Below, in pieces: positions 1-64,000 of a stretch of DNA of 64,000 nucleotides (positions are counted from its first letter, which is position 1; the number at the start of each line of letters is the position of its first letter). This stretch comes from Pseudoxanthomonas indica (GTDB lineage: Bacteria; Pseudomonadota; Gammaproteobacteria; Xanthomonadales; Xanthomonadaceae). Under the pieces are notes generated by a model. The model saw only the letters and a list, made by a program, of their open reading frames with translations, did not search any database and was not told where the DNA came from. The position numbers and the translations under genes were made by a program. The DNA lies in contig NZ_FUZV01000002.1 in NCBI RefSeq assembly GCF_900167565.1, positions 744,001 to 808,000 on the forward strand, given 5' to 3'.

Positions 1-242
1 GCAATCGCGCCGAAGATCGGCTGCACCGCGCCCCAGGTGAACTGGCCAATGGCCAAGGCAAGACTTATCGCCGCAATGCCGACGCCGGTGCTTTCGTGGA
101 TGGGGGCGACAAACAGGCCGGTGGTCTGGCGCGCACCCATGGTGATCATCAAAGTGGCTGCGGCTGCCAGCAGCAGGGGCCAATGTCTGGGAGCGTGTGC
201 CGGTGTGGGGGCGACCGTGGATGCGGGCGAGGGCGAAGTCAT
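1..242 (-). CDS. MFS transporter, N-terminal part only
   Basis: The first 80 residues of a major facilitator transporter are visible; the rest lies beyond the window start. After a proline/alanine-rich cytoplasmic leader there is a hydrophobic segment (about residues 22-40) followed by the pattern MGARQTTGLFVAPI and then a second hydrophobic stretch, which matches TM1 and TM2 of 12-TM MFS permeases. Its ATG overlaps the stop codon of the upstream MarR regulator by four bases (ATGA), so the two are translationally coupled. The substrate is unknown. A MarR-controlled MFS pump is a common arrangement for drug or aromatic-compound efflux, but that is inference from context. Confidence 0.85.
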   Translation of the reverse strand, partial: MTSPSPASTVAPTPAHAPRHWPLLLAAAATLMITMGARQTTGLFVAPIHESTGVGIAAISLALAIGQFTWGAVQPIFGAI

Positions 243-676
243 GCCGCCTCCTCCTGCGGACGCAGGCAATCGGTCAGCGCCTGCAGTTCGGCGTGCAGGC
301 GGGCGACGGCTTCCGTGCCAAACGCTTGATCAATTTGTTTCTGTGCGCGCTTCCAATGCGGGCGCGCCAGCTGCAGACGCGCGCGACCCGATTCGCTGAG
401 TTGCAGCAGGCGCTGGCGTGCATCTTCGCCACGTACTTCCAGCAGCCAGCCTTCGTCGAGCAGTGGCTTGAGGTTGCGGCTCAAGGTGCTGCGGTCCATG
501 CCCAGGGCATCGGCCAGATCGCCCAGGGCGCGCGGCGCTTCGGAGGTTCGGCGCAGGATCGAATACTCGTTGAGGCTCAAGTCCACCGCTGCCAACTCGC
601 GGTCGTAAATCTGCGAGACCTGACGAGTGGCGCGGCGCAGGTGGAAACAGGTGCAGGGGCTGGATGTCTCGGCCAT
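239..676 (-). CDS. MarR-family winged-helix transcriptional regulator
   Basis: A 145-residue protein of the usual MarR length. A helix-rich N-terminus is followed by the winged-helix core (about residues 35-100), with the recognition region ALGMDRSTLSRNLKPL and the wing GEDARQRLLQLSESG. Two cysteines lie close to the start (CTCFHLR), as in redox- or ligand-sensing relatives. It is transcribed first in an operon with the MFS transporter and overlaps it by four bases. A perfect 12-bp palindrome sits between its -35 and -10 elements, suggesting autorepression. The ligand is not predictable. Confidence 0.9.
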   Translation of the reverse strand: MAETSSPCTCFHLRRATRQVSQIYDRELAAVDLSLNEYSILRRTSEAPRALGDLADALGMDRSTLSRNLKPLLDEGWLLEVRGEDARQRLLQLSESGRARLQLARPHWKRAQKQIDQAFGTEAVARLHAELQALTDCLRPQEEAA

Positions 677-702
677 GTGCCGGCTCCGGGTGCGGGAACC
701 GG

Positions 703-730
703 ATTATAGGTGCATATGCACATAAAACAA
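703..730 (-). promoter_or_regulatory. marR promoter with embedded palindromic operator
   Basis: On the minus strand, TTGTTT (725-730) and TATAAT (703-708) are separated by 16 bp, a strong sigma-70 type promoter about 25 bp upstream of the MarR start codon. The spacer contains the perfect palindrome GTGCATATGCAC (710-721), placed where a bound dimer would block RNA polymerase. The sequence features are seen directly; assignment to this MarR protein is inferred. Confidence 0.75.
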
Positions 731-891
731 GTCCGGCGGTCGGCCGCGTCGTGCGCGTGGCTCGTTGGCGGCCGAACCGCGGTTTTGCTGGCGCCGTCAT
801 GCAGCCGCAGAGGACTGACACCGGTTGCGGAAAAAGGATTCGGCGCCGACATTGCTGTCGGCGCCGATGGGTGCCCTGATTGAGTGGATGC

Positions 892-3069
892 TCAGAAGTA
901 CGCGCGCAATCCGAACGCCACGCCGCGGCCCGGCAACGGCGCGAAATCGCGCAGCAGCGAGGTGTGCGGGCGTGCCTCCTGGTCGGTCAGGTTGCTGCCG
1001 TCCAGGAACACTTCCCAGCTGGTGGCCGGATGATCCCAGCGATAGGCCAGATGCGCATCGACCAGGGTGTAGCCGGGGCTGGCCTCCTCGTTTTGCGCCA
1101 CCTCGTCCTGCTTGAGGTAGCGCACGCCGCCGAGCGACGCACGCCAGCCGCCCTGCGACCAGTTCACCTCCGCACCCAAACGCGCCGGTGCGATGCGCGG
1201 CAGGTTGCCGCCCTGCGCCAGTTCAACGGTGTAGTGATGCGAGTGATCGCCATGCGGCACGTCGAAGGCCACCTGGCGCGTGCCGCCGCCATCCAGCGTC
1301 GCGCGGACTACGTCGCCGTACAGGCGCAGATCCCAGGCGCCCACGGTCTCGGAGTCGGCCAGCTTGATGCGGGCTTCGGCTTCCATGCCCTTGAACTTGG
1401 CGTCCTGCTGCGTCCACACGCGCACCGGCAGGCCTTCCTCCACGCCGGTGTCGGCCAGGTAGATGAAGTCGTCGAAGTTGGTCTGATACGCGGCAATCTT
1501 GAAATCGACACGATCAGTGTGCGCATGCAGGCCAATCTCGGCGCGCTTGCTGCGCTCCTTGTCGAGGTTGGCGTCGCCGATTTCCACCGACTGCGTGGCC
1601 ACGTGCGTGCCGGCGGCAAACAGTTCTTCGTTGGTCGGCGCGCGCTCGGAGCTGTCCAGGCCAAAGCGCAGATCGAACACCGGGTTAAAGCGCCAGATCG
1701 CCGCGGCGGACAGGCTGGTGACATCGAAGGAACGGCGCTCGCGATCCTGTGGATCCAGCTTGACTTGTTCATGGCGACCGCCCAGTTCCAGCTTCCACGG
1801 TCCGAAGTCTTTTTCCTGCACCACGAACAAGCCCAGCGTGTCAGTGGAGGTGGAGGGCACGAAGGCCTCTTCGCCCACCGCGCTGAAATCGGTCGAGCCC
1901 AGTTGCAGGCCGAACGCGCCCTTCCAACCGTGCCAGGCGTTCTGCACTGCTTCCAGCCGCCATTCGTTGCCCTTGTTGTTGAAGCTCGTGGCCGGCAGGC
2001 CGCCTTCCAGCTCCACATGCTCGTAGTCGTTGTAGGCGCCACGCAGGTTGATCGCCTGCAGGAACGACAGCGGGTTGTAGAAGCCGGCCTTCACGTCGAT
2101 GCGGTTCTGCGCCATGTCGATGCGCACCGGGCCTTCTTCCTCGTGTTCTTCTTCCGGCTCGCCCTCGTGTCCGTGATCGTCATGCACGTGCGCGCCGGCG
2201 GGGATGCCGTAGTTGCTGCGATACGTGCTGGCGGCCACGCCGAAGTACGCTTTGTCGCCCAGCCACGTGGCGCCGACACCGCCGGCGCGCGTTTTCACCG
2301 CGCTGTTGGGCAGGGTGCCGCTCACCTGATCCTCGTGGGCGTGGTCTTCCTCGCCTTCCTCGCCCTCGTGTTCGTCGTGCGATTCGCGGATGGCGAAGCC
2401 GGGGATGTCGTAGTCATCGGTGTCACGCACCAGGCCATCCAGGTGCAACACCCAGTTTCCCTGCACGCCGTCCAGTCGGAACATGCCGCTGCGTTCGTCA
2501 TTGACTGTGTTGCCGCGCAGTTCGACACGCCCGCTCAACGGTTCGTCCGGAAGCGCGTCGGGCAGGCGACCGTCAACCACGTTGACCGCGCCGCCAATCG
2601 CGCCGCTGCCGAACAGCAGCGTGGCCGGGCCCTTGAGTACTTCAATTTGATCGGCCAGGAACGGTTCGATGCTGACCGCGTGGTCGGCGCTGACCGTGGA
2701 GGCGTCCATCGAACCGATGCCGCCGGACAAGACCTGCACGCGCGGGCCTTCCTGGCCACGGATGATCGGCCGACCCACGCCGGTGCCGAAGTAGGTGGTC
2801 TGCACGCCGGGCAGCTTGGCCACGGTGTCGCCCAGGGTCGAGGACTTGGCGCGATCCAGCTCTTCACCCACCAGCACGTCCACCGGCTTGGCCAACGATT
2901 CGGCGCTGCCCCGCAATGGCGAAGCATTGACCACCACGGCGTCCAGATCCTTGGGGGACTGCGGCACGGCATCGGCGGCCACGGCCCAGCCCGGTGACGC
3001 GCCCCCCAGCAGGGCCAGAGAGAGGGCGAGCGAGAGGGGCGAACGGCGACGCAGAGGCTTGCGGGTCAT
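892..3069 (-). CDS. znuD: TonB-dependent outer-membrane receptor, zinc (ZnuD-like) type
   Basis: A 725-residue receptor: a signal peptide (about residues 1-30, ending in WAVAADA), a plug domain with the conserved pattern PIIRGQEGPRVQVL and the IEVLKGPATLLFGSGAIGG block (about 100-165), then a 22-strand barrel ending in the C-terminal phenylalanine of outer-membrane proteins. Two acidic/His-rich extracellular loops, near residues 230-250 and 290-315, contain clusters such as EDHAHED and HVHDDHGHEG. This is the hallmark of zinc-binding TonB receptors such as Neisseria ZnuD. It is divergent from a MerC-like gene, with an AT-rich palindrome between them. Zinc specificity is inferred from the loops; copper or nickel remains possible. 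Confidence 0.88.
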   Translation of the reverse strand: MTRKPLRRRSPLSLALSLALLGGASPGWAVAADAVPQSPKDLDAVVVNASPLRGSAESLAKPVDVLVGEELDRAKSSTLGDTVAKLPGVQTTYFGTGVGRPIIRGQEGPRVQVLSGGIGSMDASTVSADHAVSIEPFLADQIEVLKGPATLLFGSGAIGGAVNVVDGRLPDALPDEPLSGRVELRGNTVNDERSGMFRLDGVQGNWVLHLDGLVRDTDDYDIPGFAIRESHDEHEGEEGEEDHAHEDQVSGTLPNSAVKTRAGGVGATWLGDKAYFGVAASTYRSNYGIPAGAHVHDDHGHEGEPEEEHEEEGPVRIDMAQNRIDVKAGFYNPLSFLQAINLRGAYNDYEHVELEGGLPATSFNNKGNEWRLEAVQNAWHGWKGAFGLQLGSTDFSAVGEEAFVPSTSTDTLGLFVVQEKDFGPWKLELGGRHEQVKLDPQDRERRSFDVTSLSAAAIWRFNPVFDLRFGLDSSERAPTNEELFAAGTHVATQSVEIGDANLDKERSKRAEIGLHAHTDRVDFKIAAYQTNFDDFIYLADTGVEEGLPVRVWTQQDAKFKGMEAEARIKLADSETVGAWDLRLYGDVVRATLDGGGTRQVAFDVPHGDHSHHYTVELAQGGNLPRIAPARLGAEVNWSQGGWRASLGGVRYLKQDEVAQNEEASPGYTLVDAHLAYRWDHPATSWEVFLDGSNLTDQEARPHTSLLRDFAPLPGRGVAFGLRAYF

Positions 3070-3110
3070 GGGATGCGGGGTCCGGGGTGCGTGGGGAGGA
3101 TTTGATGTTA

Positions 3111-3120
3111 TGATATATCA
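3111..3120. promoter_or_regulatory. AT-rich palindrome in divergent znuD/merC promoter region (possible Zur box)
   Basis: TGATATATCA is a perfect 10-bp palindrome set in an AT-rich island (about 3101-3125) inside otherwise very GC-rich DNA. It lies midway between the divergent starts of the TonB receptor and the MerC-like gene, so one site could control both. AT-rich palindromes of this kind are bound by Zur/Fur proteins, but the match to the known Zur consensus is only partial. Confidence 0.45.
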
Positions 3121-3161
3121 CTATCGAAACACAGCCCCCTCCCGGAAGTCATACTTCGCCC

Positions 3162-3569
3162 ATGTCCGAACGATTCCGCCGTTTGCTTGACCGCTTTGGC
3201 GCCACTGGCTCGCTGATCTGCGCCGTGCATTGCGCGCTGACGCCGCTGTTGCTGGCGGCGATTCCCTCCCTGGGCCTGTCGGCTTGGCTGGGCGACGGCT
3301 TCGAGCGCGTGTTCGTGGTGTTTGTCAGTGTGCTTGGTTTGTTCAGCCTGCTCTGGGGCTACCGCCGGCATCGCGCCTTCCGCGCGCTGGGCCTGCTGCT
3401 GCTCGGCCTGCTCACCCTGTGGGCGGGCGTTCTCTATCCGCCGCTGCATCACCCGGTGGTGTTGCACGCCATAGTGATGACGTTGGGCGGCACCCTGGTG
3501 GGCCTGGCCCATGTGCTCAATCTGCGTCTGAACCACTGGCACATCCACGACGCCAGCTGCGCCCATTAA
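3162..3569 (+). CDS. MerC-domain inner-membrane protein
   Basis: A 135-residue protein with four hydrophobic segments (about residues 15-37, 48-65, 70-90 and 95-115). The first helix carries a cysteine-containing pair of motifs (LICAVHCALTP) typical of MerC, and the C-terminus is His/Cys-rich (NHWHIHDASCAH). MerC proteins carry mercury, but stand-alone MerC-domain proteins in this bacterial group often sit next to zinc-responsive TonB receptors. There is no mer operon here, so a role in zinc or other divalent-metal handling is the better guess. The start is the ATG at 3162. Confidence 0.8.
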   Translation: MSERFRRLLDRFGATGSLICAVHCALTPLLLAAIPSLGLSAWLGDGFERVFVVFVSVLGLFSLLWGYRRHRAFRALGLLLLGLLTLWAGVLYPPLHHPVVLHAIVMTLGGTLVGLAHVLNLRLNHWHIHDASCAH

Positions 3570-3672
3570 GGCGCCGCCCATTCGGCGCAAGCCCCTGCTG
3601 TGATAGGCTTTGCGGCCTCGCGCACGTGCCCCGCACGGAGACGCAGCAACTCAATGAATCAGGAGAACGAAG

Positions 3673-3846
3673 ATGGGCAAGGGTGATCGCAAGACGGCCA
3701 AAGGCAAGCGCTATGTGTCCAGCTACGGCAATGCCCGTAAGACCACGGTCGCCAAGGCGGGTGTCGCCGCCACTGCCACCGCCAAGAAGGCTGTGGTGAA
3801 GGCGCCGGTCAAGAAGGCCGTGGCCAAGAAGGCCGTCGCCAAGTAA
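3673..3846 (+). CDS. 30S ribosomal protein THX family protein
   Basis: A 57-residue, extremely basic protein beginning MGKGDRKTAKGKRYVSSYG, the signature of the THX/Thx-like small ribosomal subunit protein. The core is followed by an Ala/Lys/Val-rich tail of repeated KKAV units, a common extension in this family. It binds at the top of the 30S head in Thermus. A Shine-Dalgarno sequence (AGGAGAACGA) sits directly before the ATG, and a strong hairpin terminator follows 48 bases after the stop. Confidence 0.9.
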   Translation: MGKGDRKTAKGKRYVSSYGNARKTTVAKAGVAATATAKKAVVKAPVKKAVAKKAVAK

Positions 3847-3893
3847 GACCCGGCGCATGCCGCGCGGCCGGGCTCGTCCCGGCATGGCGCACG

Positions 3894-3921
3894 AAAAACC
3901 CCGGCTCGCGCCGGGGTTTTT
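3894..3921. terminator. Bidirectional rho-independent terminator
   Basis: A 7-bp GC stem CCCCGGC/GCCGGGG with a TCGC loop is flanked by A5 on the left and T5 on the right, so it can act in both directions. It separates the THX gene from the convergent hutI gene. Confidence 0.9.
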
Positions 3922-3948
3922 CTTTTCCCGCCAAGCGAGGGTGAGGAA

Positions 3949-5178
3949 TCAGGCGACGCGGCGCCCTTCGGCGTACACCGCTTCCACCAGTTCACCGCCC
4001 AGCCAGTACGCCAGCTCGGCGGGGTGGGCCATGTTCCAAAGCACGAAGTCCGCGCGCTGCCCCACCTGCAGGCGCCCGCGATCGGCCAGACCCAGTGCAC
4101 GCGCCGCATGTACGGTGGCGCCGCGCAGCGCTTCCTGCGGGGTCAGGCGGAAATGCGTGCACGCCAGTGACATCGCCAGCCGCAGCGATTGCAGCGGGGA
4201 AGTGCCTGGATTGCAGTCGGTCGCCACCGCCATCGGCACGCCATGTGCGCGGAATGCATCCAGCGGTGGCAAGGTCGTTTCGCGCAGCACATGGAACGCG
4301 CCCGGCAGCAACACGGCCACGGTGCCCGCCGCCGCCATCGCGCGCACGCCGGCCTCCGAGGTGTGCTCCACATGATCGGCGGACAGTCCGCCAAACTCCG
4401 CGACCAACGCGCCGCCGCCACCATCGCTCAACTGGTCGGCATGCAGCTTGACCGGCAAGCCCAGCGCACGCGCCGCCTCGAACACCTTGCGCGTCTGCGC
4501 GACGGTGAAACCAATCCGCTCGCAGAAGGCATCCACCGCATCCACCAGGCCTTCTTCCTGCAGGCGCGGCAGCCATTCGCAGACCGCTTCCACATAGTCG
4601 TCGGCACGGCCGGCAAATTCCGGCGGCAAGGCATGCGCGCCCAGGAAGGTGGTGCGCACGGTAATGCCCAATACCTCACCGATGCGTCGCGCCACCCGCA
4701 ACATCTTGCGTTCGTTGGCGAAATCCAGGCCGTAGCCGGATTTGATTTCCAGGCTGGTGACGCCGTCGCGCAGCAGCGCGCGGGCGCGTGGCAATGAGGC
4801 GTCAAACAGGGCGTCCTCGCTGGCCGCACGCGTGGCGCGCACGCTGGAGACGATGCCGCCCCCGGCGCGCGCAATCTCCTCGTAACTGGCGCCCTGCAAG
4901 CGCTGTTCGAACTCGCTTGCGCGATCGCCGGCAAAGACGGCGTGGGTATGGCAGTCGATTAAACCCGGGGTGATCCAGCGCCCCTGCGCATCGACCACGT
5001 CGCGTTCGCTGCGCCAGGCGTCCGGCACATCCTGCAGCGCGCCGACAAAGTCCAGCCGACCCTGGCGCCAGCCCAGCGCCGCGTCTTCGACGATGCCGTA
5101 GCCCTCGTTGCCGGCCAGGGTGATCAGGCGGGCGCCAACCAGCAGCCCCGTGTGTGCAAGTTCATGAGCCTGTGTCAT
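3949..5178 (-). CDS. hutI: Imidazolonepropionase
   Basis: A 409-residue amidohydrolase that opens the ring of 4-imidazolone-5-propanoate to give N-formimidoyl-L-glutamate, the third step of histidine degradation. The metal-binding [12 protein letters not shown] motif is at about residues 75-86 (His77, His79), followed by the family-specific IKSGYGLD, the FLGAHALP block, the KLHADQLS segment and the late metal ligand in [10 protein letters not shown]. Length and start (MTQAHE) are normal for HutI. It is divergent from hutF across 56 bp, so both probably share control. Confidence 0.97.
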
Positions 5179-5185
5179 GCCGCCA

Positions 5186-5193
5186 TTCTAGAA
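5186..5193. promoter_or_regulatory. Short palindrome in the hutI/hutF divergent promoter region
   Basis: The 56-bp gap between the divergent hutI and hutF starts contains one perfect palindrome, TTCTAGAA. It is short and does not resemble the usual HutC operator, so it is recorded only as the most obvious candidate site for joint control. Confidence 0.25.
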
Positions 5194-5234
5194 CGCATCT
5201 CGCCTTCGGCCCGGCCAGGGGGGAGAATGCCGGC

Positions 5235-6503
5235 ATGGACAAGATCACTGGCCAGTTGTGGACGCCCGTCGGCTGGACTGACGACTCGCGCTTTTCCGGT
5301 TATGCCGTGCCAGGCATCGCCAACCTGCACTCGCACGCATTCCAGCGGGCGATGGCGGGGTTGGCCGAACGCCAGACGCATCCGGAGGACAGCTTCTGGA
5401 CCTGGCGCGAAACCATGTACCGCTTCGCCGCGCGGATGAATCCCGACAGCCTGTACGCGGTGGCGCGCCAGCTGTACGTGGAAATGCTGGAAGCCGGCTA
5501 CACCAGCGTCTGCGAATTCCACTACCTGCATCACGCGCCGGATGGCCGGCCCTATGCCGAGCCGGCGGCAATGTCGCTGGCCCTGATTGCGGCCGCTCGT
5601 GATACCGGCATCCGCATGACCCTGTTGCCGGTGCTGTACATGAGCGGCGGCTTTGACGGGCGCCCGTTGTCCGAACGCCAGCGCCGCTTTGGCCACAGCG
5701 TGGAGAGTTTCCTTTCCCTGCTGGCCCGCCTGCAACCCGAGCAGGACGAGCGCCTGCGCATCGGCGTCGCCCTGCACAGCCTGCGCGCCGTGCCCGCCGC
5801 ATCCATGCACGAAGTGCTGGCGGAACTGCCTGGCGACATGCGCGTGCATATCCATATTGCCGAACAGATAGGCGAGGTCCAGGACTGCCTGTCGCTGCGC
5901 GGTGCGCGGCCGGTGGAATGGCTGCTGGCCAACGCCCGGGTGGATACGCGCTGGACGCTGGTGCATGCGACCCATCTGACCGAAGCCGAAACCGTGGCCA
6001 TCGCCGACAGCGGCGCCACCGTGGCGATCTGCCCGACCACCGAAGCCAATCTGGGCGATGGCCTGTTCCCGTTTCGCGACTACCTGGACGCGGAAGGCCG
6101 CTGGGGCATCGGCTCGGATTCGCATATCTCGGTGTCGCCGGTGGAAGAACTGCGCTGGCTGGAATACGGCCAGCGGTTGATCACCCGCCACCGCAACATT
6201 GCCGTGCAGGACAGCAACAGCGTCGGCGAATCCTTGCTGCACGGCGTAGTCGCCAGCGCGGCGGCCAGCACCGGCCTGTCCGGCGAAGGCGATTACGTGG
6301 TGCTGGATGACAGCGCCCCGCTGTTTGCCGGGGCGCATGCGCAGGACGTGGTCGACCGCTGGATATTCAGCGGCAATCGTCCGGCGGTGCGCGAGGTGCA
6401 CGTGGGCCATCGCCGCGTGGTGGAGGCGGGACGGCATGCGCAGCACGCGGTGATCGCCAGCGAATACCAGCGCACCCTGCGCGCGTTGCTGGCCGACGCC
6501 TGA
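5235..6503 (+). CDS. hutF: Formimidoylglutamate deiminase
   Basis: A 422-residue amidohydrolase converting N-formimidoyl-L-glutamate to N-formyl-L-glutamate and ammonia, the enzyme that defines the five-step histidine pathway. The N-terminal metal motif NLHSHAFQ is at residues 30-37; further ligands are in VHIHIAEQ, LVHATHL and GIGSDSHIS. The conserved EDSFWTWRE segment is family-specific. The ATG at 5235 is preferred over an in-frame codon 81 bases upstream because it has a purine-rich ribosome site (GGGGGGAGA) at the right distance and starts as HutF proteins usually do. HutG would be needed to finish the pathway and is not in the window. Confidence 0.95.
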   Translation: MDKITGQLWTPVGWTDDSRFSGYAVPGIANLHSHAFQRAMAGLAERQTHPEDSFWTWRETMYRFAARMNPDSLYAVARQLYVEMLEAGYTSVCEFHYLHHAPDGRPYAEPAAMSLALIAAARDTGIRMTLLPVLYMSGGFDGRPLSERQRRFGHSVESFLSLLARLQPEQDERLRIGVALHSLRAVPAASMHEVLAELPGDMRVHIHIAEQIGEVQDCLSLRGARPVEWLLANARVDTRWTLVHATHLTEAETVAIADSGATVAICPTTEANLGDGLFPFRDYLDAEGRWGIGSDSHISVSPVEELRWLEYGQRLITRHRNIAVQDSNSVGESLLHGVVASAAASTGLSGEGDYVVLDDSAPLFAGAHAQDVVDRWIFSGNRPAVREVHVGHRRVVEAGRHAQHAVIASEYQRTLRALLADA

Positions 6504-6506
6504 GCG

Positions 6507-6520
6507 GCGCCAGCTGGCGC
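6507..6520. terminator. Palindromic hairpin between convergent hutF and ogt
   Basis: GCGCCAGCTGGCGC is a perfect 14-bp palindrome in the 25-bp gap between the convergent hutF and ogt genes. It has no T-tract, so it may be only a weak terminator or a transcript-end stabiliser. Confidence 0.4.
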
Positions 6521-6528
6521 ACGCGCAC

Positions 6529-7035
6529 TCAGCCGAACAGATCGCGCGCCGGTAGCGCGCCTTCCAGTTGCAGCAGGAATTGCTTGGTCGGCAGTCCACC
6601 GCCAAAGCCGGTCAAGCTGCCATCGGCGCCGATGACGCGATGGCAAGGCAACACGATCGGCAGTGGATTGCGACCATTGGCGGCGCCAACCGCGCGCATG
6701 GCCGTGGGTTTGGCCACCCGTTGCGCCAATTGCGCATAGCTGATCGTCTGGCCGTAGGGAATGCCGGCCAGCGTCGTCCAGACTTCGCGCTGGAACGGCG
6801 TGCCCTCCGGCGCCAGCGGCAAGTCGAAGTGCTGCCGCTCGCCACGGAAATACTCGGCCAGTTGCCGTTCGGCCTGCCGGATCACCGGCGTGTCGCCCGC
6901 CTGCCACTGCGGCGACGGCGCGATGGGGTGGCGCGGGTTCTCGAATTCGATCACGCGCAGGGCGTGCTCGTCGGCCACCAGCAATAGCGGTCCGACCGGA
7001 CTGTCGATATGGCGAAAGGTGAGCGGTTCGTTCAA
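6529..7035 (-). CDS. ogt: Methylated-DNA--protein-cysteine methyltransferase
   Basis: A 168-residue suicide repair protein that transfers alkyl groups from O6-alkylguanine (and O4-alkylthymine) to its own cysteine. The active-site motif PCHRVIG is present, with the preceding MRAVGAANGRNP block and the downstream GFGGGL segment. The start is a TTG at 7035 whose TTGA overlaps the stop codon of the upstream Ada/AlkA gene, with a purine-rich AGGAAAG ribosome site; there is no usable ATG near it. It therefore supplies, as a separate polypeptide, the C-terminal half missing from the Ada-type protein next door. Confidence 0.93.
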   Translation of the reverse strand: MNEPLTFRHIDSPVGPLLLVADEHALRVIEFENPRHPIAPSPQWQAGDTPVIRQAERQLAEYFRGERQHFDLPLAPEGTPFQREVWTTLAGIPYGQTISYAQLAQRVAKPTAMRAVGAANGRNPLPIVLPCHRVIGADGSLTGFGGGLPTKQFLLQLEGALPARDLFG

Positions 7036-8579
7036 GCGGCTTTCCTGCGTGGTGTCTTTGCTGGCGGGGCTTGCTTGCTGGCGGAGGTAGCGGCGGCCGG
7101 CGCCGTCATGCTGTCGCGCCACAGCTGAATCACCGCGTAGGCACGCCAAGGGCGCCACGCTTCGGCGCGTGCCAGCAGCGCCTTGGCGCTCATGCGGGAT
7201 CCATCCACGGGCACGGCCTTCTGCAGCACCAGGTCTTCGGCCGGAAAGGCGTCCGGATGACCGAGCGCGCGCATCGCCATGTACTGCGCGGTCCACGGAC
7301 CAATGCCGGGCAGGGCCACCCAGCGCGCCACGAAATCCTCCAGCGTGCGCTCGCCGCGGAAATCCACGCGACCGTCGAGCAAGGCGCGCGACATTTCGGT
7401 GATGGTCTGCGCGCGCGCACGGGTCAGGCCGATGCGGGTGAGATCGGCATCGACCAACACCTCCGGTGTCGGGAACAGATGCGCGAGGTGTTCGTCGAAG
7501 GGCGTGACCAGGGCGGTGCCGTAGTGCAGCGCCAGTCGCGAGGTCAGCGTGCGTGCCGCGGCCACGCTGACCTGCTGGCCGATCACCGCGCGCACGGCGA
7601 TTTCGAATCCATCCCAACCACTGGGCAGACGCAGGCCGGGACGCTTGCGCAGCAGCGGGCGCAGGCGCGGGTCCTGCGAAAGCGCGCCTGCGATGACCTC
7701 AGGATCGGCATCCAGATCGAACATCCGCCGCAGCCGGCCGACAATCTCCAGCATCCGTGCCGGACTGGCGCCGTGCAATTCCAGTTTCAGCGCATGCGCC
7801 TGCGCGCCGTCGTCCCAGCGGCTCACACGCAGCCAGCCGGGTGCGCCGGCATCGCCGATCACCCGCGCATAACTGTCGGTGTCCACCCGCTCGACACCGG
7901 GCAGGGCGCGGCCGCGCAGGAAATCCAGCATCGCTGCAAAGTCGTAGGGCGGACGATAGGGCAGGCGCAGCACCACGGCTTCGCCCACCGCCTCGCTCTT
8001 TTGTCGGCGCAGATCCCGCGGCGCCATCCGGTAACTGTCGCGGAAGCTGGCATTGAACCGGCTCAAGCTGCCGAAGCCGGCGGCCAATGCCACCTGGGTG
8101 ATCGGCAGGTGGGTTTCGGTCAGCAACTGCTTGGCGAACAGCAGCCGTCGCGTGCTGTGCACATCGATGGGGCTGGCGCCCAGGCGATCATGGAACAGGC
8201 GACGCAACTGCCGCTCGCCCAGATTCACCGCAGCCGCCAGCTCGCTCAGCGAACGCTCGCCGAGCCAGCCCTGGTCGATCAACTTCAAGGCGCGCGCGAT
8301 GGTTTCATCGCCGCGTCGCCAGGCGCCGTCGGCGGGCGAGAGTTCGGGCCGGCAGCGCAGGCAGGGACGGAAGCCGGCAGCCTCGGCCGCAGCCGCGTGG
8401 CGGTAGTAGGTGACGTTGATCGGCTTGGGTGCCGGCGCCGGGCACACGGGCCGGCAATAGATTCGCGTGCTGGTGACGGCCGTGAAGAACAAACCGTCAA
8501 AGCGCGCGTCCCGACTCATGCGCGCCTGTTCGCAGATGCGTTCATCGGGAAGGTGATCATGCGCGGCGGGTCTGTCCAT
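7032..8579 (-). CDS. Ada-type regulator fused to DNA-3-methyladenine glycosylase (AdaA-AraC-AlkA)
   Basis: A 515-residue multidomain repair protein. Residues about 10-80 form the Ada N-terminal zinc domain with four cysteines (YCRPVC and CLRC), which takes methyl groups from phosphotriesters. Residues about 85-175 are an AraC-type double helix-turn-helix. Residues about 190-300 match the AlkA N-terminal domain, and about 310-480 form an HhH-GPD glycosylase with LPGIGPWTAQYMAMRALG followed by the catalytic aspartate in PAEDL. It thus joins sensing, activation and base excision. The ATG at 8579 (MDRPAAHD) is chosen because the family normally starts near there; an ATG at 8630 is in frame. It is translationally coupled to ogt. 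Confidence 0.93.
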   Translation of the reverse strand: MDRPAAHDHLPDERICEQARMSRDARFDGLFFTAVTSTRIYCRPVCPAPAPKPINVTYYRHAAAAEAAGFRPCLRCRPELSPADGAWRRGDETIARALKLIDQGWLGERSLSELAAAVNLGERQLRRLFHDRLGASPIDVHSTRRLLFAKQLLTETHLPITQVALAAGFGSLSRFNASFRDSYRMAPRDLRRQKSEAVGEAVVLRLPYRPPYDFAAMLDFLRGRALPGVERVDTDSYARVIGDAGAPGWLRVSRWDDGAQAHALKLELHGASPARMLEIVGRLRRMFDLDADPEVIAGALSQDPRLRPLLRKRPGLRLPSGWDGFEIAVRAVIGQQVSVAAARTLTSRLALHYGTALVTPFDEHLAHLFPTPEVLVDADLTRIGLTRARAQTITEMSRALLDGRVDFRGERTLEDFVARWVALPGIGPWTAQYMAMRALGHPDAFPAEDLVLQKAVPVDGSRMSAKALLARAEAWRPWRAYAVIQLWRDSMTAPAAATSASKQAPPAKTPRRKAA

Positions 8580-8675
8580 GCGGTGCAGGCTAGCACCGCC
8601 TGTGGGCCATGACTCCCTGTTTTCGGACATCAATACCTGCCGTCACCGAGCCCTGCGGGCAGGCGGTTCGCGGCC

Positions 8676-9953
8676 TCAGCGGTGCGGTATCGGTTCGGGC
8701 GTGGCAATGATGCCGCCCAGCGTTTCCGGCTTGCCGTCGTTCGCTGCTGCGGGAATTCCCAGCAAGCGCGCCAACAAGGGATACACATCCACGTTGTCGA
8801 ATGCCGGCACCCGCACCCGGGTGCGGAACGCCGGTCCGCTTGCCATGAAGATCGCCCGCATCGATGGCAACGCCGGGTCGTAGCCATGTGCGCCACCGCC
8901 CCGCCAGTCTTCCGCGCGGCGGCTGTCGATCTTGCTCTGCCGCTCGATCAGCCAGCCCTCATCGGCCTGGCACACGATGGGCGCAATCCGTGGATGACTG
9001 CCGTAGTGCCAGCGCGCCGGCATGTCCTGCTTGCGCCAACATTCCACCGCGCCATGTCTTCCCAGCAGTCGTTGCTCGGCTTGCTGCACACGTCCGGGCT
9101 TGGGCACGAAGCCCACCACCTGGCCACTGTTGATGGTGTCGGCCACCTCGGCGGGCGCCAGCGACTCGATGGCCACCATCCGATCCGGTGACGTGGCTGT
9201 CATGCCGTGATCGGAGACCACGATCAGATTGACGGGCAGGGCGGCCCCGCGCGCCTCGAAGTAGCTGCGCAACTCGCCGATGGCCGCATCCACCTCACGC
9301 AATCGCTGCGCCACCTCGGGCGAGTCGGGACCATGGTCGTGGCCGGCCGCATCCACCTGATCAAAGTAGAGCGTGATCAAGCGCGGCCGCTGCGCTGCAG
9401 GCAGATCCAGCCATTGCCGCACCTGGCTGACCCGCTGCTCGAGCGGATACGCCTTGTCGTACCTGCGCCATTGGCTGGGTCGCACGCCCTGCACTGCGGC
9501 TTCGGAGCCCGGCCAGAACAGGGTGGCCGTGCGCAGGCCGGCGTTCTCCGCGCCCACCCAGATCGGTTCGCCGCCCCACCAGCGGCCATCGCCCACTGCC
9601 TGGCTGTCGCTGGGCACGAAGCGGCCCAGCGTTTCATCGCCAATGGTGTTGCCGACAATGCCGTGATGATCCGGACGCAGCCCGGTCACCAGGGTGTAGT
9701 GGTTGGGAAAGGTCAGCGAGGGATACGAAGGCTTCATCCACTCGGCCTGCACGCCCTCGCGCGCAAGCGCGTCCAGATGTGGGGTCAGGCCACGCCCCAG
9801 ATAATCGGCGCGCAGGCCGTCGACCGAAACCAGCAGCAGGGTGGCGGGTATGTCCGACGCAGGGCGGCTCGCGGATGGCGGGCGGCTCGCGCAGGCGGTC
9901 AGGACCAGGACGAGGCAGGCCAGCTGAGCGGCCCTGACCAATGGCAGGGGCAT
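8676..9953 (-). CDS. Ectonucleotide pyrophosphatase/phosphodiesterase lipoprotein
   Basis: A 425-residue lipoprotein of the NPP branch of the alkaline phosphatase superfamily. The signal peptide ends in the lipobox LTAC (residues about 17-20). All metal sites can be seen: the Asp of VSVDGLR, the nucleophilic Thr of SLTFPNHYTL, DQVDAAGHDHGP, VVSDHGM and the final His of GGAHGYD. Such enzymes hydrolyse nucleotide phosphodiester or pyrophosphate bonds in the periplasm. The start at 9953 (MPLPLVRAA) gives a proper lipoprotein signal; a longer frame upstream adds a low-complexity leader and overlaps the next gene. Confidence 0.9.
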   Translation of the reverse strand: MPLPLVRAAQLACLVLVLTACASRPPSASRPASDIPATLLLVSVDGLRADYLGRGLTPHLDALAREGVQAEWMKPSYPSLTFPNHYTLVTGLRPDHHGIVGNTIGDETLGRFVPSDSQAVGDGRWWGGEPIWVGAENAGLRTATLFWPGSEAAVQGVRPSQWRRYDKAYPLEQRVSQVRQWLDLPAAQRPRLITLYFDQVDAAGHDHGPDSPEVAQRLREVDAAIGELRSYFEARGAALPVNLIVVSDHGMTATSPDRMVAIESLAPAEVADTINSGQVVGFVPKPGRVQQAEQRLLGRHGAVECWRKQDMPARWHYGSHPRIAPIVCQADEGWLIERQSKIDSRRAEDWRGGGAHGYDPALPSMRAIFMASGPAFRTRVRVPAFDNVDVYPLLARLLGIPAAANDGKPETLGGIIATPEPIPHR

Positions 9954-10009
9954 GGGCGAAAGGAAAGCGGTGGAATGCCGGCAGCTTGGCAGGTTTCGGA
10001 GAATCCCGC

Positions 10010-10582
10010 ATGACAAGGTCTGGGCTTGATCGTCAGCTGTCATCCCTCGTGCTCTGCCTCGCCGTGAGCATGCCGGCTTTGGCGGAAACGGCTTCAAGCG
10101 GTGAGGCTTCGGCTTCGGCCAGCGCGCAAGCCGAATCTGCGAAGGATCCACGCTGCGCCGTGTGGGCGCGCGAACTCGGTTTCGCCCAATCCGTTGCCGA
10201 TCACGATGCCCAGGCCTTCGCCGAGTTCGTCCATGCCGACGCGGTGTTCGGCGTCAGTGGTCAACCGACCCGCGGACGTCAGGCCATCGCCGCGCAATGG
10301 GCAGGCCTGATTGCCGGCACGCGCCTGGAACTGCGCTGGTACCCGGACGTGGTGTCGATTGGCGGCGACGGCCGCACGGCTTACTCCAGCGGTCCTGCGT
10401 TGTACCGGAGCGTCAAGGACGGCAGTTATCGCAAGGGCCGTTTCGGCTCGGTGTGGCAGCTGGATCGCGATGGCCAGTGGCGGGTGATCTTCGACGATGG
10501 CATCGAGCCGGTCGCCACCGACGCGGCGGGCGTGCTGGCCTTCGAAGCCGGTCGTCGCCCGGTCTGCCCGCCAGCCGCCTGA
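10010..10582 (+). CDS. Secreted SnoaL/DUF4440-like (NTF2-fold) protein
   Basis: A 190-residue protein with a signal peptide (cleavage after about residue 25, PALAE), an Ala/Ser-rich linker and one NTF2-like domain (about 50-170). The pattern HDAQAFAEFVHADAVFG then RGRQAIAAQW and the C-terminal WQLDRDGQWRVIFDDG is typical of DUF4440 proteins. Members are cone-shaped folds used as enzymes or binding modules; no catalytic residues can be named. It has a good ribosome site (GGAGAATCCC) and diverges from the phosphodiesterase gene, whose start is only 56 bp away. Confidence 0.82.
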   Translation: MTRSGLDRQLSSLVLCLAVSMPALAETASSGEASASASAQAESAKDPRCAVWARELGFAQSVADHDAQAFAEFVHADAVFGVSGQPTRGRQAIAAQWAGLIAGTRLELRWYPDVVSIGGDGRTAYSSGPALYRSVKDGSYRKGRFGSVWQLDRDGQWRVIFDDGIEPVATDAAGVLAFEAGRRPVCPPAA

Positions 10583-10600
10583 GTCAAGGCCGGCGCGCTT

Positions 10601-11326
10601 TCAACAATCGTCGGCGCGACTGGAGACGTAGCGCAGTCCGCGCGCCAGGTGCCGCAGGAAGGTGGGATCCGAATACAGCGGCACATCGTGGCCCAGGCCG
10701 GTGTACCAGGCGCGTCCCTTGCCCTGCGCATGGCACCAGCTGATCGGATGGTCCCCGCCCATCGTGCCGCCTTCGTAATCGGCCTCGGTCACCGTGGCCA
10801 GTACCTGCACCTGCGCGCGCGGGTTGCTGCGATAGTTGTAGATCTCGTCGGTCACTTTCCACTCGCGGCCGTTCGCGGCAATGCCGTCCTGGGTGAACTG
10901 CACACGGGTGGTCTGCAGGCCCGGCGGATGGCTGAGGAAGTACGCGCCCACCAGCTCGCCATACCAGGGCCAGTCGTATTCGGTATCGGCGGCCGAGTGC
11001 ACGCCCATGTAACCGCCGCCGCCTTCGATGAAATCGTGCAGTGCCTGTTGCTGCGCCGCATCCAGTACATCGCCGGTGGTGTTGACGAAGATCACGGCGC
11101 GATAGCCGCGCAGGCCCTCGGCGGTGAAGACCGAGGCATCCTCGGTCGCGTTGCTGTAAAGCGACTCCTGCATGGCCACCCGCTGCACCGCAGCAACCGC
11201 GGTGGGGATGGAATCATGCCGCCAGCCCGTGGTCTTGCTGAACACCAGCACGGTGGGCATCGATGCCCAGGCCGGTGCCGCCAGCACCAGCAAGGCCAGG
11301 GCGGACAGGGCGGAGCGTAGGCGCAT
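10601..11326 (-). CDS. ThuA-like (class-I glutamine amidotransferase fold) secreted protein
   Basis: A 241-residue protein with a signal peptide (residues 1-22, ending AWA) and a full ThuA domain: [45 protein letters not shown], and the late segments [11 protein letters not shown] and [22 protein letters not shown]. Homologues in secreted form are linked to sugar metabolism in several phyla, but the reaction is unresolved. It is divergent from hutU, with 66 bp between the starts, although a functional link to histidine use is unlikely. Confidence 0.88.
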
Positions 11327-11392
11327 GGACAAACCCTGCAGGCGACGGAGACCGCTGCGATAATGCCGCATTCCGATTCCAGGCGCCGCGCC

Positions 11393-13063
11393 ATGTCCAA
11401 CCCGCGACACGATCCTTCCCGCGTCATCCGCGCCCCACGCGGCAACCAGCTCACCTGCAAGTCCTGGTTGAGCGAAGCGCCCTACCGGATGCTGCAGAAC
11501 AACCTGGATGCGGAAGTGGCCGAGGACCCCACCTCGCTGGTGGTCTATGGCGGCATCGGCCGCGCCGCGCGCAACTGGGAATGCTACGACGCGATCCTCA
11601 AGGCGCTGCGCAACCTGGAAGACGACCAGACCCTGCTGGTGCAATCGGGCAAACCGGTCGGCGTGTTCCCCACCCATGCCGACGCACCACGCGTGCTGAT
11701 CGCCAACTCCAACCTGGTGCCGCACTGGGCCACCTGGGAGCACTTCAACGAACTCGATCGCAAAGGCCTGATGATGTACGGCCAGATGACCGCGGGCTCG
11801 TGGATCTACATCGGCTCGCAGGGCATCGTGCAGGGCACCTACGAAACCTTCGTGGAAATGGGGCGCCAGCATTTCGGTGGCGATTTGACCGGCAAGTGGA
11901 TCCTCACCGCCGGCCTGGGCGGCATGGGCGGCGCGCAGCCGCTGGCCGCCTCGCTGGCCGGCGCCAGTTCGCTGACGATTGAATGCCAGCAGAGCCGCAT
12001 CGATTTCCGCCTGCGCACGCGCTATGTCGATGAGCAGGCCACCGACCTCGACGATGCGTTGGCGCGCATCGCCAAATACACCGGCAGCGGCGAAGCCAAA
12101 TCGATTGCCTTGCTCGGCAATGCCGCGGAGATCCTGCCCGAACTGGTACGCCGAGGCGTGCGTCCGGATTGCGTGACCGATCAAACTTCCGCCCACGACC
12201 CGGTGCATGGCTACCTGCCGATCGGCTGGAGCGTGGAGCAGTGGCTGCGCGAGCAGAAGGCCAATCCCGACAAGCTGCGCGACGCCGCCAAAGCGTCGAT
12301 GCGCACGCATGTGGAAGCCATGCTGGCCTTCCACGCGGCCGGCGTTCCCACCGTCGACTACGGCAACAACATCCGCCAGATGGCGTTCGACGAAGGCTTG
12401 AAGAACGCCTTCGATTTCCCCGGCTTCGTGCCGGCGTATGTGCGTCCGCTGTTCTGCCGCGGCGTCGGCCCGTTCCGTTGGGTGGCGCTCAGCGGTGATC
12501 CGGAGGACATCTACAAGACCGACGCCAAGGTCAAGGAACTGATTCCGGACGATGTACATCTGCACCGCTGGCTGGACATGGCGCGCGAGCGCATCAGCTT
12601 CCAGGGCCTGCCGGCGCGCATCTGCTGGGTGGGCCTGGGCCTGCGCCACAAGCTCGGCCTGGCCTTCAACGAGATGGTGCGTAATGGCGAGCTGAAGGCG
12701 CCGGTGGTGATTGGCCGGGATCATCTGGACAGCGGATCGGTGGCGTCACCCAATCGCGAAACCGAGGCCATGCGCGATGGTTCCGACGCCGTCTCGGATT
12801 GGCCGCTGCTCAACGCCATGTTGAACGTGGCCGGGGGCGCCACCTGGGTGTCCCTGCATCACGGCGGCGGTGTGGGCATGGGCTATTCGCAGCACAGCGG
12901 CGTGGTGATCGTCTGCGACGGCACGGCCGAAGCCGACAAGCGCATCGCCCGCGTGTTGTGGAACGACCCGGGCACCGGCGTGATGCGTCATGCCGATGCC
13001 GGTTACGAGATTGCCCAGGACTGCGCGCGCGAGCAGGGCCTGAATCTGCCGATGCTCGGCTGA
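11393..13063 (+). CDS. hutU: Urocanate hydratase
   Basis: A 556-residue enzyme of the normal family length that converts urocanate to imidazolonepropionate using tightly bound NAD+ as an electrophile. The NAD-binding glycine-rich loop LGGMGGAQP lies near residue 185; other signature stretches are [23 protein letters not shown] and [14 protein letters not shown]. The start [10 protein letters not shown] is the typical N-terminus; an in-frame ATG 30 bases upstream is less likely. It stands alone, about 5 kb from hutI/hutF, and not beside hutH as in many hut operons. Confidence 0.97.
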
Positions 13064-13079
13064 CATCGTCAGCCCCGCC

Positions 13080-13100
13080 GCCTGCTGCGCCGCAGCAGGC
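13080..13100. terminator. Hairpin downstream of hutU
   Basis: A perfect 9-bp stem GCCTGCTGC/GCAGCAGGC with a 3-base loop begins 17 bases after the hutU stop codon. There is no T-run, so termination would be weak or factor-assisted. Confidence 0.5.
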
Positions 13101-13120
13101 AAGCTGCTGATGGAAAAGGG

Positions 13121-13136
13121 TTGTTATCGATAGCAA
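13121..13136. promoter_or_regulatory. LacI-type operator upstream of glycosidase gene
   Basis: TTGTTATCGATAGCAA is a 16-bp near-perfect palindrome (14 of 16 positions symmetric) centred on CG, with the central-CG layout of LacI/GalR-family operators. It lies 67 bp before the glycosidase start codon, where it could repress the gene in the absence of sugar. No LacI regulator is encoded in the window. Confidence 0.5.
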
Positions 13137-13202
13137 TGATCCGCTACGTTGGCGCCAGGAGCGGTCCCATCGGCACGGAGGCTTGGAGGACGAGGGGATT
13201 CC

Positions 13203-15398
13203 ATGCGGCGTTGGCGCGGTGTTCTGTTTTGCTGTCTATCGCTGGTCGCCAGTGCGGCCAGTCCCGTTTCCGCGACGCCAAAATCGACGTCGGCTTCGAC
13301 GCTGCCAAGCTGGTCCAGCGAGCAGGCGCGCGCGAACCGCTATGTCGCCGTGCACGGACTGCGTGCGTTCGCCGGTGGCTATTCCGAAGACGGCCTGGAG
13401 ATCTGGACCTTCCCGCTGCAGATCGCCTCGCACTACCAACTCGAGTTCGTCGTACCCGGCCAGGCCACGGTGGCGGGCATCGACGTGCTGCAGTCAGTGG
13501 AAGTCGATGCGCTGACCCTGAGTCGTCGCTACCAGGCGCCCGATTTCCGCGTGCGCGAGTTCATCTACACCCACGCCTCCCATCCCGGCGTGCGCGTGCG
13601 CTACGAAGTGGAAGGTCGCCGCGACGTGCAGGTGCGCGCACGTTTCCGCCCATCGCTCAACCTGATGTGGCCGGCGGGCGTCGGTGGCCAGGAATTTGGC
13701 TGGGATGACGCGGCCAAAGGCCTGGTGCTGAAAGAACCCAGCCATCGTTTCGAAGCGCTGGTCTCGTCGCCGCAAGCCACGGATCACAGCCAGCCCAGCA
13801 ATGACCGGCGTGGCAGCGAATTCGGCCAGCCGATTTTCCTCCAGATGCAGCCGCAGCCTTGCGGCCGGGCGCGTTGCGCCAGCCTGACTTTTGCCGGGCA
13901 AAGCGAAGCCAAGGAAACCACCACCGCCACCACCGCCGCACTGGCGCAGGTGCAAGCGCCGACCGCCGCGGATTACGCGCGCTTCCACGACGCCACCCGC
14001 ATGCGTCTGACGACGCCCGATGCCGATGCCAACCGCGCATTGCTGTGGGCGCAGCTGGCGCTGGAGCAAGCGTGGACCTGCAACGCGCGGCTGGGCTGCG
14101 GCCTGGTGGCGGGTTACGGACCTTCGCATGGTTCGCGCCGGCCGCAATACGCGTGGTATTTCGCCGGCGACGGACTGATCGGTACGCGCGCGCTGGTCCA
14201 CAGCGGGCAGTACGCGCGTGCGGCCGAGGAGCTGGCCTTCATCCTCAAATACCAGGCGCCGGACAACGGCATGATCTGGCATGAGATGTCGCAGAGCGCC
14301 GGCTTCCTCGACTGGACCGGCGACTACCACTACATGTACGTGCACGTGGATATCGCCTTCGGTTTCCTCGCCACGCTGGCCGAATATGATCGCGCCACCG
14401 GCGATCGCGCGTTTTTGCAGAAGCATTGGCCGGCCGTGCGCAAGGTCTACGACTATTGCCTGTCCACGCTCGATCCCGGCGACGGCCTGCCGCGCGTGCC
14501 GCACGACAAGATGAGCGCAAACGAGCAGGACAAGCTGAGCGACGAACTGACGCTGTCGGCTTCCTGGGTGGAAGCGGCGCAGGCGATGTCGCGCCTTGCC
14601 GCTGACATGGGCGATGCGACGTTGAGCGCGCAAGCGGCCAAAGCCAGCGAGCGTGCACGCATCAGCGTGCGCCAGCGTTATCGCGACGTGGCGCAGCGGC
14701 GCTGGATCAGTGGCTTCACCCATGCCGGAAAACCCGGTGAGAGCACCTCGCCCGCGGATCTGGCGGCGATTGGTTCCGGCGCCGGCACGCCGGAAGAAGA
14801 TCGCGCGTTGCTGCAAACGCTGGCCGCGCCGGCATACCTCACCGCCTGGGGCCTGCGCAGCAAGCCCGATACGGCAGCGGACTACGATCCGCAGGCTTAC
14901 TCACGCGGCAGCGTCTGGGGCCTGGGGTCGGCCAGCGCGGCCGAAACAATGTGGAAACATGGCCAGGGCGAACAGGCCGCGGATCTGTGGCGGCGGCTGG
15001 TGCCGTGGGCCAGCTACGACTCGCTAGGCCATATGCATGAAGTGATGCGCGGCGATCGACTCGAAGCACAGAGCGAGTCGGTGCCTGAGCAGATGTGGTC
15101 GTCCGCGGCCTTCCTGTCCGCCGCCATCAGCGGCTTGTACGGGCTGGAAGTGGATGCCGCCACACCCAGTCTGAGCTTCCATCCGCAGCCCCCCGTGGAC
15201 TGGAATGCATTGAAGGCGGAAAACATCCGGGTAGGGCAGAGCAACGTCACGCTGTCGTGGCAGCGCGATGCGAGCGGCGAGCGTGTTGAAGTCGACAACG
15301 ACGGACCGGCGTTCACCCTGATCTGGACAACGGGGCAGGGCGAGCAGAAGCAGGTGCTCGAGCGTGGGCGCTCGACCTTACGGGCCGGGTTGCGATGA
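13203..15398 (+). CDS. Secreted six-hairpin (alpha/alpha toroid) glycosidase
   Basis: A 731-residue exported protein: signal peptide to about residue 30, a beta-rich N-terminal domain (about 40-270), an (alpha/alpha)6 catalytic domain (about 280-650) and a C-terminal beta domain. The helical part contains segments usual in glycogen-debranching-like and GH63/GH15-type toroids: QYAWYFAGDGLIGTRALV, NGMIWHEMSQS, YHYMYVHVDIAF and SVPEQMWSSAAFL. The acidic residues in these loops are the likely catalytic pair. The exact GH family and substrate cannot be set by eye. The start is the ATG at 13203 with a GAGGGG ribosome site; a longer frame at 13149 would spoil the signal peptide. Confidence 0.75.
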   Translation: MRRWRGVLFCCLSLVASAASPVSATPKSTSASTLPSWSSEQARANRYVAVHGLRAFAGGYSEDGLEIWTFPLQIASHYQLEFVVPGQATVAGIDVLQSVEVDALTLSRRYQAPDFRVREFIYTHASHPGVRVRYEVEGRRDVQVRARFRPSLNLMWPAGVGGQEFGWDDAAKGLVLKEPSHRFEALVSSPQATDHSQPSNDRRGSEFGQPIFLQMQPQPCGRARCASLTFAGQSEAKETTTATTAALAQVQAPTAADYARFHDATRMRLTTPDADANRALLWAQLALEQAWTCNARLGCGLVAGYGPSHGSRRPQYAWYFAGDGLIGTRALVHSGQYARAAEELAFILKYQAPDNGMIWHEMSQSAGFLDWTGDYHYMYVHVDIAFGFLATLAEYDRATGDRAFLQKHWPAVRKVYDYCLSTLDPGDGLPRVPHDKMSANEQDKLSDELTLSASWVEAAQAMSRLAADMGDATLSAQAAKASERARISVRQRYRDVAQRRWISGFTHAGKPGESTSPADLAAIGSGAGTPEEDRALLQTLAAPAYLTAWGLRSKPDTAADYDPQAYSRGSVWGLGSASAAETMWKHGQGEQAADLWRRLVPWASYDSLGHMHEVMRGDRLEAQSESVPEQMWSSAAFLSAAISGLYGLEVDAATPSLSFHPQPPVDWNALKAENIRVGQSNVTLSWQRDASGERVEVDNDGPAFTLIWTTGQGEQKQVLERGRSTLRAGLR

Positions 15399-15451
15399 CT
15401 GCGACTCGCCTGTTCGCCATCTGAATCGACTGCCATCGCGGGTTGTCAGCT

Positions 15452-15468
15452 ATACGGCAATGCCGTAT
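15452..15468. promoter_or_regulatory. Operator palindrome of the toxin-antitoxin operon
   Basis: ATACGGCAATGCCGTAT is a perfect 8-1-8 inverted repeat ending 10 bases before the preferred toxin start. Toxin-antitoxin operons of this type are repressed by the antitoxin binding such sites near the promoter. It overlaps an alternative ATG at 15467, which argues for the start at 15479. Confidence 0.7.
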
Positions 15469-15478
15469 GATGTCGGCC

Positions 15479-15805
15479 ATGGAGTTGTTGACGGTGATCG
15501 AATCACCCTTGTTTTCAAGGGACTGGCCTGACTACTGGACCGAACAGGAACATGCGGATTTCATCGCCTATCTGGCAGGGGAACCAAGATGTGGCGACGT
15601 CATCCCCGGTTCGGGCGGTTGCCGCAAGGTGCGGTGGGGCAGGAATCGAATCGGCAAGCGCGGCGGCGTGAGGGTCATCTTTACTGCTCAACGACCTGAT
15701 GGCGCTGTGGTCGCCCTGCTCATCTACGGAAAGGGAGCGAACGACACCATCCCGGCGCACGTACTGCGCCAGATTGCGGAGGAACTTGGCCATGCCAATG
15801 AATGA
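15479..15805 (+). CDS. RelE/HigB-type toxin of a type II toxin-antitoxin system
   Basis: A 108-residue protein of the RelE-like mRNA interferase superfamily (the HigB branch found in toxin-first operons). The typical start ELLTVIESPLFSRDWPDYW is followed by GSGGCRKVRW, the basic RGGVRVIF strand and the ending LIYGKGANDTIPAHVLRQI. Basic and aromatic residues in the later strands would form the ribosome-dependent RNase site. The toxin gene comes first and overlaps the antitoxin by 14 bases. Starts at 15467 and 15470 are in frame but lie at or just after the operator palindrome. Confidence 0.88.
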   Translation: MELLTVIESPLFSRDWPDYWTEQEHADFIAYLAGEPRCGDVIPGSGGCRKVRWGRNRIGKRGGVRVIFTAQRPDGAVVALLIYGKGANDTIPAHVLRQIAEELGHANE

Positions 15806-16112
15806 AAAATCATTGAAAAAGCGCGATGCGGCGCGAGACATCGGCGCCGAGTTGCTGGATGCGGTGCGTCGGGTCAAACGCGGCGATACCGGTCAAGTCC
15901 ACCAGGTGCCGGTTTCGCTTGCGCAGGAAGCGCGACAGCGACTGGGTCTGTCGCAGTCGCAGTTCGCCGAAGTATTGGGCGTATCGGTTCGAACGCTTCA
16001 GGATTGGGAGCAGAAGCGTCGCCAGCCTTCGGGAGCGGCACGCACGCTGATCAAGATCGCGGCATTGCGTCCTGACGCTGTGCAGGAAGCGTTGGAGTTG
16101 AGTCACTCCTGA
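15792..16112 (+). CDS. HigA-type antitoxin with C-terminal helix-turn-helix
   Basis: A 106-residue antitoxin. The N-terminal part (about 1-45, MPMNEKSLKKRDAARDIGAE) is the likely toxin-neutralising region; residues about 50-100 form an XRE/Cro-type HTH with LGLSQSQFAEVLGVSVRTLQ and DWEQKRRQPSGAA. It presumably binds the 17-bp palindrome upstream and represses the operon. The start at 15792 overlaps the toxin stop, so translation is coupled; a second ATG at 15798 is also possible. Confidence 0.88.
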   Translation: MPMNEKSLKKRDAARDIGAELLDAVRRVKRGDTGQVHQVPVSLAQEARQRLGLSQSQFAEVLGVSVRTLQDWEQKRRQPSGAARTLIKIAALRPDAVQEALELSHS

Positions 16113-16130
16113 CGTCCGCTCGCCCGACAC

Positions 16131-16158
16131 GCCCTTCCCCCGTGCACGGGAGAAGGGC
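16131..16158. terminator. Long inverted repeat between convergent genes
   Basis: Arms GCCCTTCCCCCGTG and CACGGGAGAAGGGC pair at 13 of 14 positions with no spare loop and are followed by TTTG. It separates the antitoxin gene from the convergent DUF1428 gene and resembles the palindromic repeats at 47.4 kb, so it may be a repeat reused as a terminator. Confidence 0.6.
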
Positions 16159-16175
16159 TTTGAAGGCACCCGGCC

Positions 16176-16532
16176 TTACTTCTCCAGCTTGAGCACCGGC
16201 GTGAAGCCGCCGAAGATCATCCGCTTGCCATCCAGCGGCATCGGGTTGGCGGCTTCCATGCGTGGGTCTTCCATCACCTTCTTCATGCCGGCATCGCGGG
16301 TGGCCTTGTCGGGCCATTCCACCCACGAGAACACCACGGTCTCGTCGTCCTTGGCCTGGACCGAACGATAGAAGTCGGTGACTTCGCCCTTGGGCACGTC
16401 ATCACCCCAGCACTCCCAGATGCGGGTGGCGCCAAACTCGATGAAGATCGTGTCGAACTTGTTGGCGTAGTCGATGAACTTCTGCTTGTTTTCATTCGGA
16501 ACGGCCAGTACGAATCCATCTACGTAAGACAT
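16176..16532 (-). CDS. DUF1428 family protein (dimeric alpha/beta-barrel)
   Basis: A 118-residue cytosolic protein that begins MSYVDGFVLAVP, the usual start of DUF1428, with WECWGDDVPKGEVTDFYRSV in the middle and the ending FGGFTPVLKL. The ferredoxin-like fold is that of antibiotic-monooxygenase-type dimers, but no reaction is known. A clear AGGAG ribosome site precedes the ATG. It stands alone, convergent with the toxin-antitoxin operon. Confidence 0.88.
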   Translation of the reverse strand: MSYVDGFVLAVPNENKQKFIDYANKFDTIFIEFGATRIWECWGDDVPKGEVTDFYRSVQAKDDETVVFSWVEWPDKATRDAGMKKVMEDPRMEAANPMPLDGKRMIFGGFTPVLKLEK

Positions 16533-16754
16533 GTGGAACTCCTTCGTTTCAACGGATGGGGTCATGCCGCGCCAGTCTGGACGCAGCCGGATGAGGACGG
16601 CGCAATGCCCCTCATGTGATACGACGAATGGCCGGGCGCAGGATCGACACGGGGCGGTGGCCTGTTCAGGATTTTTCCGTCGGCCGCGTGTCCCGGTAGG
16701 ATGGGAGCAGGGTGGCGCCGCGATCCTGACAGCGCCCACGATCGGGAAATTCGC

Positions 16755-17459
16755 ATGATGGCTTCCGTGGATGCGGCGGCGCTGGACAATCCGTTCTGGT
16801 CGGCGCTGAGCACCTTGCATGCCGGCATCGCGCGCGTGGACGGCGCGGTGCGGCGTTACCCGGCCGAGTACGCACCGTTTCTGGGCGTGGCCGATGCCGA
16901 TGTCGATGTCGCGCCGGCGCTGGATAGATTGCTGGTTGCCGATGAGTCGGTCTATCTGCTCGGCGTGGCCTGCGCGGTGCCCGCAGGTTGGACGATGGAA
17001 GCGTTCCAGCCTCTCGCGCAGATGGTCTGCGATGCGCCGCTGGCGAAAGCTGCCGGTCCGCCGATCCTGCCGCTGGACGAATCCCATCGTGCCGACCTGC
17101 TCGCGCTTACCGCGCTGGTGTATCCGCATTACTTCCGCGAGCGCACGCAGGACATGGGGCGCTACTTCGGCATTTACGAAGACGGACGCCTGGCCGCGAT
17201 CATCGGCGAGCGGCTGGGCACCGGGCCGAGCCGCGAACTCAGCGCCATCTGCACGCATCCGGATTTCCTCGGCCGTGGCTATGCGCGCCGGCTGACCGCC
17301 ATGCTGGCCAATGATCTGCTGGCGCGCGGCGTGCAGCCGTTCCTGCATGTCAGCCACGCCAATGCGCGCGCCAAGGGCCTGTACGAGGCGATGGGTTTTC
17401 GCTTGCGTCGTGACATCGGCTTCTGGTCGTTGCGCAAGCCGGCGGCGACGGCGACTTGA
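16755..17459 (+). CDS. GNAT-family N-acetyltransferase
   Basis: A 234-residue protein. The first ~110 residues form a domain without clear motifs, and the C-terminal ~115 residues are an FR47-like GNAT fold: ELSAICTHPDFLGRGYARRL contains the acetyl-CoA pyrophosphate-binding signature, followed by FLHVSHANARAKGLYEAMGF, the usual last part of the domain. The acceptor substrate is unknown. The start at 16755 (MMASVD) is one of two adjacent ATGs. The next gene starts 53 bases downstream on the same strand. Confidence 0.85.
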   Translation: MMASVDAAALDNPFWSALSTLHAGIARVDGAVRRYPAEYAPFLGVADADVDVAPALDRLLVADESVYLLGVACAVPAGWTMEAFQPLAQMVCDAPLAKAAGPPILPLDESHRADLLALTALVYPHYFRERTQDMGRYFGIYEDGRLAAIIGERLGTGPSRELSAICTHPDFLGRGYARRLTAMLANDLLARGVQPFLHVSHANARAKGLYEAMGFRLRRDIGFWSLRKPAATAT

Positions 17460-17512
17460 TTCGAGCCCAGGGTCACCCCATAGCAGAGGTTCCGCACCGC
17501 CCAGGCCGACGC

Positions 17513-18133
17513 ATGAAGCTGCTGTACCAGACGCATTCCCCTTATGCGCGCAAGGCGCTGGTGTTCGCCCATGAGGCAGGCCTGGCCGATCGCCTGCAGG
17601 TCATCCATCACGAGACCAGTCCGACCCTGCGCAATCCCGAGGTGTTCGAACAGAATCCGCTCGGCAAGGTGCCGGTGCTGCTGCGTCCCGGACTGCCGGC
17701 GATCTTCGAATCCGACATCATCTGCGCGTACCTGGACACGCTGCATGAGCGGCCACGGCTGATACCCGCGCTGGGCGAACCGCGCTGGCATGCACTGCGC
17801 GTGCAGGCGGTGGCGCAGGGCCTGTGCGAGGCCGGCATCGCGGTGCGCTGGGAAACCGTGCGCCGTCCGGAAGCGCTGCGCTTCCCGGAACTGCGCGATG
17901 GCTACATCGACAAGTTGCTGGCCAGCTACGACTGGCTCGAGAACGAGCTGGATACCGGCGAGAAAATCCACGTGGGCCATGTGGCCGTGGCCACCGCGCT
18001 GAGCTGGCTCGAGTTCCGCGAACTGCCCGACTTCCGTGCCGGCCGTCCGCGCCTGTCGGCGTGGTTCGACGACTTCGCCCAGCGTCCTTCGATGCTGGCC
18101 ACGCCCTTGTCGGGCGACACGCAGGATCGCTGA
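17513..18133 (+). CDS. Glutathione S-transferase family protein
   Basis: A 206-residue GST. The N-terminal thioredoxin-like domain (about 1-78) starts MKLLYQTHSPYARKALVFAHE, with a serine in the catalytic region in place of cysteine or tyrosine, and carries the cis-proline and glutathione contacts in NPLGKVPVL and the E-S-D motif FESDIICAYLD. The C-terminal all-helical domain follows. It probably conjugates or reduces small electrophiles in the cytoplasm. The ATG at 17513 is chosen; an upstream in-frame codon would add an unrelated leader. Confidence 0.9.
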   Translation: MKLLYQTHSPYARKALVFAHEAGLADRLQVIHHETSPTLRNPEVFEQNPLGKVPVLLRPGLPAIFESDIICAYLDTLHERPRLIPALGEPRWHALRVQAVAQGLCEAGIAVRWETVRRPEALRFPELRDGYIDKLLASYDWLENELDTGEKIHVGHVAVATALSWLEFRELPDFRAGRPRLSAWFDDFAQRPSMLATPLSGDTQDR

Positions 18134-18198
18134 GGCCTGTCATCGGAGTGTCACGCGGCTGTCGCAGGATCTTCATCCTTGGCGACGGAGATGACGCA

Positions 18199-18747
18199 AT
18201 GAAGACAATCTGGCTTTGGGCCCTGCTGGGCCTGGCCCCGGTGGCCATGGCGGCGCAGCCCTACGTGAAGCTGGAGCAGCGCTTGAGCGCGGCGCAGATG
18301 CAGGAAACCGGACTGAGCCAATTGTCAGCCGGGCAACTGGCCCGCTTGAACGCGCTGCTGGCCGAGGACGCCGCGCAGGCGCAGGCGCGCGAGGAGCAGG
18401 CTGCATCGAACGCGGCCGCGACGACGGCAGGCGCGTCATTGGCGGCGGGCGGCCATGCGGCCAGCGCCGGCAGCAGTGACGATCACGACACCCGTGGCCG
18501 CGATTCGCTGATCGGCTTCAATGACGAACCGATCCGCAGCAAGCTGGTCGGCACGGTGCAGGACTGGGAGCCGGGCACGGTGTTCGTGCTGGAGAACGGG
18601 CAGCAGTGGAAAGTGCTCAAGGGCAAGATGCATCTGTCCAAGCCCTTGCAGAACCCGGATATCCGGGTGATTCCCGGCGTGGCGGGCCGCTGGTTCCTGG
18701 AAGTCCAGGAAGACACGCCCAAGGCGCGCGTTTACCGGATTGACTGA
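18199..18747 (+). CDS. Secreted protein of unknown function
   Basis: A 182-residue protein with a clear signal peptide (about residues 1-19, ending AMAA), a glutamine/alanine-rich helical stretch (about 35-90), a short Ser/Gly/Asp-rich linker and a compact C-terminal region (about 100-182) with VQDWEPGTVFVLENGQQW that looks like a small beta barrel. A GGAG ribosome site precedes the ATG. No family could be named; it is probably periplasmic. Confidence 0.75.
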   Translation: MKTIWLWALLGLAPVAMAAQPYVKLEQRLSAAQMQETGLSQLSAGQLARLNALLAEDAAQAQAREEQAASNAAATTAGASLAAGGHAASAGSSDDHDTRGRDSLIGFNDEPIRSKLVGTVQDWEPGTVFVLENGQQWKVLKGKMHLSKPLQNPDIRVIPGVAGRWFLEVQEDTPKARVYRID

Positions 18748-18755
18748 GCGCGCGC

Positions 18756-18857
18756 TCAGCCCATCAGCGCGCCCAGGCTCAGGGCGATGCTGGCGCCGAG
18801 CAGGGTGCAACCCAGCATGGCCAGCCAGTGCAGGGATCGTGCGTACAACGTCTTCAT
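18756..18857 (-). CDS. Possible 33-residue single-span membrane protein
   Basis: This short frame encodes a basic N-terminus (MKTLYARSLHW) and one hydrophobic helix of about 20 residues, ending in LGALMG. It has a correctly spaced GGAG ribosome site seven bases before the ATG and fills the gap between two convergent-facing neighbours. Small single-span proteins of this type are often missed, but a chance ORF cannot be excluded. Confidence 0.4.
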   Translation of the reverse strand: MKTLYARSLHWLAMLGCTLLGASIALSLGALMG

Positions 18858-18962
18858 GCCAACTCCGCCGGCCAAACCGGTCGCTTCAGTGAATGTCCCC
18901 CTGCGAAAGTAGGAAACGCCGCGCGCAGGCGCGGCCGGCCATGGCGACGGGGCGGTGGCATC

Positions 18963-19796
18963 ATGGGCGCCATGCAAGGCGTGCCCGAACAGTTCGAAGC
19001 GACCCAGGACAATGCGGAATTCCGCCATCCGGCCCACCGGCCGGGGGTGGAACTGTATCGCGCGCACATCGTCCGCCATTCCTTCGAGCCACATGCCCAT
19101 GAGGCGTATGGCCTGGGTGCGATCGAAAGCGGCGCCGAGCGCTTCCGCTATGCCGGCAGCGAGCAGTACGCCGGCGCCGGTTCGCTGCTGCTGATGAATC
19201 CGGAAGCGCTGCATACCGGCCGCGCCGAGACCGAGGAAGGCTGGCGCTACCGGATGATCTACCTGGATCGCGAAGTGCTGGAACAGGTGACCGGTGATGC
19301 AGGCTGGAGTTTCGACCAGGCCGTGCGTCACGATGCCGCCCGCGCCGCGCAGGTGGGCCAGCGCCTGCAGGCGCTCTGGTACTGCGATACGCCGCTGGCC
19401 TTCGACTCGTTGCTGGCCGAATTGATTGATCTGGTGCGACCCGATGCACGGGTGGCACGACAGGCGCGGCAGGAAGCGCGTCCGCGATTCTCCGAGGTCA
19501 CCGACTTCCTCCGCGCCAACCTCGATCGAAGCCTGCGGCTGGATGATCTGGCGCAGGTGGCCGGATTGAGTCCATTCCATTTCCTGCGCCAGTTCCGCGC
19601 CCAGCATCACGTGACCCCGCAGCAGATGCTGATGGCCTACCGCATGCATGACGCCAAGCGGCGCCAGGCGGCAGGCGAGGCGGCCGCGCAAGTGGCGGCG
19701 GCGACCGGCATGGTCGATCAGGCCCACCTCACGCACAGTTTTGCCCGCCGCTACGGCGTTACCCCCGGTCGTTACCAGCGCCAGGTGCGCGGCTGA
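18963..19796 (+). CDS. AraC-family transcriptional regulator
   Basis: A 277-residue activator. The N-terminal cupin-like sensing domain (about 15-140) contains HSFEPHAHEAYGLG and GSLLLMNPEALHTG; the C-terminal AraC double HTH (about 170-275) contains LRLDDLAQVAGLSPFHFLRQ and the conserved ending YGVTPGRYQRQ. It directly precedes a DMT-superfamily exporter on the same strand, a common pair in which the regulator senses the exported compound. An ATG at 18972 is equally possible. Confidence 0.9.
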   Translation: MGAMQGVPEQFEATQDNAEFRHPAHRPGVELYRAHIVRHSFEPHAHEAYGLGAIESGAERFRYAGSEQYAGAGSLLLMNPEALHTGRAETEEGWRYRMIYLDREVLEQVTGDAGWSFDQAVRHDAARAAQVGQRLQALWYCDTPLAFDSLLAELIDLVRPDARVARQARQEARPRFSEVTDFLRANLDRSLRLDDLAQVAGLSPFHFLRQFRAQHHVTPQQMLMAYRMHDAKRRQAAGEAAAQVAAATGMVDQAHLTHSFARRYGVTPGRYQRQVRG

Positions 19797-19894
19797 GGCG
19801 AGCCCGCACGGGTGGCCATGCGCAATCCGGTACAAGACAGCCGCCGGCGGCGCTGCCACGCTGGCCGCTGACCTTGAACCAGGAAGTGGGCGCC

Positions 19895-20869
19895 ATGTGG
19901 GTGGGAACGTTGTATGCGTTGGCGGCGGGACTGATGTGGGGCCTGGTGTTCATCGGGCCATTGCTGCTGCCCGAGTATCCGGCGGCCCTGCAATCGGTGG
20001 GGCGCTACCTGGCGTTCGGCCTGATCGCGCTGCCGCTGGCCTGGCTTGATCGCCGCGAGTTGAGCCGCCTGCGTGGCCAGGACTGGCGCGAGGCGCTCAA
20101 GCTGTCGGCGATCGGCAACCTGCTCTATTACCTCTGCCTGGCCAGTGCCATCCAGCGCGCAGGCGGGCCGCTGCCGACGATGATCATCGGCACCTTGCCG
20201 GTGGTGATCGCCATCACCGCCAACCTGCGCAATGGCCACCGCGATGGGCGCCTGCCATGGGCCAGGCTGATGCCCTCGTTGCTGGTGATTGGCCTGGGTA
20301 TCGCCTGTGTCAACCAGGCCGAGTTGGCGCAACTGCGCGCGCAGTCCGACGGCGATGGCTGGCGGCATGCATCGGGCGCGTTGCTGGCTTTGATCGCGGT
20401 GGTGTGCTGGACCTGGTATCCGCTGCGCAACGCCGACTGGTTGCGCGCGCATCCGGATCGCAGCCCGCGTGCGTGGGCCACCGCGCAGGGCGTGGCCACG
20501 TTGCCCCTGGCGCTGCTGGGTTACCTGCTGCTGTGGGGCTGGATGGCCTGGCGCGGCAGCGAGTTCGCGATGCCGTTCGGGCCACGGCCCGGTTTCTTCA
20601 TCGCCTTGATGGTGGCGATTGGCTTGTTTGCATCGTGGCTGGGAACGCTGTGCTGGAACCAGTCTTCGCAGCGCCTGCCCACCGCCCTGGCCGGCCAGTT
20701 GATCGTGTTCGAGACGTTGGCGGCGTTGGCTTACGCGTTCCTGTTGCGCGGACAGATGCCGTCAGGGCTGACCCTGGTGGGGATTGGCCTGTTGATTGCC
20801 GGCGTGTTGTGGGCCGTGCGGATCAAGCCCGTGCCGGTGCCGGTGGCGGTGGAGGGTCATGGCTTGTAG
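19895..20869 (+). CDS. EamA/DMT-superfamily transporter
   Basis: A 324-residue inner-membrane protein with ten predicted helices arranged as two EamA repeats, beginning MWVGTLYALAAGLMWGLVFI and ending with a cytoplasmic tail. The internal repeat ends in LWGWMAW, and FETLAALAYAFLLRGQ is the conserved late segment. It probably exports a metabolite under control of the AraC protein upstream. The ATG at 19895 has an AGGAAG ribosome site at good spacing; an upstream TTG at 19874 is in frame but poorer. Confidence 0.88.
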   Translation: MWVGTLYALAAGLMWGLVFIGPLLLPEYPAALQSVGRYLAFGLIALPLAWLDRRELSRLRGQDWREALKLSAIGNLLYYLCLASAIQRAGGPLPTMIIGTLPVVIAITANLRNGHRDGRLPWARLMPSLLVIGLGIACVNQAELAQLRAQSDGDGWRHASGALLALIAVVCWTWYPLRNADWLRAHPDRSPRAWATAQGVATLPLALLGYLLLWGWMAWRGSEFAMPFGPRPGFFIALMVAIGLFASWLGTLCWNQSSQRLPTALAGQLIVFETLAALAYAFLLRGQMPSGLTLVGIGLLIAGVLWAVRIKPVPVPVAVEGHGL

Positions 20870-20881
20870 AGCGGCGGTGGG

Positions 20882-23545
20882 TCACGCCGCCTGCCGCGGC
20901 CGCTGGAACGCGACCCGCTCCGGCCGATGTAGCGCCATTCCCTGCCCGTAGTCCACGCCCAGTTCGCGCAGGGCCTGCACCACGCTCATGCTGCCCACCC
21001 ATTCGGCCACCACGCTCAAGCCGCGCTGATGGCCGATCTGCGCAATCGCGCTGACGATGGTGCGGCTCATCGCATCCACTTCCAGATCACGGATAAAGCT
21101 GCCGTCGATTTTGATCACATCCACCGGCAGGCTTTTCAGGTAGCCGAACGAGGACATGCCGGCGCCAAAGTCATCCAGCGCGATCCGGCAGCCGACCGCG
21201 CGCAGCCGCTCGACGATGCCGACCACCTTGAGCAGGTTGCGCACCGCCACCGTCTCGGTGATCTCGAAGCACAGGCGTGATGGCTCGATGCCATGCTCGC
21301 CAATCAGCGCCAGGATGTAGTCGGCCAGGCCCTCGTCCTCGATGCTCGCGCCGGACAGGTTGATGGCGCATTGCTGCAGCCCGCGACCTTCGGCGTGCAC
21401 GTCCGACAGATGCGCCAACGCCGTGCGGATCACCCAGCGATCCACCATCGGCATCAGGCCATAACGCTCGGCGGCCGGCAGGAACGCGCCCGGCAAAACG
21501 ATGCGGCCATCCTCATCGCGCAGGCGCAGCAGCAACTCGATGCGCGCGCCTTCTTCGTTGCGGCCATCCAGCGGCACGATCTCCTGGTAGTCCAGCAGCA
21601 GGCGGTTTTCCTCCATCGCCCAGCGCAGCCGGTTGGCCCACTCCATCTCGCCGTAACGGCGGGTGGCTTCGTCGTCCTCGCTGTACAGGTGGACGCGGTT
21701 GCGACCGTTTTCCTTGGCCACGTAGCAGGCGGTATCCGCCCACGCCATCAAGTCCTTCAAGGTCGGGTCGCCGTGTTCCACCACCACCACGCCGATGCTG
21801 GCGCTGACGGTGTAGGTGCGCTCCTGCCAGACGAACATCTGCGATTCGATGCAGGTGCGCAGGCGTTCGGCCAGGGCGCGCGCGCCGGCCATGTCCAGGT
21901 CGAAGGCGAGCAGGCCGAACTCGTCGCCGCCCAGACGGGCGAGGGTATCGTCGCCGCGCAACTGCAGGCGCATCGCCAGCGCCAGTTGCGCCAGCAGCTG
22001 GTCGCCGGCGGTATGGCCGGAGATGTCGTTGATCAGCTTGAACTGATCCAGATCGATATAGAGCAGCGCGCACGGGCGACCGCCGCGGCGGCGCTCGGAC
22101 AGGGCCTGCTCGATACGGCGTTCGAACTCGCGGCGGTTGAACAGTTCGGTCAACGCGTCGTGGCTGGCCTGGTAGCTCAGGCGTTCGGTCAGCTCGCGCT
22201 GTTCGGAGATGTCGGTGGCGACCATCAGCAGGCGCACTTCGTCTTCCAGCTCGACCCGTGCGATCGACGCATTGGCCCAGAATTCCAGGCCACCCAGGCC
22301 AATCATCTGCGCTTCCACGTTGACCCAGTAGTCGCCGCTGTTGACCGGCTGGCGCACGCGTTCGCGCAGTTCGGCATCGGCGAACAACGCGGTGAGCGGC
22401 ACGCCGGCGGACACCACGTCGCCCAGCCGCAGTCGCGCCGCCTGGTTGGCGTAGAGGATGCGGCCTTCGCCATCGGACAGCAGCACCAGCGCCGGCAGCA
22501 GTTCATTGAGGGTGCGGAAGCGCGCTTCGCTTTCACGGAAGCGGGCGCTCATCTCGTGGCCCAGGTCGAGGGCACGGCGACGCATGGTGGCCAGTGACCA
22601 CAGCAGCAGCGCCATCAACACGCTGATGGTGATGCCCGCGCTCAGGATCACTTCCAGCCGCGCCTTGTCCTGGACCATCGGACGCGACATCAGATGCAGT
22701 TCCCAGCGACGTCCGCCGAAATCAAGCTCCTGCCGATAGCTCTGAGCATCGGGGGCGACCGCAGCCAGTGAATCGAAGAACGGCGCCTCATCGGCACGGC
22801 CCATGTCGCGCACACTGACGCGGAAGGCGTCGAGCACTTCACCACGCAAGGCATCGCGAATCAGCGGCGCCAGCCGCAGGCTGACCGCCAGTGCGCCCAT
22901 CTCGCGCTCGCGGCGCTCCAGCAGGCTGGCCGGCTGCACGCCATCGGAGTACACCGGCAGGCGGATGGTGATGCCCAACGGGTCGCGATGGCGCGGCAGG
23001 CCCTGGCGCAGCACGAACGGCGCCGAGAGCGTGGCGGCGTTGCTGTCGCGCGCGCTTTCCAGCGCCTGCAGGTTGTCGCGTTGACTGGCGATGTCCAGGC
23101 CCAGCAGCACTTCGTTGCCCTGCATGGGCGTGATGTATTCGTAGCGGTAATGTGCGCGGCCGTGTTCGTCGGCGGCACGGCTGGCAAAGGCGGTGGCCAC
23201 GCGTGCCGGACCGATGCGCTGGCGCTGCAGGTTCTCGGTGACCTGGTTGAACCGCTCCTGGTCCATCCGGTCATTGGCCAGGAACACCGTCTGCATGGCG
23301 CGCAGTTCCGAGGCCACGGTTTCCAGCGGCTGGCGCAGTTGCAACACGGCAGCGTGGGCGAGGGCACGCCGCTGCGCTTCGCTGTTGGCCTGCAGTTCGC
23401 GCCACTCGCGCTGTGCCAGCCAGGCGGTGAAGGCCAGGCCGGTGAGCAGCACCACGGCGGCCCAGGCCACCGGCGGAAAGCCCAGCAGGCGGCGTCCTTC
23501 ATCCATGCGCAGGCAGGGAATCTGGGGGAACTGTCTGGAGATCAT
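20882..23545 (-). CDS. CHASE-PAS-GGDEF-EAL bifunctional c-di-GMP protein
   Basis: An 887-residue membrane sensor: TM1 (about residues 22-40), a periplasmic CHASE domain (about 60-280) with ITPMQGNEVLLGLDIASQR, TM2 (about 300-320), a PAS domain (about 345-460), a GGDEF domain with intact LGGDEF near residue 540 preceded by the inhibitory-site motif RGDD, and an EAL domain (about 620-880). The EAL signature reads ELL, but the metal and catalytic residues are present in INLSG, EITET, LDDFG, KIDGSF and AEWV. Both activities may therefore be retained. The CHASE domain implies sensing of an outside ligand. Starts at 23545 and 23506 are both possible. Confidence 0.9.
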   Translation of the reverse strand: MISRQFPQIPCLRMDEGRRLLGFPPVAWAAVVLLTGLAFTAWLAQREWRELQANSEAQRRALAHAAVLQLRQPLETVASELRAMQTVFLANDRMDQERFNQVTENLQRQRIGPARVATAFASRAADEHGRAHYRYEYITPMQGNEVLLGLDIASQRDNLQALESARDSNAATLSAPFVLRQGLPRHRDPLGITIRLPVYSDGVQPASLLERREREMGALAVSLRLAPLIRDALRGEVLDAFRVSVRDMGRADEAPFFDSLAAVAPDAQSYRQELDFGGRRWELHLMSRPMVQDKARLEVILSAGITISVLMALLLWSLATMRRRALDLGHEMSARFRESEARFRTLNELLPALVLLSDGEGRILYANQAARLRLGDVVSAGVPLTALFADAELRERVRQPVNSGDYWVNVEAQMIGLGGLEFWANASIARVELEDEVRLLMVATDISEQRELTERLSYQASHDALTELFNRREFERRIEQALSERRRGGRPCALLYIDLDQFKLINDISGHTAGDQLLAQLALAMRLQLRGDDTLARLGGDEFGLLAFDLDMAGARALAERLRTCIESQMFVWQERTYTVSASIGVVVVEHGDPTLKDLMAWADTACYVAKENGRNRVHLYSEDDEATRRYGEMEWANRLRWAMEENRLLLDYQEIVPLDGRNEEGARIELLLRLRDEDGRIVLPGAFLPAAERYGLMPMVDRWVIRTALAHLSDVHAEGRGLQQCAINLSGASIEDEGLADYILALIGEHGIEPSRLCFEITETVAVRNLLKVVGIVERLRAVGCRIALDDFGAGMSSFGYLKSLPVDVIKIDGSFIRDLEVDAMSRTIVSAIAQIGHQRGLSVVAEWVGSMSVVQALRELGVDYGQGMALHRPERVAFQRPRQAA

Positions 23546-23937
23546 GTCGCTCACGCGCCATACCTGCCCGTCGGCTCCGCTGCCGGCAGCGAGCGCATCA
23601 ACCGGGCGCCCGCCTGCTCGGCCGGGCGGCCAGTGTGGGTCGGCGTGGCCTGCGTGTCGACCCGGTCCGCCGGAGTCCCCGCACAACAGGCCGCAACTTG
23701 TGCCCCCATGGGTTCTCCTCGTGGTCACGTCAGAGCGGATATCGGCGCGACGACGGCCGACTTGAGCGTCCGGTTCAGGGAGTTGATGCCGGGCCCGGCC
23801 GTGGCCGCGCCCGGCAGCGTGTCCAGCGCGCCGGCGTAATTTCCGTAACAGAGTCAACACATCCGCCGCGCCGCCGCATGCCTCGGCACGTCGGCGCGGG
23901 TATGCTCGCCGCCAATCGTGTCCGGAGGGATGCAACG
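23546..23937. other. 392-bp intergenic region, no convincing gene
   Basis: Divergent promoter region between the CHASE-GGDEF-EAL gene and the MoaD-like gene. Reading frames that cross it are low-complexity Arg/Pro/Gly-rich antisense-type frames. An AT-richer patch near 23838-23855 (TTTCCGTAACAGAGTCAAC) is the likeliest promoter area. No RNA gene or strong hairpin was recognised. Confidence 0.5.
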
Positions 23938-24231
23938 ATGGCCAAGGTGGTTTTGGCGCCTGCGCTGACGCGTTGGCTGCCGGCCGCGGCGAATCACTCG
24001 CCGGGCGAACTGGCCTTGCAGGTGGCCGGCGCCGACGTCGGCCAGGTGCTGCAGGCCGTCTTCCAGACCCATCCGGGCTTGCGCGGCTACGTGCTGGACG
24101 AGCAGGGGGCGGTGCGCCATCACGTGGCCGTCTTCGTGGATGGCCAGGCATTGCAGGACAAACGCGACCTGCGCCAGCCGGTGGCCGCCGATGGCGAGGT
24201 CTATGTGATGCAAGCCCTGTCGGGAGGCTGA
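23938..24231 (+). CDS. MoaD/ThiS-like ubiquitin-fold sulfur-carrier protein
   Basis: A 97-residue beta-grasp protein that ends in Gly-Gly (QALSGG), the C-terminal signature of sulfur carriers such as MoaD and ThiS, which are thiocarboxylated there. The HHVAVFVDGQALQDKRDL segment and the VYVMQALSGG ending match the family. It stops one base before the start of a BNR-repeat gene, so the two are surely co-transcribed. There is no molybdopterin or thiazole gene nearby, so its partner pathway is unknown. The ATG at 23938 has a GGAGGGA ribosome site. Confidence 0.88.
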   Translation: MAKVVLAPALTRWLPAAANHSPGELALQVAGADVGQVLQAVFQTHPGLRGYVLDEQGAVRHHVAVFVDGQALQDKRDLRQPVAADGEVYVMQALSGG

Positions 24232-24232
24232 G

Positions 24233-25330
24233 ATGGCCGATCATCTGCTGGTGTCTTCGCGCAAGGGGCTGTTCGTGCTGGCGCGCGGTGATCGCGACTG
24301 GCGCATCAGCCACACCGCGTTCCTGGGCGACAACGTGGCGCTGGCCCTGGCGGATCCGCGTGATGGCAGCTGGTATGCCGCGCTGGATCTGGGCCACTTC
24401 GGCGCCAAGCTGCATCGCTCCACCGATCAGGGCCGCAGCTGGAATGAAATCGCCGTGCCGGCCTTCAGCGAAGGCGATGAAGTCGCGGTGGGCGACGGCA
24501 AGCCTGCGCAGCCGGCGACCCTGCGCCTGATCTGGTCGCTCGAACCTGGCGGCGCGGACGAGCCGGGTCGCCTCTGGGCCGGGACGATCCCCGGCGGACT
24601 GTTCCGCTCCGATGACCATGGCCAGCACTGGGAACTGGTGCGCGGGCTGTGGGATTGTCCCGAGCGCAAGCAGTGGTTTGGCGGCGGCTACGATCAACCC
24701 GGCATCCATTCCATCTGCGTGGATCCGCGTGATTCGCGCAGCCTGCGCATCGCGGTATCCACCGGCGGGGTCTGGCACAGCGAAGACGGCGGTGCGCATT
24801 GGCGACAGACTGCGCACGGCATGATTGCGCGCTACATGCCCGAGGGCCAGCAGGAGGATCCCAACCATCAGGACGTGCATCGCATGGTGCAGTCGCCGGC
24901 GCGGCCGGAGGTGTTCTGGGCCCAGCATCACAACGGGGTGTTCCGCAGCCACGCCAACGGCGCGGACTGGCACGAGATCCAGGTGCCGCCGTCCTCATTC
25001 GGATTTGCGGTGGCGGTGCATCCGCATGAGCCGGATACGGCGTGGTTCGTGCCGGCGGTGAAAGATGAAAAGCGCTATCCGGTCGATGCTGCGCTGGTGG
25101 TCGCGCGCACGCGCGACGGCGGGCGCAATTTCGAGATGCTGCGCCAGGGTCTGCCGCAGGAAGCTTCCTATGATCTGGTCTATCGACATGCGTTGGCCGT
25201 CGACGACAGCGGTGATCGCCTGGCGTTTGGATCCACGACCGGCGGGTTGTGGACCACCGACGATCAAGGGGAACACTGGAATACGCTGTCCGCACGACTG
25301 CCACCCATCCACGCGGTGACCTTTGCCTGA
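24233..25330 (+). CDS. BNR/sialidase-type beta-propeller protein
   Basis: A 365-residue soluble protein without a signal peptide, built from BNR (Asp-box) repeats: STDQGRSWNEI, SDDHGQHWELV, SEDGGAHWRQT, TRDGGRNFEML and TTDDQGEHWNTL. It is a seven-bladed-propeller type fold related to sialidases and exo-acting glycosidases, but the arginine triad and other sialidase active-site residues are not evident. The conserved segments FGGGYDQPGIHSICVDPRDSRS and FWAQHHNGVFRS are typical of a cytoplasmic subfamily linked to MoaD-like proteins. Function unknown. Confidence 0.88.
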   Translation: MADHLLVSSRKGLFVLARGDRDWRISHTAFLGDNVALALADPRDGSWYAALDLGHFGAKLHRSTDQGRSWNEIAVPAFSEGDEVAVGDGKPAQPATLRLIWSLEPGGADEPGRLWAGTIPGGLFRSDDHGQHWELVRGLWDCPERKQWFGGGYDQPGIHSICVDPRDSRSLRIAVSTGGVWHSEDGGAHWRQTAHGMIARYMPEGQQEDPNHQDVHRMVQSPARPEVFWAQHHNGVFRSHANGADWHEIQVPPSSFGFAVAVHPHEPDTAWFVPAVKDEKRYPVDAALVVARTRDGGRNFEMLRQGLPQEASYDLVYRHALAVDDSGDRLAFGSTTGGLWTTDDQGEHWNTLSARLPPIHAVTFA

Positions 25331-25381
25331 CGCCCGCGCTGCCCAGCAGCGCTTCATTCCGAAAGTGCCAAGGAGCCGAAC

Positions 25382-25774
25382 ATGCCGGTCGAACTGAAGA
25401 TGCTGGGCTGGGTCGTGGTGCTGGGTCTGTTGCAGTTGATGCTGGCCGCCACCCTCTCCACCGCGCAGCGCGGGGCCCGTTGGAACGCCAGTGCGCGCGA
25501 TGGCGAGGTGCGTCCCTTGCACGGCGTGGCCGCGCGCATGGATCGCGCCTGGCGCAACTTCATGGAGACGTTTCCGTTCTTTGCCGCGCTGGCCCTGGCC
25601 GTTGTGGTGGCTGAACGCGGCAGTGCCGGCACCGCGCTCGGTGCCCAGCTGTATTTCTGGTCGCGCGTGGTGTACGTGCCGGTGTACGCCGCTGGCATTC
25701 CCTATCTGCGTACGCTGGTGTGGCTGGTCGGCATGGTCGGCCTGCTGCAGATGCTGTGGGGCCTGTGCGGCTGA
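25382..25774 (+). CDS. MAPEG-family membrane protein
   Basis: A 130-residue protein with four hydrophobic helices and MAPEG features: an N-terminal helix, then QRGARWNASARDGE, the FMETFPFFAALALA helix with its conserved aromatic pair, and the YFWSRVVYVPVYAAGIPYLR segment. MAPEG proteins are glutathione-dependent or related membrane enzymes; in bacteria their substrates are mostly unknown. A strong AAGGAG ribosome site precedes the ATG. Confidence 0.9.
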   Translation: MPVELKMLGWVVVLGLLQLMLAATLSTAQRGARWNASARDGEVRPLHGVAARMDRAWRNFMETFPFFAALALAVVVAERGSAGTALGAQLYFWSRVVYVPVYAAGIPYLRTLVWLVGMVGLLQMLWGLCG

Positions 25775-25803
25775 CCAGAGGCGCATTCGGCCTGTGATCC
25801 CAC

Positions 25804-25857
25804 CCGGATGTTCACGGGAGATTCCTCACATCCGGGGTCAGTCCGCCTAGACTAGGC
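25804..25857. promoter_or_regulatory. Two tandem inverted repeats upstream of the ClpP-like lipoprotein gene
   Basis: CCGGATGT (25804-25811) pairs with ACATCCGG (25828-25835) across 16 bases, and ten bases later GCCTAGACTAGGC (25845-25857) is a perfect 6-1-6 palindrome. They end 29 bp before the next start codon and may be operators or a leader hairpin. No regulator can be assigned. Confidence 0.45.
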
Positions 25858-25886
25858 CTCCCCCCGGTTCCGAATACGAACGCCTG

Positions 25887-26984
25887 ATGCGTGTCGCGTC
25901 ACTGTTGTCTTCCCTGAAAGCCCGGTTGGGCTCGCCATCTTCCGCCTGCGGCGCGGTACTGCTGTGCCTGCTGGTGGTGTCCTGCCGCGCGCCCGCGCCT
26001 GCACCGCCGGTGCAGGAAGCGCCCAAGACCGAGACCACGGCCAGCAGCGAAGACAATGGCGCCATCAGTACCGGCCCGGTGAAGCCGGCGCCGCGCAAGC
26101 TGGATCTGGCGACCACGACGCAGTGGCCGGAGATGGCGCTGACACCGGGCGTCACCTGGATCAGCTGCGAACTGGACTACGTGCAACAAGGCGATGGCGA
26201 AAGCCTGGAAGCGCTCGACTTCGCGACACTGGAAGCGCCGGTCAAGGCCTGCCAGGCCGCAGGTGTGATGCGCATCCGCTACACCGGCAAGATCAATGCC
26301 GAGTTCACCGCGCTGATGGAGCGTGCCTCGATCATGGCCAACCGGCTGGGAATCGAAAAGCGCGTGCTCGATATCGATTCCAGCGGTGGCCGGGTCGAGG
26401 ATGGCATCCGCGCCGGCGACATCATCGGTGCTTCGCACTGGACCCTGTGGGTGCGCGATGGCGCCATCTGCCACAGCTCGTGTCTGCTGATCCTCGCCTC
26501 GGGCGACAACCGGATCATTGCCGGCAAGGTGGGCATCCACCGGATGATGCGGATCAACTCCGGCGCCAACTCGCGCGCTGAACTGGCGGAAGAACTGCGC
26601 CAAGTCTATGGGCAGTTGAAGGATTACCTGGAACGCAACGGCGCCGCGGTGACGGTCGCGGACTTGATGATGACCGTGCCCAATCGACGCCTGCGCCTGC
26701 TGACCGCCACCGAGCTGGAAGAGTACGGCCTGCAGGGAGCCAATGCGGCACAGGACGATCTGGATCGCATCCAGCTGACCCGCAAGTGCGGCGAGGAGTT
26801 CGTGCGCCGCAAGGACGATTTCATGATTGCGTTCGATCGTCAGTGCGGCAAGACCGAAACGGCGCTGGACGACATCAATGCCTGTGGCCTGGCCCTGCGC
26901 AAGAGCTTCGGCTTCCCGGATACGACGTGCCCGATGGAAAGTCCGCTGGCCGAGTTCGATCGCGACGCTGCTGGCGCGCTGTAG
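25887..26984 (+). CDS. Lipoprotein with ClpP/crotonase-like (SppA-type) domain
   Basis: A 365-residue lipoprotein (lipobox VVSC near residue 33, then a Pro/Ala/Thr-rich linker) with a ClpP/SppA-like fold (about 120-300). The strand-turn VLDIDSSGGRVEDGIRAG, the serine in ICHSSCLLILASG and the histidine in VGIHRM are arranged as in periplasmic serine peptidases of the COG3904 type. A Cys-containing C-terminal extension follows. Peptidase activity is inferred from the motifs; the target is unknown. Confidence 0.78.
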   Translation: MRVASLLSSLKARLGSPSSACGAVLLCLLVVSCRAPAPAPPVQEAPKTETTASSEDNGAISTGPVKPAPRKLDLATTTQWPEMALTPGVTWISCELDYVQQGDGESLEALDFATLEAPVKACQAAGVMRIRYTGKINAEFTALMERASIMANRLGIEKRVLDIDSSGGRVEDGIRAGDIIGASHWTLWVRDGAICHSSCLLILASGDNRIIAGKVGIHRMMRINSGANSRAELAEELRQVYGQLKDYLERNGAAVTVADLMMTVPNRRLRLLTATELEEYGLQGANAAQDDLDRIQLTRKCGEEFVRRKDDFMIAFDRQCGKTETALDDINACGLALRKSFGFPDTTCPMESPLAEFDRDAAGAL

Positions 26985-27022
26985 TCCTTGCGTCCGGACA
27001 CCGGGTCCGGACATGGCCGCGT

Positions 27023-27241
27023 CTAGCTGACGCGGATTTCCATGCCTTCGATGGTCACCACCTGGCCCGCATGAATCTTGCAGGTCTTGCGTAGTTCGGT
27101 GGCGCCATCGACCTGCACCGAGCCGCTGGCGACGAGGGCCTTGCCCGCGCCGCCGCTGTCCACCAGGCCGACCAGTTTCAGCAGTTGGTTGAGTTCCACG
27201 AACTCGCGGCCGGGGTCGAGCTCGAAAGCGATGATGTCCAT
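27023..27241 (-). CDS. ybcJ: Small S4-domain RNA-binding protein
   Basis: A 72-residue protein that is a single S4 domain: EFVELNQLLKLVGLVDSGGAGKALV then GSVQVDGATELRKTCKIHAGQVV. It matches the YbcJ family of stand-alone S4 proteins thought to bind structured RNA. It is the last of three genes in an operon with a sigma factor and a membrane protein, four bases after its neighbour. The start MDIIAFEL is chosen; a longer frame overlaps the upstream gene. Confidence 0.85.
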   Translation of the reverse strand: MDIIAFELDPGREFVELNQLLKLVGLVDSGGAGKALVASGSVQVDGATELRKTCKIHAGQVVTIEGMEIRVS

Positions 27242-27245
27242 GCGC

Positions 27246-27905
27246 TCATTCTTGCTCGAATGCGGCAATCTCGTCGAGGACGCGCTGGCTGCGGCGGATG
27301 CTGTCGCCGCCATCACCGACGCAGGGCGCGCCGTCGGCGTTGACCTGGGTTGGCTTGTTCCGCCGAAGCCACAGCCAGGCCCAGGTGCCCAGCCAGCCGA
27401 CCGTACCGAGCGCCAGACTGATCCAGATCCACGGTGGCGTCTGTGTCTGCGCGGTGGCGGGATTCAAGCCGGCGACCGCGATGACCACCAGCACCCACAG
27501 GATCCACCACGGCGCGCCGCACAGGTTGGCGTTGAGTACGTAGACCTTGAGCAGGCGCGCCAGTTGTTTCTGGATGCGCAGCACCGGCGCGGCGTAGTCG
27601 ATGGTGCCGGCCAGGCCCAGGGTGATGCCGGCCATCACCACATGCAGCAGGCCGAACGCGTGCACCAGCACGCCGCTGATCAACAGGCCAACGCTGTGCA
27701 GGTTGTTCGTCCAGCAACTCACGCCCAGCACGATCAAACCGACGCCCAGCAGCATCTGCAGCAGTTGGCCCCAGATCAGCGGACGCAGTCCACCGCGGGC
27801 GCGTTCGAGTTTGCGTTCACGCAGCAGCGCCAGCTGGATGTCGTTCTGCTGGCTCAGGCGCCGATCCAGGCTATGCCAGGCGGATTTGAGTTCATCGAGT
27901 TCCAT
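27246..27905 (-). CDS. Membrane protein encoded with an ECF sigma factor (possible anti-sigma factor)
   Basis: A 219-residue protein: a charged cytoplasmic N-terminus (about 1-40, MELDELKSAWHSLDRRL), four hydrophobic helices (about 43-65, 70-95, 130-150 and 160-180) and a charged C-terminus. It starts 17 bases after the sigma-factor gene and is probably co-transcribed and coupled. Membrane proteins in this position often hold the sigma factor inactive, but no zinc-type anti-sigma motif is present. Function is inferred from context only. Confidence 0.75.
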   Translation of the reverse strand: MELDELKSAWHSLDRRLSQQNDIQLALLRERKLERARGGLRPLIWGQLLQMLLGVGLIVLGVSCWTNNLHSVGLLISGVLVHAFGLLHVVMAGITLGLAGTIDYAAPVLRIQKQLARLLKVYVLNANLCGAPWWILWVLVVIAVAGLNPATAQTQTPPWIWISLALGTVGWLGTWAWLWLRRNKPTQVNADGAPCVGDGGDSIRRSQRVLDEIAAFEQE

Positions 27906-27922
27906 GGGGTGATCCTCGCGGG

Positions 27923-28429
27923 TCAGAGTTCGTTGCGGATGCGTTGCTTGAGGCGGCTGATCTTGGTCGCCACGTTGGTCTCGCTGATGCCCAGGATTTC
28001 GCTGATCTCGCGATAGCCGCGGTCTTCCAGGTACAGCAGCAACAAGGCGCGATCGAGTGCGGGTTGTGCGTGGATGAAGCGGTGCAGGGCGTGTACCTGT
28101 TGTTCGGCCAGCGGGTCGCGCGCCTGCGGATCGGCGACTTCGACGGCGCTGTCATCCAGCGGCACGGTGGCCGGCGTGCGCTGGCTGCGCAGATGCGAGA
28201 TCGCCACGTTCAATGCGATCCGGTACATCCAGGTGGAGAACGGGCGGCTGGCGTCGTAGCGCGGATAGGCCTGCCATAGGTGGGCGGCGATTTCCTGCGC
28301 CAGATCGGCGCGATCCTCGGGCAGGCGGCAGTAACTGCCGGCCACCTTGAAGACGATGCCGCGATGGAGCTGCAGGAGTTCCGCGAATACTGCCCGTTGT
28401 TCGCCTGCCATGGTTGTACTCAGGTCCAT
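27923..28429 (-). CDS. ECF-type RNA polymerase sigma factor
   Basis: A 168-residue sigma factor with region 2 (about 20-90; ADLAQEIAAHLWQAYPRYD and TWMYRIALNVAISHLR) and region 4 (about 110-165; YREISEILGISETNVATKISRLK). There is no long C-terminal extension. It heads an operon with a membrane protein and an S4 protein, which points to a signal-linked regulon. The ATG at 28429 is preferred; one at 28450 (MRATESAMDL) is in frame. Confidence 0.92.
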   Translation of the reverse strand: MDLSTTMAGEQRAVFAELLQLHRGIVFKVAGSYCRLPEDRADLAQEIAAHLWQAYPRYDASRPFSTWMYRIALNVAISHLRSQRTPATVPLDDSAVEVADPQARDPLAEQQVHALHRFIHAQPALDRALLLLYLEDRGYREISEILGISETNVATKISRLKQRIRNEL

Positions 28430-28654
28430 TGCCGATTCCGTCGCCCGCATTGTGCGTGTTGGGAGTTCGGGGAGTGATTCGCGCAGGGTGGCCGGATAAT
28501 CACAGCCGGGGCAAAAAAAGTTGCCATGGGCGGTCCAGATCGAACGTCTGGACGGGTCCGCCGGGCCCCTGTTCAGCTTTTTCGGGACAGGAGGGGGGCC
28601 GGAAGCGCACAATATGCCGCTTGCGTGCGCACTCCGCGACGCCCGGAGTCCTCC

Positions 28655-30745
<2,091 letters not shown>

Positions 30746-30770
30746 GCGGCGCTGACCCGCCATTGCATTC

Positions 30771-31157
30771 CTAGGCGGCGGGGCGTCCCGCCATCCATCC
30801 GGCCTGCATCTCATGCGTGCGGGCCGTATGCGTGGGCGCGCCCATGCGCAGCCACACCTGTTCCAGCAGACCTTCCATGCGATGCCAGTTGAGACGGGCA
30901 AAGCGATCGAAGCGCTCGTCGTACTTGCGCTCCAGGGTCTGCTTCAGTTCGTCCAGCGGCACCTGGTGGTACTGCAGGTAGCTGTCGTAGGCGAACACCA
31001 GGCTGGGTTCGTACTGGCTGAAGTCGGTGCCTGGCTCGTAGAAGTCGTGGCCGGACAGCGTTTCGCGCCAGTCTTCGAGTTCGGCCGAGAGATCGACCAC
31101 TTCGCATTTGGCCGACTCCACCTGGCGCACGGGGTACCGATGGATACTTCCCATCAT
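30771..31157 (-). CDS. Hypothetical protein, lineage-restricted
   Basis: A 128-residue acidic/aromatic cytosolic protein with no recognised domain. Features: MMGSIHRYPVRQ start, a SAELEDWRETLSGHDFYEPG segment, a tyrosine-rich YDSYLQYHQVP turn, a helix-rich middle and an Ala-rich end. A good AGGAGC ribosome site precedes the ATG at 31157. It is divergent from Ku (190 bp between starts) and convergent with the helicase. Coding quality is good; no function can be given. Confidence 0.7.
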   Translation of the reverse strand: MMGSIHRYPVRQVESAKCEVVDLSAELEDWRETLSGHDFYEPGTDFSQYEPSLVFAYDSYLQYHQVPLDELKQTLERKYDERFDRFARLNWHRMEGLLEQVWLRMGAPTHTARTHEMQAGWMAGRPAA

Positions 31158-31347
31158 GTCTTTGCTCCTGCTCTGACGAAGCCCCATCTTCGCCGTCGTC
31201 GCCGTCGCGAATGTAAACATCACATCGAGAAAGCATTAAGACGTGAACCAGTTCGCGGCTTTGAGCACCTCCTCGGCCAGCCAGCGTTCACTTCGCCATC
31301 ATCGCCTTCGTCATCCACTGCACGTGGCACTCGCGCAAGGAGACACC

Positions 31348-32283
31348 ATGGCACGCCCGATCTGGACCGGCACGTTGTCGTTTGGATTGTTGAACGTCCC
31401 GGTCTCGCTGATGTCCGGCGAACGCAAGGTCGATCTGCATTTCCGCATGCTCGACTCGCGGGATCGCAAGCCGATCCGTTTCGAACGGGTCAACGCCGAC
31501 ACCGGCGAGGAAGTGCCGTGGAAGGACATCATCAAGGCCTACGAGTACGACAAGGGCAACTACGTGGTGGTGGAGCAGGAAGACATCCGCGCCGCCGCAC
31601 CGGAGAGCCACGAGACGGTGGAGGTGGAGACTTTTGTCGATCGCGAGAGCATCGATGTGCGCTTCTTCGAGAAACCCTACGTGCTGGTGCCCGGCAAGAA
31701 GGCCGAAAAAGGCTACGTGCTGCTGCGCCGCACCCTGGAGAACACCGGCAAGGTCGGCATTGCGCGGGTGGTCATCCGCACCCGTGAGTACCTGTCCGCG
31801 GTGATCCCCAACGGCGACGCGCTGTTGTTGATCCTGCTGCGCTATCCGCAGGAACTGGTGGACCCGGAAGACTACAAGCTGCCCAGCGGCTCGGCATCGA
31901 CCTACCGGATAACCAGCAAGGAAGAGCAGATGGCGGCGCAGCTGGTGGAGTCGATGGCCGGCGAGTGGAAGCCTGACGATTACCACGACGAATTCCGCGC
32001 CCGCCTGCAGGCGATCATCCGCAAGCGCATCAAATCCAAGGGCGCCACCGCCAAGGTCGAGGACACCGAACGCGAGGAAGAAGAGACCACCACCAACGTG
32101 GTCGACTTCATGGCGCTGCTGCAGAAGAGCCTGGCGGACAAGAAGCGCACGCCGGCGGCGAAGAAGGCCGCGAAGAAGACCAGCAAGAAGGCGGCAAAAA
32201 AGTCAGCGACCAAAGCCACCAAGAAGGCGACGCCACGCAAGGCAGCCGCCAAGAAAGCCGCTCCCCGCCGCCGCAGTGCATAG
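31348..32283 (+). CDS. ku: Non-homologous end joining protein Ku
   Basis: A 311-residue bacterial Ku that forms a homodimeric ring on DNA ends and recruits LigD. The usual start MARPIWTGTLSFGLLNVPV, the RIRFERVN-like strand (KPIRFERVNADTGEEV) and the YVLLRRTLENTGKVGIARVV region define the core (about 1-255). The C-terminus is a ~45-residue Lys/Ala-rich tail (KKAAKKTSKKAAKK...), as in other proteobacterial Ku proteins, where it binds DNA and helps threading. A GGAGACACC ribosome site precedes the ATG. Confidence 0.96.
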   Translation: MARPIWTGTLSFGLLNVPVSLMSGERKVDLHFRMLDSRDRKPIRFERVNADTGEEVPWKDIIKAYEYDKGNYVVVEQEDIRAAAPESHETVEVETFVDRESIDVRFFEKPYVLVPGKKAEKGYVLLRRTLENTGKVGIARVVIRTREYLSAVIPNGDALLLILLRYPQELVDPEDYKLPSGSASTYRITSKEEQMAAQLVESMAGEWKPDDYHDEFRARLQAIIRKRIKSKGATAKVEDTEREEEETTTNVVDFMALLQKSLADKKRTPAAKKAAKKTSKKAAKKSATKATKKATPRKAAAKKAAPRRRSA

Positions 32284-32294
32284 CCCGCCACGCA

Positions 32295-32320
32295 GTTCGG
32301 CCCTGGAGTCAGGGCCGAAC
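32295..32320. terminator. Hairpin downstream of ku
   Basis: A perfect 11-bp stem GTTCGGCCCTG/CAGGGCCGAAC with a GAGT loop starts 12 bases after the ku stop, between ku and a convergent small gene. There is no T-run on either side, so it may protect mRNA ends rather than terminate alone. Confidence 0.65.
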
Positions 32321-32337
32321 CGCGCGGCAGTTGACGA

Positions 32338-32532
32338 TCATTCCTTGTCGGTAGACGCCTGCAACGCCGCTGCCAATCCGGCATCGCCATTGACCAGTTC
32401 CACCCACCGCAGCTCGACGCCGCGGCGGCGTCCCTTCTCGGTGAGCTTCAAGCCAGTGGGGTCGATCACCAAGGTATAGGTGGTGTCATTGACCGACAGT
32501 TCGCGGCGCAAGGGTTTGTCCAGTGGGGTCAT
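32338..32532 (-). CDS. Small hypothetical protein between ku and ligD
   Basis: A 64-residue protein (MTPLDKPLRRELSVNDTTYT...) with alternating charged and beta-type stretches and no known domain. It lies on the opposite strand between ku and ligD; its start is 64 bases from that of ligD, so the two promoters face away from each other. Frame and codon use look real. A role in end joining is speculative. Confidence 0.65.
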   Translation of the reverse strand: MTPLDKPLRRELSVNDTTYTLVIDPTGLKLTEKGRRRGVELRWVELVNGDAGLAAALQASTDKE

Positions 32533-32596
32533 ATCGCTACATCCCGTTGACGGAGACCCGACCATAGTGGAACCGGCGTGATGACCCGGTTGACTG

Positions 32597-35287
32597 ATGA
32601 GCCTGACGGAGTACGAACGAAAACGTCACTTCCAGCGAACGCGCGAGCCGGCGCCGGGCAAGCCGCGGGGGCGCGCTGCGCGGCCGATCTTCGTCGTTCA
32701 GCTGCATCACGCCAGTCATCGCCATTATGACTTCCGCCTTCAGGTAGGCGACGCGCTGAAAAGCTGGGCCGTGCCCAAAGGGCCAAGCTTTGATCCGTCG
32801 GTCAAGCGCTTGGCGGCCGAGGTGGAGGATCATCCGCTGGACTACGCCGGCTTCGAGGGAGAGATTCCCGAAGGCGAATACGGCGGCGGCCACGTCGCGC
32901 TGTTTGATCGCGGGCTGTGGTCCACCCGTGATGATCCGGTGGCGCAGTTGGCCAAGGGGCATCTGCGCTTCGAACTGTTCGGCGACAAGCTCAAGGGCGG
33001 CTGGCACCTGGTCCGCACCCAGCGCGGCGGGCGCAAGCCGCAGTGGCTGTTGTTCAAGGAAGAAGATGCCTACGCGGACAACAAGGAGGCCGACGACATG
33101 ATCGACGATCTTCCCGCGCCGACCTCCGGCGCCAGTGCGCGGCGAGCCACGAAAGCCGCAAGCAAGTCGGTGAGCAAGACAGCGAGCAAGACAGCGAGCA
33201 AGACAGCGAGCAAGACCTCGGCCCGGAAGTCGCCAGGCAAGACCTCAGCCAGCAAGACCACGCGTGCGCGCAGGCGCGACTGGAGCGCCATCGCCGGTCG
33301 GGTGCAAGGGGCCAAGCGGGCCACGTTGTCCGACGCGGCCTTCGCACCACAACTGGCGACGTTGGGACAGACACCTCCCACAGGCGAAGACTGGCTGCAC
33401 GAAGCCAAGTGGGACGGCTACCGCTTGCTCACGGTGCTGCGCAACGGGCGCGCCCGCATCTGGTCGCGCAATGCGCTGGAGTGGACCGCCAAGGTGCCGG
33501 AGATCGCGGGCGCGCTGGAAGCGATGGCCGCGGCACGTGGCATCGACCACGCGGCACTGGATGGCGAGCTGATTGCCGGAGGCGGCACCCAGGCGGACTT
33601 CGGCGTGTTGCAGGCCACGCTTTCCGGCGAGAAGAACGCGCCGCTGTCCTACATGCTGTTCGATCTGGTACACCTGCAGGATCACGAACTGCGCAAGGTG
33701 GCGCAACGGGATCGCAAGCAGTTGCTGGAACAGGTGCTGGCTGGCGTCGCACCACCGCTGGGTTACAGTTCGCACGTGCAGGGCCATGGCGAGGAAGCCT
33801 TTGCCGCCGCCGGCAAGCGCGAACTGGAAGGCATCATTTCCAAGCGCGCCGATGCCCCGTATCGCGCCGGCCGCAGTGATGACTGGCGCAAGACCAAGCG
33901 CCTGGAAAGCGACGAGTTCGCGGTGGTCGGCATGACCGCGCCGCGCGGCAGCCGCAGCGGGTTTGGTTCCCTGCTGCTGGCGCGTCCGGATGGCCAGGGT
34001 GGGTGGAACTACGCCGGCCGGGTCGGCACCGGCTTCAGCCAGAAATTGATCGAAGAACTGAGCCAGTCGCTCGGCAGGAAGCGTGGCGCTACGCCCACCG
34101 CGCATCTGCCGGACGAACTTGACGTGGATTTGAGAACCGCACAATGGTTTGCACCGCAGGCGGTGGTGGAAGTCTTCTATCGCGGCATCGGCAACCAGGG
34201 CCTGCTGCGTCAGCCTTCGCTGAAAGGCGTGCGGCCGGACAAGCGCGCCAAGGATCTGCTGTCGTCGGATCGCGATCCACCCACACGGGGAAAGAACATG
34301 GCCAGTCGCAAGGCATCGAAGTCGCCGGCCGCTGACAAGAAGTCGACCAAAGTGGCCAGCAAGACAACCGGCAATGGCGCATCCGCAACCAAATCATCGT
34401 CCAGGACCAAAACGCGCGCCGACGCCACCATCGAAATCAGCAACCCCGGCCGCGTGGTCTATCCCGACATCGGCAAGACCAAGCAGGACGTGGCGAACTA
34501 CTACGATCAGGTGATGGACTGGCTGCTGCCGGAAATCATCGGCCGGCCGCTGTCGATCATCCGTTGCCCGCAGGGCAGCACGCGGCCCTGCTTTTTCCAG
34601 AAGCATCTGGTGGCCGGCATGAAGCACGTGGACAGCGTGCCGCTGAAAGAAGAGAGCGGCCAGGTGGAGGACTATCTGGTCGTACGCGATGCGCTGGCGG
34701 TGCGCGAACTGGTGCAGTTCAACGTGCTGGAATTCCATCCCTGGGGTGCACAGGCGCGCAAGCCCGACAGCGCCGATCGCGTGGTGTTCGATCTGGACCC
34801 CGCGCCGGACGTGCCGTGGAGCGATGTGGTCGCCGCGGCCCGGCAGATGCGCGGACTGCTGGAGCAGGCGGGATTCGTCTCGTATGTGCGCACCACCGGC
34901 GGCAAGGGCCTGCACGTGGTGATGCCGTTGAAGCCGGCCTGTGACTGGGACCTGGTGAAACCCTTTGCCCATGCCTTCGCCGAATCAATGGCGCAGATGG
35001 AACCGTTGAAGTACCTGGCCACCGCGAGCAAGAAACTGCGCAAGGGGCGCATCTTCATCGACTACCTGCGCAATGGACGCGGGGCGACCAGCGTGGCGTC
35101 CTTCTCGTTGCGCGCACGACCGGGAGCGCCGGTGGCAATGCCCTTGAAGTGGGAGGAGTTGTGGCGGGTCAAGCGCGGTGATGCCTTCACGATCGAATCG
35201 GCGGTGGCGCGGATCCGCAAGTGGAAGGCGCATCCATGGGACGGCATCGACGCGGTTCGCCAGAACCTCAAGAAGCTTCGCCGATGA
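32597..35287 (+). CDS. ligD: DNA ligase D (phosphoesterase-ligase-polymerase)
   Basis: An 896-residue three-domain end-joining enzyme in the Pseudomonas order. The 3'-phosphoesterase (about 1-165) carries FVVQLHHASHRHYDFRL; the ATP-dependent ligase (about 250-560) carries the adenylated lysine in AKWDGYRL and ELEGIISKR; the primase-polymerase (about 610-890) carries VVFDLDPAPDVPW and TTGGKGLHVV. The first linker (about 180-225) is a Lys/Ser/Thr tract built from tandem 12-base repeats, and a second Lys-rich linker precedes the polymerase. It acts with Ku encoded 300 bp upstream. Confidence 0.96.
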   Translation: MSLTEYERKRHFQRTREPAPGKPRGRAARPIFVVQLHHASHRHYDFRLQVGDALKSWAVPKGPSFDPSVKRLAAEVEDHPLDYAGFEGEIPEGEYGGGHVALFDRGLWSTRDDPVAQLAKGHLRFELFGDKLKGGWHLVRTQRGGRKPQWLLFKEEDAYADNKEADDMIDDLPAPTSGASARRATKAASKSVSKTASKTASKTASKTSARKSPGKTSASKTTRARRRDWSAIAGRVQGAKRATLSDAAFAPQLATLGQTPPTGEDWLHEAKWDGYRLLTVLRNGRARIWSRNALEWTAKVPEIAGALEAMAAARGIDHAALDGELIAGGGTQADFGVLQATLSGEKNAPLSYMLFDLVHLQDHELRKVAQRDRKQLLEQVLAGVAPPLGYSSHVQGHGEEAFAAAGKRELEGIISKRADAPYRAGRSDDWRKTKRLESDEFAVVGMTAPRGSRSGFGSLLLARPDGQGGWNYAGRVGTGFSQKLIEELSQSLGRKRGATPTAHLPDELDVDLRTAQWFAPQAVVEVFYRGIGNQGLLRQPSLKGVRPDKRAKDLLSSDRDPPTRGKNMASRKASKSPAADKKSTKVASKTTGNGASATKSSSRTKTRADATIEISNPGRVVYPDIGKTKQDVANYYDQVMDWLLPEIIGRPLSIIRCPQGSTRPCFFQKHLVAGMKHVDSVPLKEESGQVEDYLVVRDALAVRELVQFNVLEFHPWGAQARKPDSADRVVFDLDPAPDVPWSDVVAAARQMRGLLEQAGFVSYVRTTGGKGLHVVMPLKPACDWDLVKPFAHAFAESMAQMEPLKYLATASKKLRKGRIFIDYLRNGRGATSVASFSLRARPGAPVAMPLKWEELWRVKRGDAFTIESAVARIRKWKAHPWDGIDAVRQNLKKLRR
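33172..33216 (+). repeat. Tandem 12-bp repeats in the ligD linker
   Basis: The unit GAGCAAGACAGC is repeated in frame over about 45 bases and encodes SKTA units in the flexible linker between the phosphoesterase and ligase domains. Copy number may vary between strains by slippage without shifting the frame. Confidence 0.85.
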
Positions 35288-35524
35288 GGACTCACCGCGC
35301 CCTGACATTCGTGCTAGCGCTAACTCTCAAGCATTCACGTTTTCCTCGCATTGCCGAGTCCGCTGGCGGGCTTCCCCAACTACGCCACCAGGAGTAATAA
35401 GAGCGCATTCACGGGCGTTGCATGGCCCGCGCGTTTTCCAGTTTGCATTCGTCTTGGTTCGAAGCATCGCAACCCGATGCGTTAGGCCTGTTCCCCGCAG
35501 TCCCTGTCGATCCCCGGAGGCGTC
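35288..35524. other. Intergenic region before the trimeric adhesin
   Basis: A 237-bp gap without a gene. It is less GC-rich than its surroundings and contains the inverted repeat GCTAGCGCTAAC (near 35313-35324, with TAGCGCTA perfect). The CCGGAGG ribosome site of the adhesin is at its end. The inverted repeat could be an operator, but no regulator can be named. Confidence 0.4.
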
Positions 35525-37972
35525 ATGAAACCGCACAGCGTGCAGTCATTCCCCGTTCGTTCCTTACCCACGCGCCCAGGCCGATCCTGGCAGCTTCGCG
35601 TGAGCATGCTGTTGGCATTGCCGCTGCTGGCCTGGTCGGCGGATGCGTGGAGTCAACAGGCTTGTGATGGCCCGATACCCGGTGGTGTCGCCTCCGGCAC
35701 GTTGGCTTTTGCCTGTGGCAACAACGCACAGGCGTCAGGCAACGGCGCCAACGCCATCGGATCGCAGGCGGTGGCGCAGGGGCAGGGCGCCAGTGCGGTG
35801 GGTGGCTGGTTCGACGCCAACAACAATGGCGTGCTCGATCCCGGCGAGACCGTCAACGCGGTGGGCATCGGCGCGACCGCAGTGGGGGCAGGCGCCAACG
35901 CAGGCCAGAATCGCGCCACCGCGCTGGGCGCCGGCAGTGTGGCCACTGCCGACAGCGCCACGGCGCTGGGTACGCAAGCCAGTGCGCAAGCGATCAACAG
36001 CGTGGCGTTGGGCAACAACGCCACGGTCAGCGCGATCGCCAACAACGGCATCGCCATCGGCAATGGCAGCAACAGCAACGGCGATGCCGCTGCGGCGCTG
36101 GGCAACAATGCCGCCGCCACCGGCGTGGGTGCGATGTCGTTCGGCGGCGGATCGATCGCCAACGGCGAGGGCGCCACGGCGTTCGGCCTGAATGCCAACG
36201 CCAGCGGTTTCTCCTCCGTGGCCATCGGCGCGCAGAGCACGGTTTCGGCAGACGCTGGCACGGCCGTGGGGAATTTCGCGCAAGCCACCGGCATTGGCGC
36301 GTCTGCGTTGGGCTACGATGCGCGCGCCACCACGCTCGGAAGTACCGCCATCGGTGGCGGTGCGCGCGGACAAGGCGAAAGCAGCACCGCCCTCGGTGCG
36401 CTGGCCGAAGCCTTGAACACCAACACCATCGCCATCGGCTTCCAGTCCACCGCCGCCGGCACCAACAGCATCGTGATGGGCACCAATGCCGAAGTGACGG
36501 CCGCCGGCGTCAACGGCATCGCCATCGGCAATGGCAGTCGCGCCGACAACCAGGACGCCACCTCGGTCGGCACCGGCGCCGACGCCAATGGCCAGAACAG
36601 CGTGGCAGTCGGCACCAATGCGCAGGCGCTGGGTCCGAACGCGAGTGCGATTGGCGACACCGCAGTCGCGCAGGGCAGCAACTCGGTCGCGCTGGGCAGT
36701 TCGGCGCGCGCCACCGGCAATGTCAGTACCGCACTGGGCCAGAACACGGTCGCCTCCGGTACCCGCAGCGTGGCGCTCGGCCAATCGGCCGATGCCACCG
36801 CCACTGATTCGCTGGCGGTGGGCAACAATGCGCAGGCCACGGCCACCGATGCGGTTTCGCTGGGACGCGCGGCCAACGCGGCGCAGGCGTCGAGCATGGC
36901 GCTGGGCACCACCGCGTCCGCCACGGCGGTGAACTCGGTCGCGTTGGGCGCGGGCTCGCTCGCGGATCGCGCCAACAGCGTGTCGGTGGGTACCGCCGCC
37001 TCGCAGCGGCAGATCATCAACCTCGCCGCCGGCGTGCAGGGCACCGACGCGGTCAACGTGTCCCAGCTCAATCCGCTTGCGCTGGCGCTGGGAGGCGGGT
37101 CCAGTTATGCAGGTGGCATCTTCACCGCGCCGACGTACGTGATCCAGGGCGCCAGCTACACCAATGTCGGTGCGGCGTTTGCTGCGGTGGATACGCAACT
37201 GAGTGTGTTGGGCCAGCGCATCGACGACATCGCGCTCACGCCGGGCCCGCAAGGGCCGGCCGGACCGCAGGGCCCTGCAGGTCCGACGGGTCCGACGGGT
37301 CCGCAGGGCCAGGCCGGCGATGATGGCGCGCAGGGACCGCAGGGACCCCAAGGTCCGCAAGGACCGCAAGGTCCCGGGGGCCCGGGTGGCGGCACCGATG
37401 AGCTGGCGGTGGGTTACGACAATGACCAGCGTCGCCAGATCACCCTGCAAGGGGATGGCGGCTCGCGCATCGGCAACGTCGCCGATGGCGTGCAGGCCGG
37501 CGATGCGGTCAACCGTGGACAATTGGACGCGGCGCGCACCGCCGCCACCAGCAGCGCGCAGCAGTACACCGATGCCCGCGAAACCGAAATCCGCAATGAC
37601 GTCGCCGCCGGTGATGCGGCCACGCTGACCTCGGCCAACGCCTACACCGATGCGCGCTTCCAGCAGGCCGTGGCCGCACCGATGGCGGCCATCGACGACC
37701 TGCGTTCCAACATGGAATGGCGCTTCGAAAAGACCGATCAACGCATCGAACGCCAGGGCGCCATGAACGCCGCCATGCTGACCATGGCCACCAGCACGGC
37801 CGGCGTACGCACGCAGAACCGCGTGGGCGTGGGCGTGGGCATGCAGGGCAGCGAACAGGCGTTGTCGGTGGGCTACCAGCGGGCGATCTCCGATCGCGCC
37901 ACGGTGACCTTCGGCGGTGCGTTCAGCGGTTCGGAAAGCTCGGCCGGCGTCGGTGTGGGCTTTGGTTGGTAG
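35525..37972 (+). CDS. Trimeric autotransporter adhesin (YadA-like) with collagen-like stalk
   Basis: An 815-residue type Vc autotransporter. A long signal peptide (to about residue 44) precedes a head made of ~14-residue YadA/Hep-type repeats with the alternating A[IV]G and NAxA pattern (about 60-500). An EF-hand-like loop [12 protein letters not shown] occurs at residues 97-108. A neck ([17 protein letters not shown]) is followed by a Gly-X-Y collagen-like stretch (about 573-624, [13 protein letters not shown]...), a helical stalk with a second neck ([14 protein letters not shown]) and the YadA anchor ending in VGFGW. It assembles as a trimer and should mediate attachment. Confidence 0.93.
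37243..37395 (+). repeat. Collagen-like Gly-X-Y repeat tract within the adhesin
   Basis: About 16 consecutive Gly-Pro-Gln/Thr/Ala-type triplets with an acidic break (GDDGAQG). In DNA this is a run of related 9-base units (GGTCCGCAAG-like) and could change in number by recombination. Trimeric autotransporters and collagen both need three chains, so the tract can form a triple helix. Confidence 0.85.
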
Positions 37973-38008
37973 TAGGCTGTGCTGGTACCTGCCCACGAGG
38001 AATCCACG

Positions 38009-38413
38009 ATGCGCCCCCACGCGTTGACGTTGTGCCTGTTGTCCATCGCCTTGTTGCCCGCCTGCCAGCGCGCCACCGCGCCCGCGACCGAAACGGCAGC
38101 CGCCCCCGCCAGCCCCACCGCGGCCGCTGCGCCTACCGAGCCGAGCATTCCCGAGCAGCAGGGCGAGGCGACCACGTACCTGTACCAGTGCCAGGAACTG
38201 GCGGTCACCGCCACCTTCCATGGCGAGGGCGATGCGGACCTGAGCTTCAACGGCCGCGTGCTGAAGTTGCCGCATGTGGTGGCGGCGTCCGGCGCACGCT
38301 ATGCCGATGCCGACGGCAACGAGTTCTGGAGCAAGGGCCAGGCCGAGGCCCTGCTCACGCTGGCAGGCGAAGCGCCGCGATCCTGCGCCGGTCCGGGCGC
38401 CAATCCGGCCTGA
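38009..38413 (+). CDS. MliC-like lipoprotein (C-type lysozyme inhibitor family)
   Basis: A 134-residue lipoprotein with lipobox LLPAC (about residues 16-20), an Ala/Thr/Pro-rich spacer, and a domain (about 60-130) with the pattern YLYQCQELAVTATF...DLSFNGR...LPHVVAASGARYADADGNEFWSKG, like MliC/PliC inhibitors, in which a Ser/Lys pair blocks the lysozyme active site. The SGARY and SKGQA segments fit those positions. It may protect against host or predator lysozyme. Its start follows the adhesin stop by only 36 bases. Confidence 0.78.
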   Translation: MRPHALTLCLLSIALLPACQRATAPATETAAAPASPTAAAAPTEPSIPEQQGEATTYLYQCQELAVTATFHGEGDADLSFNGRVLKLPHVVAASGARYADADGNEFWSKGQAEALLTLAGEAPRSCAGPGANPA

Positions 38414-38437
38414 GCCCGCGGCGCGCCACGGCTGCGC

Positions 38438-38464
38438 TAAAGTTCAGCCCGGGCACGCCGATAC
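38438..38464 (+). promoter_or_regulatory. Flagellar sigma-28 (FliA) promoter
   Basis: TAAAGTTC, an 11-base spacer and GCCGATAC match the sigma-28 consensus TAAAGTTT-N11-GCCGATAA at 14 of 16 defined positions with exact spacing. It points at the GGDEF-EAL gene at 38546, giving an RNA start near 38471 and a ~75-base leader. The match is seen directly; use by FliA is inferred. Confidence 0.82.
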
Positions 38465-38468
38465 AGCG

Positions 38469-38504
38469 TCGACATGTCGAGTCCGTCGGCCGGGGAGCCG
38501 ACGG
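38469..38504 (+). promoter_or_regulatory. Palindrome and leader hairpin downstream of the sigma-28 promoter
   Basis: TCGACATGTCGA (38469-38480) is a perfect 12-bp palindrome at the expected transcript start, and CCGTCGGC/GCCGACGG (38483-38504) forms an 8-bp hairpin with a 6-base loop just after it. They may stabilise or regulate the leader. They do not match the GEMM c-di-GMP riboswitch. Confidence 0.5.
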
Positions 38505-38545
38505 CACAGGGAAGTCGTTCCATCCAGGCATCGTAGGGGTGCGAT

Positions 38546-41002
38546 GTGGGCAAGCAGCGGACCAGTGCGGGTTCCGACGGCGCCACCGACAGCGGTGGTC
38601 AGCGCCTGCCCGGGCGCGTGGCCGCGATCATCCTGTTCTCCGCGCTGGGCGCCATGCTCACCGCGACCGTGCTGGAAGTGCAGGCCGGCGCCACCGCCTA
38701 CATCGTCGGCGAGAGCCATTGGTCCAAGGCGCAGCAGATCGCCGTGTCCAGCCTCTACCGCTATGTCAGCCACGGCGACCAGGCCGATCTGGACAGTGCG
38801 CGCGAGGCGCTCAAGGTGCCCCTGGGTGATCGCAAGGCGCGGCTGGCGCTGGATCGCCAGCCCATCGATTACCCGGCGGCCGAGCAGGGCTTCTTGCAGG
38901 GCGGCAACGCGCCGGCCGACATCGGCCGGATGATCCGCATGTACCGCCTGTTTGCACACGCGCCGTTCTTCCGCGATTCCGTGCAGCGCTGGCGCCAGTC
39001 CGATGCCGGCATCCTGTCGCTGGTGGCGCTGGCCGATCATCTGGAGCAGCGCTCTCGGGCCGGCGCGCTGGATGATTTCGACGTCGGCCATTACCAGCGC
39101 CTGCTGCTGGAAACCGATGAGCGCCTGCGTGCGTCGGAGCTGGCGTTCTCGCAGTCGCTGGTGGACGGTTCGCGCTTCCTGCGCATGTCGCTGATGATCC
39201 TCAGTGTGATCGCCTTCTTCGCCCTGGCCTGGTATTCGCTGGCGGTGATGCGGCGCACGCTGTTGCATATCCGTCGCACCGAATCCGAATTCCGCGCCGC
39301 CTTCCACCAGGCCGCGGTGGGCATGCTCAAGCTCGATGGCGAAGGCCGCTTCACCCAGGCCAATGAAGCGCTGGCGCAAATCCTGGCCTGGCCCTTGACC
39401 GAGCTGCGCCGGCAGCGGCTGGGCGACATCCTGCATGCCGAGGATCTGCATTTCGATGTCCACGGTCGAATCGACTGGAAGCGGATCATCGAACCCGGCG
39501 AGCGCCGGCTTCGACGCAGCGACGGCAGCAGCCGCTGGGTGCGCTGGAGTGCGTCGATCATCACCGGCCAGGATCCGGAAGGTTCGCGCGTCTTTGCCGT
39601 GGTGGAAGACGTGTCCGAGGCGCGCGAGCTGGCCAGCGAGATTGCCCACCAGGCAAGCCACGATGATCTGACCGGCCTGATCAACCGCCGCGAGATCGAA
39701 CGCCGGCTCGGCCATGTCACCGCCAACGTACAGCGCGACCGTGCGCATCACTGCCTGTGCTTTGTCGATCTGGATCAGCTCAAGCTGGTCAATGACACCT
39801 GCGGCCACGCCGCCGGCGATCGCTTCCTGCGCCAGTTCGCCAATGGCCTGGGTTCGAGCCTGCGCAGCGAGGATTGGGTCGGCCGCTTGGGCGGCGACGA
39901 ATTCGCCATCTTCCTGGCCGGCGCCGATCTCGAGGTGGCCGAAAAGGTCGCCCAGCGCATCCACACGCGCCTGGCCCAGTCGGCCTTCCACTGGAACGAT
40001 CGCAAGTTCGGCCTGGGCTGCAGCATCGGCATCGTCGAGATCAACGCCGACACCACCGATGCCGACTGGCTGCTGCGCGCCGCCGACACCGCCTGCTACC
40101 TGGCCAAGGAAGAAGGCCGCAACCGCATCCGCTGCTACCGCGAAACCGACGAGGCCTTTGCCCGTCGCCAGACCGAGCTGGACTGGGTGGCGCATATCCA
40201 GTTGGCCATCGCCGAGGATCGCCTGCTGCTGTACGCGCAGCGGATCAAGCCGCTGCGTGGTGAGCCGCGCCTGCAATACGAAGTGCTGGTGCGCATGGTC
40301 GACCACGAAGGGCGGATCTACTCGCCGGGCTACTTCCTGCCGCCGCTGGAACGCTACGGCCAGGCGATGATTCTGGATCGCCATGTGCTGGCCAGCACGC
40401 TGGCCCAGCTCAGTCGCGACACCCGCCATCTGCTCTGCCTGGACCTGTGCCATATCAACGTGTCGGCGCAATCGATAGCGGATCCACAGTTCCGCCGTTT
40501 TGCCGCCGAGCAACTCGATGCGCATCCGGGCGTGGCCAACAAGATCTGCTTCGAGATCACCGAGACCGCGGTGATCGGCAACCTCGGCGATGCCTGCCTC
40601 TTCATCGAGGCGATGCGTGCACGCGGTTGCCGGATTGCGCTGGATGATTTCGGCAGCGGCCTGTCCTCCTTCGCCTACCTGAAGAGCCTGGACGTGGACA
40701 TCCTGAAAATCGACGGCGCCTTCATCCGCGATCTGGGCCAGGACAATGTCGATCTGGCGCTGGTGCGTTCGATGAGCCAGGTGGGACGCGCGCTGGGCAA
40801 GCGCACCATCGCCGAATGGGTCGAGAACGAGGCCGCCCTGGCCAAGCTGGACGAGGTGGGGATCGACTGCGTGCAGGGCTATGCCATCCATGCGCCGGCG
40901 CCGCTGTCCACGCTGATCCGGGAGTGGAAGACCCTGCACCTGGACGTGCACGCGCCGGCGCTGCTGGCCTCGCCCGGTCCCGCGGCCCTGTTGCCCGGCT
41001 GA
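38546..41002 (+). CDS. PAS-GGDEF-EAL c-di-GMP protein under a flagellar-type promoter
   Basis: An 818-residue membrane protein starting with GTG. TM helices at about 25-45 and 215-238 enclose a helical periplasmic region; PAS (about 255-375), GGDEF (about 390-550; RLGGDEFAIF with the inhibitory motif RSED upstream) and EAL (about 560-800) follow. The EAL signature is EVL (YEVLVRM), and NVSAQS, EITET, LDDFGSG, KIDGAF and AEWVEN are intact. Both domains may be active. A near-perfect sigma-28 promoter precedes it, linking it to the flagellar regulon. Confidence 0.92.
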   Translation: MGKQRTSAGSDGATDSGGQRLPGRVAAIILFSALGAMLTATVLEVQAGATAYIVGESHWSKAQQIAVSSLYRYVSHGDQADLDSAREALKVPLGDRKARLALDRQPIDYPAAEQGFLQGGNAPADIGRMIRMYRLFAHAPFFRDSVQRWRQSDAGILSLVALADHLEQRSRAGALDDFDVGHYQRLLLETDERLRASELAFSQSLVDGSRFLRMSLMILSVIAFFALAWYSLAVMRRTLLHIRRTESEFRAAFHQAAVGMLKLDGEGRFTQANEALAQILAWPLTELRRQRLGDILHAEDLHFDVHGRIDWKRIIEPGERRLRRSDGSSRWVRWSASIITGQDPEGSRVFAVVEDVSEARELASEIAHQASHDDLTGLINRREIERRLGHVTANVQRDRAHHCLCFVDLDQLKLVNDTCGHAAGDRFLRQFANGLGSSLRSEDWVGRLGGDEFAIFLAGADLEVAEKVAQRIHTRLAQSAFHWNDRKFGLGCSIGIVEINADTTDADWLLRAADTACYLAKEEGRNRIRCYRETDEAFARRQTELDWVAHIQLAIAEDRLLLYAQRIKPLRGEPRLQYEVLVRMVDHEGRIYSPGYFLPPLERYGQAMILDRHVLASTLAQLSRDTRHLLCLDLCHINVSAQSIADPQFRRFAAEQLDAHPGVANKICFEITETAVIGNLGDACLFIEAMRARGCRIALDDFGSGLSSFAYLKSLDVDILKIDGAFIRDLGQDNVDLALVRSMSQVGRALGKRTIAEWVENEAALAKLDEVGIDCVQGYAIHAPAPLSTLIREWKTLHLDVHAPALLASPGPAALLPG

Positions 41003-41041
41003 TCCGGCCAAAGCGGCGCGCGGATGCCGGATAATGGCGGC

Positions 41042-41761
41042 ATGACGACCCGCCTCAACAAGCACATCGCCGAATCCGGCTTCTGTTCCCGCCGCGAGGC
41101 CGATCGCCTGATTGCCGAGAAGCGGGTCACCGTCAACGGCCAGCCCGCCGGCATGGGCGCGGTGGTGGGCGAGGACGACGAGGTCAAGGTCGACGGCCAG
41201 TCGCTGCGCGCGCGCACGGCCAAGGCGGGCAAGCGCAAGCACGTGTACATCGCGCTCAACAAGCCGGTGGGCGTGACCTGCACCACCGAGAGTTCGGTCA
41301 AGGGGAACATCGTCGACTTCGTCGGCCACGAGCAGCGCATCTTTCCGATCGGCCGGCTGGACAAGGATTCCGAAGGCCTGATCCTGTTGACCAGCAATGG
41401 CGACATCGTCAACCAGATCCTGCGTGCCGAGAACCGCCACGAGAAGGAATACCTGGTGGCGGTCAACAAGCAGGTCACCGATGAATTCCTGCGCGGCATG
41501 GCCCGCGGCGTGCGCATCCACGGGCAGATGACGCTGCCCTGCAAGACCGCGCGGCTGGCCAAGTTCGGCTTCCGCATCGTGCTGACCCAGGGCCTGAACC
41601 GGCAGATCCGCCTGATGTCGGCCGAGTTTGGCTATCGGGTGACCCAACTGCGCCGCGTGCGCATCGACAACCTCAAGCTGGGTGCGCTCAAGCCCGGTCA
41701 GTGGCGCAATCTGACCGACGCCGAACTGCGCGCCCTGTTGCCTGCACATACCGACTGGTAA
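41042..41761 (+). CDS. rluF: 23S rRNA pseudouridine synthase (RluF-like)
   Basis: A 239-residue RNA-modifying enzyme: an S4 domain (about 4-60, TTRLNKHIAESGFCSRREADRL) and a RsuA/RluB/E/F-type catalytic domain with the aspartate in PIGRLDKDSEGLILL. The late segments EKEYLVAV and LTQGLNRQIRLM are typical. RluF makes pseudouridine at position 2604 of 23S rRNA. Length is shorter than E. coli RluF because the C-terminal tail is absent. The gene follows the GGDEF-EAL gene by 39 bases and leads into the GAF-GGDEF gene. Confidence 0.9.
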   Translation: MTTRLNKHIAESGFCSRREADRLIAEKRVTVNGQPAGMGAVVGEDDEVKVDGQSLRARTAKAGKRKHVYIALNKPVGVTCTTESSVKGNIVDFVGHEQRIFPIGRLDKDSEGLILLTSNGDIVNQILRAENRHEKEYLVAVNKQVTDEFLRGMARGVRIHGQMTLPCKTARLAKFGFRIVLTQGLNRQIRLMSAEFGYRVTQLRRVRIDNLKLGALKPGQWRNLTDAELRALLPAHTDW

Positions 41762-41766
41762 CTGCC

Positions 41767-42834
41767 ATGGGAAAACCGCTTCCGCCCGCCAACGAAGAAG
41801 CCCGCCTGGCCGCGCTGCGCAGTTTCGACATCCTCGATTCCGCGCCGGAGCAGGGCTTCGATGATCTGGTGGTGATTGCGGCCGGCATCTGCGCGGTGCC
41901 GATGGCCTCGGTCAGCCTGATCGACCGCGACCGTCAATGGTTCAAGGCGCGGCTGGGGCTGGATGATGCGGAAACGATCCGCGACACCTCCTTCTGCGCG
42001 CATGCGATCCTGACCCCGCAGGCGATTACCGTGGTCAACGACGCCACCCAGGATGCGCGCTTCTCCGACAACCCGCTGGTGATGGACGAGCCGGGCATCC
42101 GCTTCTACGCCGGCGCGCCGCTGGTCAGCCAGGAAGGCTTCGCGCTGGGCACGCTGTGCGTGATCGACAAGCAGCCACGGCAATTGGAACACTTCCAGCT
42201 GCAGGCGCTCGAAGCACTGTCACGCCAGGTCACCCATCTGCTGGAAATGCGCCGGGTCAGCCGCGCGCTGAGCCTGCAACTGCGCGAACGCGAGTGGTAC
42301 GAGCAACAGCTGCAGCACTACCAGCACGAGCTGGAACAACAGAATGCCGACCTGGCCGAGCAGACCCGCACCGATCCCCTGACCGGCCTGCCCAATCGCC
42401 GCGCGTTCTCGGTGGCGTTGGCCACGGCCATCGACAAGGCCATGGCCAGTGGCGATGGCTTTGCGGTGGCGGTGCTGGACGTGGATCACTTCAAGACCGT
42501 CAACGATGTGCATGGCCATGACGAAGGCGATCGCGTGCTGGCGGCCTTGTCGGATCTGCTCAAGGCACAGTTTGCCGGCCGTGGCATGGCCGCGCGCTAT
42601 GGCGGCGAGGAGTTCGTGATCCTGATGCCGGGCACTTCGCTGGAAGAAGCGCGGCTGCTCTGCGAATACGTGCGCGAATCGGTGGGGCTGCTGTCGATGG
42701 GCCTGCCGATTTCGGTGAGCATCGGCCTGACCGGCTTCCGTCGCGGCGACGCGCCGGATGATCTGTTCAAGCGCGCCGATGCGGCGCTGTACGAGGCCAA
42801 GCGCAACGGTCGCGACCGGGTCAGCTGCGGCTGA
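41767..42834 (+). CDS. GAF-GGDEF diguanylate cyclase
   Basis: A 355-residue soluble protein. A GAF domain (about 20-165; SLIDRDRQWFKARLGL, SFCAHAIL, FYAGAPLVSQEGFALGTLCVID) is joined by a coiled-coil helix (about 165-215) to a GGDEF domain with the active motif YGGEEFVIL and TDPLTGLPNRRAF at its start. The product-inhibition RxxD motif is absent five residues before GGEEF, so feedback control may be lost. It starts six bases after rluF. It should make c-di-GMP in response to a GAF ligand. Confidence 0.92.
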   Translation: MGKPLPPANEEARLAALRSFDILDSAPEQGFDDLVVIAAGICAVPMASVSLIDRDRQWFKARLGLDDAETIRDTSFCAHAILTPQAITVVNDATQDARFSDNPLVMDEPGIRFYAGAPLVSQEGFALGTLCVIDKQPRQLEHFQLQALEALSRQVTHLLEMRRVSRALSLQLREREWYEQQLQHYQHELEQQNADLAEQTRTDPLTGLPNRRAFSVALATAIDKAMASGDGFAVAVLDVDHFKTVNDVHGHDEGDRVLAALSDLLKAQFAGRGMAARYGGEEFVILMPGTSLEEARLLCEYVRESVGLLSMGLPISVSIGLTGFRRGDAPDDLFKRADAALYEAKRNGRDRVSCG

Positions 42835-42894
42835 GCGGCTGGCCGCGTCGGCGGCTTGGGGCGGGCGCTTGCGGGGCGGCTTGCGGAAGGGTGA

Positions 42895-43851
42895 TCAATC
42901 CACCAGTTGCTTGGCTTCGGACGTTCCCAGCACTTCCGGATGCTGCACCGGTGCGCCGCGTTTGCGCCGCTCGAGCAGGGGATGCAGGAACACCGCGGCC
43001 AGGATGATCGCCACGCCGGCGTAGAACAGCGGCGTCAGTTCGCGCTGTTCGCCCAGCAGCGGAATCGCCAGCAGGATCGCGTAGACCGGCTCCAGGTTGG
43101 TCACCAGCTGCACGCCGTAGGCGCTCAGATGGCGCAGGGCGACCAGTGACAACGCGAACGGCAGCAGCGTGCACAGCAGCGACAGCGCCAGCAGGTAGGC
43201 GCCGTCGCTGAGGCTGGGCACGATCAGCAGCGGGCCGGCGAACACCGGGAAAATCAACGGCATCAGCGGCGCCAGTGCGGTCAGCAGCAGGGTGCCGGCA
43301 CCCAGTTCCAGCGCGGTGACGGTCAACGGGTCGCCGTGTTCGACCAGCCGCTTGTTCAAAGATCCGAACAGGGCCACCAGCAACGCCGATATCGCGCCCA
43401 CCAGCACGCCCAGGCGCATGTCGTCGGGGACGCCGCCGACCACCAGCGCCACGCCCGGCAACACCGCCACGCCAAAGGCGAGCTCACGCGCCGAGAACGG
43501 GCGACGCGCCAGCCACGGTTCGATGACCGCAGTAAACGCCGGCGCCAGCGCGATGCAGGTGGCGGCCACCGAGGCGTTGGCCAGCTTGATGGCGCCGTAG
43601 AACGTCAGCCAATGCAGCGACACCAGCGCGCCGATACCGGCATAGGCCCAGATCAGGCGTGCCGGCATTGCCCGCAGGCCACGCCACACGCTGGGCAGCA
43701 CGGCCAGCGCCACCACCACCAGCAGCATGCGCCACCACACCAGCGGCAGTGCGGGCAGGGTGATCAGTTTGCCGAGGATGGCGGTGAAGCCCCACAGCAG
43801 GACACAGAAATGGATTTGCAGTTGCGCTTTGGCGTGGGCGGTCATCGGCAT
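42895..43851 (-). CDS. EamA/DMT-superfamily transporter
   Basis: A 318-residue membrane protein with ten hydrophobic helices in two EamA repeats (HFCVLLWGFTAILGKLITLP start; late repeat HLSAYGVQLVTNLEPVYAILLAIPLLGE). The Glu-Pro-Val segment is typical of this family. The start MPMTAHAKAQ at 43851 is chosen from the first charged leader. It is divergent from an MFS transporter gene, about 140 bp apart. The substrate is unknown. Confidence 0.88.
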   Translation of the reverse strand: MPMTAHAKAQLQIHFCVLLWGFTAILGKLITLPALPLVWWRMLLVVVALAVLPSVWRGLRAMPARLIWAYAGIGALVSLHWLTFYGAIKLANASVAATCIALAPAFTAVIEPWLARRPFSARELAFGVAVLPGVALVVGGVPDDMRLGVLVGAISALLVALFGSLNKRLVEHGDPLTVTALELGAGTLLLTALAPLMPLIFPVFAGPLLIVPSLSDGAYLLALSLLCTLLPFALSLVALRHLSAYGVQLVTNLEPVYAILLAIPLLGEQRELTPLFYAGVAIILAAVFLHPLLERRKRGAPVQHPEVLGTSEAKQLVD

Positions 43852-43991
43852 GGGCGCTATTGTGGCGCACCGCGCCGGTCGAGCGAGAGCGATGGGCGAC
43901 ACATTGTTGCGAAGGCGTCCGGCCGGTGATGGACGCTGCGGCCGACGCATGCCAATGTCGCGTCCTTGCACCCGACGACCCGGACCGCCGC

Positions 43992-45287
43992 GTGAGCACT
44001 GCCGCCGCCATCAGCCACCGCGACTTCACCCGTCATGACGCCAAGACCCTGGGTCTGGCCGCGCTCGGCGGCGCGCTGGAGTTCTACGACTTCGTGGTGT
44101 TCGTCTTCTTCACCAAGGTGCTGGGCGAGCTGTTCTTTCCTCCGGGCACCGCACCCTGGCTGGCGCAGCTGCAGGTGTACGGCATCTTCGCCGCCGGCTA
44201 TCTGGCGCGGCCGTTGGGCGGCATCGTGATGGCGCACTTCGGCGACCGCGGTGGACGCAAGCGCATGTTCACCCTCAGCGTGCTGTTGATGGCGGTGCCC
44301 ACGTTGCTGATTGGCCTGCTGCCCACCTACGCGCAGATTGGCGTGCTGGCGCCGCTGCTGTTGTTGCTGCTGCGGATCGTGCAGGGCATCGCGGTGGGGG
44401 GCGAAGTGCCGGGGGCGTGGGTGTTCGTGGCCGAGCATGTGCCCGCCAACCGCATTGGCTTTGCCTGCGCCAGCCTGACCGCCGGCCTCACCGCCGGCAT
44501 CCTCATTGGCTCGTTGCTGGCCACCTGGATCAACACCGCCTTCAGCCCTGCCGAAGTCAGCGGTGGTCTGTGGCGGGTGCCGTTCCTGCTCGGTGGTGCG
44601 TTCGGCCTGTTCGCCGTGTTCCTGCGTCGCTGGTTGCAGGAAACGCCGGTGTTCATCGCCATGCAGGCGCGCCGCGAACTGGTGCAGGGCCTGCCGGTGC
44701 GCGACGTGCTGGCGGGCCATGGCGGTGCGGTGCTGCGCGGCATCCTGGCCTCGTGGTTGCTGACCGCGGCGATCGTGGTCGGCGTGCTGCTCACCCCCAA
44801 CCTGGTGCAGGCGGCTTTCCAGTTGCCGGCGTCATTGGCCTTCCTCGGCGGCAGCATCGCCACCACGGCGTTGATCGTCGGCTGCCTGCTGTCGGGCTGG
44901 GCGGTGGACCGGCTGGGCGTGGCGGTGACGATCCTGGTGGGATCGTTGTTGCTGCTCGCCTGCATCTACCTGCTGTACTGGCCTTTGGCCCAGGGTGATC
45001 AGAGCGGCTTCCTCTGGCACTACGCACTGCTGGGTCTGAGCATCGGTGTTACCGGCGCGGTGCCGTCGCTGCTGATCCATGCCTTCCCGCCGGCGGTGCG
45101 GTTTTCGGGCGTGTCGTTCTCCTACAACGTGGCCTACGCGCTGTTCGGCGCGATGACGCCGCCGCTGGTGGCCTGGTTGGCGCAGCGCCTGGGGCCGTTG
45201 GCGCCCGCGCACTACGTGGCCTTTACCTGCGTGATGGGCGTGCTGCTGTCGAGCTGGATGCTGACCCGGCGCAGCGCGCCGGGCTGA
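43992..45287 (+). CDS. MFS transporter, metabolite:H+ symporter (MHS) family
   Basis: A 431-residue 12-TM symporter. Family motifs are GGALEFYDFVVFVFF in TM1, GDRGGRKRMF in the TM2-3 loop, LLRIVQGIAVGGEVPGAWVFVAEH in TM4, and LQETPVF after TM6. MHS proteins import organic acids or compatible solutes with protons. The GTG at 43992 (STAAAISHRDF) fits the usual family N-terminus; an ATG at 43929 would add an unusual Cys-rich leader. The start is therefore uncertain, but the gene is not. Confidence 0.88.
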   Translation: MSTAAAISHRDFTRHDAKTLGLAALGGALEFYDFVVFVFFTKVLGELFFPPGTAPWLAQLQVYGIFAAGYLARPLGGIVMAHFGDRGGRKRMFTLSVLLMAVPTLLIGLLPTYAQIGVLAPLLLLLLRIVQGIAVGGEVPGAWVFVAEHVPANRIGFACASLTAGLTAGILIGSLLATWINTAFSPAEVSGGLWRVPFLLGGAFGLFAVFLRRWLQETPVFIAMQARRELVQGLPVRDVLAGHGGAVLRGILASWLLTAAIVVGVLLTPNLVQAAFQLPASLAFLGGSIATTALIVGCLLSGWAVDRLGVAVTILVGSLLLLACIYLLYWPLAQGDQSGFLWHYALLGLSIGVTGAVPSLLIHAFPPAVRFSGVSFSYNVAYALFGAMTPPLVAWLAQRLGPLAPAHYVAFTCVMGVLLSSWMLTRRSAPG

Positions 45288-45291
45288 TCGC

Positions 45292-46119
45292 TCAGCGCTT
45301 GCCCAGCGCCGCCAGCAAGGCCATGGCCGCGGCCGGATTGCGCTCCTTGGCGCCATTGATGAAGTACACGTAGACCTCGCGTGGCGCTGCCTTCTTCAAC
45401 GGCTCCAGCAGGTGCGGAAGTCCGGGCGGATCCTCACCATGTGCCCAGCGCCGGGCGATATCGGCCCAGCCGGCCAGCGCCTGGGCGGTGTAACCGGTGG
45501 CGCGGCTGGCCTGCGTGCGCATCAAACGCGCATAGACGAAATCCGTGCCGAGGTCGGCGAAGTTGGGATGTTCTGCGGCGTCGGTGAACACCGTGGCGAC
45601 CTCATGCTGTCGCGCCAGCGCAATCAGATCCGCATTGGCGAAGGCGGCATCGCGCACATCCAGCACATGCCGCAGGTGGCGACCGCCGGCGCTGCGCGGC
45701 AGCAGTGCCAGGAACGCGGCGAAGTCTTCGCGCTGCAGGCGACCCTGGCCTTCGAACTGCCAGACCAGTGGCCCGAGCCGATCACCCAGTTCGGCGATGC
45801 CGCCGACAAAGTCCTCGACTTGTTTGCCGGTCTTGGCCAAGACCCGCGCCTGCACGATCCGCATCGGCGCCTTGGCCGAGAACACGAAGCCCGGCGGCGT
45901 CTGCTCGCGCCACTTGGCATACGTGGCCGGCTTCTGCGCGCCGTAGTAGGTGCCGTTGATTTCGATGGCGGTGAGCTGGCGACTGGCGTACTCCAGCTCC
46001 AGGCGTTGCACCAGCCCGGCCGGGTAGAAGTTGTCGCGCCAGGGCGCGTAAACCCAGCCGCCCACGCCGACATGGATCGCGCCTGCGCCGGTCGGCGGGC
46101 GCGAGCGTGCTGGGGTCAT
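45292..46119 (-). CDS. DUF72 family protein (YecE-like)
   Basis: A 275-residue TIM-barrel-like protein of the DUF72/YecE family: HVGVGGWVYAPWRDNFYP at the start, the LELEYASRQLTAIEINGTYYG block, PPGFVFSAKAP in the middle and EVYVYFINGAKERNPAAA at the end. Function is unknown; relatives resemble nucleases structurally. The ATG at 46119 is selected because the longer frame upstream adds a Cys-rich leader unlike the family. It lies divergent from the LpxR gene. Confidence 0.88.
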   Translation of the reverse strand: MTPARSRPPTGAGAIHVGVGGWVYAPWRDNFYPAGLVQRLELEYASRQLTAIEINGTYYGAQKPATYAKWREQTPPGFVFSAKAPMRIVQARVLAKTGKQVEDFVGGIAELGDRLGPLVWQFEGQGRLQREDFAAFLALLPRSAGGRHLRHVLDVRDAAFANADLIALARQHEVATVFTDAAEHPNFADLGTDFVYARLMRTQASRATGYTAQALAGWADIARRWAHGEDPPGLPHLLEPLKKAAPREVYVYFINGAKERNPAAAMALLAALGKR

Positions 46120-46371
46120 CGGGGCGCCGCCGGACAGCAGGGCCGGGCGAGCAAGTGAGAGGCAGCGGCTGGCATGGTCGGGTCGGCAGGGCTCATGCAG
46201 GAGGATCAGGCAAGGCAGCGTAGCGAAGGCAAGCGTGGATTGCCCAATATCAGGATAGTGCGTGCCGCCCTGCATCCTGTGAATTCACGCACATTCCTTT
46301 ATCGTGGCGCCTATCCGGAATCGGCCGAATGCCGGCCGCTTGCCGTCCCCCCCAGAACCACCGGATCCCCC

Positions 46372-47409
46372 ATGCGCCCGACAGGACGTTTCGCCCTGCT
46401 GGCCGTGCTTGCGCTGTGCAGCGCGCAAGCCCTTGCCCGCGATTACTGCAATGAGGCCACCGATCTTCCGCCCACGGTCAACTTCCGGGTCGACAACGAT
46501 TTGTTCGGCAACCAGGACCAGGGTTACAGCAACGGCGTGATGTTGACGCTGGTCTCGCCCAACTTGATGGACTACACCAACGATCCCTGCCTGCCGCGAC
46601 TGGCGCGCTGGTTCAATGGCTACCTCAATGCCTTGACCCCGGAAGGCTTCGACCAGCAGAACATGGTGGTGAGTTTCGGCCATGGCATCTTCACTCCGCA
46701 GGATCCCACCGCGACTGAAGTAATCCCGGATGACCGTCCCTATGCGGGCGTGCTGCTGGTCAGCCTGGGCTACAACGCGCGCAAGGGCGACAGCCTGCGC
46801 ACCACCCAGCTGCAACTGGGCCTGGTCGGCGAGTCCGCACTCGGCAAGCAGATCCAGAGCGAAGTCCACAAGATGGTGGGCGGCGAGAAATTCATGGGCT
46901 GGGACAACCAGTTGCATGACGAGCCGGTGTTCCGCCTGGTGCATGAGCGCATGGAGCGCATTGAACCGCACGACCGGGGCGTCTGGAGTTGGGATGCCAT
47001 CGGCCACTGGGGTGGCACGCTCGGCAACCTGACCACCTATGCCAACGGTGGCGCGGAAGTGCGGTTCGGCCGCTACCTGCCCAATGACTTCGGCAGCACG
47101 CCGCTGCGCCCGGCCGGCGAGAACACCGCGCCCACCGGCAGCCGCATTCCACCGCACGTGCTGGGTTTCCACATGTTCCTGACCACTGACGTGCGCTGGG
47201 TGTTGTACGACATCACCCTGGACGGCAACACCTTCCGCGACAGCCACAGCGTGGACAAGCGCCCGGTCGTGGCCGAGTACGGCTATGGCATGGCCTTCAT
47301 GTACGGCCGCTGGAAATTCGCCCTGGCGCGCTACCACCGCAGCCGCGAATTCGATACGCAGCGTGAGCGGCCGGTGTTCGGCAGCTTCACGATTTCGCGG
47401 CAGTTCTAA
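46372..47409 (+). CDS. lpxR: Lipid A 3-O-deacylase (LpxR family)
   Basis: A 345-residue outer-membrane barrel with a signal peptide (about 1-20, QALA) and LpxR family features: the DNDLFGNQDQGYSNG calcium/active-site region (Asn and Asp), the GHGIFTPQDP and PDDRPYAGVL segments, the catalytic-type histidine in SEVHKM, and GWDNQLHDEP. It ends in the aromatic FTISRQF of outer-membrane proteins. LpxR removes the 3'-acyloxyacyl chain of lipid A, lowering endotoxicity in some pathogens. The start at 46372 (MRPTGRF) gives the proper signal peptide. Confidence 0.88.
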   Translation: MRPTGRFALLAVLALCSAQALARDYCNEATDLPPTVNFRVDNDLFGNQDQGYSNGVMLTLVSPNLMDYTNDPCLPRLARWFNGYLNALTPEGFDQQNMVVSFGHGIFTPQDPTATEVIPDDRPYAGVLLVSLGYNARKGDSLRTTQLQLGLVGESALGKQIQSEVHKMVGGEKFMGWDNQLHDEPVFRLVHERMERIEPHDRGVWSWDAIGHWGGTLGNLTTYANGGAEVRFGRYLPNDFGSTPLRPAGENTAPTGSRIPPHVLGFHMFLTTDVRWVLYDITLDGNTFRDSHSVDKRPVVAEYGYGMAFMYGRWKFALARYHRSREFDTQRERPVFGSFTISRQF

Positions 47410-47410
47410 A

Positions 47411-47500
47411 CCCTTCCCCGCTTGCGGGGAGGGAGCAGAAGCAGACCCCTTCCCCCGCTTGCGGGGGAAGGTGGCGCGCAGCGCCGGATGAGGGCGCTCT
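47411..47500. repeat. Tandem palindromic intergenic repeat
   Basis: Two related stem-loops, CCCTTCCCCGC-TT-GCGGGGAGGG (47411-47433) and CCTTCCCCCGC-TT-GCGGGGGAAGG (47448-47471), stand 14 bases apart and are followed by GGCGCGCAGCGCCGGATGAG. This pattern resembles a family of intergenic repeats known in Xanthomonadaceae. It lies between the convergent lpxR and DUF885 genes and may end both transcripts. Confidence 0.75.
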
Positions 47501-47508
47501 CGGCGTGC

Positions 47509-49317
47509 TTACTGGATCGGCTCGTCCAGCATCAGCTCACGCACGAAGCGCACCGGCGGCGCGCCGTACGACAGCACCTGATCGTGGTAAGCCTTGGCGT
47601 TGAACTTGTCGCCCAGCTTGGCTTCCATCGCCTTGCGCAGATCGAAGTGCTCCTGCGCGCCGACGAAGTAGGTCGGCAACTGCGCCGAACTCAATTGCGC
47701 ACGGGTCCACTTGCCGTCGGCTTCGCGTTCCTGCTGGAAGGTCTGGCGTACCATCAGGTCCATCGCCTGTTCCTTGCTCCAGCCATCCACGTGCACGCCT
47801 TGATCCAGGATCGCGTTGGCGATGGTGCGCAGGTAGAACTTCAACTGCACCAGGCGGAACAGCGGGTCGTTGTTCAAGTAGCCGGCGTCGGCCATCATCC
47901 GTTCGGTGTAGACCGCCCAGCCCTCGGCAAACAGGCCCGAGCGCAGCACCGCGCGCAGGGTCGACGGGAACTTGCCCGAGTGCCAGCCTTCCAGATAATG
48001 GCCCGGCGTGCCTTCGTGGATGCTCAGCAGATGGATCATGCGGCTGTTGTATTCGCGCAGGAACGAATCCACTTGCGCCTGCGACCACTCGGTGGGAATC
48101 GGCGAAATCGCGTAGAAGGTCTTCAGGTTCTTGTCCAGCGGACCGGGTGAATCGCAGTAAGCCACCGCCACGCCGCGCTGGAATTCCGGCATCTCGATGA
48201 TGTCCACCGGCGCATCCGGCAGGGTCACCAGATCCTTGGCGCGGACAAAGTCGGTGGCCGACTTCAAGGCCGCTTCCGCATCGGCCACCACCGCATCGCG
48301 TGCGGGCCGCTCGGCATAGGCCAGTTCCAGCGCCGCTTCGATGGCGCGCTGCTGGGTGGCGTCATCCGGCTGATCGCCCAACGCCGGCGCACCGGGCCGA
48401 TCCTTCAGCACCTGCTGGGCAATGCCGTACATCTCGCCGCGCACGCGCTTGAGTTCGTTCTCCGCACGCTGCTTGATGTCCGCGCGCGAGAGCGAGGACA
48501 CCAGCGCAAACTTGAGCTTCTGGTCATACAACTGCGCGCCGATGCGGAAGTCGCCCTTGGCGTTGGGCACCAGGGTCTTGTCCAGCCATTGCTGGTGTTC
48601 GGCCACGGCTTTCTTCAGCGTGTCGGTGGCGGCGGCCAGGCGTTGTTGATCGGCTTCCGCCAACTCCTTGGCATGCGGGGTGATGAAGGCCTCGACGATG
48701 CTGAGGATGCCGGCGTTCTGCTTGGCCACGGTCTGCGCGTGGATCTGCGGCACACGCGCGGGATCCAGGTTGGCGCGCGCCTGCGCCAGCAGGCCGGGAA
48801 TCTTCTCCATCCGCACGGTGGCCGACTTCAGGCGATCCGGCAGCGGCGCGAACTCGCGCGCCATCAGGTTGTACAGCGCACCGCCGGCCAGGCCGTTGTA
48901 GATCTGCGGATCGGTCGCCCACGATTGCAGGGTTTCGCTGGCCCACACGTCGTACTGAAGCTGGTTGCGCAGGATCGCCGCATCCACCTGGTTCTCGCGC
49001 GAGAGCTGGCTGACGTCGATGGCGTCCAGGTCGGCCAGGGTCTTGCGGGCAAAGTCGACACCCGCCTTGCGCCCGGTTTCGCTGAGATCATCGATCTCGC
49101 CGTCGTACCGGTGCTCGCCAATCTGGGTGGCGTTGACCGGCGAGAGCTGCAGCCAGCCAGCCAGCGCGCGCCGGGAGAATTCGCTGAACTTCGCATCCGC
49201 CGCTTCGGTGCTGTTGGCGGCGGCGCTGGCGCCGGCCGGCGTGGCGCTGGGCGCTTCCGTGCGCTGGCAGGCGGACAGGCTGGCGATCAAGGCAAGGGCA
49301 AGCAGGCTGGGGCGCAT
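47509..49317 (-). CDS. DUF885 family lipoprotein (putative metallopeptidase)
   Basis: A 602-residue lipoprotein (lipobox SLSAC near residue 16) covering the whole DUF885 fold, with the metal-binding motif IHEGTPGHYLEGW and the later GLFAEGWAVYTERMMADAG, which provides the glutamate typical of M32-like gluzincin proteins. The pattern suggests a periplasmic zinc carboxypeptidase-type enzyme; no substrate is known. The ATG at 49317 has a GAGAA ribosome site; a far longer frame extends upstream without coding character and overlaps GFA. Confidence 0.88.
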   Translation of the reverse strand: MRPSLLALALIASLSACQRTEAPSATPAGASAAANSTEAADAKFSEFSRRALAGWLQLSPVNATQIGEHRYDGEIDDLSETGRKAGVDFARKTLADLDAIDVSQLSRENQVDAAILRNQLQYDVWASETLQSWATDPQIYNGLAGGALYNLMAREFAPLPDRLKSATVRMEKIPGLLAQARANLDPARVPQIHAQTVAKQNAGILSIVEAFITPHAKELAEADQQRLAAATDTLKKAVAEHQQWLDKTLVPNAKGDFRIGAQLYDQKLKFALVSSLSRADIKQRAENELKRVRGEMYGIAQQVLKDRPGAPALGDQPDDATQQRAIEAALELAYAERPARDAVVADAEAALKSATDFVRAKDLVTLPDAPVDIIEMPEFQRGVAVAYCDSPGPLDKNLKTFYAISPIPTEWSQAQVDSFLREYNSRMIHLLSIHEGTPGHYLEGWHSGKFPSTLRAVLRSGLFAEGWAVYTERMMADAGYLNNDPLFRLVQLKFYLRTIANAILDQGVHVDGWSKEQAMDLMVRQTFQQEREADGKWTRAQLSSAQLPTYFVGAQEHFDLRKAMEAKLGDKFNAKAYHDQVLSYGAPPVRFVRELMLDEPIQ

Positions 49318-49428
49318 GGGATTCTCGCGGCAGTGCACAAAGGGATTGCCTACAGCATAGGCCGCGGACAGTGTCGCCGCATCTGCCATTCGATTACCCT
49401 TGGCCGATTGCCGCGCAGGAGAGCCGCC

Positions 49429-49770
49429 ATGAAGTACGAAGGAAGCTGTCATTGCGGACGCATCGCGTTCGAAGTGGAAGGCGAGATCGCCGATGTGTTC
49501 GACTGCAACTGCTCGATCTGCCGGCGCAAGGCGATGATCATGTGGGCGGTGCCGCGCGCGGCCTTCCAGCTGACCACGTCGCCGGACGCCGTCTCCACCT
49601 ACACCTTCAACACGCACAGCATCCAGCATTCGTTCTGCGCGCACTGCGGCGTGAGCGTGTTCGGCCAAGGCGAGCGTCCGCAACCGATGACCGCGGTCAA
49701 CCTGCGTTGCGTGCCGTCGGTGGATCTGGCTGCACTGCAGGTCACCCATGTCGATGGCGCAAAATTCTGA
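49429..49770 (+). CDS. GFA/CENP-V-type zinc-binding protein
   Basis: A 113-residue single-domain protein with the seven-cysteine zinc pattern of the GFA family: GSCHCGRIAFEVEG, FDCNCSICRRKAMIMW and FCAHCGVSVFG. GFA proteins were named for glutathione-dependent formaldehyde activation, but most members, including this type, have no proven reaction. A CAGGAGA ribosome site precedes the ATG. The gene is followed, 11 bases later, by the DUF2785 gene. Confidence 0.92.
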   Translation: MKYEGSCHCGRIAFEVEGEIADVFDCNCSICRRKAMIMWAVPRAAFQLTTSPDAVSTYTFNTHSIQHSFCAHCGVSVFGQGERPQPMTAVNLRCVPSVDLAALQVTHVDGAKF

Positions 49771-49781
49771 GGACTCACTGC

Positions 49782-50666
49782 ATGTGGCAACGAATCGCGT
49801 GTCTGGCCCTGTTGTCGTGTTCTTCGTTCGCCTACGCCGGCTGTCCTCCCGAGGGCACGGATCGCCCCTCGCTGGATCTGCTCAAGCAGCAGGAGTTTGC
49901 GCTGGCCGATGACGCCCAGCGCGCCACCCTGGCGCTGGCCCTGGTGGATTGCCTGGCCGATCCGGATCCGGCGCTGCGCGATGGCATCGCCTACGAGGCC
50001 CTGACTGCCTGGATGCGCGGCAAGCAGTTGTCGGAAGACACGCGCCGCACGCTGATGACGCGGCTGTACAAGATGTTGGATGCGGAAGATCCGGCGGGTT
50101 TCGCCCATCCGTTTGCCGCGCTGGTGCTGTCGGAAGTGGCGCGTACCGATCGCATCGAGCCGTGGATGAGCAAGAAGGAACGCAATGCCATGGTCGTGCG
50201 GGCGACCGACTACGAAACGTCGGTGCGCGATTACCGTGGTTTCGAGGCGGGCGCAGGCTGGCGCCATGGCGTGGCCCACGGCGCGGACTGGCTGCTGCAG
50301 CTGGCGTCCAACGAGCAGGTCGATCGCAAGCAGGTGGATCGCATCCTGGCCGCGCTGGCCAGCCAGATTGTTCCCGAGCAGGCGCACGCGTATGTGTTCG
50401 GCGAACCGGGTCGCCTGGCGCGGCCGGTGGTCTTCATCGCCAAGCGTGGTCTGTTGACCGAAGCGGAGTGGCAGGGCTGGTTCACCGGCCTGGCTTCCCG
50501 CCTGGGCAACCAGGAACTGGCCTACCAGGATCCCGCCTGGCTGGCGCGCCGGCATGATCTGATTGCTTTCCTCAGTGGCCTGTACCTGGAATCCGATCAA
50601 TCCACCGACAGCCAGATCAACGGGCTGAAGCCGGCGATCGTGGCAGGCGTCAAATCCGTGCCGTAG
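49782..50666 (+). CDS. DUF2785 domain-containing exported protein
   Basis: A 294-residue helical-repeat protein with a signal peptide (about 1-19, SFAYA). Segments such as LRDGIAYEALTAWMRGKQLS, VRDYRGFEAGAGWRHGVAHGADWLLQL and FIAKRGLLTEAEWQGWF match DUF2785, an all-helical family of unknown function. It starts 11 bases after the GFA gene and probably shares its transcript. Its 3' end overlaps the convergent LysR gene by 17 bases. Confidence 0.82.
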   Translation: MWQRIACLALLSCSSFAYAGCPPEGTDRPSLDLLKQQEFALADDAQRATLALALVDCLADPDPALRDGIAYEALTAWMRGKQLSEDTRRTLMTRLYKMLDAEDPAGFAHPFAALVLSEVARTDRIEPWMSKKERNAMVVRATDYETSVRDYRGFEAGAGWRHGVAHGADWLLQLASNEQVDRKQVDRILAALASQIVPEQAHAYVFGEPGRLARPVVFIAKRGLLTEAEWQGWFTGLASRLGNQELAYQDPAWLARRHDLIAFLSGLYLESDQSTDSQINGLKPAIVAGVKSVP

Positions 50667-51567
50667 CCGGCGGCGGCGGAATCTCCGTCTCCGCCGTCTG
50701 GCTGCGCAGCCAGTCGATGAAGGTCTGCACCACCGGCCGTGGCGGTCGGTGGCTCGGGTACACCGCGTAGTAGGCGAAGCGCGCGTTCAACGCGGGGCCC
50801 GGCAGGCGCAGCAGTTCGCCGCGTTGCAGATAAGGCTGCGCCACCACGCGCCGGGCCAACGCGGCGCCCACGCCATAGACCGCGGCCTGCATCGCATCGG
50901 TGCTGTCGCTGAAGCTGTGCATCTGCGGCAGCCGCAAGCCGCGCACGCCGGCCGCACGGAACCAGTCGCGCCAGCCTTGCAACGCCAGATCGGTGACCAG
51001 CGGCAGGCGGGCGATGTCGCGCGGCGCGGCGATCGCGGCCACGCCCGGTAATGCCGGCGAGGCCACCGGAAACAATTCGTCGTCCATCAGATGCTGCGCG
51101 GTCAGCCCCGGCCATTGTCCCGGCCCATGGCGGATGCCCAGATCCGGCCCGCCTTCCTCGAAGCGGGTCAGTGCGATGCCCGTATCCACCTGCAGGCGGA
51201 TGTGCGGATGCAGGGCGGTGAAGCGCGCCAGCCGCGGCAGCAACCAGCAGTAGGTCAGCGAATGCAGGGTCGCCACGCGCAGCACCGACACGCCATCGGC
51301 ATGGCGCAGATTGGCGGCCACACCTTCGATGTCGCTGAGTGCGCTGGTCGCCGCATCCGCCAGTTGCCGGCCTTCCAGAGTCAGCTTGACCCCGCGCGCA
51401 TGGCGCTGGAACAGCACCACGCCCAGCAGCGATTCCAGCTTGCGGATATGGTGGCTCACCGCGCTCGCAGTCAGATGCAGCTCTTCGGCCGCATGGGCGA
51501 AGTTCTGGTGGCGGGCGGCGGCGGCAAACACGCCCAGGGCGGGCAACAGGGCAGGGCGCAGGTTCAT
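50650..51567 (-). CDS. LysR-family transcriptional regulator
   Basis: A 305-residue regulator. The winged HTH (about 5-65; ALGVFAAAARHQNFAHAAEEL, LTASAVSHHIRKLESLLGV, LFQRHARGVKLT) resembles the GcvA/AmpR type. The effector domain (about 90-295) includes GPDLGIRHGPGQWPGL and YLQRGELLRLPG. It is divergent from an EamA transporter with about 100 bp between starts, so the transporter is its probable target. The ATG at 51567 is the natural N-terminus. Confidence 0.92.
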   Translation of the reverse strand: MNLRPALLPALGVFAAAARHQNFAHAAEELHLTASAVSHHIRKLESLLGVVLFQRHARGVKLTLEGRQLADAATSALSDIEGVAANLRHADGVSVLRVATLHSLTYCWLLPRLARFTALHPHIRLQVDTGIALTRFEEGGPDLGIRHGPGQWPGLTAQHLMDDELFPVASPALPGVAAIAAPRDIARLPLVTDLALQGWRDWFRAAGVRGLRLPQMHSFSDSTDAMQAAVYGVGAALARRVVAQPYLQRGELLRLPGPALNARFAYYAVYPSHRPPRPVVQTFIDWLRSQTAETEIPPPPATARI

Positions 51568-51669
51568 GGCCAGACTTGAACGAAATTTGTGGCTCCCTCG
51601 CATTCTATGCGCTTGTGGCTTTCCGGCGTCCAGGGACAATGGCCGCAGACACAAAACAGGCGCACGGCA

Positions 51670-52581
51670 ATGGCAAGCAGCGACGGCGTGGCGGCACAAA
51701 CCCTGGCCAACCCGAGTACTCCCATGACCCGCGACTGGCGCACGCCGCTGGAGCTGCTGGTGCTGGGCGCCATCTGGGGCAGCTCATTCCTGTTCATGCG
51801 TATCGCCGCCAAGCCGTTCGGCGCGTTCGCCCTGGTCGACATCCGACTGGCGCTGGGCGCGATCATCCTGCTGCCGTTCCTGTGGCGCGACCGCGCTTAC
51901 ATCAGCCGCGCCATGTGGCCCAAGCTGGCGATCATCGGCGTGATCAACTCGGCCATTCCGTTCCTGTTGTTCGCCTGGGCGGCGCAACGCTCACCCGCGG
52001 CCATCGGCGCGATCTGCAACGCGATGACGGTGTTGTTCGCTGCGTTGATTGGCTTTCTGTTCTTCGGCGAGAAGATCGGCACACGTCGCGCCATCGCCCT
52101 GCTGGTCGGCTTTGCCGGCGTGGTGCTGCTGGCCACCAGCAAGGCCGGTGGCCTGAGCGTGGGCATGGCGGTGGTGGCCGGTTCGACCGCAGCGTTGCTG
52201 TATGGCGTCGGCGTCAATCTGGTGCGTCGCCATCTCGCTGGCATTCCGCCTGCCGCCGCCGCTGCCGCCACGCTGAGTTGCTCGGCGTTGGTGCTGGCGC
52301 CGTTCGCCGCGACGCACTGGCCGGACCACCCGATTGCACCGGTGGCGTGGGGCAGTGCGATCGCCATCGGCATCGTCTGCACCGGCTACGCCTTCCTGCT
52401 GTACTACCGCTTGATCCAGCGCATCGGCCCGGCGCGCGCCGCCACCGTCACCTATCTGGTGCCGCTGTTCGGCGCGGCATTCGCGTGGATGTTCCTGGGT
52501 GAGCCGGTGACGCCGGCGATGCTGGGGGCGGGTGTGTTGATTCTGGGGAGTGTGGCGTTTAGTCAGCGCAAGGCGGGCTGA
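51670..52581 (+). CDS. EamA/DMT-superfamily transporter next to LysR
   Basis: A 303-residue inner-membrane exporter with two five-helix EamA repeats: ELLVLGAIWGSSFLFMRIAA at the start, FLFFGEKIGTRRAIALLVGFAG as the internal repeat end and YLVPLFGAAFAWMFLGEPVT late. Another ATG at 51724 (MTRDWRTPLE) fits equally well. It is likely controlled by the divergent LysR. It overlaps the convergent downstream gene by 19 bases. Confidence 0.88.
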   Translation: MASSDGVAAQTLANPSTPMTRDWRTPLELLVLGAIWGSSFLFMRIAAKPFGAFALVDIRLALGAIILLPFLWRDRAYISRAMWPKLAIIGVINSAIPFLLFAWAAQRSPAAIGAICNAMTVLFAALIGFLFFGEKIGTRRAIALLVGFAGVVLLATSKAGGLSVGMAVVAGSTAALLYGVGVNLVRRHLAGIPPAAAAAATLSCSALVLAPFAATHWPDHPIAPVAWGSAIAIGIVCTGYAFLLYYRLIQRIGPARAATVTYLVPLFGAAFAWMFLGEPVTPAMLGAGVLILGSVAFSQRKAG

Positions 52582-53978
52582 ATCCCGTCGCTTGGCTTTG
52601 CCGTCGCCGTGGCCGGTTCGCCCAGCGCGAACTCGGCCGCGTGCCGCAACATGCTGGGAGAGATGTAGCGGCGGTGCGCGGCCGCGATGGTCGCCATGTA
52701 GCAGCGGCCAAACAGGTTCGTGCACTGCACGCGGGTGCCGAGGCTTATCTCGATGCGGCCATTGTCCAGCAACTGCACGCCGACGCAGGAACGGAACCGC
52801 AGATGGCGGTCGTCGGCACCCAGAATCACCTGGGCACGCCGTCCATCGGCATCAATCTTCTGGACGAGGACTGGATAGCGGCCCAGGAAGAGACTGTCGC
52901 GCTGGTCCGAAAGCAACGATGACACCGGACATCCCAACGGCGACGTGCGCAGGCGCAAAGGCCGCACCAGTACGTTGCGCAGACGCATCAACCAGGTGAC
53001 GCCGGCAGGCCGCTGCTGCAGGAAACCGTCCAGCACCTGCGCCAACCAGTCTTCCGCGTTGCGCCGCGTCGGGACCGCTTGAGTGAGGACGAAGCTGTCA
53101 TCGTGGTGATGCGCGGGCAGTTCGCCCGCCAGTAGCGAATCGGCGGGCGTGGCGGGCATCGCCTGTACGGGTATGCGGCGCGCGCTGATGAAACCGCCGG
53201 CGTGCCGGCACAAACCGATCCACGCCCGCAGCCGCCCGCTGGCGGCGCGCGCGTGCGCGCACAGCGCGGCGATGGCGCTGTCTGCTGGGGCTTCCAGCGA
53301 CAGTGAAATGGTCGGCGTCATCGCATCATCGGCGGAGCGCGAGGCGGCCACACGGGCCACTACCTCGGGCAACAACTCGGTCAAGGACGCCAGGTTGGCC
53401 GTGCCTGCCGCGACCTGTTGTCGCTCGCTGTCTGTCAGCGGTCCACCGAGCTCGTTGGTGTGGCAGGACAGCGCGAAGAACACGGGATGCCGCGACGACG
53501 TCCGCAGTGGCGCGAACTGATGCCAGGCGCCGTCGCCAAAGCGCACGGTGAACAAGCAATCAGCCGGCAGCCTTACCTGGCGCAGCGCGTGCAGGAAATG
53601 GCGGGGGTCGGCGGCCAGTTGCGCATCGGACGCGGTGGAAAAACGCAGCAGCGCGCCGCCGCTGCCTGTGATGGCGGTGAACACGCGATGCCCGGCGTGG
53701 CGATGGAAGGGATGGCCATGGGCGCCGACTGCGAACGAGTACAACGCGGTGGCATCGCCCTTCTCGATGTCCGGAGCGCCGATGCGCACGGAGGGTTCGT
53801 CGAGCTCATCGATGAACCCGAGATGGCCACGTTGGCGATCGCCCGCATCGGCAATCAGGCGATCGCCTGCGCCATGTCCCAGTTGGGCGACCAGCACCAC
53901 TTCCACCGGCAGTCCGCCGCAGTAGGACGGCAAGCGCGCGCTGGGAAAACCACTGACCCGTTCCGTATTGCGTGACAT
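52563..53978 (-). CDS. Cupin-like domain fused to DUF2867
   Basis: A 471-residue cytosolic protein with two parts. Residues about 20-230 look like a cupin-type barrel, with the metal-motif candidate GHPFHRHAGH (His92, His94, His97). Residues about 300-450 are a DUF2867 domain (WLMRLRNVLVRPLRL, then FLGRYPVLVQ and TRVQCTNLFGRCYMATIAAAHRRY). The junction seems continuous and both parts are in frame. It lies downstream of an ArsR regulator and is probably its target. Function unknown. Confidence 0.75.
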   Translation of the reverse strand: MSRNTERVSGFPSARLPSYCGGLPVEVVLVAQLGHGAGDRLIADAGDRQRGHLGFIDELDEPSVRIGAPDIEKGDATALYSFAVGAHGHPFHRHAGHRVFTAITGSGGALLRFSTASDAQLAADPRHFLHALRQVRLPADCLFTVRFGDGAWHQFAPLRTSSRHPVFFALSCHTNELGGPLTDSERQQVAAGTANLASLTELLPEVVARVAASRSADDAMTPTISLSLEAPADSAIAALCAHARAASGRLRAWIGLCRHAGGFISARRIPVQAMPATPADSLLAGELPAHHHDDSFVLTQAVPTRRNAEDWLAQVLDGFLQQRPAGVTWLMRLRNVLVRPLRLRTSPLGCPVSSLLSDQRDSLFLGRYPVLVQKIDADGRRAQVILGADDRHLRFRSCVGVQLLDNGRIEISLGTRVQCTNLFGRCYMATIAAAHRRYISPSMLRHAAEFALGEPATATAKPSDGIQPALR

Positions 53979-54021
53979 GGCAAGCCTCGCTGCAAAAGGA
54001 AATGTGGTGTGTGTTGGAAAC

Positions 54022-54354
54022 TCAGCGCGCCGGACCGGGCTTCTTCTTCGCGCCAGCCAGCTGTCTGGCCTCGCGCTTTAGCGGTCCGGCGGTTGGACAG
54101 ATTTCAAAGGCGAATCCGGTCAGTGTGTTGACCAGGCTGTCCGGGACCAGGCGGTAGAAAACGAATTGGCCGCGCCGTTCGCTGCTGACCAGGCCAGCAT
54201 TTTCCAGCACGGAAAGATGGCGCGAGATTGCCGGTGCGCTCATCTCGAAACGTTTGCCGATGTCGCCCGCAGTCAGTTCCTGCGCCGACAGGTAGGCCAG
54301 GATTTCCCGGCGAGGGCGCGAGGCAAGGGCTTCGAAGACTTGATCGATGGCCAT
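54022..54354 (-). CDS. ArsR-family winged-helix repressor
   Basis: A 110-residue repressor with the classic start MAIDQVFEALASRPRREILAYL, the HTH AGDIGKRFEMSAPAISRHLSVL and the wing ERRGQFVFYRL. No metal-binding cysteine pair is in the usual place (the single CPT cysteine is in the tail), so it is of the non-metal subtype that often regulates a neighbouring SRPBCC/AHSA1-like gene. It precedes the cupin-DUF2867 gene by 43 bases and carries an AT-rich operator in its own promoter. Confidence 0.9.
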   Translation of the reverse strand: MAIDQVFEALASRPRREILAYLSAQELTAGDIGKRFEMSAPAISRHLSVLENAGLVSSERRGQFVFYRLVPDSLVNTLTGFAFEICPTAGPLKREARQLAGAKKKPGPAR

Positions 54355-54373
54355 GGAACTAAAGAGTTAACGG

Positions 54374-54410
54374 ATTAGTTAAATATCTAATTCATTGGCT
54401 GGCTTGTCAA
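54374..54410 (-). promoter_or_regulatory. arsR promoter with AT-rich operator
   Basis: On the minus strand, TTGACA (54405-54410) and GATATT (54382-54387) are 17 bp apart. The -10 overlaps the imperfect palindrome ATTAG-N8-CTAAT (54374-54391), and a GTTAA direct repeat follows. It is one of few AT-rich islands in the region; the arrangement fits autorepression by the ArsR protein. Confidence 0.7.
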
Positions 54411-54416
54411 GGGCCC

Positions 54417-54442
54417 GAATGAAGAAGGCGCCTCGCGGCGCC
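54417..54442 (-). terminator. Terminator downstream of the cyclophilin gene
   Basis: On the minus strand, a perfect 6-bp stem GGCGCC/GGCGCC with a GCGA loop is followed by the pyrimidine-rich TTCTTCATTC, eight bases after the cyclophilin stop codon. Confidence 0.6.
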
Positions 54443-54449
54443 TCCAGGT

Positions 54450-55364
54450 TCACTTCTTCGGCGACCGCACCGGCAACGGCACATTGCACACATCGATATG
54501 GCCGGCCGGGCGCACGTACCACGGGTCGCGACGATTGCGGCGTGCTTCGGTGGCATCGGTGAAGCTGCGCGAATCGGTGCGCAGCAGTTCCAGCGGCGTG
54601 CGTTCGGCTTCGGGCACGTCGCTGGCCAGGCGGATGGCGCGAATCGGGGTGTAGTCGGCCTTGTCGGCATACATGCCCATCGGTTCCGGGCCGCGCTTGA
54701 GCACGCTCAACAATTCCATGCCCTTGACCACGCGGCCGACCACGGTGATGTTGCGATCCAGTTGACGAGGTGACTGCCCAATCACCACGTACAACTCGGT
54801 GGCGTTGCTGCTGTCGGCGGCGGTATCGCGACCCGCGCCCAAGGTGGCGTAGCAATGCGCCATCCAGGCCTGGCCGGTCTTCGGGTCACGGGCGGCAGGG
54901 AAGCCATCGACAAAGCCCACCTGCGGCGCCCAGCCGTCGCTGTCCGGCAGCACGTCGAACTTCAAATCATCGGCCTTACGCTCGAACTCGGCGGGCAGCT
55001 TGGGCTTGGCGCTGCCCATCGACTTGCGCTGGCTTTCCTCTTCGGTGGGGTCGCCGAACTGCACCACCCAGTTGTCCTGCGAGCGGTAGATCGACAGGCC
55101 GTTCCAGAAGCCCTCATGCGCCAGCGTGCGGATGTTGCCTACGTGCTCCGGCGCAAAGGCCGGCGCCAGTTCGATGATCACGCGTCCGCTTTCCAGCTCG
55201 AGGTAAAGCGTGTTGGCCGGATCCAACCGGCGCCAGTCCTGGGCCGGCGAGGCCTCCAGGATTTCCTGCGCGCTGCGGTATTTGCTCTTCTGCGGCTCGG
55301 CCGCGTGGGCCGGCAAGGTGGCAAAGGCCAGGGCGGAGGCGAGCAGGGCGAGGCGCAGGGTCAT
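54450..55364 (-). CDS. Cyclophilin-type peptidyl-prolyl isomerase, exported
   Basis: A 304-residue protein with a signal peptide (about 1-21, AHA) and a cyclophilin fold extended by insertions (about 50-260). Recognisable stretches are [39 protein letters not shown], and [28 protein letters not shown]. It would isomerise proline bonds in the periplasm. It contains an unusually long loop between the two halves and a ~45-residue C-terminal tail, making it longer than typical PpiA. Confidence 0.88.
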
Positions 55365-55503
55365 GGGCGGTCCGGTCCGGTGGCGTGTGAAGGCGTCGAT
55401 TCTACGCAGAGTCCCGGTGGCGCTGTCTCCCTTTGCCGGGGCCGCAGCGGGCCGTGGGCAGAAGTAGCCATGACTACCTGCACATTCGCTATACCCAAGT
55501 TCG

Positions 55504-55527
55504 CACTAGTGTTGTCTCCAAGCTAGT
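55504..55527. promoter_or_regulatory. Inverted repeats before the padR gene
   Basis: CACTAGTG (55504-55511) is a perfect 8-bp palindrome, and its ACTAG half is met again in inverted form as CTAGT (55523-55527). The site lies just before the AAGGAGG ribosome site of padR and could be the PadR operator, though it does not match the usual ATGT-N8-ACAT form. Confidence 0.4.
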
Positions 55528-55541
55528 CAAGGAGGCGCGCC

Positions 55542-55907
55542 ATGGTCGATGTGGATGCCCAATTGAAGAAGTTCCAGAAAGAGCTCAGCGCCGGTACGGT
55601 CTCGCTGGCCCTGCTGGCGGTGCTGGCCCGGGCCGGGGAACCGCTGTACGGCTACCTGATCGCCAAGCAGTTGGAGCGGGTCGGGGAGGGCGTGCTCAGT
55701 GGCAAGCAAAGCGCGCTTTACCCGGTGCTGCGCAACCTGGAAGGCGGGGCCCTGCTGGAGAGTTTCGTCGAACCCTCGGTCTCGGGTCCGCCGCGCCGCT
55801 ATTACCGTATTACCGAGGCAGGGCGGCAGACCCTGCAGACGTGGGCGGCCGCCTGGCGCGCCACCCGCGATTCCGTTGATTCCGTCCTGACGGGGATAAC
55901 CGCATGA
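55542..55907 (+). CDS. PadR-family transcriptional regulator
   Basis: A 121-residue winged-helix protein: ALLAVLARAGEPLYGYLIAKQLE forms the first helices, LSGKQSALYPVLRNLEGGALLES the recognition part and SGPPRRYYRITEAGRQTL the wing. An excellent AAGGAGG ribosome site precedes the ATG. Its stop overlaps the start of the next gene by four bases (ATGA), so the pair is translationally coupled. PadR regulators often repress adjacent membrane-protein genes. Confidence 0.92.
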   Translation: MVDVDAQLKKFQKELSAGTVSLALLAVLARAGEPLYGYLIAKQLERVGEGVLSGKQSALYPVLRNLEGGALLESFVEPSVSGPPRRYYRITEAGRQTLQTWAAAWRATRDSVDSVLTGITA

Positions 55908-56821
55908 ACATCGAATCCGCTCCGCGTCTTCCCACCACCATCCCCGAGTACCTGGAACAGCTGCGCGCCGCATTGGCGGGTTCGGACCCGGCGCTGATCC
56001 AGGACGCGCTCTACGACGCCGAGGAATACCTGCGCTCGGAACTGTCCGAACAGGCCGGCAAGAGCGAGGCCGAAGTGATCGCATCGGTGGCCGGCAGTTA
56101 CGGCGCGCCGGCCGAGGTGGCCGATATCTATCGCGACACCGAAGTGACGGTGACCCGCGCCCTGAAGCCGCCGGCGCCGCCCAAGCGCGAATCGTTGATC
56201 GGCCGCTTCTTCGGCGTGGCCGCTGATTCGCGCACCTACGGCGCGCTGTTCTACATGCTGCTGTCGTTGGCTACCGGCACGTTCTACTTCACCTGGGTGG
56301 TGACCGGCGCGAGCCTGTCGGCCGGCCTGATGATTCTGATCGTCGGCATCCCGCTGCTGATGCTGTTCCTGGCTTCGGTGCGCCTGCTGTCGTTGGTGGA
56401 AGGCCGCATCGTCGAGGTGCTGCTGGGCGAACGCATGCCGCGTCGTCCGCTGTACACGCAGCGCGACAAGCCGTGGATGACCCGCATCGGCGAGATGTTC
56501 ACCGACCGCCGCACCTGGACGGCCATGCTGTACTTCTTGTTGATGATGCCGTTGGGCACCGCGTATTTCAGTGTCGCGGTCACCTTGTTGAGCCTGGCCC
56601 TGGGTCTGGCCGCCGCCCCGCTGGCGCTGTTCCTGCCGCACTCCTGGGACATCAACTTCGGCTTCTGGTCGGTGGGCGATCCCGGCATGTACTTCGCGGT
56701 GCCGCTGCTGTTCGTGATTGGCGTGTTGCTGCTGTTCGCCACCATGCATCTGGCCCGTGGCATCGGCAAAATCCACGGTTGGTTGGCCAAGCAGTTGCTG
56801 GTGAGCAATCCGGTGGTGTAA
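55904..56821 (+). CDS. Putative sensor-domain membrane protein coupled to PadR
   Basis: A 305-residue protein. The soluble N-terminus (about 1-95; EYLEQLRAALAGSDPALIQ, DALYDAEEYLRSEL and AEVIASVAGSYGAPAEVAD) resembles the DUF1700-like region that accompanies PadR regulators. Four to five hydrophobic helices follow (about 110-165, 200-235 and 255-285), with a cytoplasmic loop VEGRIVEVLLGERMPRR in the middle. It probably senses envelope state and acts with PadR, but this is inference from the paired arrangement. Confidence 0.8.
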   Translation: MNIESAPRLPTTIPEYLEQLRAALAGSDPALIQDALYDAEEYLRSELSEQAGKSEAEVIASVAGSYGAPAEVADIYRDTEVTVTRALKPPAPPKRESLIGRFFGVAADSRTYGALFYMLLSLATGTFYFTWVVTGASLSAGLMILIVGIPLLMLFLASVRLLSLVEGRIVEVLLGERMPRRPLYTQRDKPWMTRIGEMFTDRRTWTAMLYFLLMMPLGTAYFSVAVTLLSLALGLAAAPLALFLPHSWDINFGFWSVGDPGMYFAVPLLFVIGVLLLFATMHLARGIGKIHGWLAKQLLVSNPVV

Positions 56822-56850
56822 CCGAACCGGCACACCTGTCCGCCACCAGG

Positions 56851-56877
56851 AAAGCCCCGCGCAAGCGGGGCTTTTTC
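56851..56877. terminator. Rho-independent terminator after the padR operon
   Basis: Stem AAGCCCCGC/GCGGGGCTT with a GCAA loop is followed by T-rich sequence (TTTTTC), 30 bases after the sensor gene stop. Confidence 0.92.
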
Positions 56878-56970
56878 TTTCCAGTGCGGCGCCGTGGCGT
56901 GCTGCCTGCGCCTTCACCCTGATGTAACCAGTCGGGCGGATCCTGACGCTTCCTCCCGTGGAGCGGCGCC

Positions 56971-58008
56971 ATGAAGATGAAAGCGGTGCGATTCATCCAG
57001 ACGGGCAAGCCGGCGGAAGTGGTTGACCTGCCCAAGCCCACGCCGGGCCCCGGCCAGGTGCTGCTGAAGATCGCCGGTGCAGGCGTCTGTCATTCGGATC
57101 TGCACATCCTCGATGAGCCGCTGGGTTTGTCGGGTCCGTTCACCCTCGGCCACGAGAATGCAGGCCATGTCGCCGCGCTGGGACAAGGTGTCGAGGGGTG
57201 GAAGGAAGGCGACGCCGTCGCCGTGTACGGTCCCTGGGGTTGTGGCCGCTGCCACACCTGCCAGACCTCGGCGGAAAACTACTGCGAGAACCACGCGCTG
57301 CTGGGCACCATGGGCGGTGGATTGGGATCCGATGGCGGCATGGCGGAATACATGCTGGTGCCGTCGGCGCGCCAACTCGTGCCGCTGGGCAAGCTGGATC
57401 CGGTGACCGCTGCGCCGTTGAGTGACGCCGCGCTCACCCCCTACCACGCCATCAAGACCGCACTGCCGATGCTGACGCCGGACGCGAGCGTGCTGGTCAT
57501 CGGCATCGGCGGCCTGGGTCACATGGCCGTGCAGCTGCTCAAGGCGCTCACGCCGGCCACCTTGATCGCCGGCGATATCGATGATTCCAAGCTGGCGCAT
57601 GCGCGTCACCTGGGCGTGGCGCATACGTTCAACACCCGTGACGGCGACGCGGCACTCGAAGGGATAAAGCAGCTGGTCGGCCCGCGTGGTGTCACCGTGG
57701 TGCTGGATTTCGTCGGTGCACAGGCCACCGTGGATCTGGGCGCGCAGGTGGTCGGGCGCAACAGTCGTCTGAGCGTGGTCGGACTGGGCGGCGGCGTGGT
57801 GCATCACGCCGCCAATCGGCCGCCGTACGGGTGTCAAGTCACCGTCCCGTACTGGGGCTCGCGCACCGAGCTGATGGAAGTGATCGCGCTGGCCGAGGCC
57901 GGGCGGATCCAGGTGGACGTGCAGTCGCATCCGCTGGAGCAGGCGGTGCAGGTGTACCAGTGGCTGCGCGAAGGCAAAGTGCGCGGGCGTGCGGTGCTGA
58001 CGCCCTGA
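56971..58008 (+). CDS. Zinc-dependent alcohol dehydrogenase (MDR superfamily)
   Basis: A 345-residue medium-chain dehydrogenase. Catalytic zinc ligands are in GVCHSDLHI and GHENAGHV; the structural zinc site is in GCGRCHTCQTSAENYC. The NAD(P)-binding loop VLVIGIGGLGHMAV (about residue 175) is followed by an acidic AGDIDDSK segment, which favours NAD+ over NADP+. It likely oxidises primary or secondary alcohols. It stands alone between two strong terminators. Confidence 0.92.
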   Translation: MKMKAVRFIQTGKPAEVVDLPKPTPGPGQVLLKIAGAGVCHSDLHILDEPLGLSGPFTLGHENAGHVAALGQGVEGWKEGDAVAVYGPWGCGRCHTCQTSAENYCENHALLGTMGGGLGSDGGMAEYMLVPSARQLVPLGKLDPVTAAPLSDAALTPYHAIKTALPMLTPDASVLVIGIGGLGHMAVQLLKALTPATLIAGDIDDSKLAHARHLGVAHTFNTRDGDAALEGIKQLVGPRGVTVVLDFVGAQATVDLGAQVVGRNSRLSVVGLGGGVVHHAANRPPYGCQVTVPYWGSRTELMEVIALAEAGRIQVDVQSHPLEQAVQVYQWLREGKVRGRAVLTP

Positions 58009-58027
58009 GGTGTTCGCCCTATGAAAA

Positions 58028-58053
58028 AAGCCCCGCGCGAGCGGGGCTTTTCT
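58028..58053. terminator. Bidirectional rho-independent terminator
   Basis: Stem AAGCCCCGC/GCGGGGCTT, GCGA loop, preceded by A-run and followed by TTCTT, between the convergent alcohol dehydrogenase and PHB depolymerase genes. It is nearly identical to the terminator at 56.85 kb. Confidence 0.9.
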
Positions 58054-58076
58054 TGTCTGCGCTGGCCGGCGTTGAA

Positions 58077-59327
58077 TCAGCCCGCCGCCTTGGCGATGAA
58101 ATCCCGCACCTGCGGATACACCTTGTCGCGCCAGCGACGGCCGCTGAAGATGCCGTAATGGCCGGCGCCTTCCACGGTGATGTGCTGCTGGTGATCCGGG
58201 GCGATGCCGGTGCACAGGTCATGCGCGGCAGCGGTCTGGCCCAAACCGGAGATGTCGTCCAGTTCGCCTTCGATGGTGAGCAGGGCGGTGTCGGTGATCG
58301 CCGCCGGATTCACCAGCTCGCCGTTGACCTTCCACTTGCCGCGCGGCAGCAGGAATTCCTGGAAGACCACGCGGATCGTGTCGAGGTAGTACTCGGCCGG
58401 CATGTCGAGCACGGCGTTGTACTCGTCGTAGAAGCGACGATGCGAATCCGCATCCTGCAGATCGCCCTTGACCAGGTTGGCGTAGAAATCCCAGTGCGAC
58501 ATGAAGTGGCGGCTGGGGTTCATCGCGATGAAGCCGGCGTGCTGCAGGAAGCCGGGATACACCGCACGGCCGTGGCCCGGATACGGCGAGGGCACGGAGT
58601 GGATGACGTTGTTCTCGAACCACGACAGCGGATTGCGCGTGGCCAGGCCGTTGACTTCGGTGGGGCTGCGACGCGCATCGATCGGCCCGCCCATCATCAC
58701 CAATGAGCGCGGCGTGTCTTCGCCGCGGCCGGCCATCAGCGAGACCGCGGCCAGCACCGGCACGGTGGGCTGGCACACGCTGATCACGTTGAGATTCTTG
58801 GCGCCGATATGGCGGATGAACTCCTCCACATAGCCGATGTAGTCATCCAGGCTGAAGGCGCCCGCTTCCTGCGGCACCATCCGCGCATCGACCCAGTCGG
58901 TCACGTAGACCTTGTGGTCGCGCAGCAGCGTGCGCACGGTATCGCGCAGCAGGGTGGCGTGGTGGCCGGACAGCGGCGCCACCACCAGCACGACCGGATC
59001 ATCCTTGAGCGCGACGATGTTGTCGGCGTCGTCCGTATAGCGCTTGAAACGCAGCAGGCGGCAGAACGGCTTCTTGATGATTTCCTGTTCCACCACCGGC
59101 ACCGTCAGTCCGTTGACTTCCACTTCGTGGATGTCCCAGGCCGGCTTTTCGTAGTCCTTGCCAATGCGATAGATCAGCTCGTTGCTGGCGGCGATGCGCT
59201 CGGCGCCGGGCAGGTTGGACAGCCAGCTGCCCTGCGCGGAAAAGATGCGGGCATTGGCTTCGGCCATGTACGCCAGCGGCGCCATCCAGGCGCGGCCCAG
59301 CTCATGCCATTGATACAGAAGGGTCAT
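58077..59327 (-). CDS. phaZ: Intracellular polyhydroxybutyrate depolymerase
   Basis: A 416-residue protein of the PHB_depo_C/PhaZ type. The start MTLLYQWHELGRAWMAP is the usual N-terminus. The lipase-box position reads VISVCQPTVP, with cysteine as nucleophile as in intracellular depolymerases; the acid and base are likely in TIEGELDDISG and EGAGHYGIF. The YVTDWVDARMVP block is conserved in this family. It releases hydroxybutyrate from storage granules. No PHB synthase is in the window, so the polymer pathway must be encoded elsewhere. Confidence 0.92.
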   Translation of the reverse strand: MTLLYQWHELGRAWMAPLAYMAEANARIFSAQGSWLSNLPGAERIAASNELIYRIGKDYEKPAWDIHEVEVNGLTVPVVEQEIIKKPFCRLLRFKRYTDDADNIVALKDDPVVLVVAPLSGHHATLLRDTVRTLLRDHKVYVTDWVDARMVPQEAGAFSLDDYIGYVEEFIRHIGAKNLNVISVCQPTVPVLAAVSLMAGRGEDTPRSLVMMGGPIDARRSPTEVNGLATRNPLSWFENNVIHSVPSPYPGHGRAVYPGFLQHAGFIAMNPSRHFMSHWDFYANLVKGDLQDADSHRRFYDEYNAVLDMPAEYYLDTIRVVFQEFLLPRGKWKVNGELVNPAAITDTALLTIEGELDDISGLGQTAAAHDLCTGIAPDHQQHITVEGAGHYGIFSGRRWRDKVYPQVRDFIAKAAG

Positions 59328-59411
59328 ACGGTCAGGATCCGGGGCCAGAGCGGCCATCTGCTGCGGCGCAGCATACCGCATGCCGGGTGAGCCCGGAATT
59401 CGCCTGTTCAG

Positions 59412-60017
59412 CTAGCCCGCGGCTAACTCCAGCGCCGCCGCATCGGCCACCAGCGCTGGCGCCAGCCAGCAATGCGAACCCAATCCGCGCAATCCCTGCT
59501 GCTGGAACTGCTCCCGGTACCAGTTGGCTTTGCGCGGCTGGAAGCCTTCGTGGTCGCCTTCGTACTCGTCCTCGCGGGCGAAGGTTTCCAGGAAGGCCAC
59601 GCCGCCGCACAGCTCGGCCAGGCCGACCAGGCCGCGCTTGAGCTCGCGCGTGGGCACGTAATGCAGCACGTCCGAACAGATCAGCAGATCCACTGGTGCG
59701 CACGGCCGCAGATATTCAAAGTCGCCGAACTGGGCGAAGTGCAGATTGCGTAGGCGACCAAACCGGCGCACGGCGTATTCGCTGCTGTCGAAGCCCAGAT
59801 ACTGCAAGCGTGGACGCAACTTGAGCAGCGGCGCACGCCAGGCGCCTTCGCCGCAGCCGATGTCGAGCACGCTGCGAATGGGGCGTTCCAGGTGGTATTC
59901 GGCGGTGGCAACGGTCAAGGCCACCTTGCGCGCGAGTCGCTGCGGCCCACCGATATCGCCTTCGCGATACCAGCGACGGAAGTAGCCGGCGTCGTAGATT
60001 TTTTCGGGCGGGCTCAT
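59412..60017 (-). CDS. Class I SAM-dependent methyltransferase
   Basis: A 201-residue Rossmann-fold methyltransferase. SAM-binding motif I is SVLDIGCGEGAW (about residues 49-60), motif II includes YLGFDSSEYAVR, and motif IV is LLICSDVLHYVP. The substrate is not predictable. The ATG at 60017 (MSPPEKIYDAGYFRRWYREG) is the family-like start. It is divergent from hemJ (128 bases between starts). Confidence 0.9.
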   Translation of the reverse strand: MSPPEKIYDAGYFRRWYREGDIGGPQRLARKVALTVATAEYHLERPIRSVLDIGCGEGAWRAPLLKLRPRLQYLGFDSSEYAVRRFGRLRNLHFAQFGDFEYLRPCAPVDLLICSDVLHYVPTRELKRGLVGLAELCGGVAFLETFAREDEYEGDHEGFQPRKANWYREQFQQQGLRGLGSHCWLAPALVADAAALELAAG

Positions 60018-60145
60018 GGCGGCGGGCGCGAGGGCAAGGGCGCCTATTGTTCACGCGGATCGCCTGCGCGGGAAGGCCGGCGTTGCTGGCGGTGATCGCG
60101 ACGATGCGGGAGAATCCGCGCTTTACGATCATCGGAGCCCGCCAC

Positions 60146-60577
60146 GTGGACAAGGCCAGCCTGTATCCCTGGATCAAGACCCTGCATATCGTCTTCGTCA
60201 TCGCCTGGATGGCGACGGTGTTCTATCTGCCGCGCATCCTGGTCAACCTGGCTGAAACCACCGGCCAGACCGATGTGCAGGCGCGTTTGATCCTGATGGG
60301 GCGGAAGCTTTATCGCTTTGGCCACAACATGTTTGGCCTGGCGGTGCTCTTTGGTGGCTGGCTGGTCTTTTCGTATCACCTGTGGGGCGGTTGGCTGCAC
60401 GCCAAGCTGACCCTGGTGGCGTTGGTGCTGGTGCACTTCATCCTGTCAGGGCGTTGGTTGAAGGGCGTGGAGAAGGGCAAGCCGTTGCCTTCTTCGTTCA
60501 CCCTGCGGCTGTTCAATGAGGGGCCGGTGCTGGTGTTGATCGCGATTGTCTGGCTGGTGTTGGCCAAGCCTTTCTGA
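60146..60577 (+). CDS. hemJ: Protoporphyrinogen oxidase HemJ
   Basis: A 143-residue, four-helix membrane protein, exactly the length of HemJ, which oxidises protoporphyrinogen IX to protoporphyrin IX late in haem synthesis. The conserved histidine is in WIKTLHIVFVIAWMATVFYL; the lysine is in HAKLTLVALVLVHF. A GTG at 60146 with a GGAGCCC ribosome site gives the right length, while the ATGs further upstream would add a 20-33-residue leader that the family does not have. Confidence 0.9.
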   Translation: MDKASLYPWIKTLHIVFVIAWMATVFYLPRILVNLAETTGQTDVQARLILMGRKLYRFGHNMFGLAVLFGGWLVFSYHLWGGWLHAKLTLVALVLVHFILSGRWLKGVEKGKPLPSSFTLRLFNEGPVLVLIAIVWLVLAKPF

Positions 60578-60838
60578 CCTGCAGGGGGGGGCGGTCATCG
60601 ATTCAGTCGCCGCGTCTGCGCAGATGCAGGCGAGCGCGCAGGCGCCTGGACCGCTTGCGGTCAGTTAGTTGATGATCAATCAACTTCGATTCATGCGAAA
60701 AACAAGCGCAGCCGGGCCTGCTTTCGTGGAAGCAGAGCAAAATAGGCTGAAATCGTTTCAACGGTCGGATCACATTGCGGACTTGATCGGGTCGATGCGC
60801 GGAACTTAGCGTGCGCGCCCCGATAGTTCAGTCCCCCC
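60578..60838. promoter_or_regulatory. Intergenic region with inverted repeats before the autotransporter gene
   Basis: This 261-bp region has no gene. It holds AGTTGAT-N5-ATCAACT (60667-60685, perfect 7-bp arms) and TGAAA-TCG-TTTCA (60748-60760), the latter close to a LacI-family operator. Local AT content is higher than in the genes on either side, as for a regulated promoter. No regulator is encoded nearby. Confidence 0.45.
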
Positions 60839-63800
60839 ATGTTGACCTGCAAGACCGCACTGATTCCTTCCTGCCGCTTGGCATTCGCTCCATTCCGTAA
60901 TTGCCTTTCGCAGGCCGTCTTGGCTGCGTTGATGTGCGTGCCCGCACTGGCGGCGGCGCAAAGCCAGTACGAGGATCCCGGGCAGTCGGGAAATCCCGAA
61001 AGCTGGCACACGGATGAATTCAACAAGGACTGGGGTCTGGCCGCCATCGGCGCCGACCACGCGTACGCACGGGGATTGAGTGGCAAGGGCATCAAGACCG
61101 CGGTTCACGATGACGGCGTGGCCCATTGGCACAGTGAGTTCGCCAACAGATTGGACACGATTACCTTCGCCGATCCCGGCTGCCCATCGCGTGCGCACAT
61201 TGCCGGCCCCGGTGCATGCTTCTACGCCGATGGCACGGTCAGTTACGCGTTTACCGACAATTACGACCAGAATCAGATTGATCACCTGCGCCGATTGGCC
61301 GAGCAGGGGAAGATCACACCGGAAAAGCTGAAGTACTACGAGAGCCTGCCCGGCTTCCGCTACGCCGAGCACGGCACGCATGTGGCGGGGACGATTGGCG
61401 CCGCGCGTGACGGCTCGGGGATGCATGGCGTCGCGTTCGCGGCGGACATGGTTTCGGCCAACTTCCTCAGCGATACCTATCGAAATTTCCAGGCGGCAAT
61501 GAATTGGCCCGGCGCGGTCCGTTACGCGCGCGCGCCGGGGCTGTCGGCATTGCGCAGCCTTTACGACCAAATGGCCGAGCGCGAGGTCAGGGCCATCAAC
61601 AACTCCTGGGGTCCCGGCCGCGACTTCAAGACGGAAGCAGAACTGGACGCCTTCGGCGAGAATGCTTTTGTCCAGGAGGCGACAGCCATTTACGGCGCTG
61701 CCGCCATCGACAATGACCTGATCCAGGTGTTCGCCGCCGGCAACCAATCCGGCACTCTGGCGAGTTACTGGGCCACGTTGCCGCGTTATCTGCCCGAAGC
61801 GGAGCCCTATTGGCTCAGCGTGGTCAATCTGTCTCAGGATCTGACCCGTAGCGCCGGTTCAAGTATTTGCGGCCTCAGCAAGGACTGGTGCATTTCCGCC
61901 CCCGGCACCGATATTTATTCAGCGATACCCGCCGGCCAGATCAGCGGCGAAGTAGTACGCGACGACCATGGTGCAGTGTTGGGCTTGCAGGTGGATGAGG
62001 CCGAACAAACCAGCAGCTACGGCGTCAAGACCGGCACCTCCATGGCGGCACCCCACGTGACTGGCGGTTTGGCACTGTTGATGGAGCGTTTTCCCTACAT
62101 GACCAGCGCGCAGGTGCGCGATGTACTCCTGACCACGGCCAGGGATTTGGGCGCGCCCGGCGTTGACGAGGTGTTTGGTTGGGGGTTGATGGATTTGAAG
62201 AAGGCCATCGACGGCCCCGGCTTGCTGCGCGTGGATACGGACGTCGCTCTCTCACGCCCTGCGGGGGGCGCGAAAGTATGGCAAGGCGAGGCGTGGGACG
62301 ACTGGCGCAATGACATTGCTGGCAATGGCCAGTTGACCAAGCGTGGTGAAGGCTGGTTGCGGTTGAGCGGCGACAACACGTTTGCCGGCATAGTGCTCAA
62401 GCAGGGCGTACTGGAGTTGACCGGCGCCAACACGCTTGATGCGGCGGTGACCGTGGAAGGCGGCGTCCTGCTGCTGGATGGCAAGTTGATCAATACCGAC
62501 TTGACGCTTCGCGAAGGCAGGGCGCAGGTGCAGGGCGAGATCCGGGGTGGTCGGACCCACGTAGGCGCTCAGGCCCTGTTGAGCGGCACGGGCCGCTTGG
62601 CGCAGGCGCAAGTGGCGGGCACCATCGCGCCGGGTGACAACGGCATTGGCACTTTGCATGTGCAGGGCGACTACGAACAACTAGCCGGCTCCACCTATCA
62701 GGTGGACCTGGGCGAGCAGAACTCTGATCGGCTGGTGGTCGCCGGACAGGCCCGCCTGCAAGGCGGAGAGGTGCAGGCCACGCCGGTCGAGGCGACGCTG
62801 GGCGATCACTATCGGATCCTGGATGCGGGCGACGTGCAAGGGCAGTTTGCAGGCGTGCAGGGCGCGACGGGTTCACCCTTCCTGAAAATGGGGTTGAGCT
62901 ACTCGGCCAAGGCGGTGGACCTGAGCGTGCAGCGTGGCCTGGCCCTGGCCAGCGTGGCGAGTAGCGACAACCAGCTCGCCACCGCCACGGCGGCGGACCA
63001 GTTGCCTGAGAGCAGTGACCTGGCGCGAACCTTGACCCGCCTGACGCCGATGCAAGTGGTGTCTTCGCTGGACCAGATCAACGGCGAGTCCTACGCCAGT
63101 CTGCAGGCATCCCTGCTCATGCAGGGCCAGCACCTCAACGAAAGCAGCGCGCAGCGCCTGCGCATGCAGCAGAGCGCATTCGCCCTGCAACGCGATGCGG
63201 ACAAGCGCAACGGTTCCTGGGTGGAGATGAATCAGGCGGCCAGCCGATTCGCCGCCGATGGCAATGCGGCCGCCGTCCGTTCGCAGGCCAGTCTGTTGAG
63301 CATCGGCTATGACCGGTACTTGGGTGGAAGATGGATGGTGGGCGTGAACGGCGCGATGGGACGCGGTGAGCAGAACATCAGCGAGCGCAGCGCGCGTTCC
63401 ACCTTCGACAGCCGCAATCTGGGGCTCTACGCAGGCAAACGCTGGGATGCCTTTGCGCTGAGAGCGGGTGTATCGGTTTCGCAGCATCACGTGGATGCGG
63501 AGCGCCGCAGCAGTCTGGGCAGCGAGCTGCAGACTCCGCACGCGCAGGTCCGCCAAACGGGCCAACAGGCGTATTTAGAAGGCGGGTATCGGTTCGACCT
63601 CGGATCCCGCGCACAGCTGCAGCCCTTCTTGCAGTGGTCGCAGGTGCGAGTCCGACACGGCGCGTTCGCGGAGTCGGGGGGCAGCTCGGCGCTGCAGGTC
63701 GCCGCGCAACGCAGCGTGGTGGATTACAGCACTGTCGGGCTCGACCTGGCAACGTCACTGGCGGCGGCTGGCGGCGAAGACTGGCTGAGCTTCGGTGGCA

Positions 63801-64000
63801 CGCTGGCGTATCGACACGCGACGGGCGACCTGACGCCACTGACCAGCGCGCGCTGGCAGGGTGGCGAACTCTTTGCCGTGCGCGGTACGAGCATCGGTCC
63901 GCACGCAACCCTGTTCGACCTGCATCTGGGCGCGCGGCTGAGCCGTAACAGCCTGCTGGAATTTGGCTACAACGGTGCCCATGGCTGGAATGGTTGGGAC
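60839..64000 (+). CDS. Subtilisin-like autotransporter serine protease, 3' end cut by window
   Basis: At least 1054 residues, open to the window end. Signal peptide to about residue 40; S8 peptidase domain with the triad Asp91 (AVHDDGV), His178 (EHGTHVAGTIG) and Ser401 (KTGTSMAAPH), and oxyanion Asn in VFAAGNQSG. A passenger-associated repeat (about 490-560, GEGWLRLSGDNTFAGIVLKQG) and a beta-helix-like stalk follow, then the autotransporter barrel (from about residue 793, GSWVEMNQAASRF). The last barrel strands are missing only because the window ends. It is a secreted or surface-displayed protease. Confidence 0.95.
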   Translation, partial: MLTCKTALIPSCRLAFAPFRNCLSQAVLAALMCVPALAAAQSQYEDPGQSGNPESWHTDEFNKDWGLAAIGADHAYARGLSGKGIKTAVHDDGVAHWHSEFANRLDTITFADPGCPSRAHIAGPGACFYADGTVSYAFTDNYDQNQIDHLRRLAEQGKITPEKLKYYESLPGFRYAEHGTHVAGTIGAARDGSGMHGVAFAADMVSANFLSDTYRNFQAAMNWPGAVRYARAPGLSALRSLYDQMAEREVRAINNSWGPGRDFKTEAELDAFGENAFVQEATAIYGAAAIDNDLIQVFAAGNQSGTLASYWATLPRYLPEAEPYWLSVVNLSQDLTRSAGSSICGLSKDWCISAPGTDIYSAIPAGQISGEVVRDDHGAVLGLQVDEAEQTSSYGVKTGTSMAAPHVTGGLALLMERFPYMTSAQVRDVLLTTARDLGAPGVDEVFGWGLMDLKKAIDGPGLLRVDTDVALSRPAGGAKVWQGEAWDDWRNDIAGNGQLTKRGEGWLRLSGDNTFAGIVLKQGVLELTGANTLDAAVTVEGGVLLLDGKLINTDLTLREGRAQVQGEIRGGRTHVGAQALLSGTGRLAQAQVAGTIAPGDNGIGTLHVQGDYEQLAGSTYQVDLGEQNSDRLVVAGQARLQGGEVQATPVEATLGDHYRILDAGDVQGQFAGVQGATGSPFLKMGLSYSAKAVDLSVQRGLALASVASSDNQLATATAADQLPESSDLARTLTRLTPMQVVSSLDQINGESYASLQASLLMQGQHLNESSAQRLRMQQSAFALQRDADKRNGSWVEMNQAASRFAADGNAAAVRSQASLLSIGYDRYLGGRWMVGVNGAMGRGEQNISERSARSTFDSRNLGLYAGKRWDAFALRAGVSVSQHHVDAERRSSLGSELQTPHAQVRQTGQQAYLEGGYRFDLGSRAQLQPFLQWSQVRVRHGAFAESGGSSALQVAAQRSVVDYSTVGLDLATSLAAAGGEDWLSFGGTLAYRHATGDLTPLTSARWQGGELFAVRGTSIGPHATLFDLHLGARLSRNSLLEFGYNGAHGWNGWD

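Follow-up and report, generated by a model that had tools for sequence, protein, structure and literature searches.

About 0.5 Mb from the flagellar genes found in its genome, a string resembling a promoter for the flagellar sigma factor FliA (sigma-28) precedes a gene for a PAS-GGDEF-EAL protein. Does this arrangement tie the turnover of c-di-GMP to flagellar assembly? The window analysed here (the whole 64-kb stretch, C2:744001-808000 of a 3.96-Mb genome) carries the string TAAAGTTC-N11-GCCGATAC at 38438-38464, 81 nt 5' of the GTG start of the 818-aa reading frame. FliA-controlled c-di-GMP enzymes are already known (YhjH, BifA and Legionella lpp0952), and the window gene would be a new example. 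Judging from sequence comparisons, the site is very probably a working sigma-28 promoter. We further consider it likely, with good confidence, that through this promoter the gene belongs to the late, FliA-class part of the flagellar regulon and that its RbdA-like product lowers c-di-GMP.

A near-consensus sigma-28 site upstream of the gene

The site and the gene behind it comprise the following predicted features:

38438..38445, plus strand: sigma-28 -35 element TAAAGTTC; exact core TMAAG-N14-GCCGAT in 18 of 20 fliA-positive genus orthologs
38446..38456, plus strand: 11-nt spacer, variable among orthologs (~0.5 bits per column versus 1.7-1.8 in the boxes)
38457..38464, plus strand: sigma-28 extended -10 element GCCGATAC, from sequence and ortholog alignment
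38535..38539, plus strand: probable ribosome-binding site AGGGG, from sequence; also in relatives G001, G015 and G022
38546..41002, plus strand: RbdA-like PAS-GGDEF-EAL protein of 818 aa whose N-terminal region is helical (Pfam, structure model, alignments)

The E. coli sigma-28 consensus is TAAAGTTT-N11-GCCGATAA. The window site combines a TAAA-type -35 box, a GCCGATAA-type extended -10 box and the 11-nt spacing, matching 14 of the 16 consensus letters. An earlier note on this DNA had described the site as near-perfect and unlikely to arise by chance, and both statements held: the exact string occurs once in the 64-kb window (0 copies expected from 100 shuffles), and no score above 12 of 16 turned up when the 460 bp surrounding the start were simulated 20,000 times with a Markov-1 model. 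When up to two mismatches were allowed in TAAAG-N14-GCCGATA, the window returned 4 matches against 1.13 expected; thus, only the near-perfect match is informative, and weak matches mean little.

The site falls within the 132-bp gap between the end of an MliC-like gene (38413) and the GTG at 38546, which begins six nt past the AGGGG. A small stem, CATCG/CGATG, holds this Shine-Dalgarno sequence in its loop (38529-38546, plus strand). Three close relatives share it with the window, which is too small a set for assessing it as an element.

Two further features of the leader had been put forward in the earlier note:

38469..38480, strand undefined: palindrome of 12 bp, TCGACATGTCGA, at about the predicted start of the transcript; not seen by eye in relatives
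38483..38504, plus strand: leader hairpin with an 8-bp stem; stability not clearly above shuffles

The palindrome can be read in the sequence, although the scan that gave the hairpin did not list it, but inspection by eye found it in none of 20 other aligned sites, and we rejected it as an operator at the transcript start. Likewise, the stem of the supposedly stable hairpin exists, but its stability is unremarkable: folding of the 90-nt leader gave z = -1.53 relative to shuffles, and 55-nt leaders of 20 orthologs averaged z = -0.61, with 2 of 20 below -1.5. The hairpin was therefore also dismissed as a special leader element. Neither feature adds anything to the reading of FliA control.

The same sites mark flagellar and chemotaxis genes elsewhere in the genome

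Among named genomes of the collection, Pseudoxanthomonas members are the nearest relatives of this genome, with 80-81% protein identity. The genome encodes a FliA protein scoring above the family cut-off (C2:1318564). The genome-wide search that the earlier note had called for returned six exact TAAAG-N14-GCCGATA sites in 3.96 Mb, compared to two for a letter-reversed control. Besides the window site, the other five all lie within C2:1279524-1299876, 5' of flagellar or chemotaxis genes and ~0.5 Mb off, in line with the claimed distance between the window gene and the flagellar genes found. The genes behind these five sites are CheV-like (CheW-plus-receiver), FlgM-like (two sites), MCP and CheW. 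The FlgM-like ORF is 102 aa long and followed by a FlgN-like ORF, both named from appearance and position rather than by a profile. Relaxing the pattern to TMAAG-N14-GCCGATR yielded 18 sites versus 7 for the control. Nine of the 18 fall in the flagellar region, including one 5' of a MotA-like gene, one 5' of an 871-aa PAS-PAS-GAF-GGDEF-EAL gene and one 5' of a 152-aa ORF. The TCAAG variant, too, starts sites 5' of flagellar genes in this genome.

The site is conserved with the gene in fliA-positive genomes of the genus

Our genus sample comprised 38 genomes, of which 28 had a FliA over the cut-off and ten had none over it; three of these ten (G014, G020 and G024) are 89-94% complete. In the fliA-positive set, the exact pattern occurred 124 times and in 26 of 28 genomes (letter-reversed control: 16), while the ten fliA-negative genomes held 0 sites (control: 9).

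Orthologs of the window gene at no less than 53% identity were retrieved from 22 of the 38 genomes (20 fliA-positive, two fliA-negative); with at most 26 candidates scored per genome, eight of the 28 fliA-positive genomes had none at this threshold. All 20 fliA-positive orthologs carry the N11 site, at 11-14 of 16 letters, a result matched by 0 of 5000 permuted consensuses. By chance, a score of at least 11 was reached by 225 of 20,000 simulated regions, and by none of 176 coding stretches that were each 440 bp long. Eighteen of the 20 orthologs have an exact TMAAG-N14-GCCGAT, with G036 and G021 each one core letter off; within the ortholog regions, it was found neither at other spacings from N8 to N20 nor on the opposite strand. 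Sites of the main clade combine TCAAG with, mostly, GCCGATGA. Across 21 sequences (including G232, see below), information amounted to 1.8 bits in the -35 core, 1.7 in the extended -10 and ~0.5 in the spacer and flanks; since these sites had been selected for a high score, it is the permutation test that measures conservation fairly, and not information content.

By comparison, neither of the two fliA-negative orthologs (G005 and G020) has the site upstream, G020 showing a 10-letter match at N10. These orthologs are among the more diverged (49-53% identity), so that site loss and divergence are partly confounded, and all site counts treat related genomes as independent. Within 1.5-kb flanks of the 20 fliA-positive loci, the upstream neighbour is a GGDEF gene in 15 cases, MliC in four and neither of these in the remaining one; the promoter has been kept with the gene and not with its upstream neighbourhood. 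Taken together, the sites at other flagellar and chemotaxis genes, the conservation among orthologs and the absence without fliA support the claimed FliA control. The promoter and its link to fliA thus rest on comparative sequence, from which we infer transcription in vivo.

Probable FliA control beyond the genus, and a possible second promoter

We also searched 395 genomes of the family, scoring two candidates each and accepting homologs at E 1e-160 or better. A homolog was found in 85, of which 64 lie outside the genus, and all 64 upstream regions were read. The site is present in G232, a fliA-positive genome of another genus (g11). It is absent from four g16 genomes, as is fliA, and from the region upstream of the gene in G077 (76% complete, no fliA found), where an 11-letter string far upstream (-476) lacks GCCGAT. 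In g17, a degenerate TACAG-N14-GCCGYTA precedes the gene in 34 of 34 cases, and fliA was found in 6 of 6 genomes tested. A sigma-28 site that has diverged is one possible reading, for which the evidence is weak, as the flanking sequence is well conserved too. In g29, the core is missing from all 24 upstream regions, and the 3 genomes tested have fliA; best scores were 8-11, the 11 (G343) coming without AAG or GCCGAT. Presence of fliA was thus looked up in nine of the 58 g17 and g29 genomes. A family-wide Fisher test (21/21 versus 0/7) omitted g17 (34) and g29 (24), and the pattern is mixed once they are included, so that we give this test no weight. FliA control therefore appears as a trait of the genus (20 of 20 fliA-positive versus 0 of 2 fliA-negative orthologs) that extends to some neighbours without covering the family as a whole.

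The gene could also be under dual control, the sigma-28 site being real and adding to a housekeeping promoter, with FliA only boosting a basal level. This alternative is compatible with a working sigma-28 promoter and does not exclude it; we regard it as possible but rather doubtful. There is precedent in Pseudomonas putida, where the bifA study reports that deletion of fliA cuts transcription only about twofold and that two starts were mapped (PMC5300878). Moreover, a sigma-70-like TTGAGW/TACATT pair is discernible by eye in the four fliA-negative g16 orthologs, and the leaders of G001, G015 and G022 contain TTGCGT-N17-TAAGGT. However, the 81-nt leader in the window offers no clear sigma-70 pair by eye.

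The gene encodes an RbdA-like protein with an intact EAL site

Pfam profiles, applied to eight ORFs of the window, placed the PAS, GGDEF and EAL domains of the 818-aa protein all above their cut-offs. Among solved structures, RbdA (PA0861) of P. aeruginosa comes closest to it both in sequence (residues 257-788, E 1.6e-113) and in fold, and has the same domain order; the EAL domain is 42-43% identical to that of RbdA, compared to 30% for BifA. The alignment covered 29 sequences, drawing on 28 of 30 other ortholog loci (L094 and L095, where the match runs across a stop codon, were left out; 55 g17 and g29 genomes, fetched upstream only, are absent from it). Residues E579, N638, E670, D700, D701, K721, E757 and Q777 are invariant, as is GGDEF at 449-453, orthologs from fliA-negative genomes included. 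We take the EAL residues among these to have their customary catalytic roles. The EAL motif itself reads E-V-L in the window protein, and the I-site pair R440/D443 (RxxD) is intact, its R being nearly invariant in the 29 sequences. An AlphaFold model (pTM 0.40, and hence read for within-domain features only) predicts a long helical N-terminal region at residues 21-253 with, by eye, hydrophobic ends, which we read as two probable membrane helices flanking a presumed extracytoplasmic sensor.

Downstream of this gene and upstream of the site lie the following neighbours:

37979-38413: MliC-like lysozyme-inhibitor gene, ending 5' of the site
41024..41761, plus strand: RluF-like 23S rRNA pseudouridine synthase, after a 21-nt gap
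41701..42834, plus strand: GAF-GGDEF probable diguanylate cyclase, after rluF (Pfam, locus comparison)

With rluF found downstream on the same strand in all 22 genus ortholog loci, it is perhaps cotranscribed with the PAS-GGDEF-EAL gene, and the GAF-GGDEF gene is a possible third member of the transcript. On the other side, a YadA-like trimeric autotransporter adhesin gene (35525-37972, plus strand) adjoins mliC; this adhesin was seen in the genome of the window alone, among 31 loci with 1.5-kb flanks and three named relatives with 6-kb flanks.

Known enzymes point to a probable phosphodiesterase favouring swimming

YhjH of E. coli is a stand-alone EAL enzyme, in contrast to the window protein with its PAS and GGDEF domains. 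It fits the proposed role in that this phosphodiesterase is under FliA and promotes motility (as cited in PMC5300878 and PMC4866697). For BifA of P. putida, a c-di-GMP phosphodiesterase, FliA control is described as established: the gene is partly transcribed from an upstream sigma-28 promoter, and its product lowers c-di-GMP and aids swimming (PMC5300878). The window protein differs in that its closest match is RbdA rather than BifA. Expression of bifA is lower in a P. aeruginosa fliA deletion mutant (PMC4866697), an effect that, as the P. putida study reports, was thought to be possibly indirect; according to that study, the region ahead of bifA in PAO1 yielded no sigma-28 consensus (PMC5300878). 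Legionella lpp0952, a gene with PAS, GGDEF and EAL domains, is listed among FliA-dependent genes (PMC5655016); it belongs to another lineage.

By architecture, the nearest parallels are RbdA and PdeB of Shewanella, PAS-GGDEF-EAL proteins in which GTP on the GGDEF domain governs the phosphodiesterase (PMC9061725). Loss of rbdA raises c-di-GMP and lowers swimming (PMC7148300). In contrast to the control proposed for the window gene, and as a point against it, rbdA is nearly unchanged in a P. aeruginosa fliA mutant (-1.05 fold; PMC4866697), and FliA goes unmentioned (0 occurrences) in the PdeB paper (PMC9061725). Given these descriptions of RbdA and PdeB, the likeliest output of the window protein is a phosphodiesterase favouring swimming, and a bifunctional enzyme is also possible. 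From RbdA homology and the FliA-controlled phosphodiesterases elsewhere, we infer this net direction and an effect on motility, which would fit the tuning of motility against attachment that the earlier note presumed. A literature search on the Xanthomonas family or Pseudoxanthomonas, FliA and c-di-GMP gave, among the matches listed and judged by title and the start of the abstract, none that dealt with the window gene or described a sigma-28 promoter for any relative of RbdA; subscription journals were mostly outside its scope.

It is unlikely that FliA drives the gene but that net c-di-GMP synthesis, or the downstream GAF-GGDEF protein, dominates, preparing cells for attachment and not for swimming. 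The intact GGDEF motif and RxxD I-site would permit synthesis, and the GAF-GGDEF gene lies beyond rluF in the same orientation; PA2072, which has the domain structure of RbdA, is reported to have the opposite phenotype (PMC7148300), and one table labels RbdA itself a DGC (PMC4866697). Set against this, no EAL catalytic residue is replaced in any of the 29 aligned sequences, and c-di-GMP hydrolysis by RbdA is reported to set in upon GTP binding, with c-di-GMP rising when RbdA is lost (PMC9061725, PMC7148300). Chance similarity devoid of function is highly improbable: the letter-reversed control does give two sites in a genome of this size, but the site recurs at fixed spacing in every fliA-positive genus ortholog and is absent from orthologs in genomes without fliA.

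Completion of the hook-basal body leads to export of FlgM and thereby frees FliA. If the site is the sigma-28 promoter that we propose, freed FliA would transcribe the filament, motor and chemotaxis genes and, from its distant site, the PAS-GGDEF-EAL gene. The enzyme made would have two probable membrane helices enclosing the helical N-terminal region, a PAS domain, an intact GGDEF domain with its I-site, and an EAL domain whose active site is complete. On the model of RbdA, GTP on the GGDEF domain and sensor input would set the activity of the EAL phosphodiesterase, and newly flagellated cells would lower c-di-GMP and swim.

If so, the Xanthomonas family would offer an example, open to testing, of a direct route from flagellar assembly to c-di-GMP turnover, for which related fliA-negative genomes that have the enzyme and lack the promoter would be natural controls. 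Such a case would further suggest that lineages differ in which phosphodiesterase family (YhjH, BifA or an RbdA relative) they have put under FliA.

Other c-di-GMP and chemotaxis genes

A second GGDEF-EAL gene resides in the flagellar cluster (C2:1293962-1296577; L010:11963-14578, minus strand). This is the 871-aa PAS-PAS-GAF-GGDEF-EAL gene; counted from the first base of its TCAAG-N14-GCCGATA, the start of its longest ORF is 116 nt away. A PAS-GAF-GGDEF-EAL relative in G027 (L165) has an exact site, with 72 nt from the first base of that site to the start of the ORF; its ORF runs beyond the fetched stretch, and the two proteins are 57% identical over 626 residues. Two GGDEF-EAL genes hence appear to be tied to FliA in the genus, the second as seen in two genomes. 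More broadly, the FliA checkpoint might run a small c-di-GMP module of the RbdA-like gene (perhaps with the GAF-GGDEF cyclase) and the flagellar-cluster gene, such that hook completion would reset c-di-GMP, the promoter being kept through changes of upstream neighbour and replaced by housekeeping-type control where fliA is missing. We hold this extension tentatively, as somewhat short of probable.

Three further genes deserve mention. An HDOD-GGDEF gene (L168:716-1999, plus strand; C1 ~626.6 kb) is preceded by TAAACTTT-N11-GCCGATAC, one letter off the exact pattern. Outside the flagellar cluster, an MCP gene (L169:212-2347, plus strand; C2 ~1112.3 kb) has TCAAG-N14-GCCGATA on its 5' side and is perhaps a FliA-class chemoreceptor. 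Finally, the window contains another c-di-GMP enzyme, a 1363-aa ORF with CHASE, PAS, GGDEF and EAL domains (20882-24973, minus strand).
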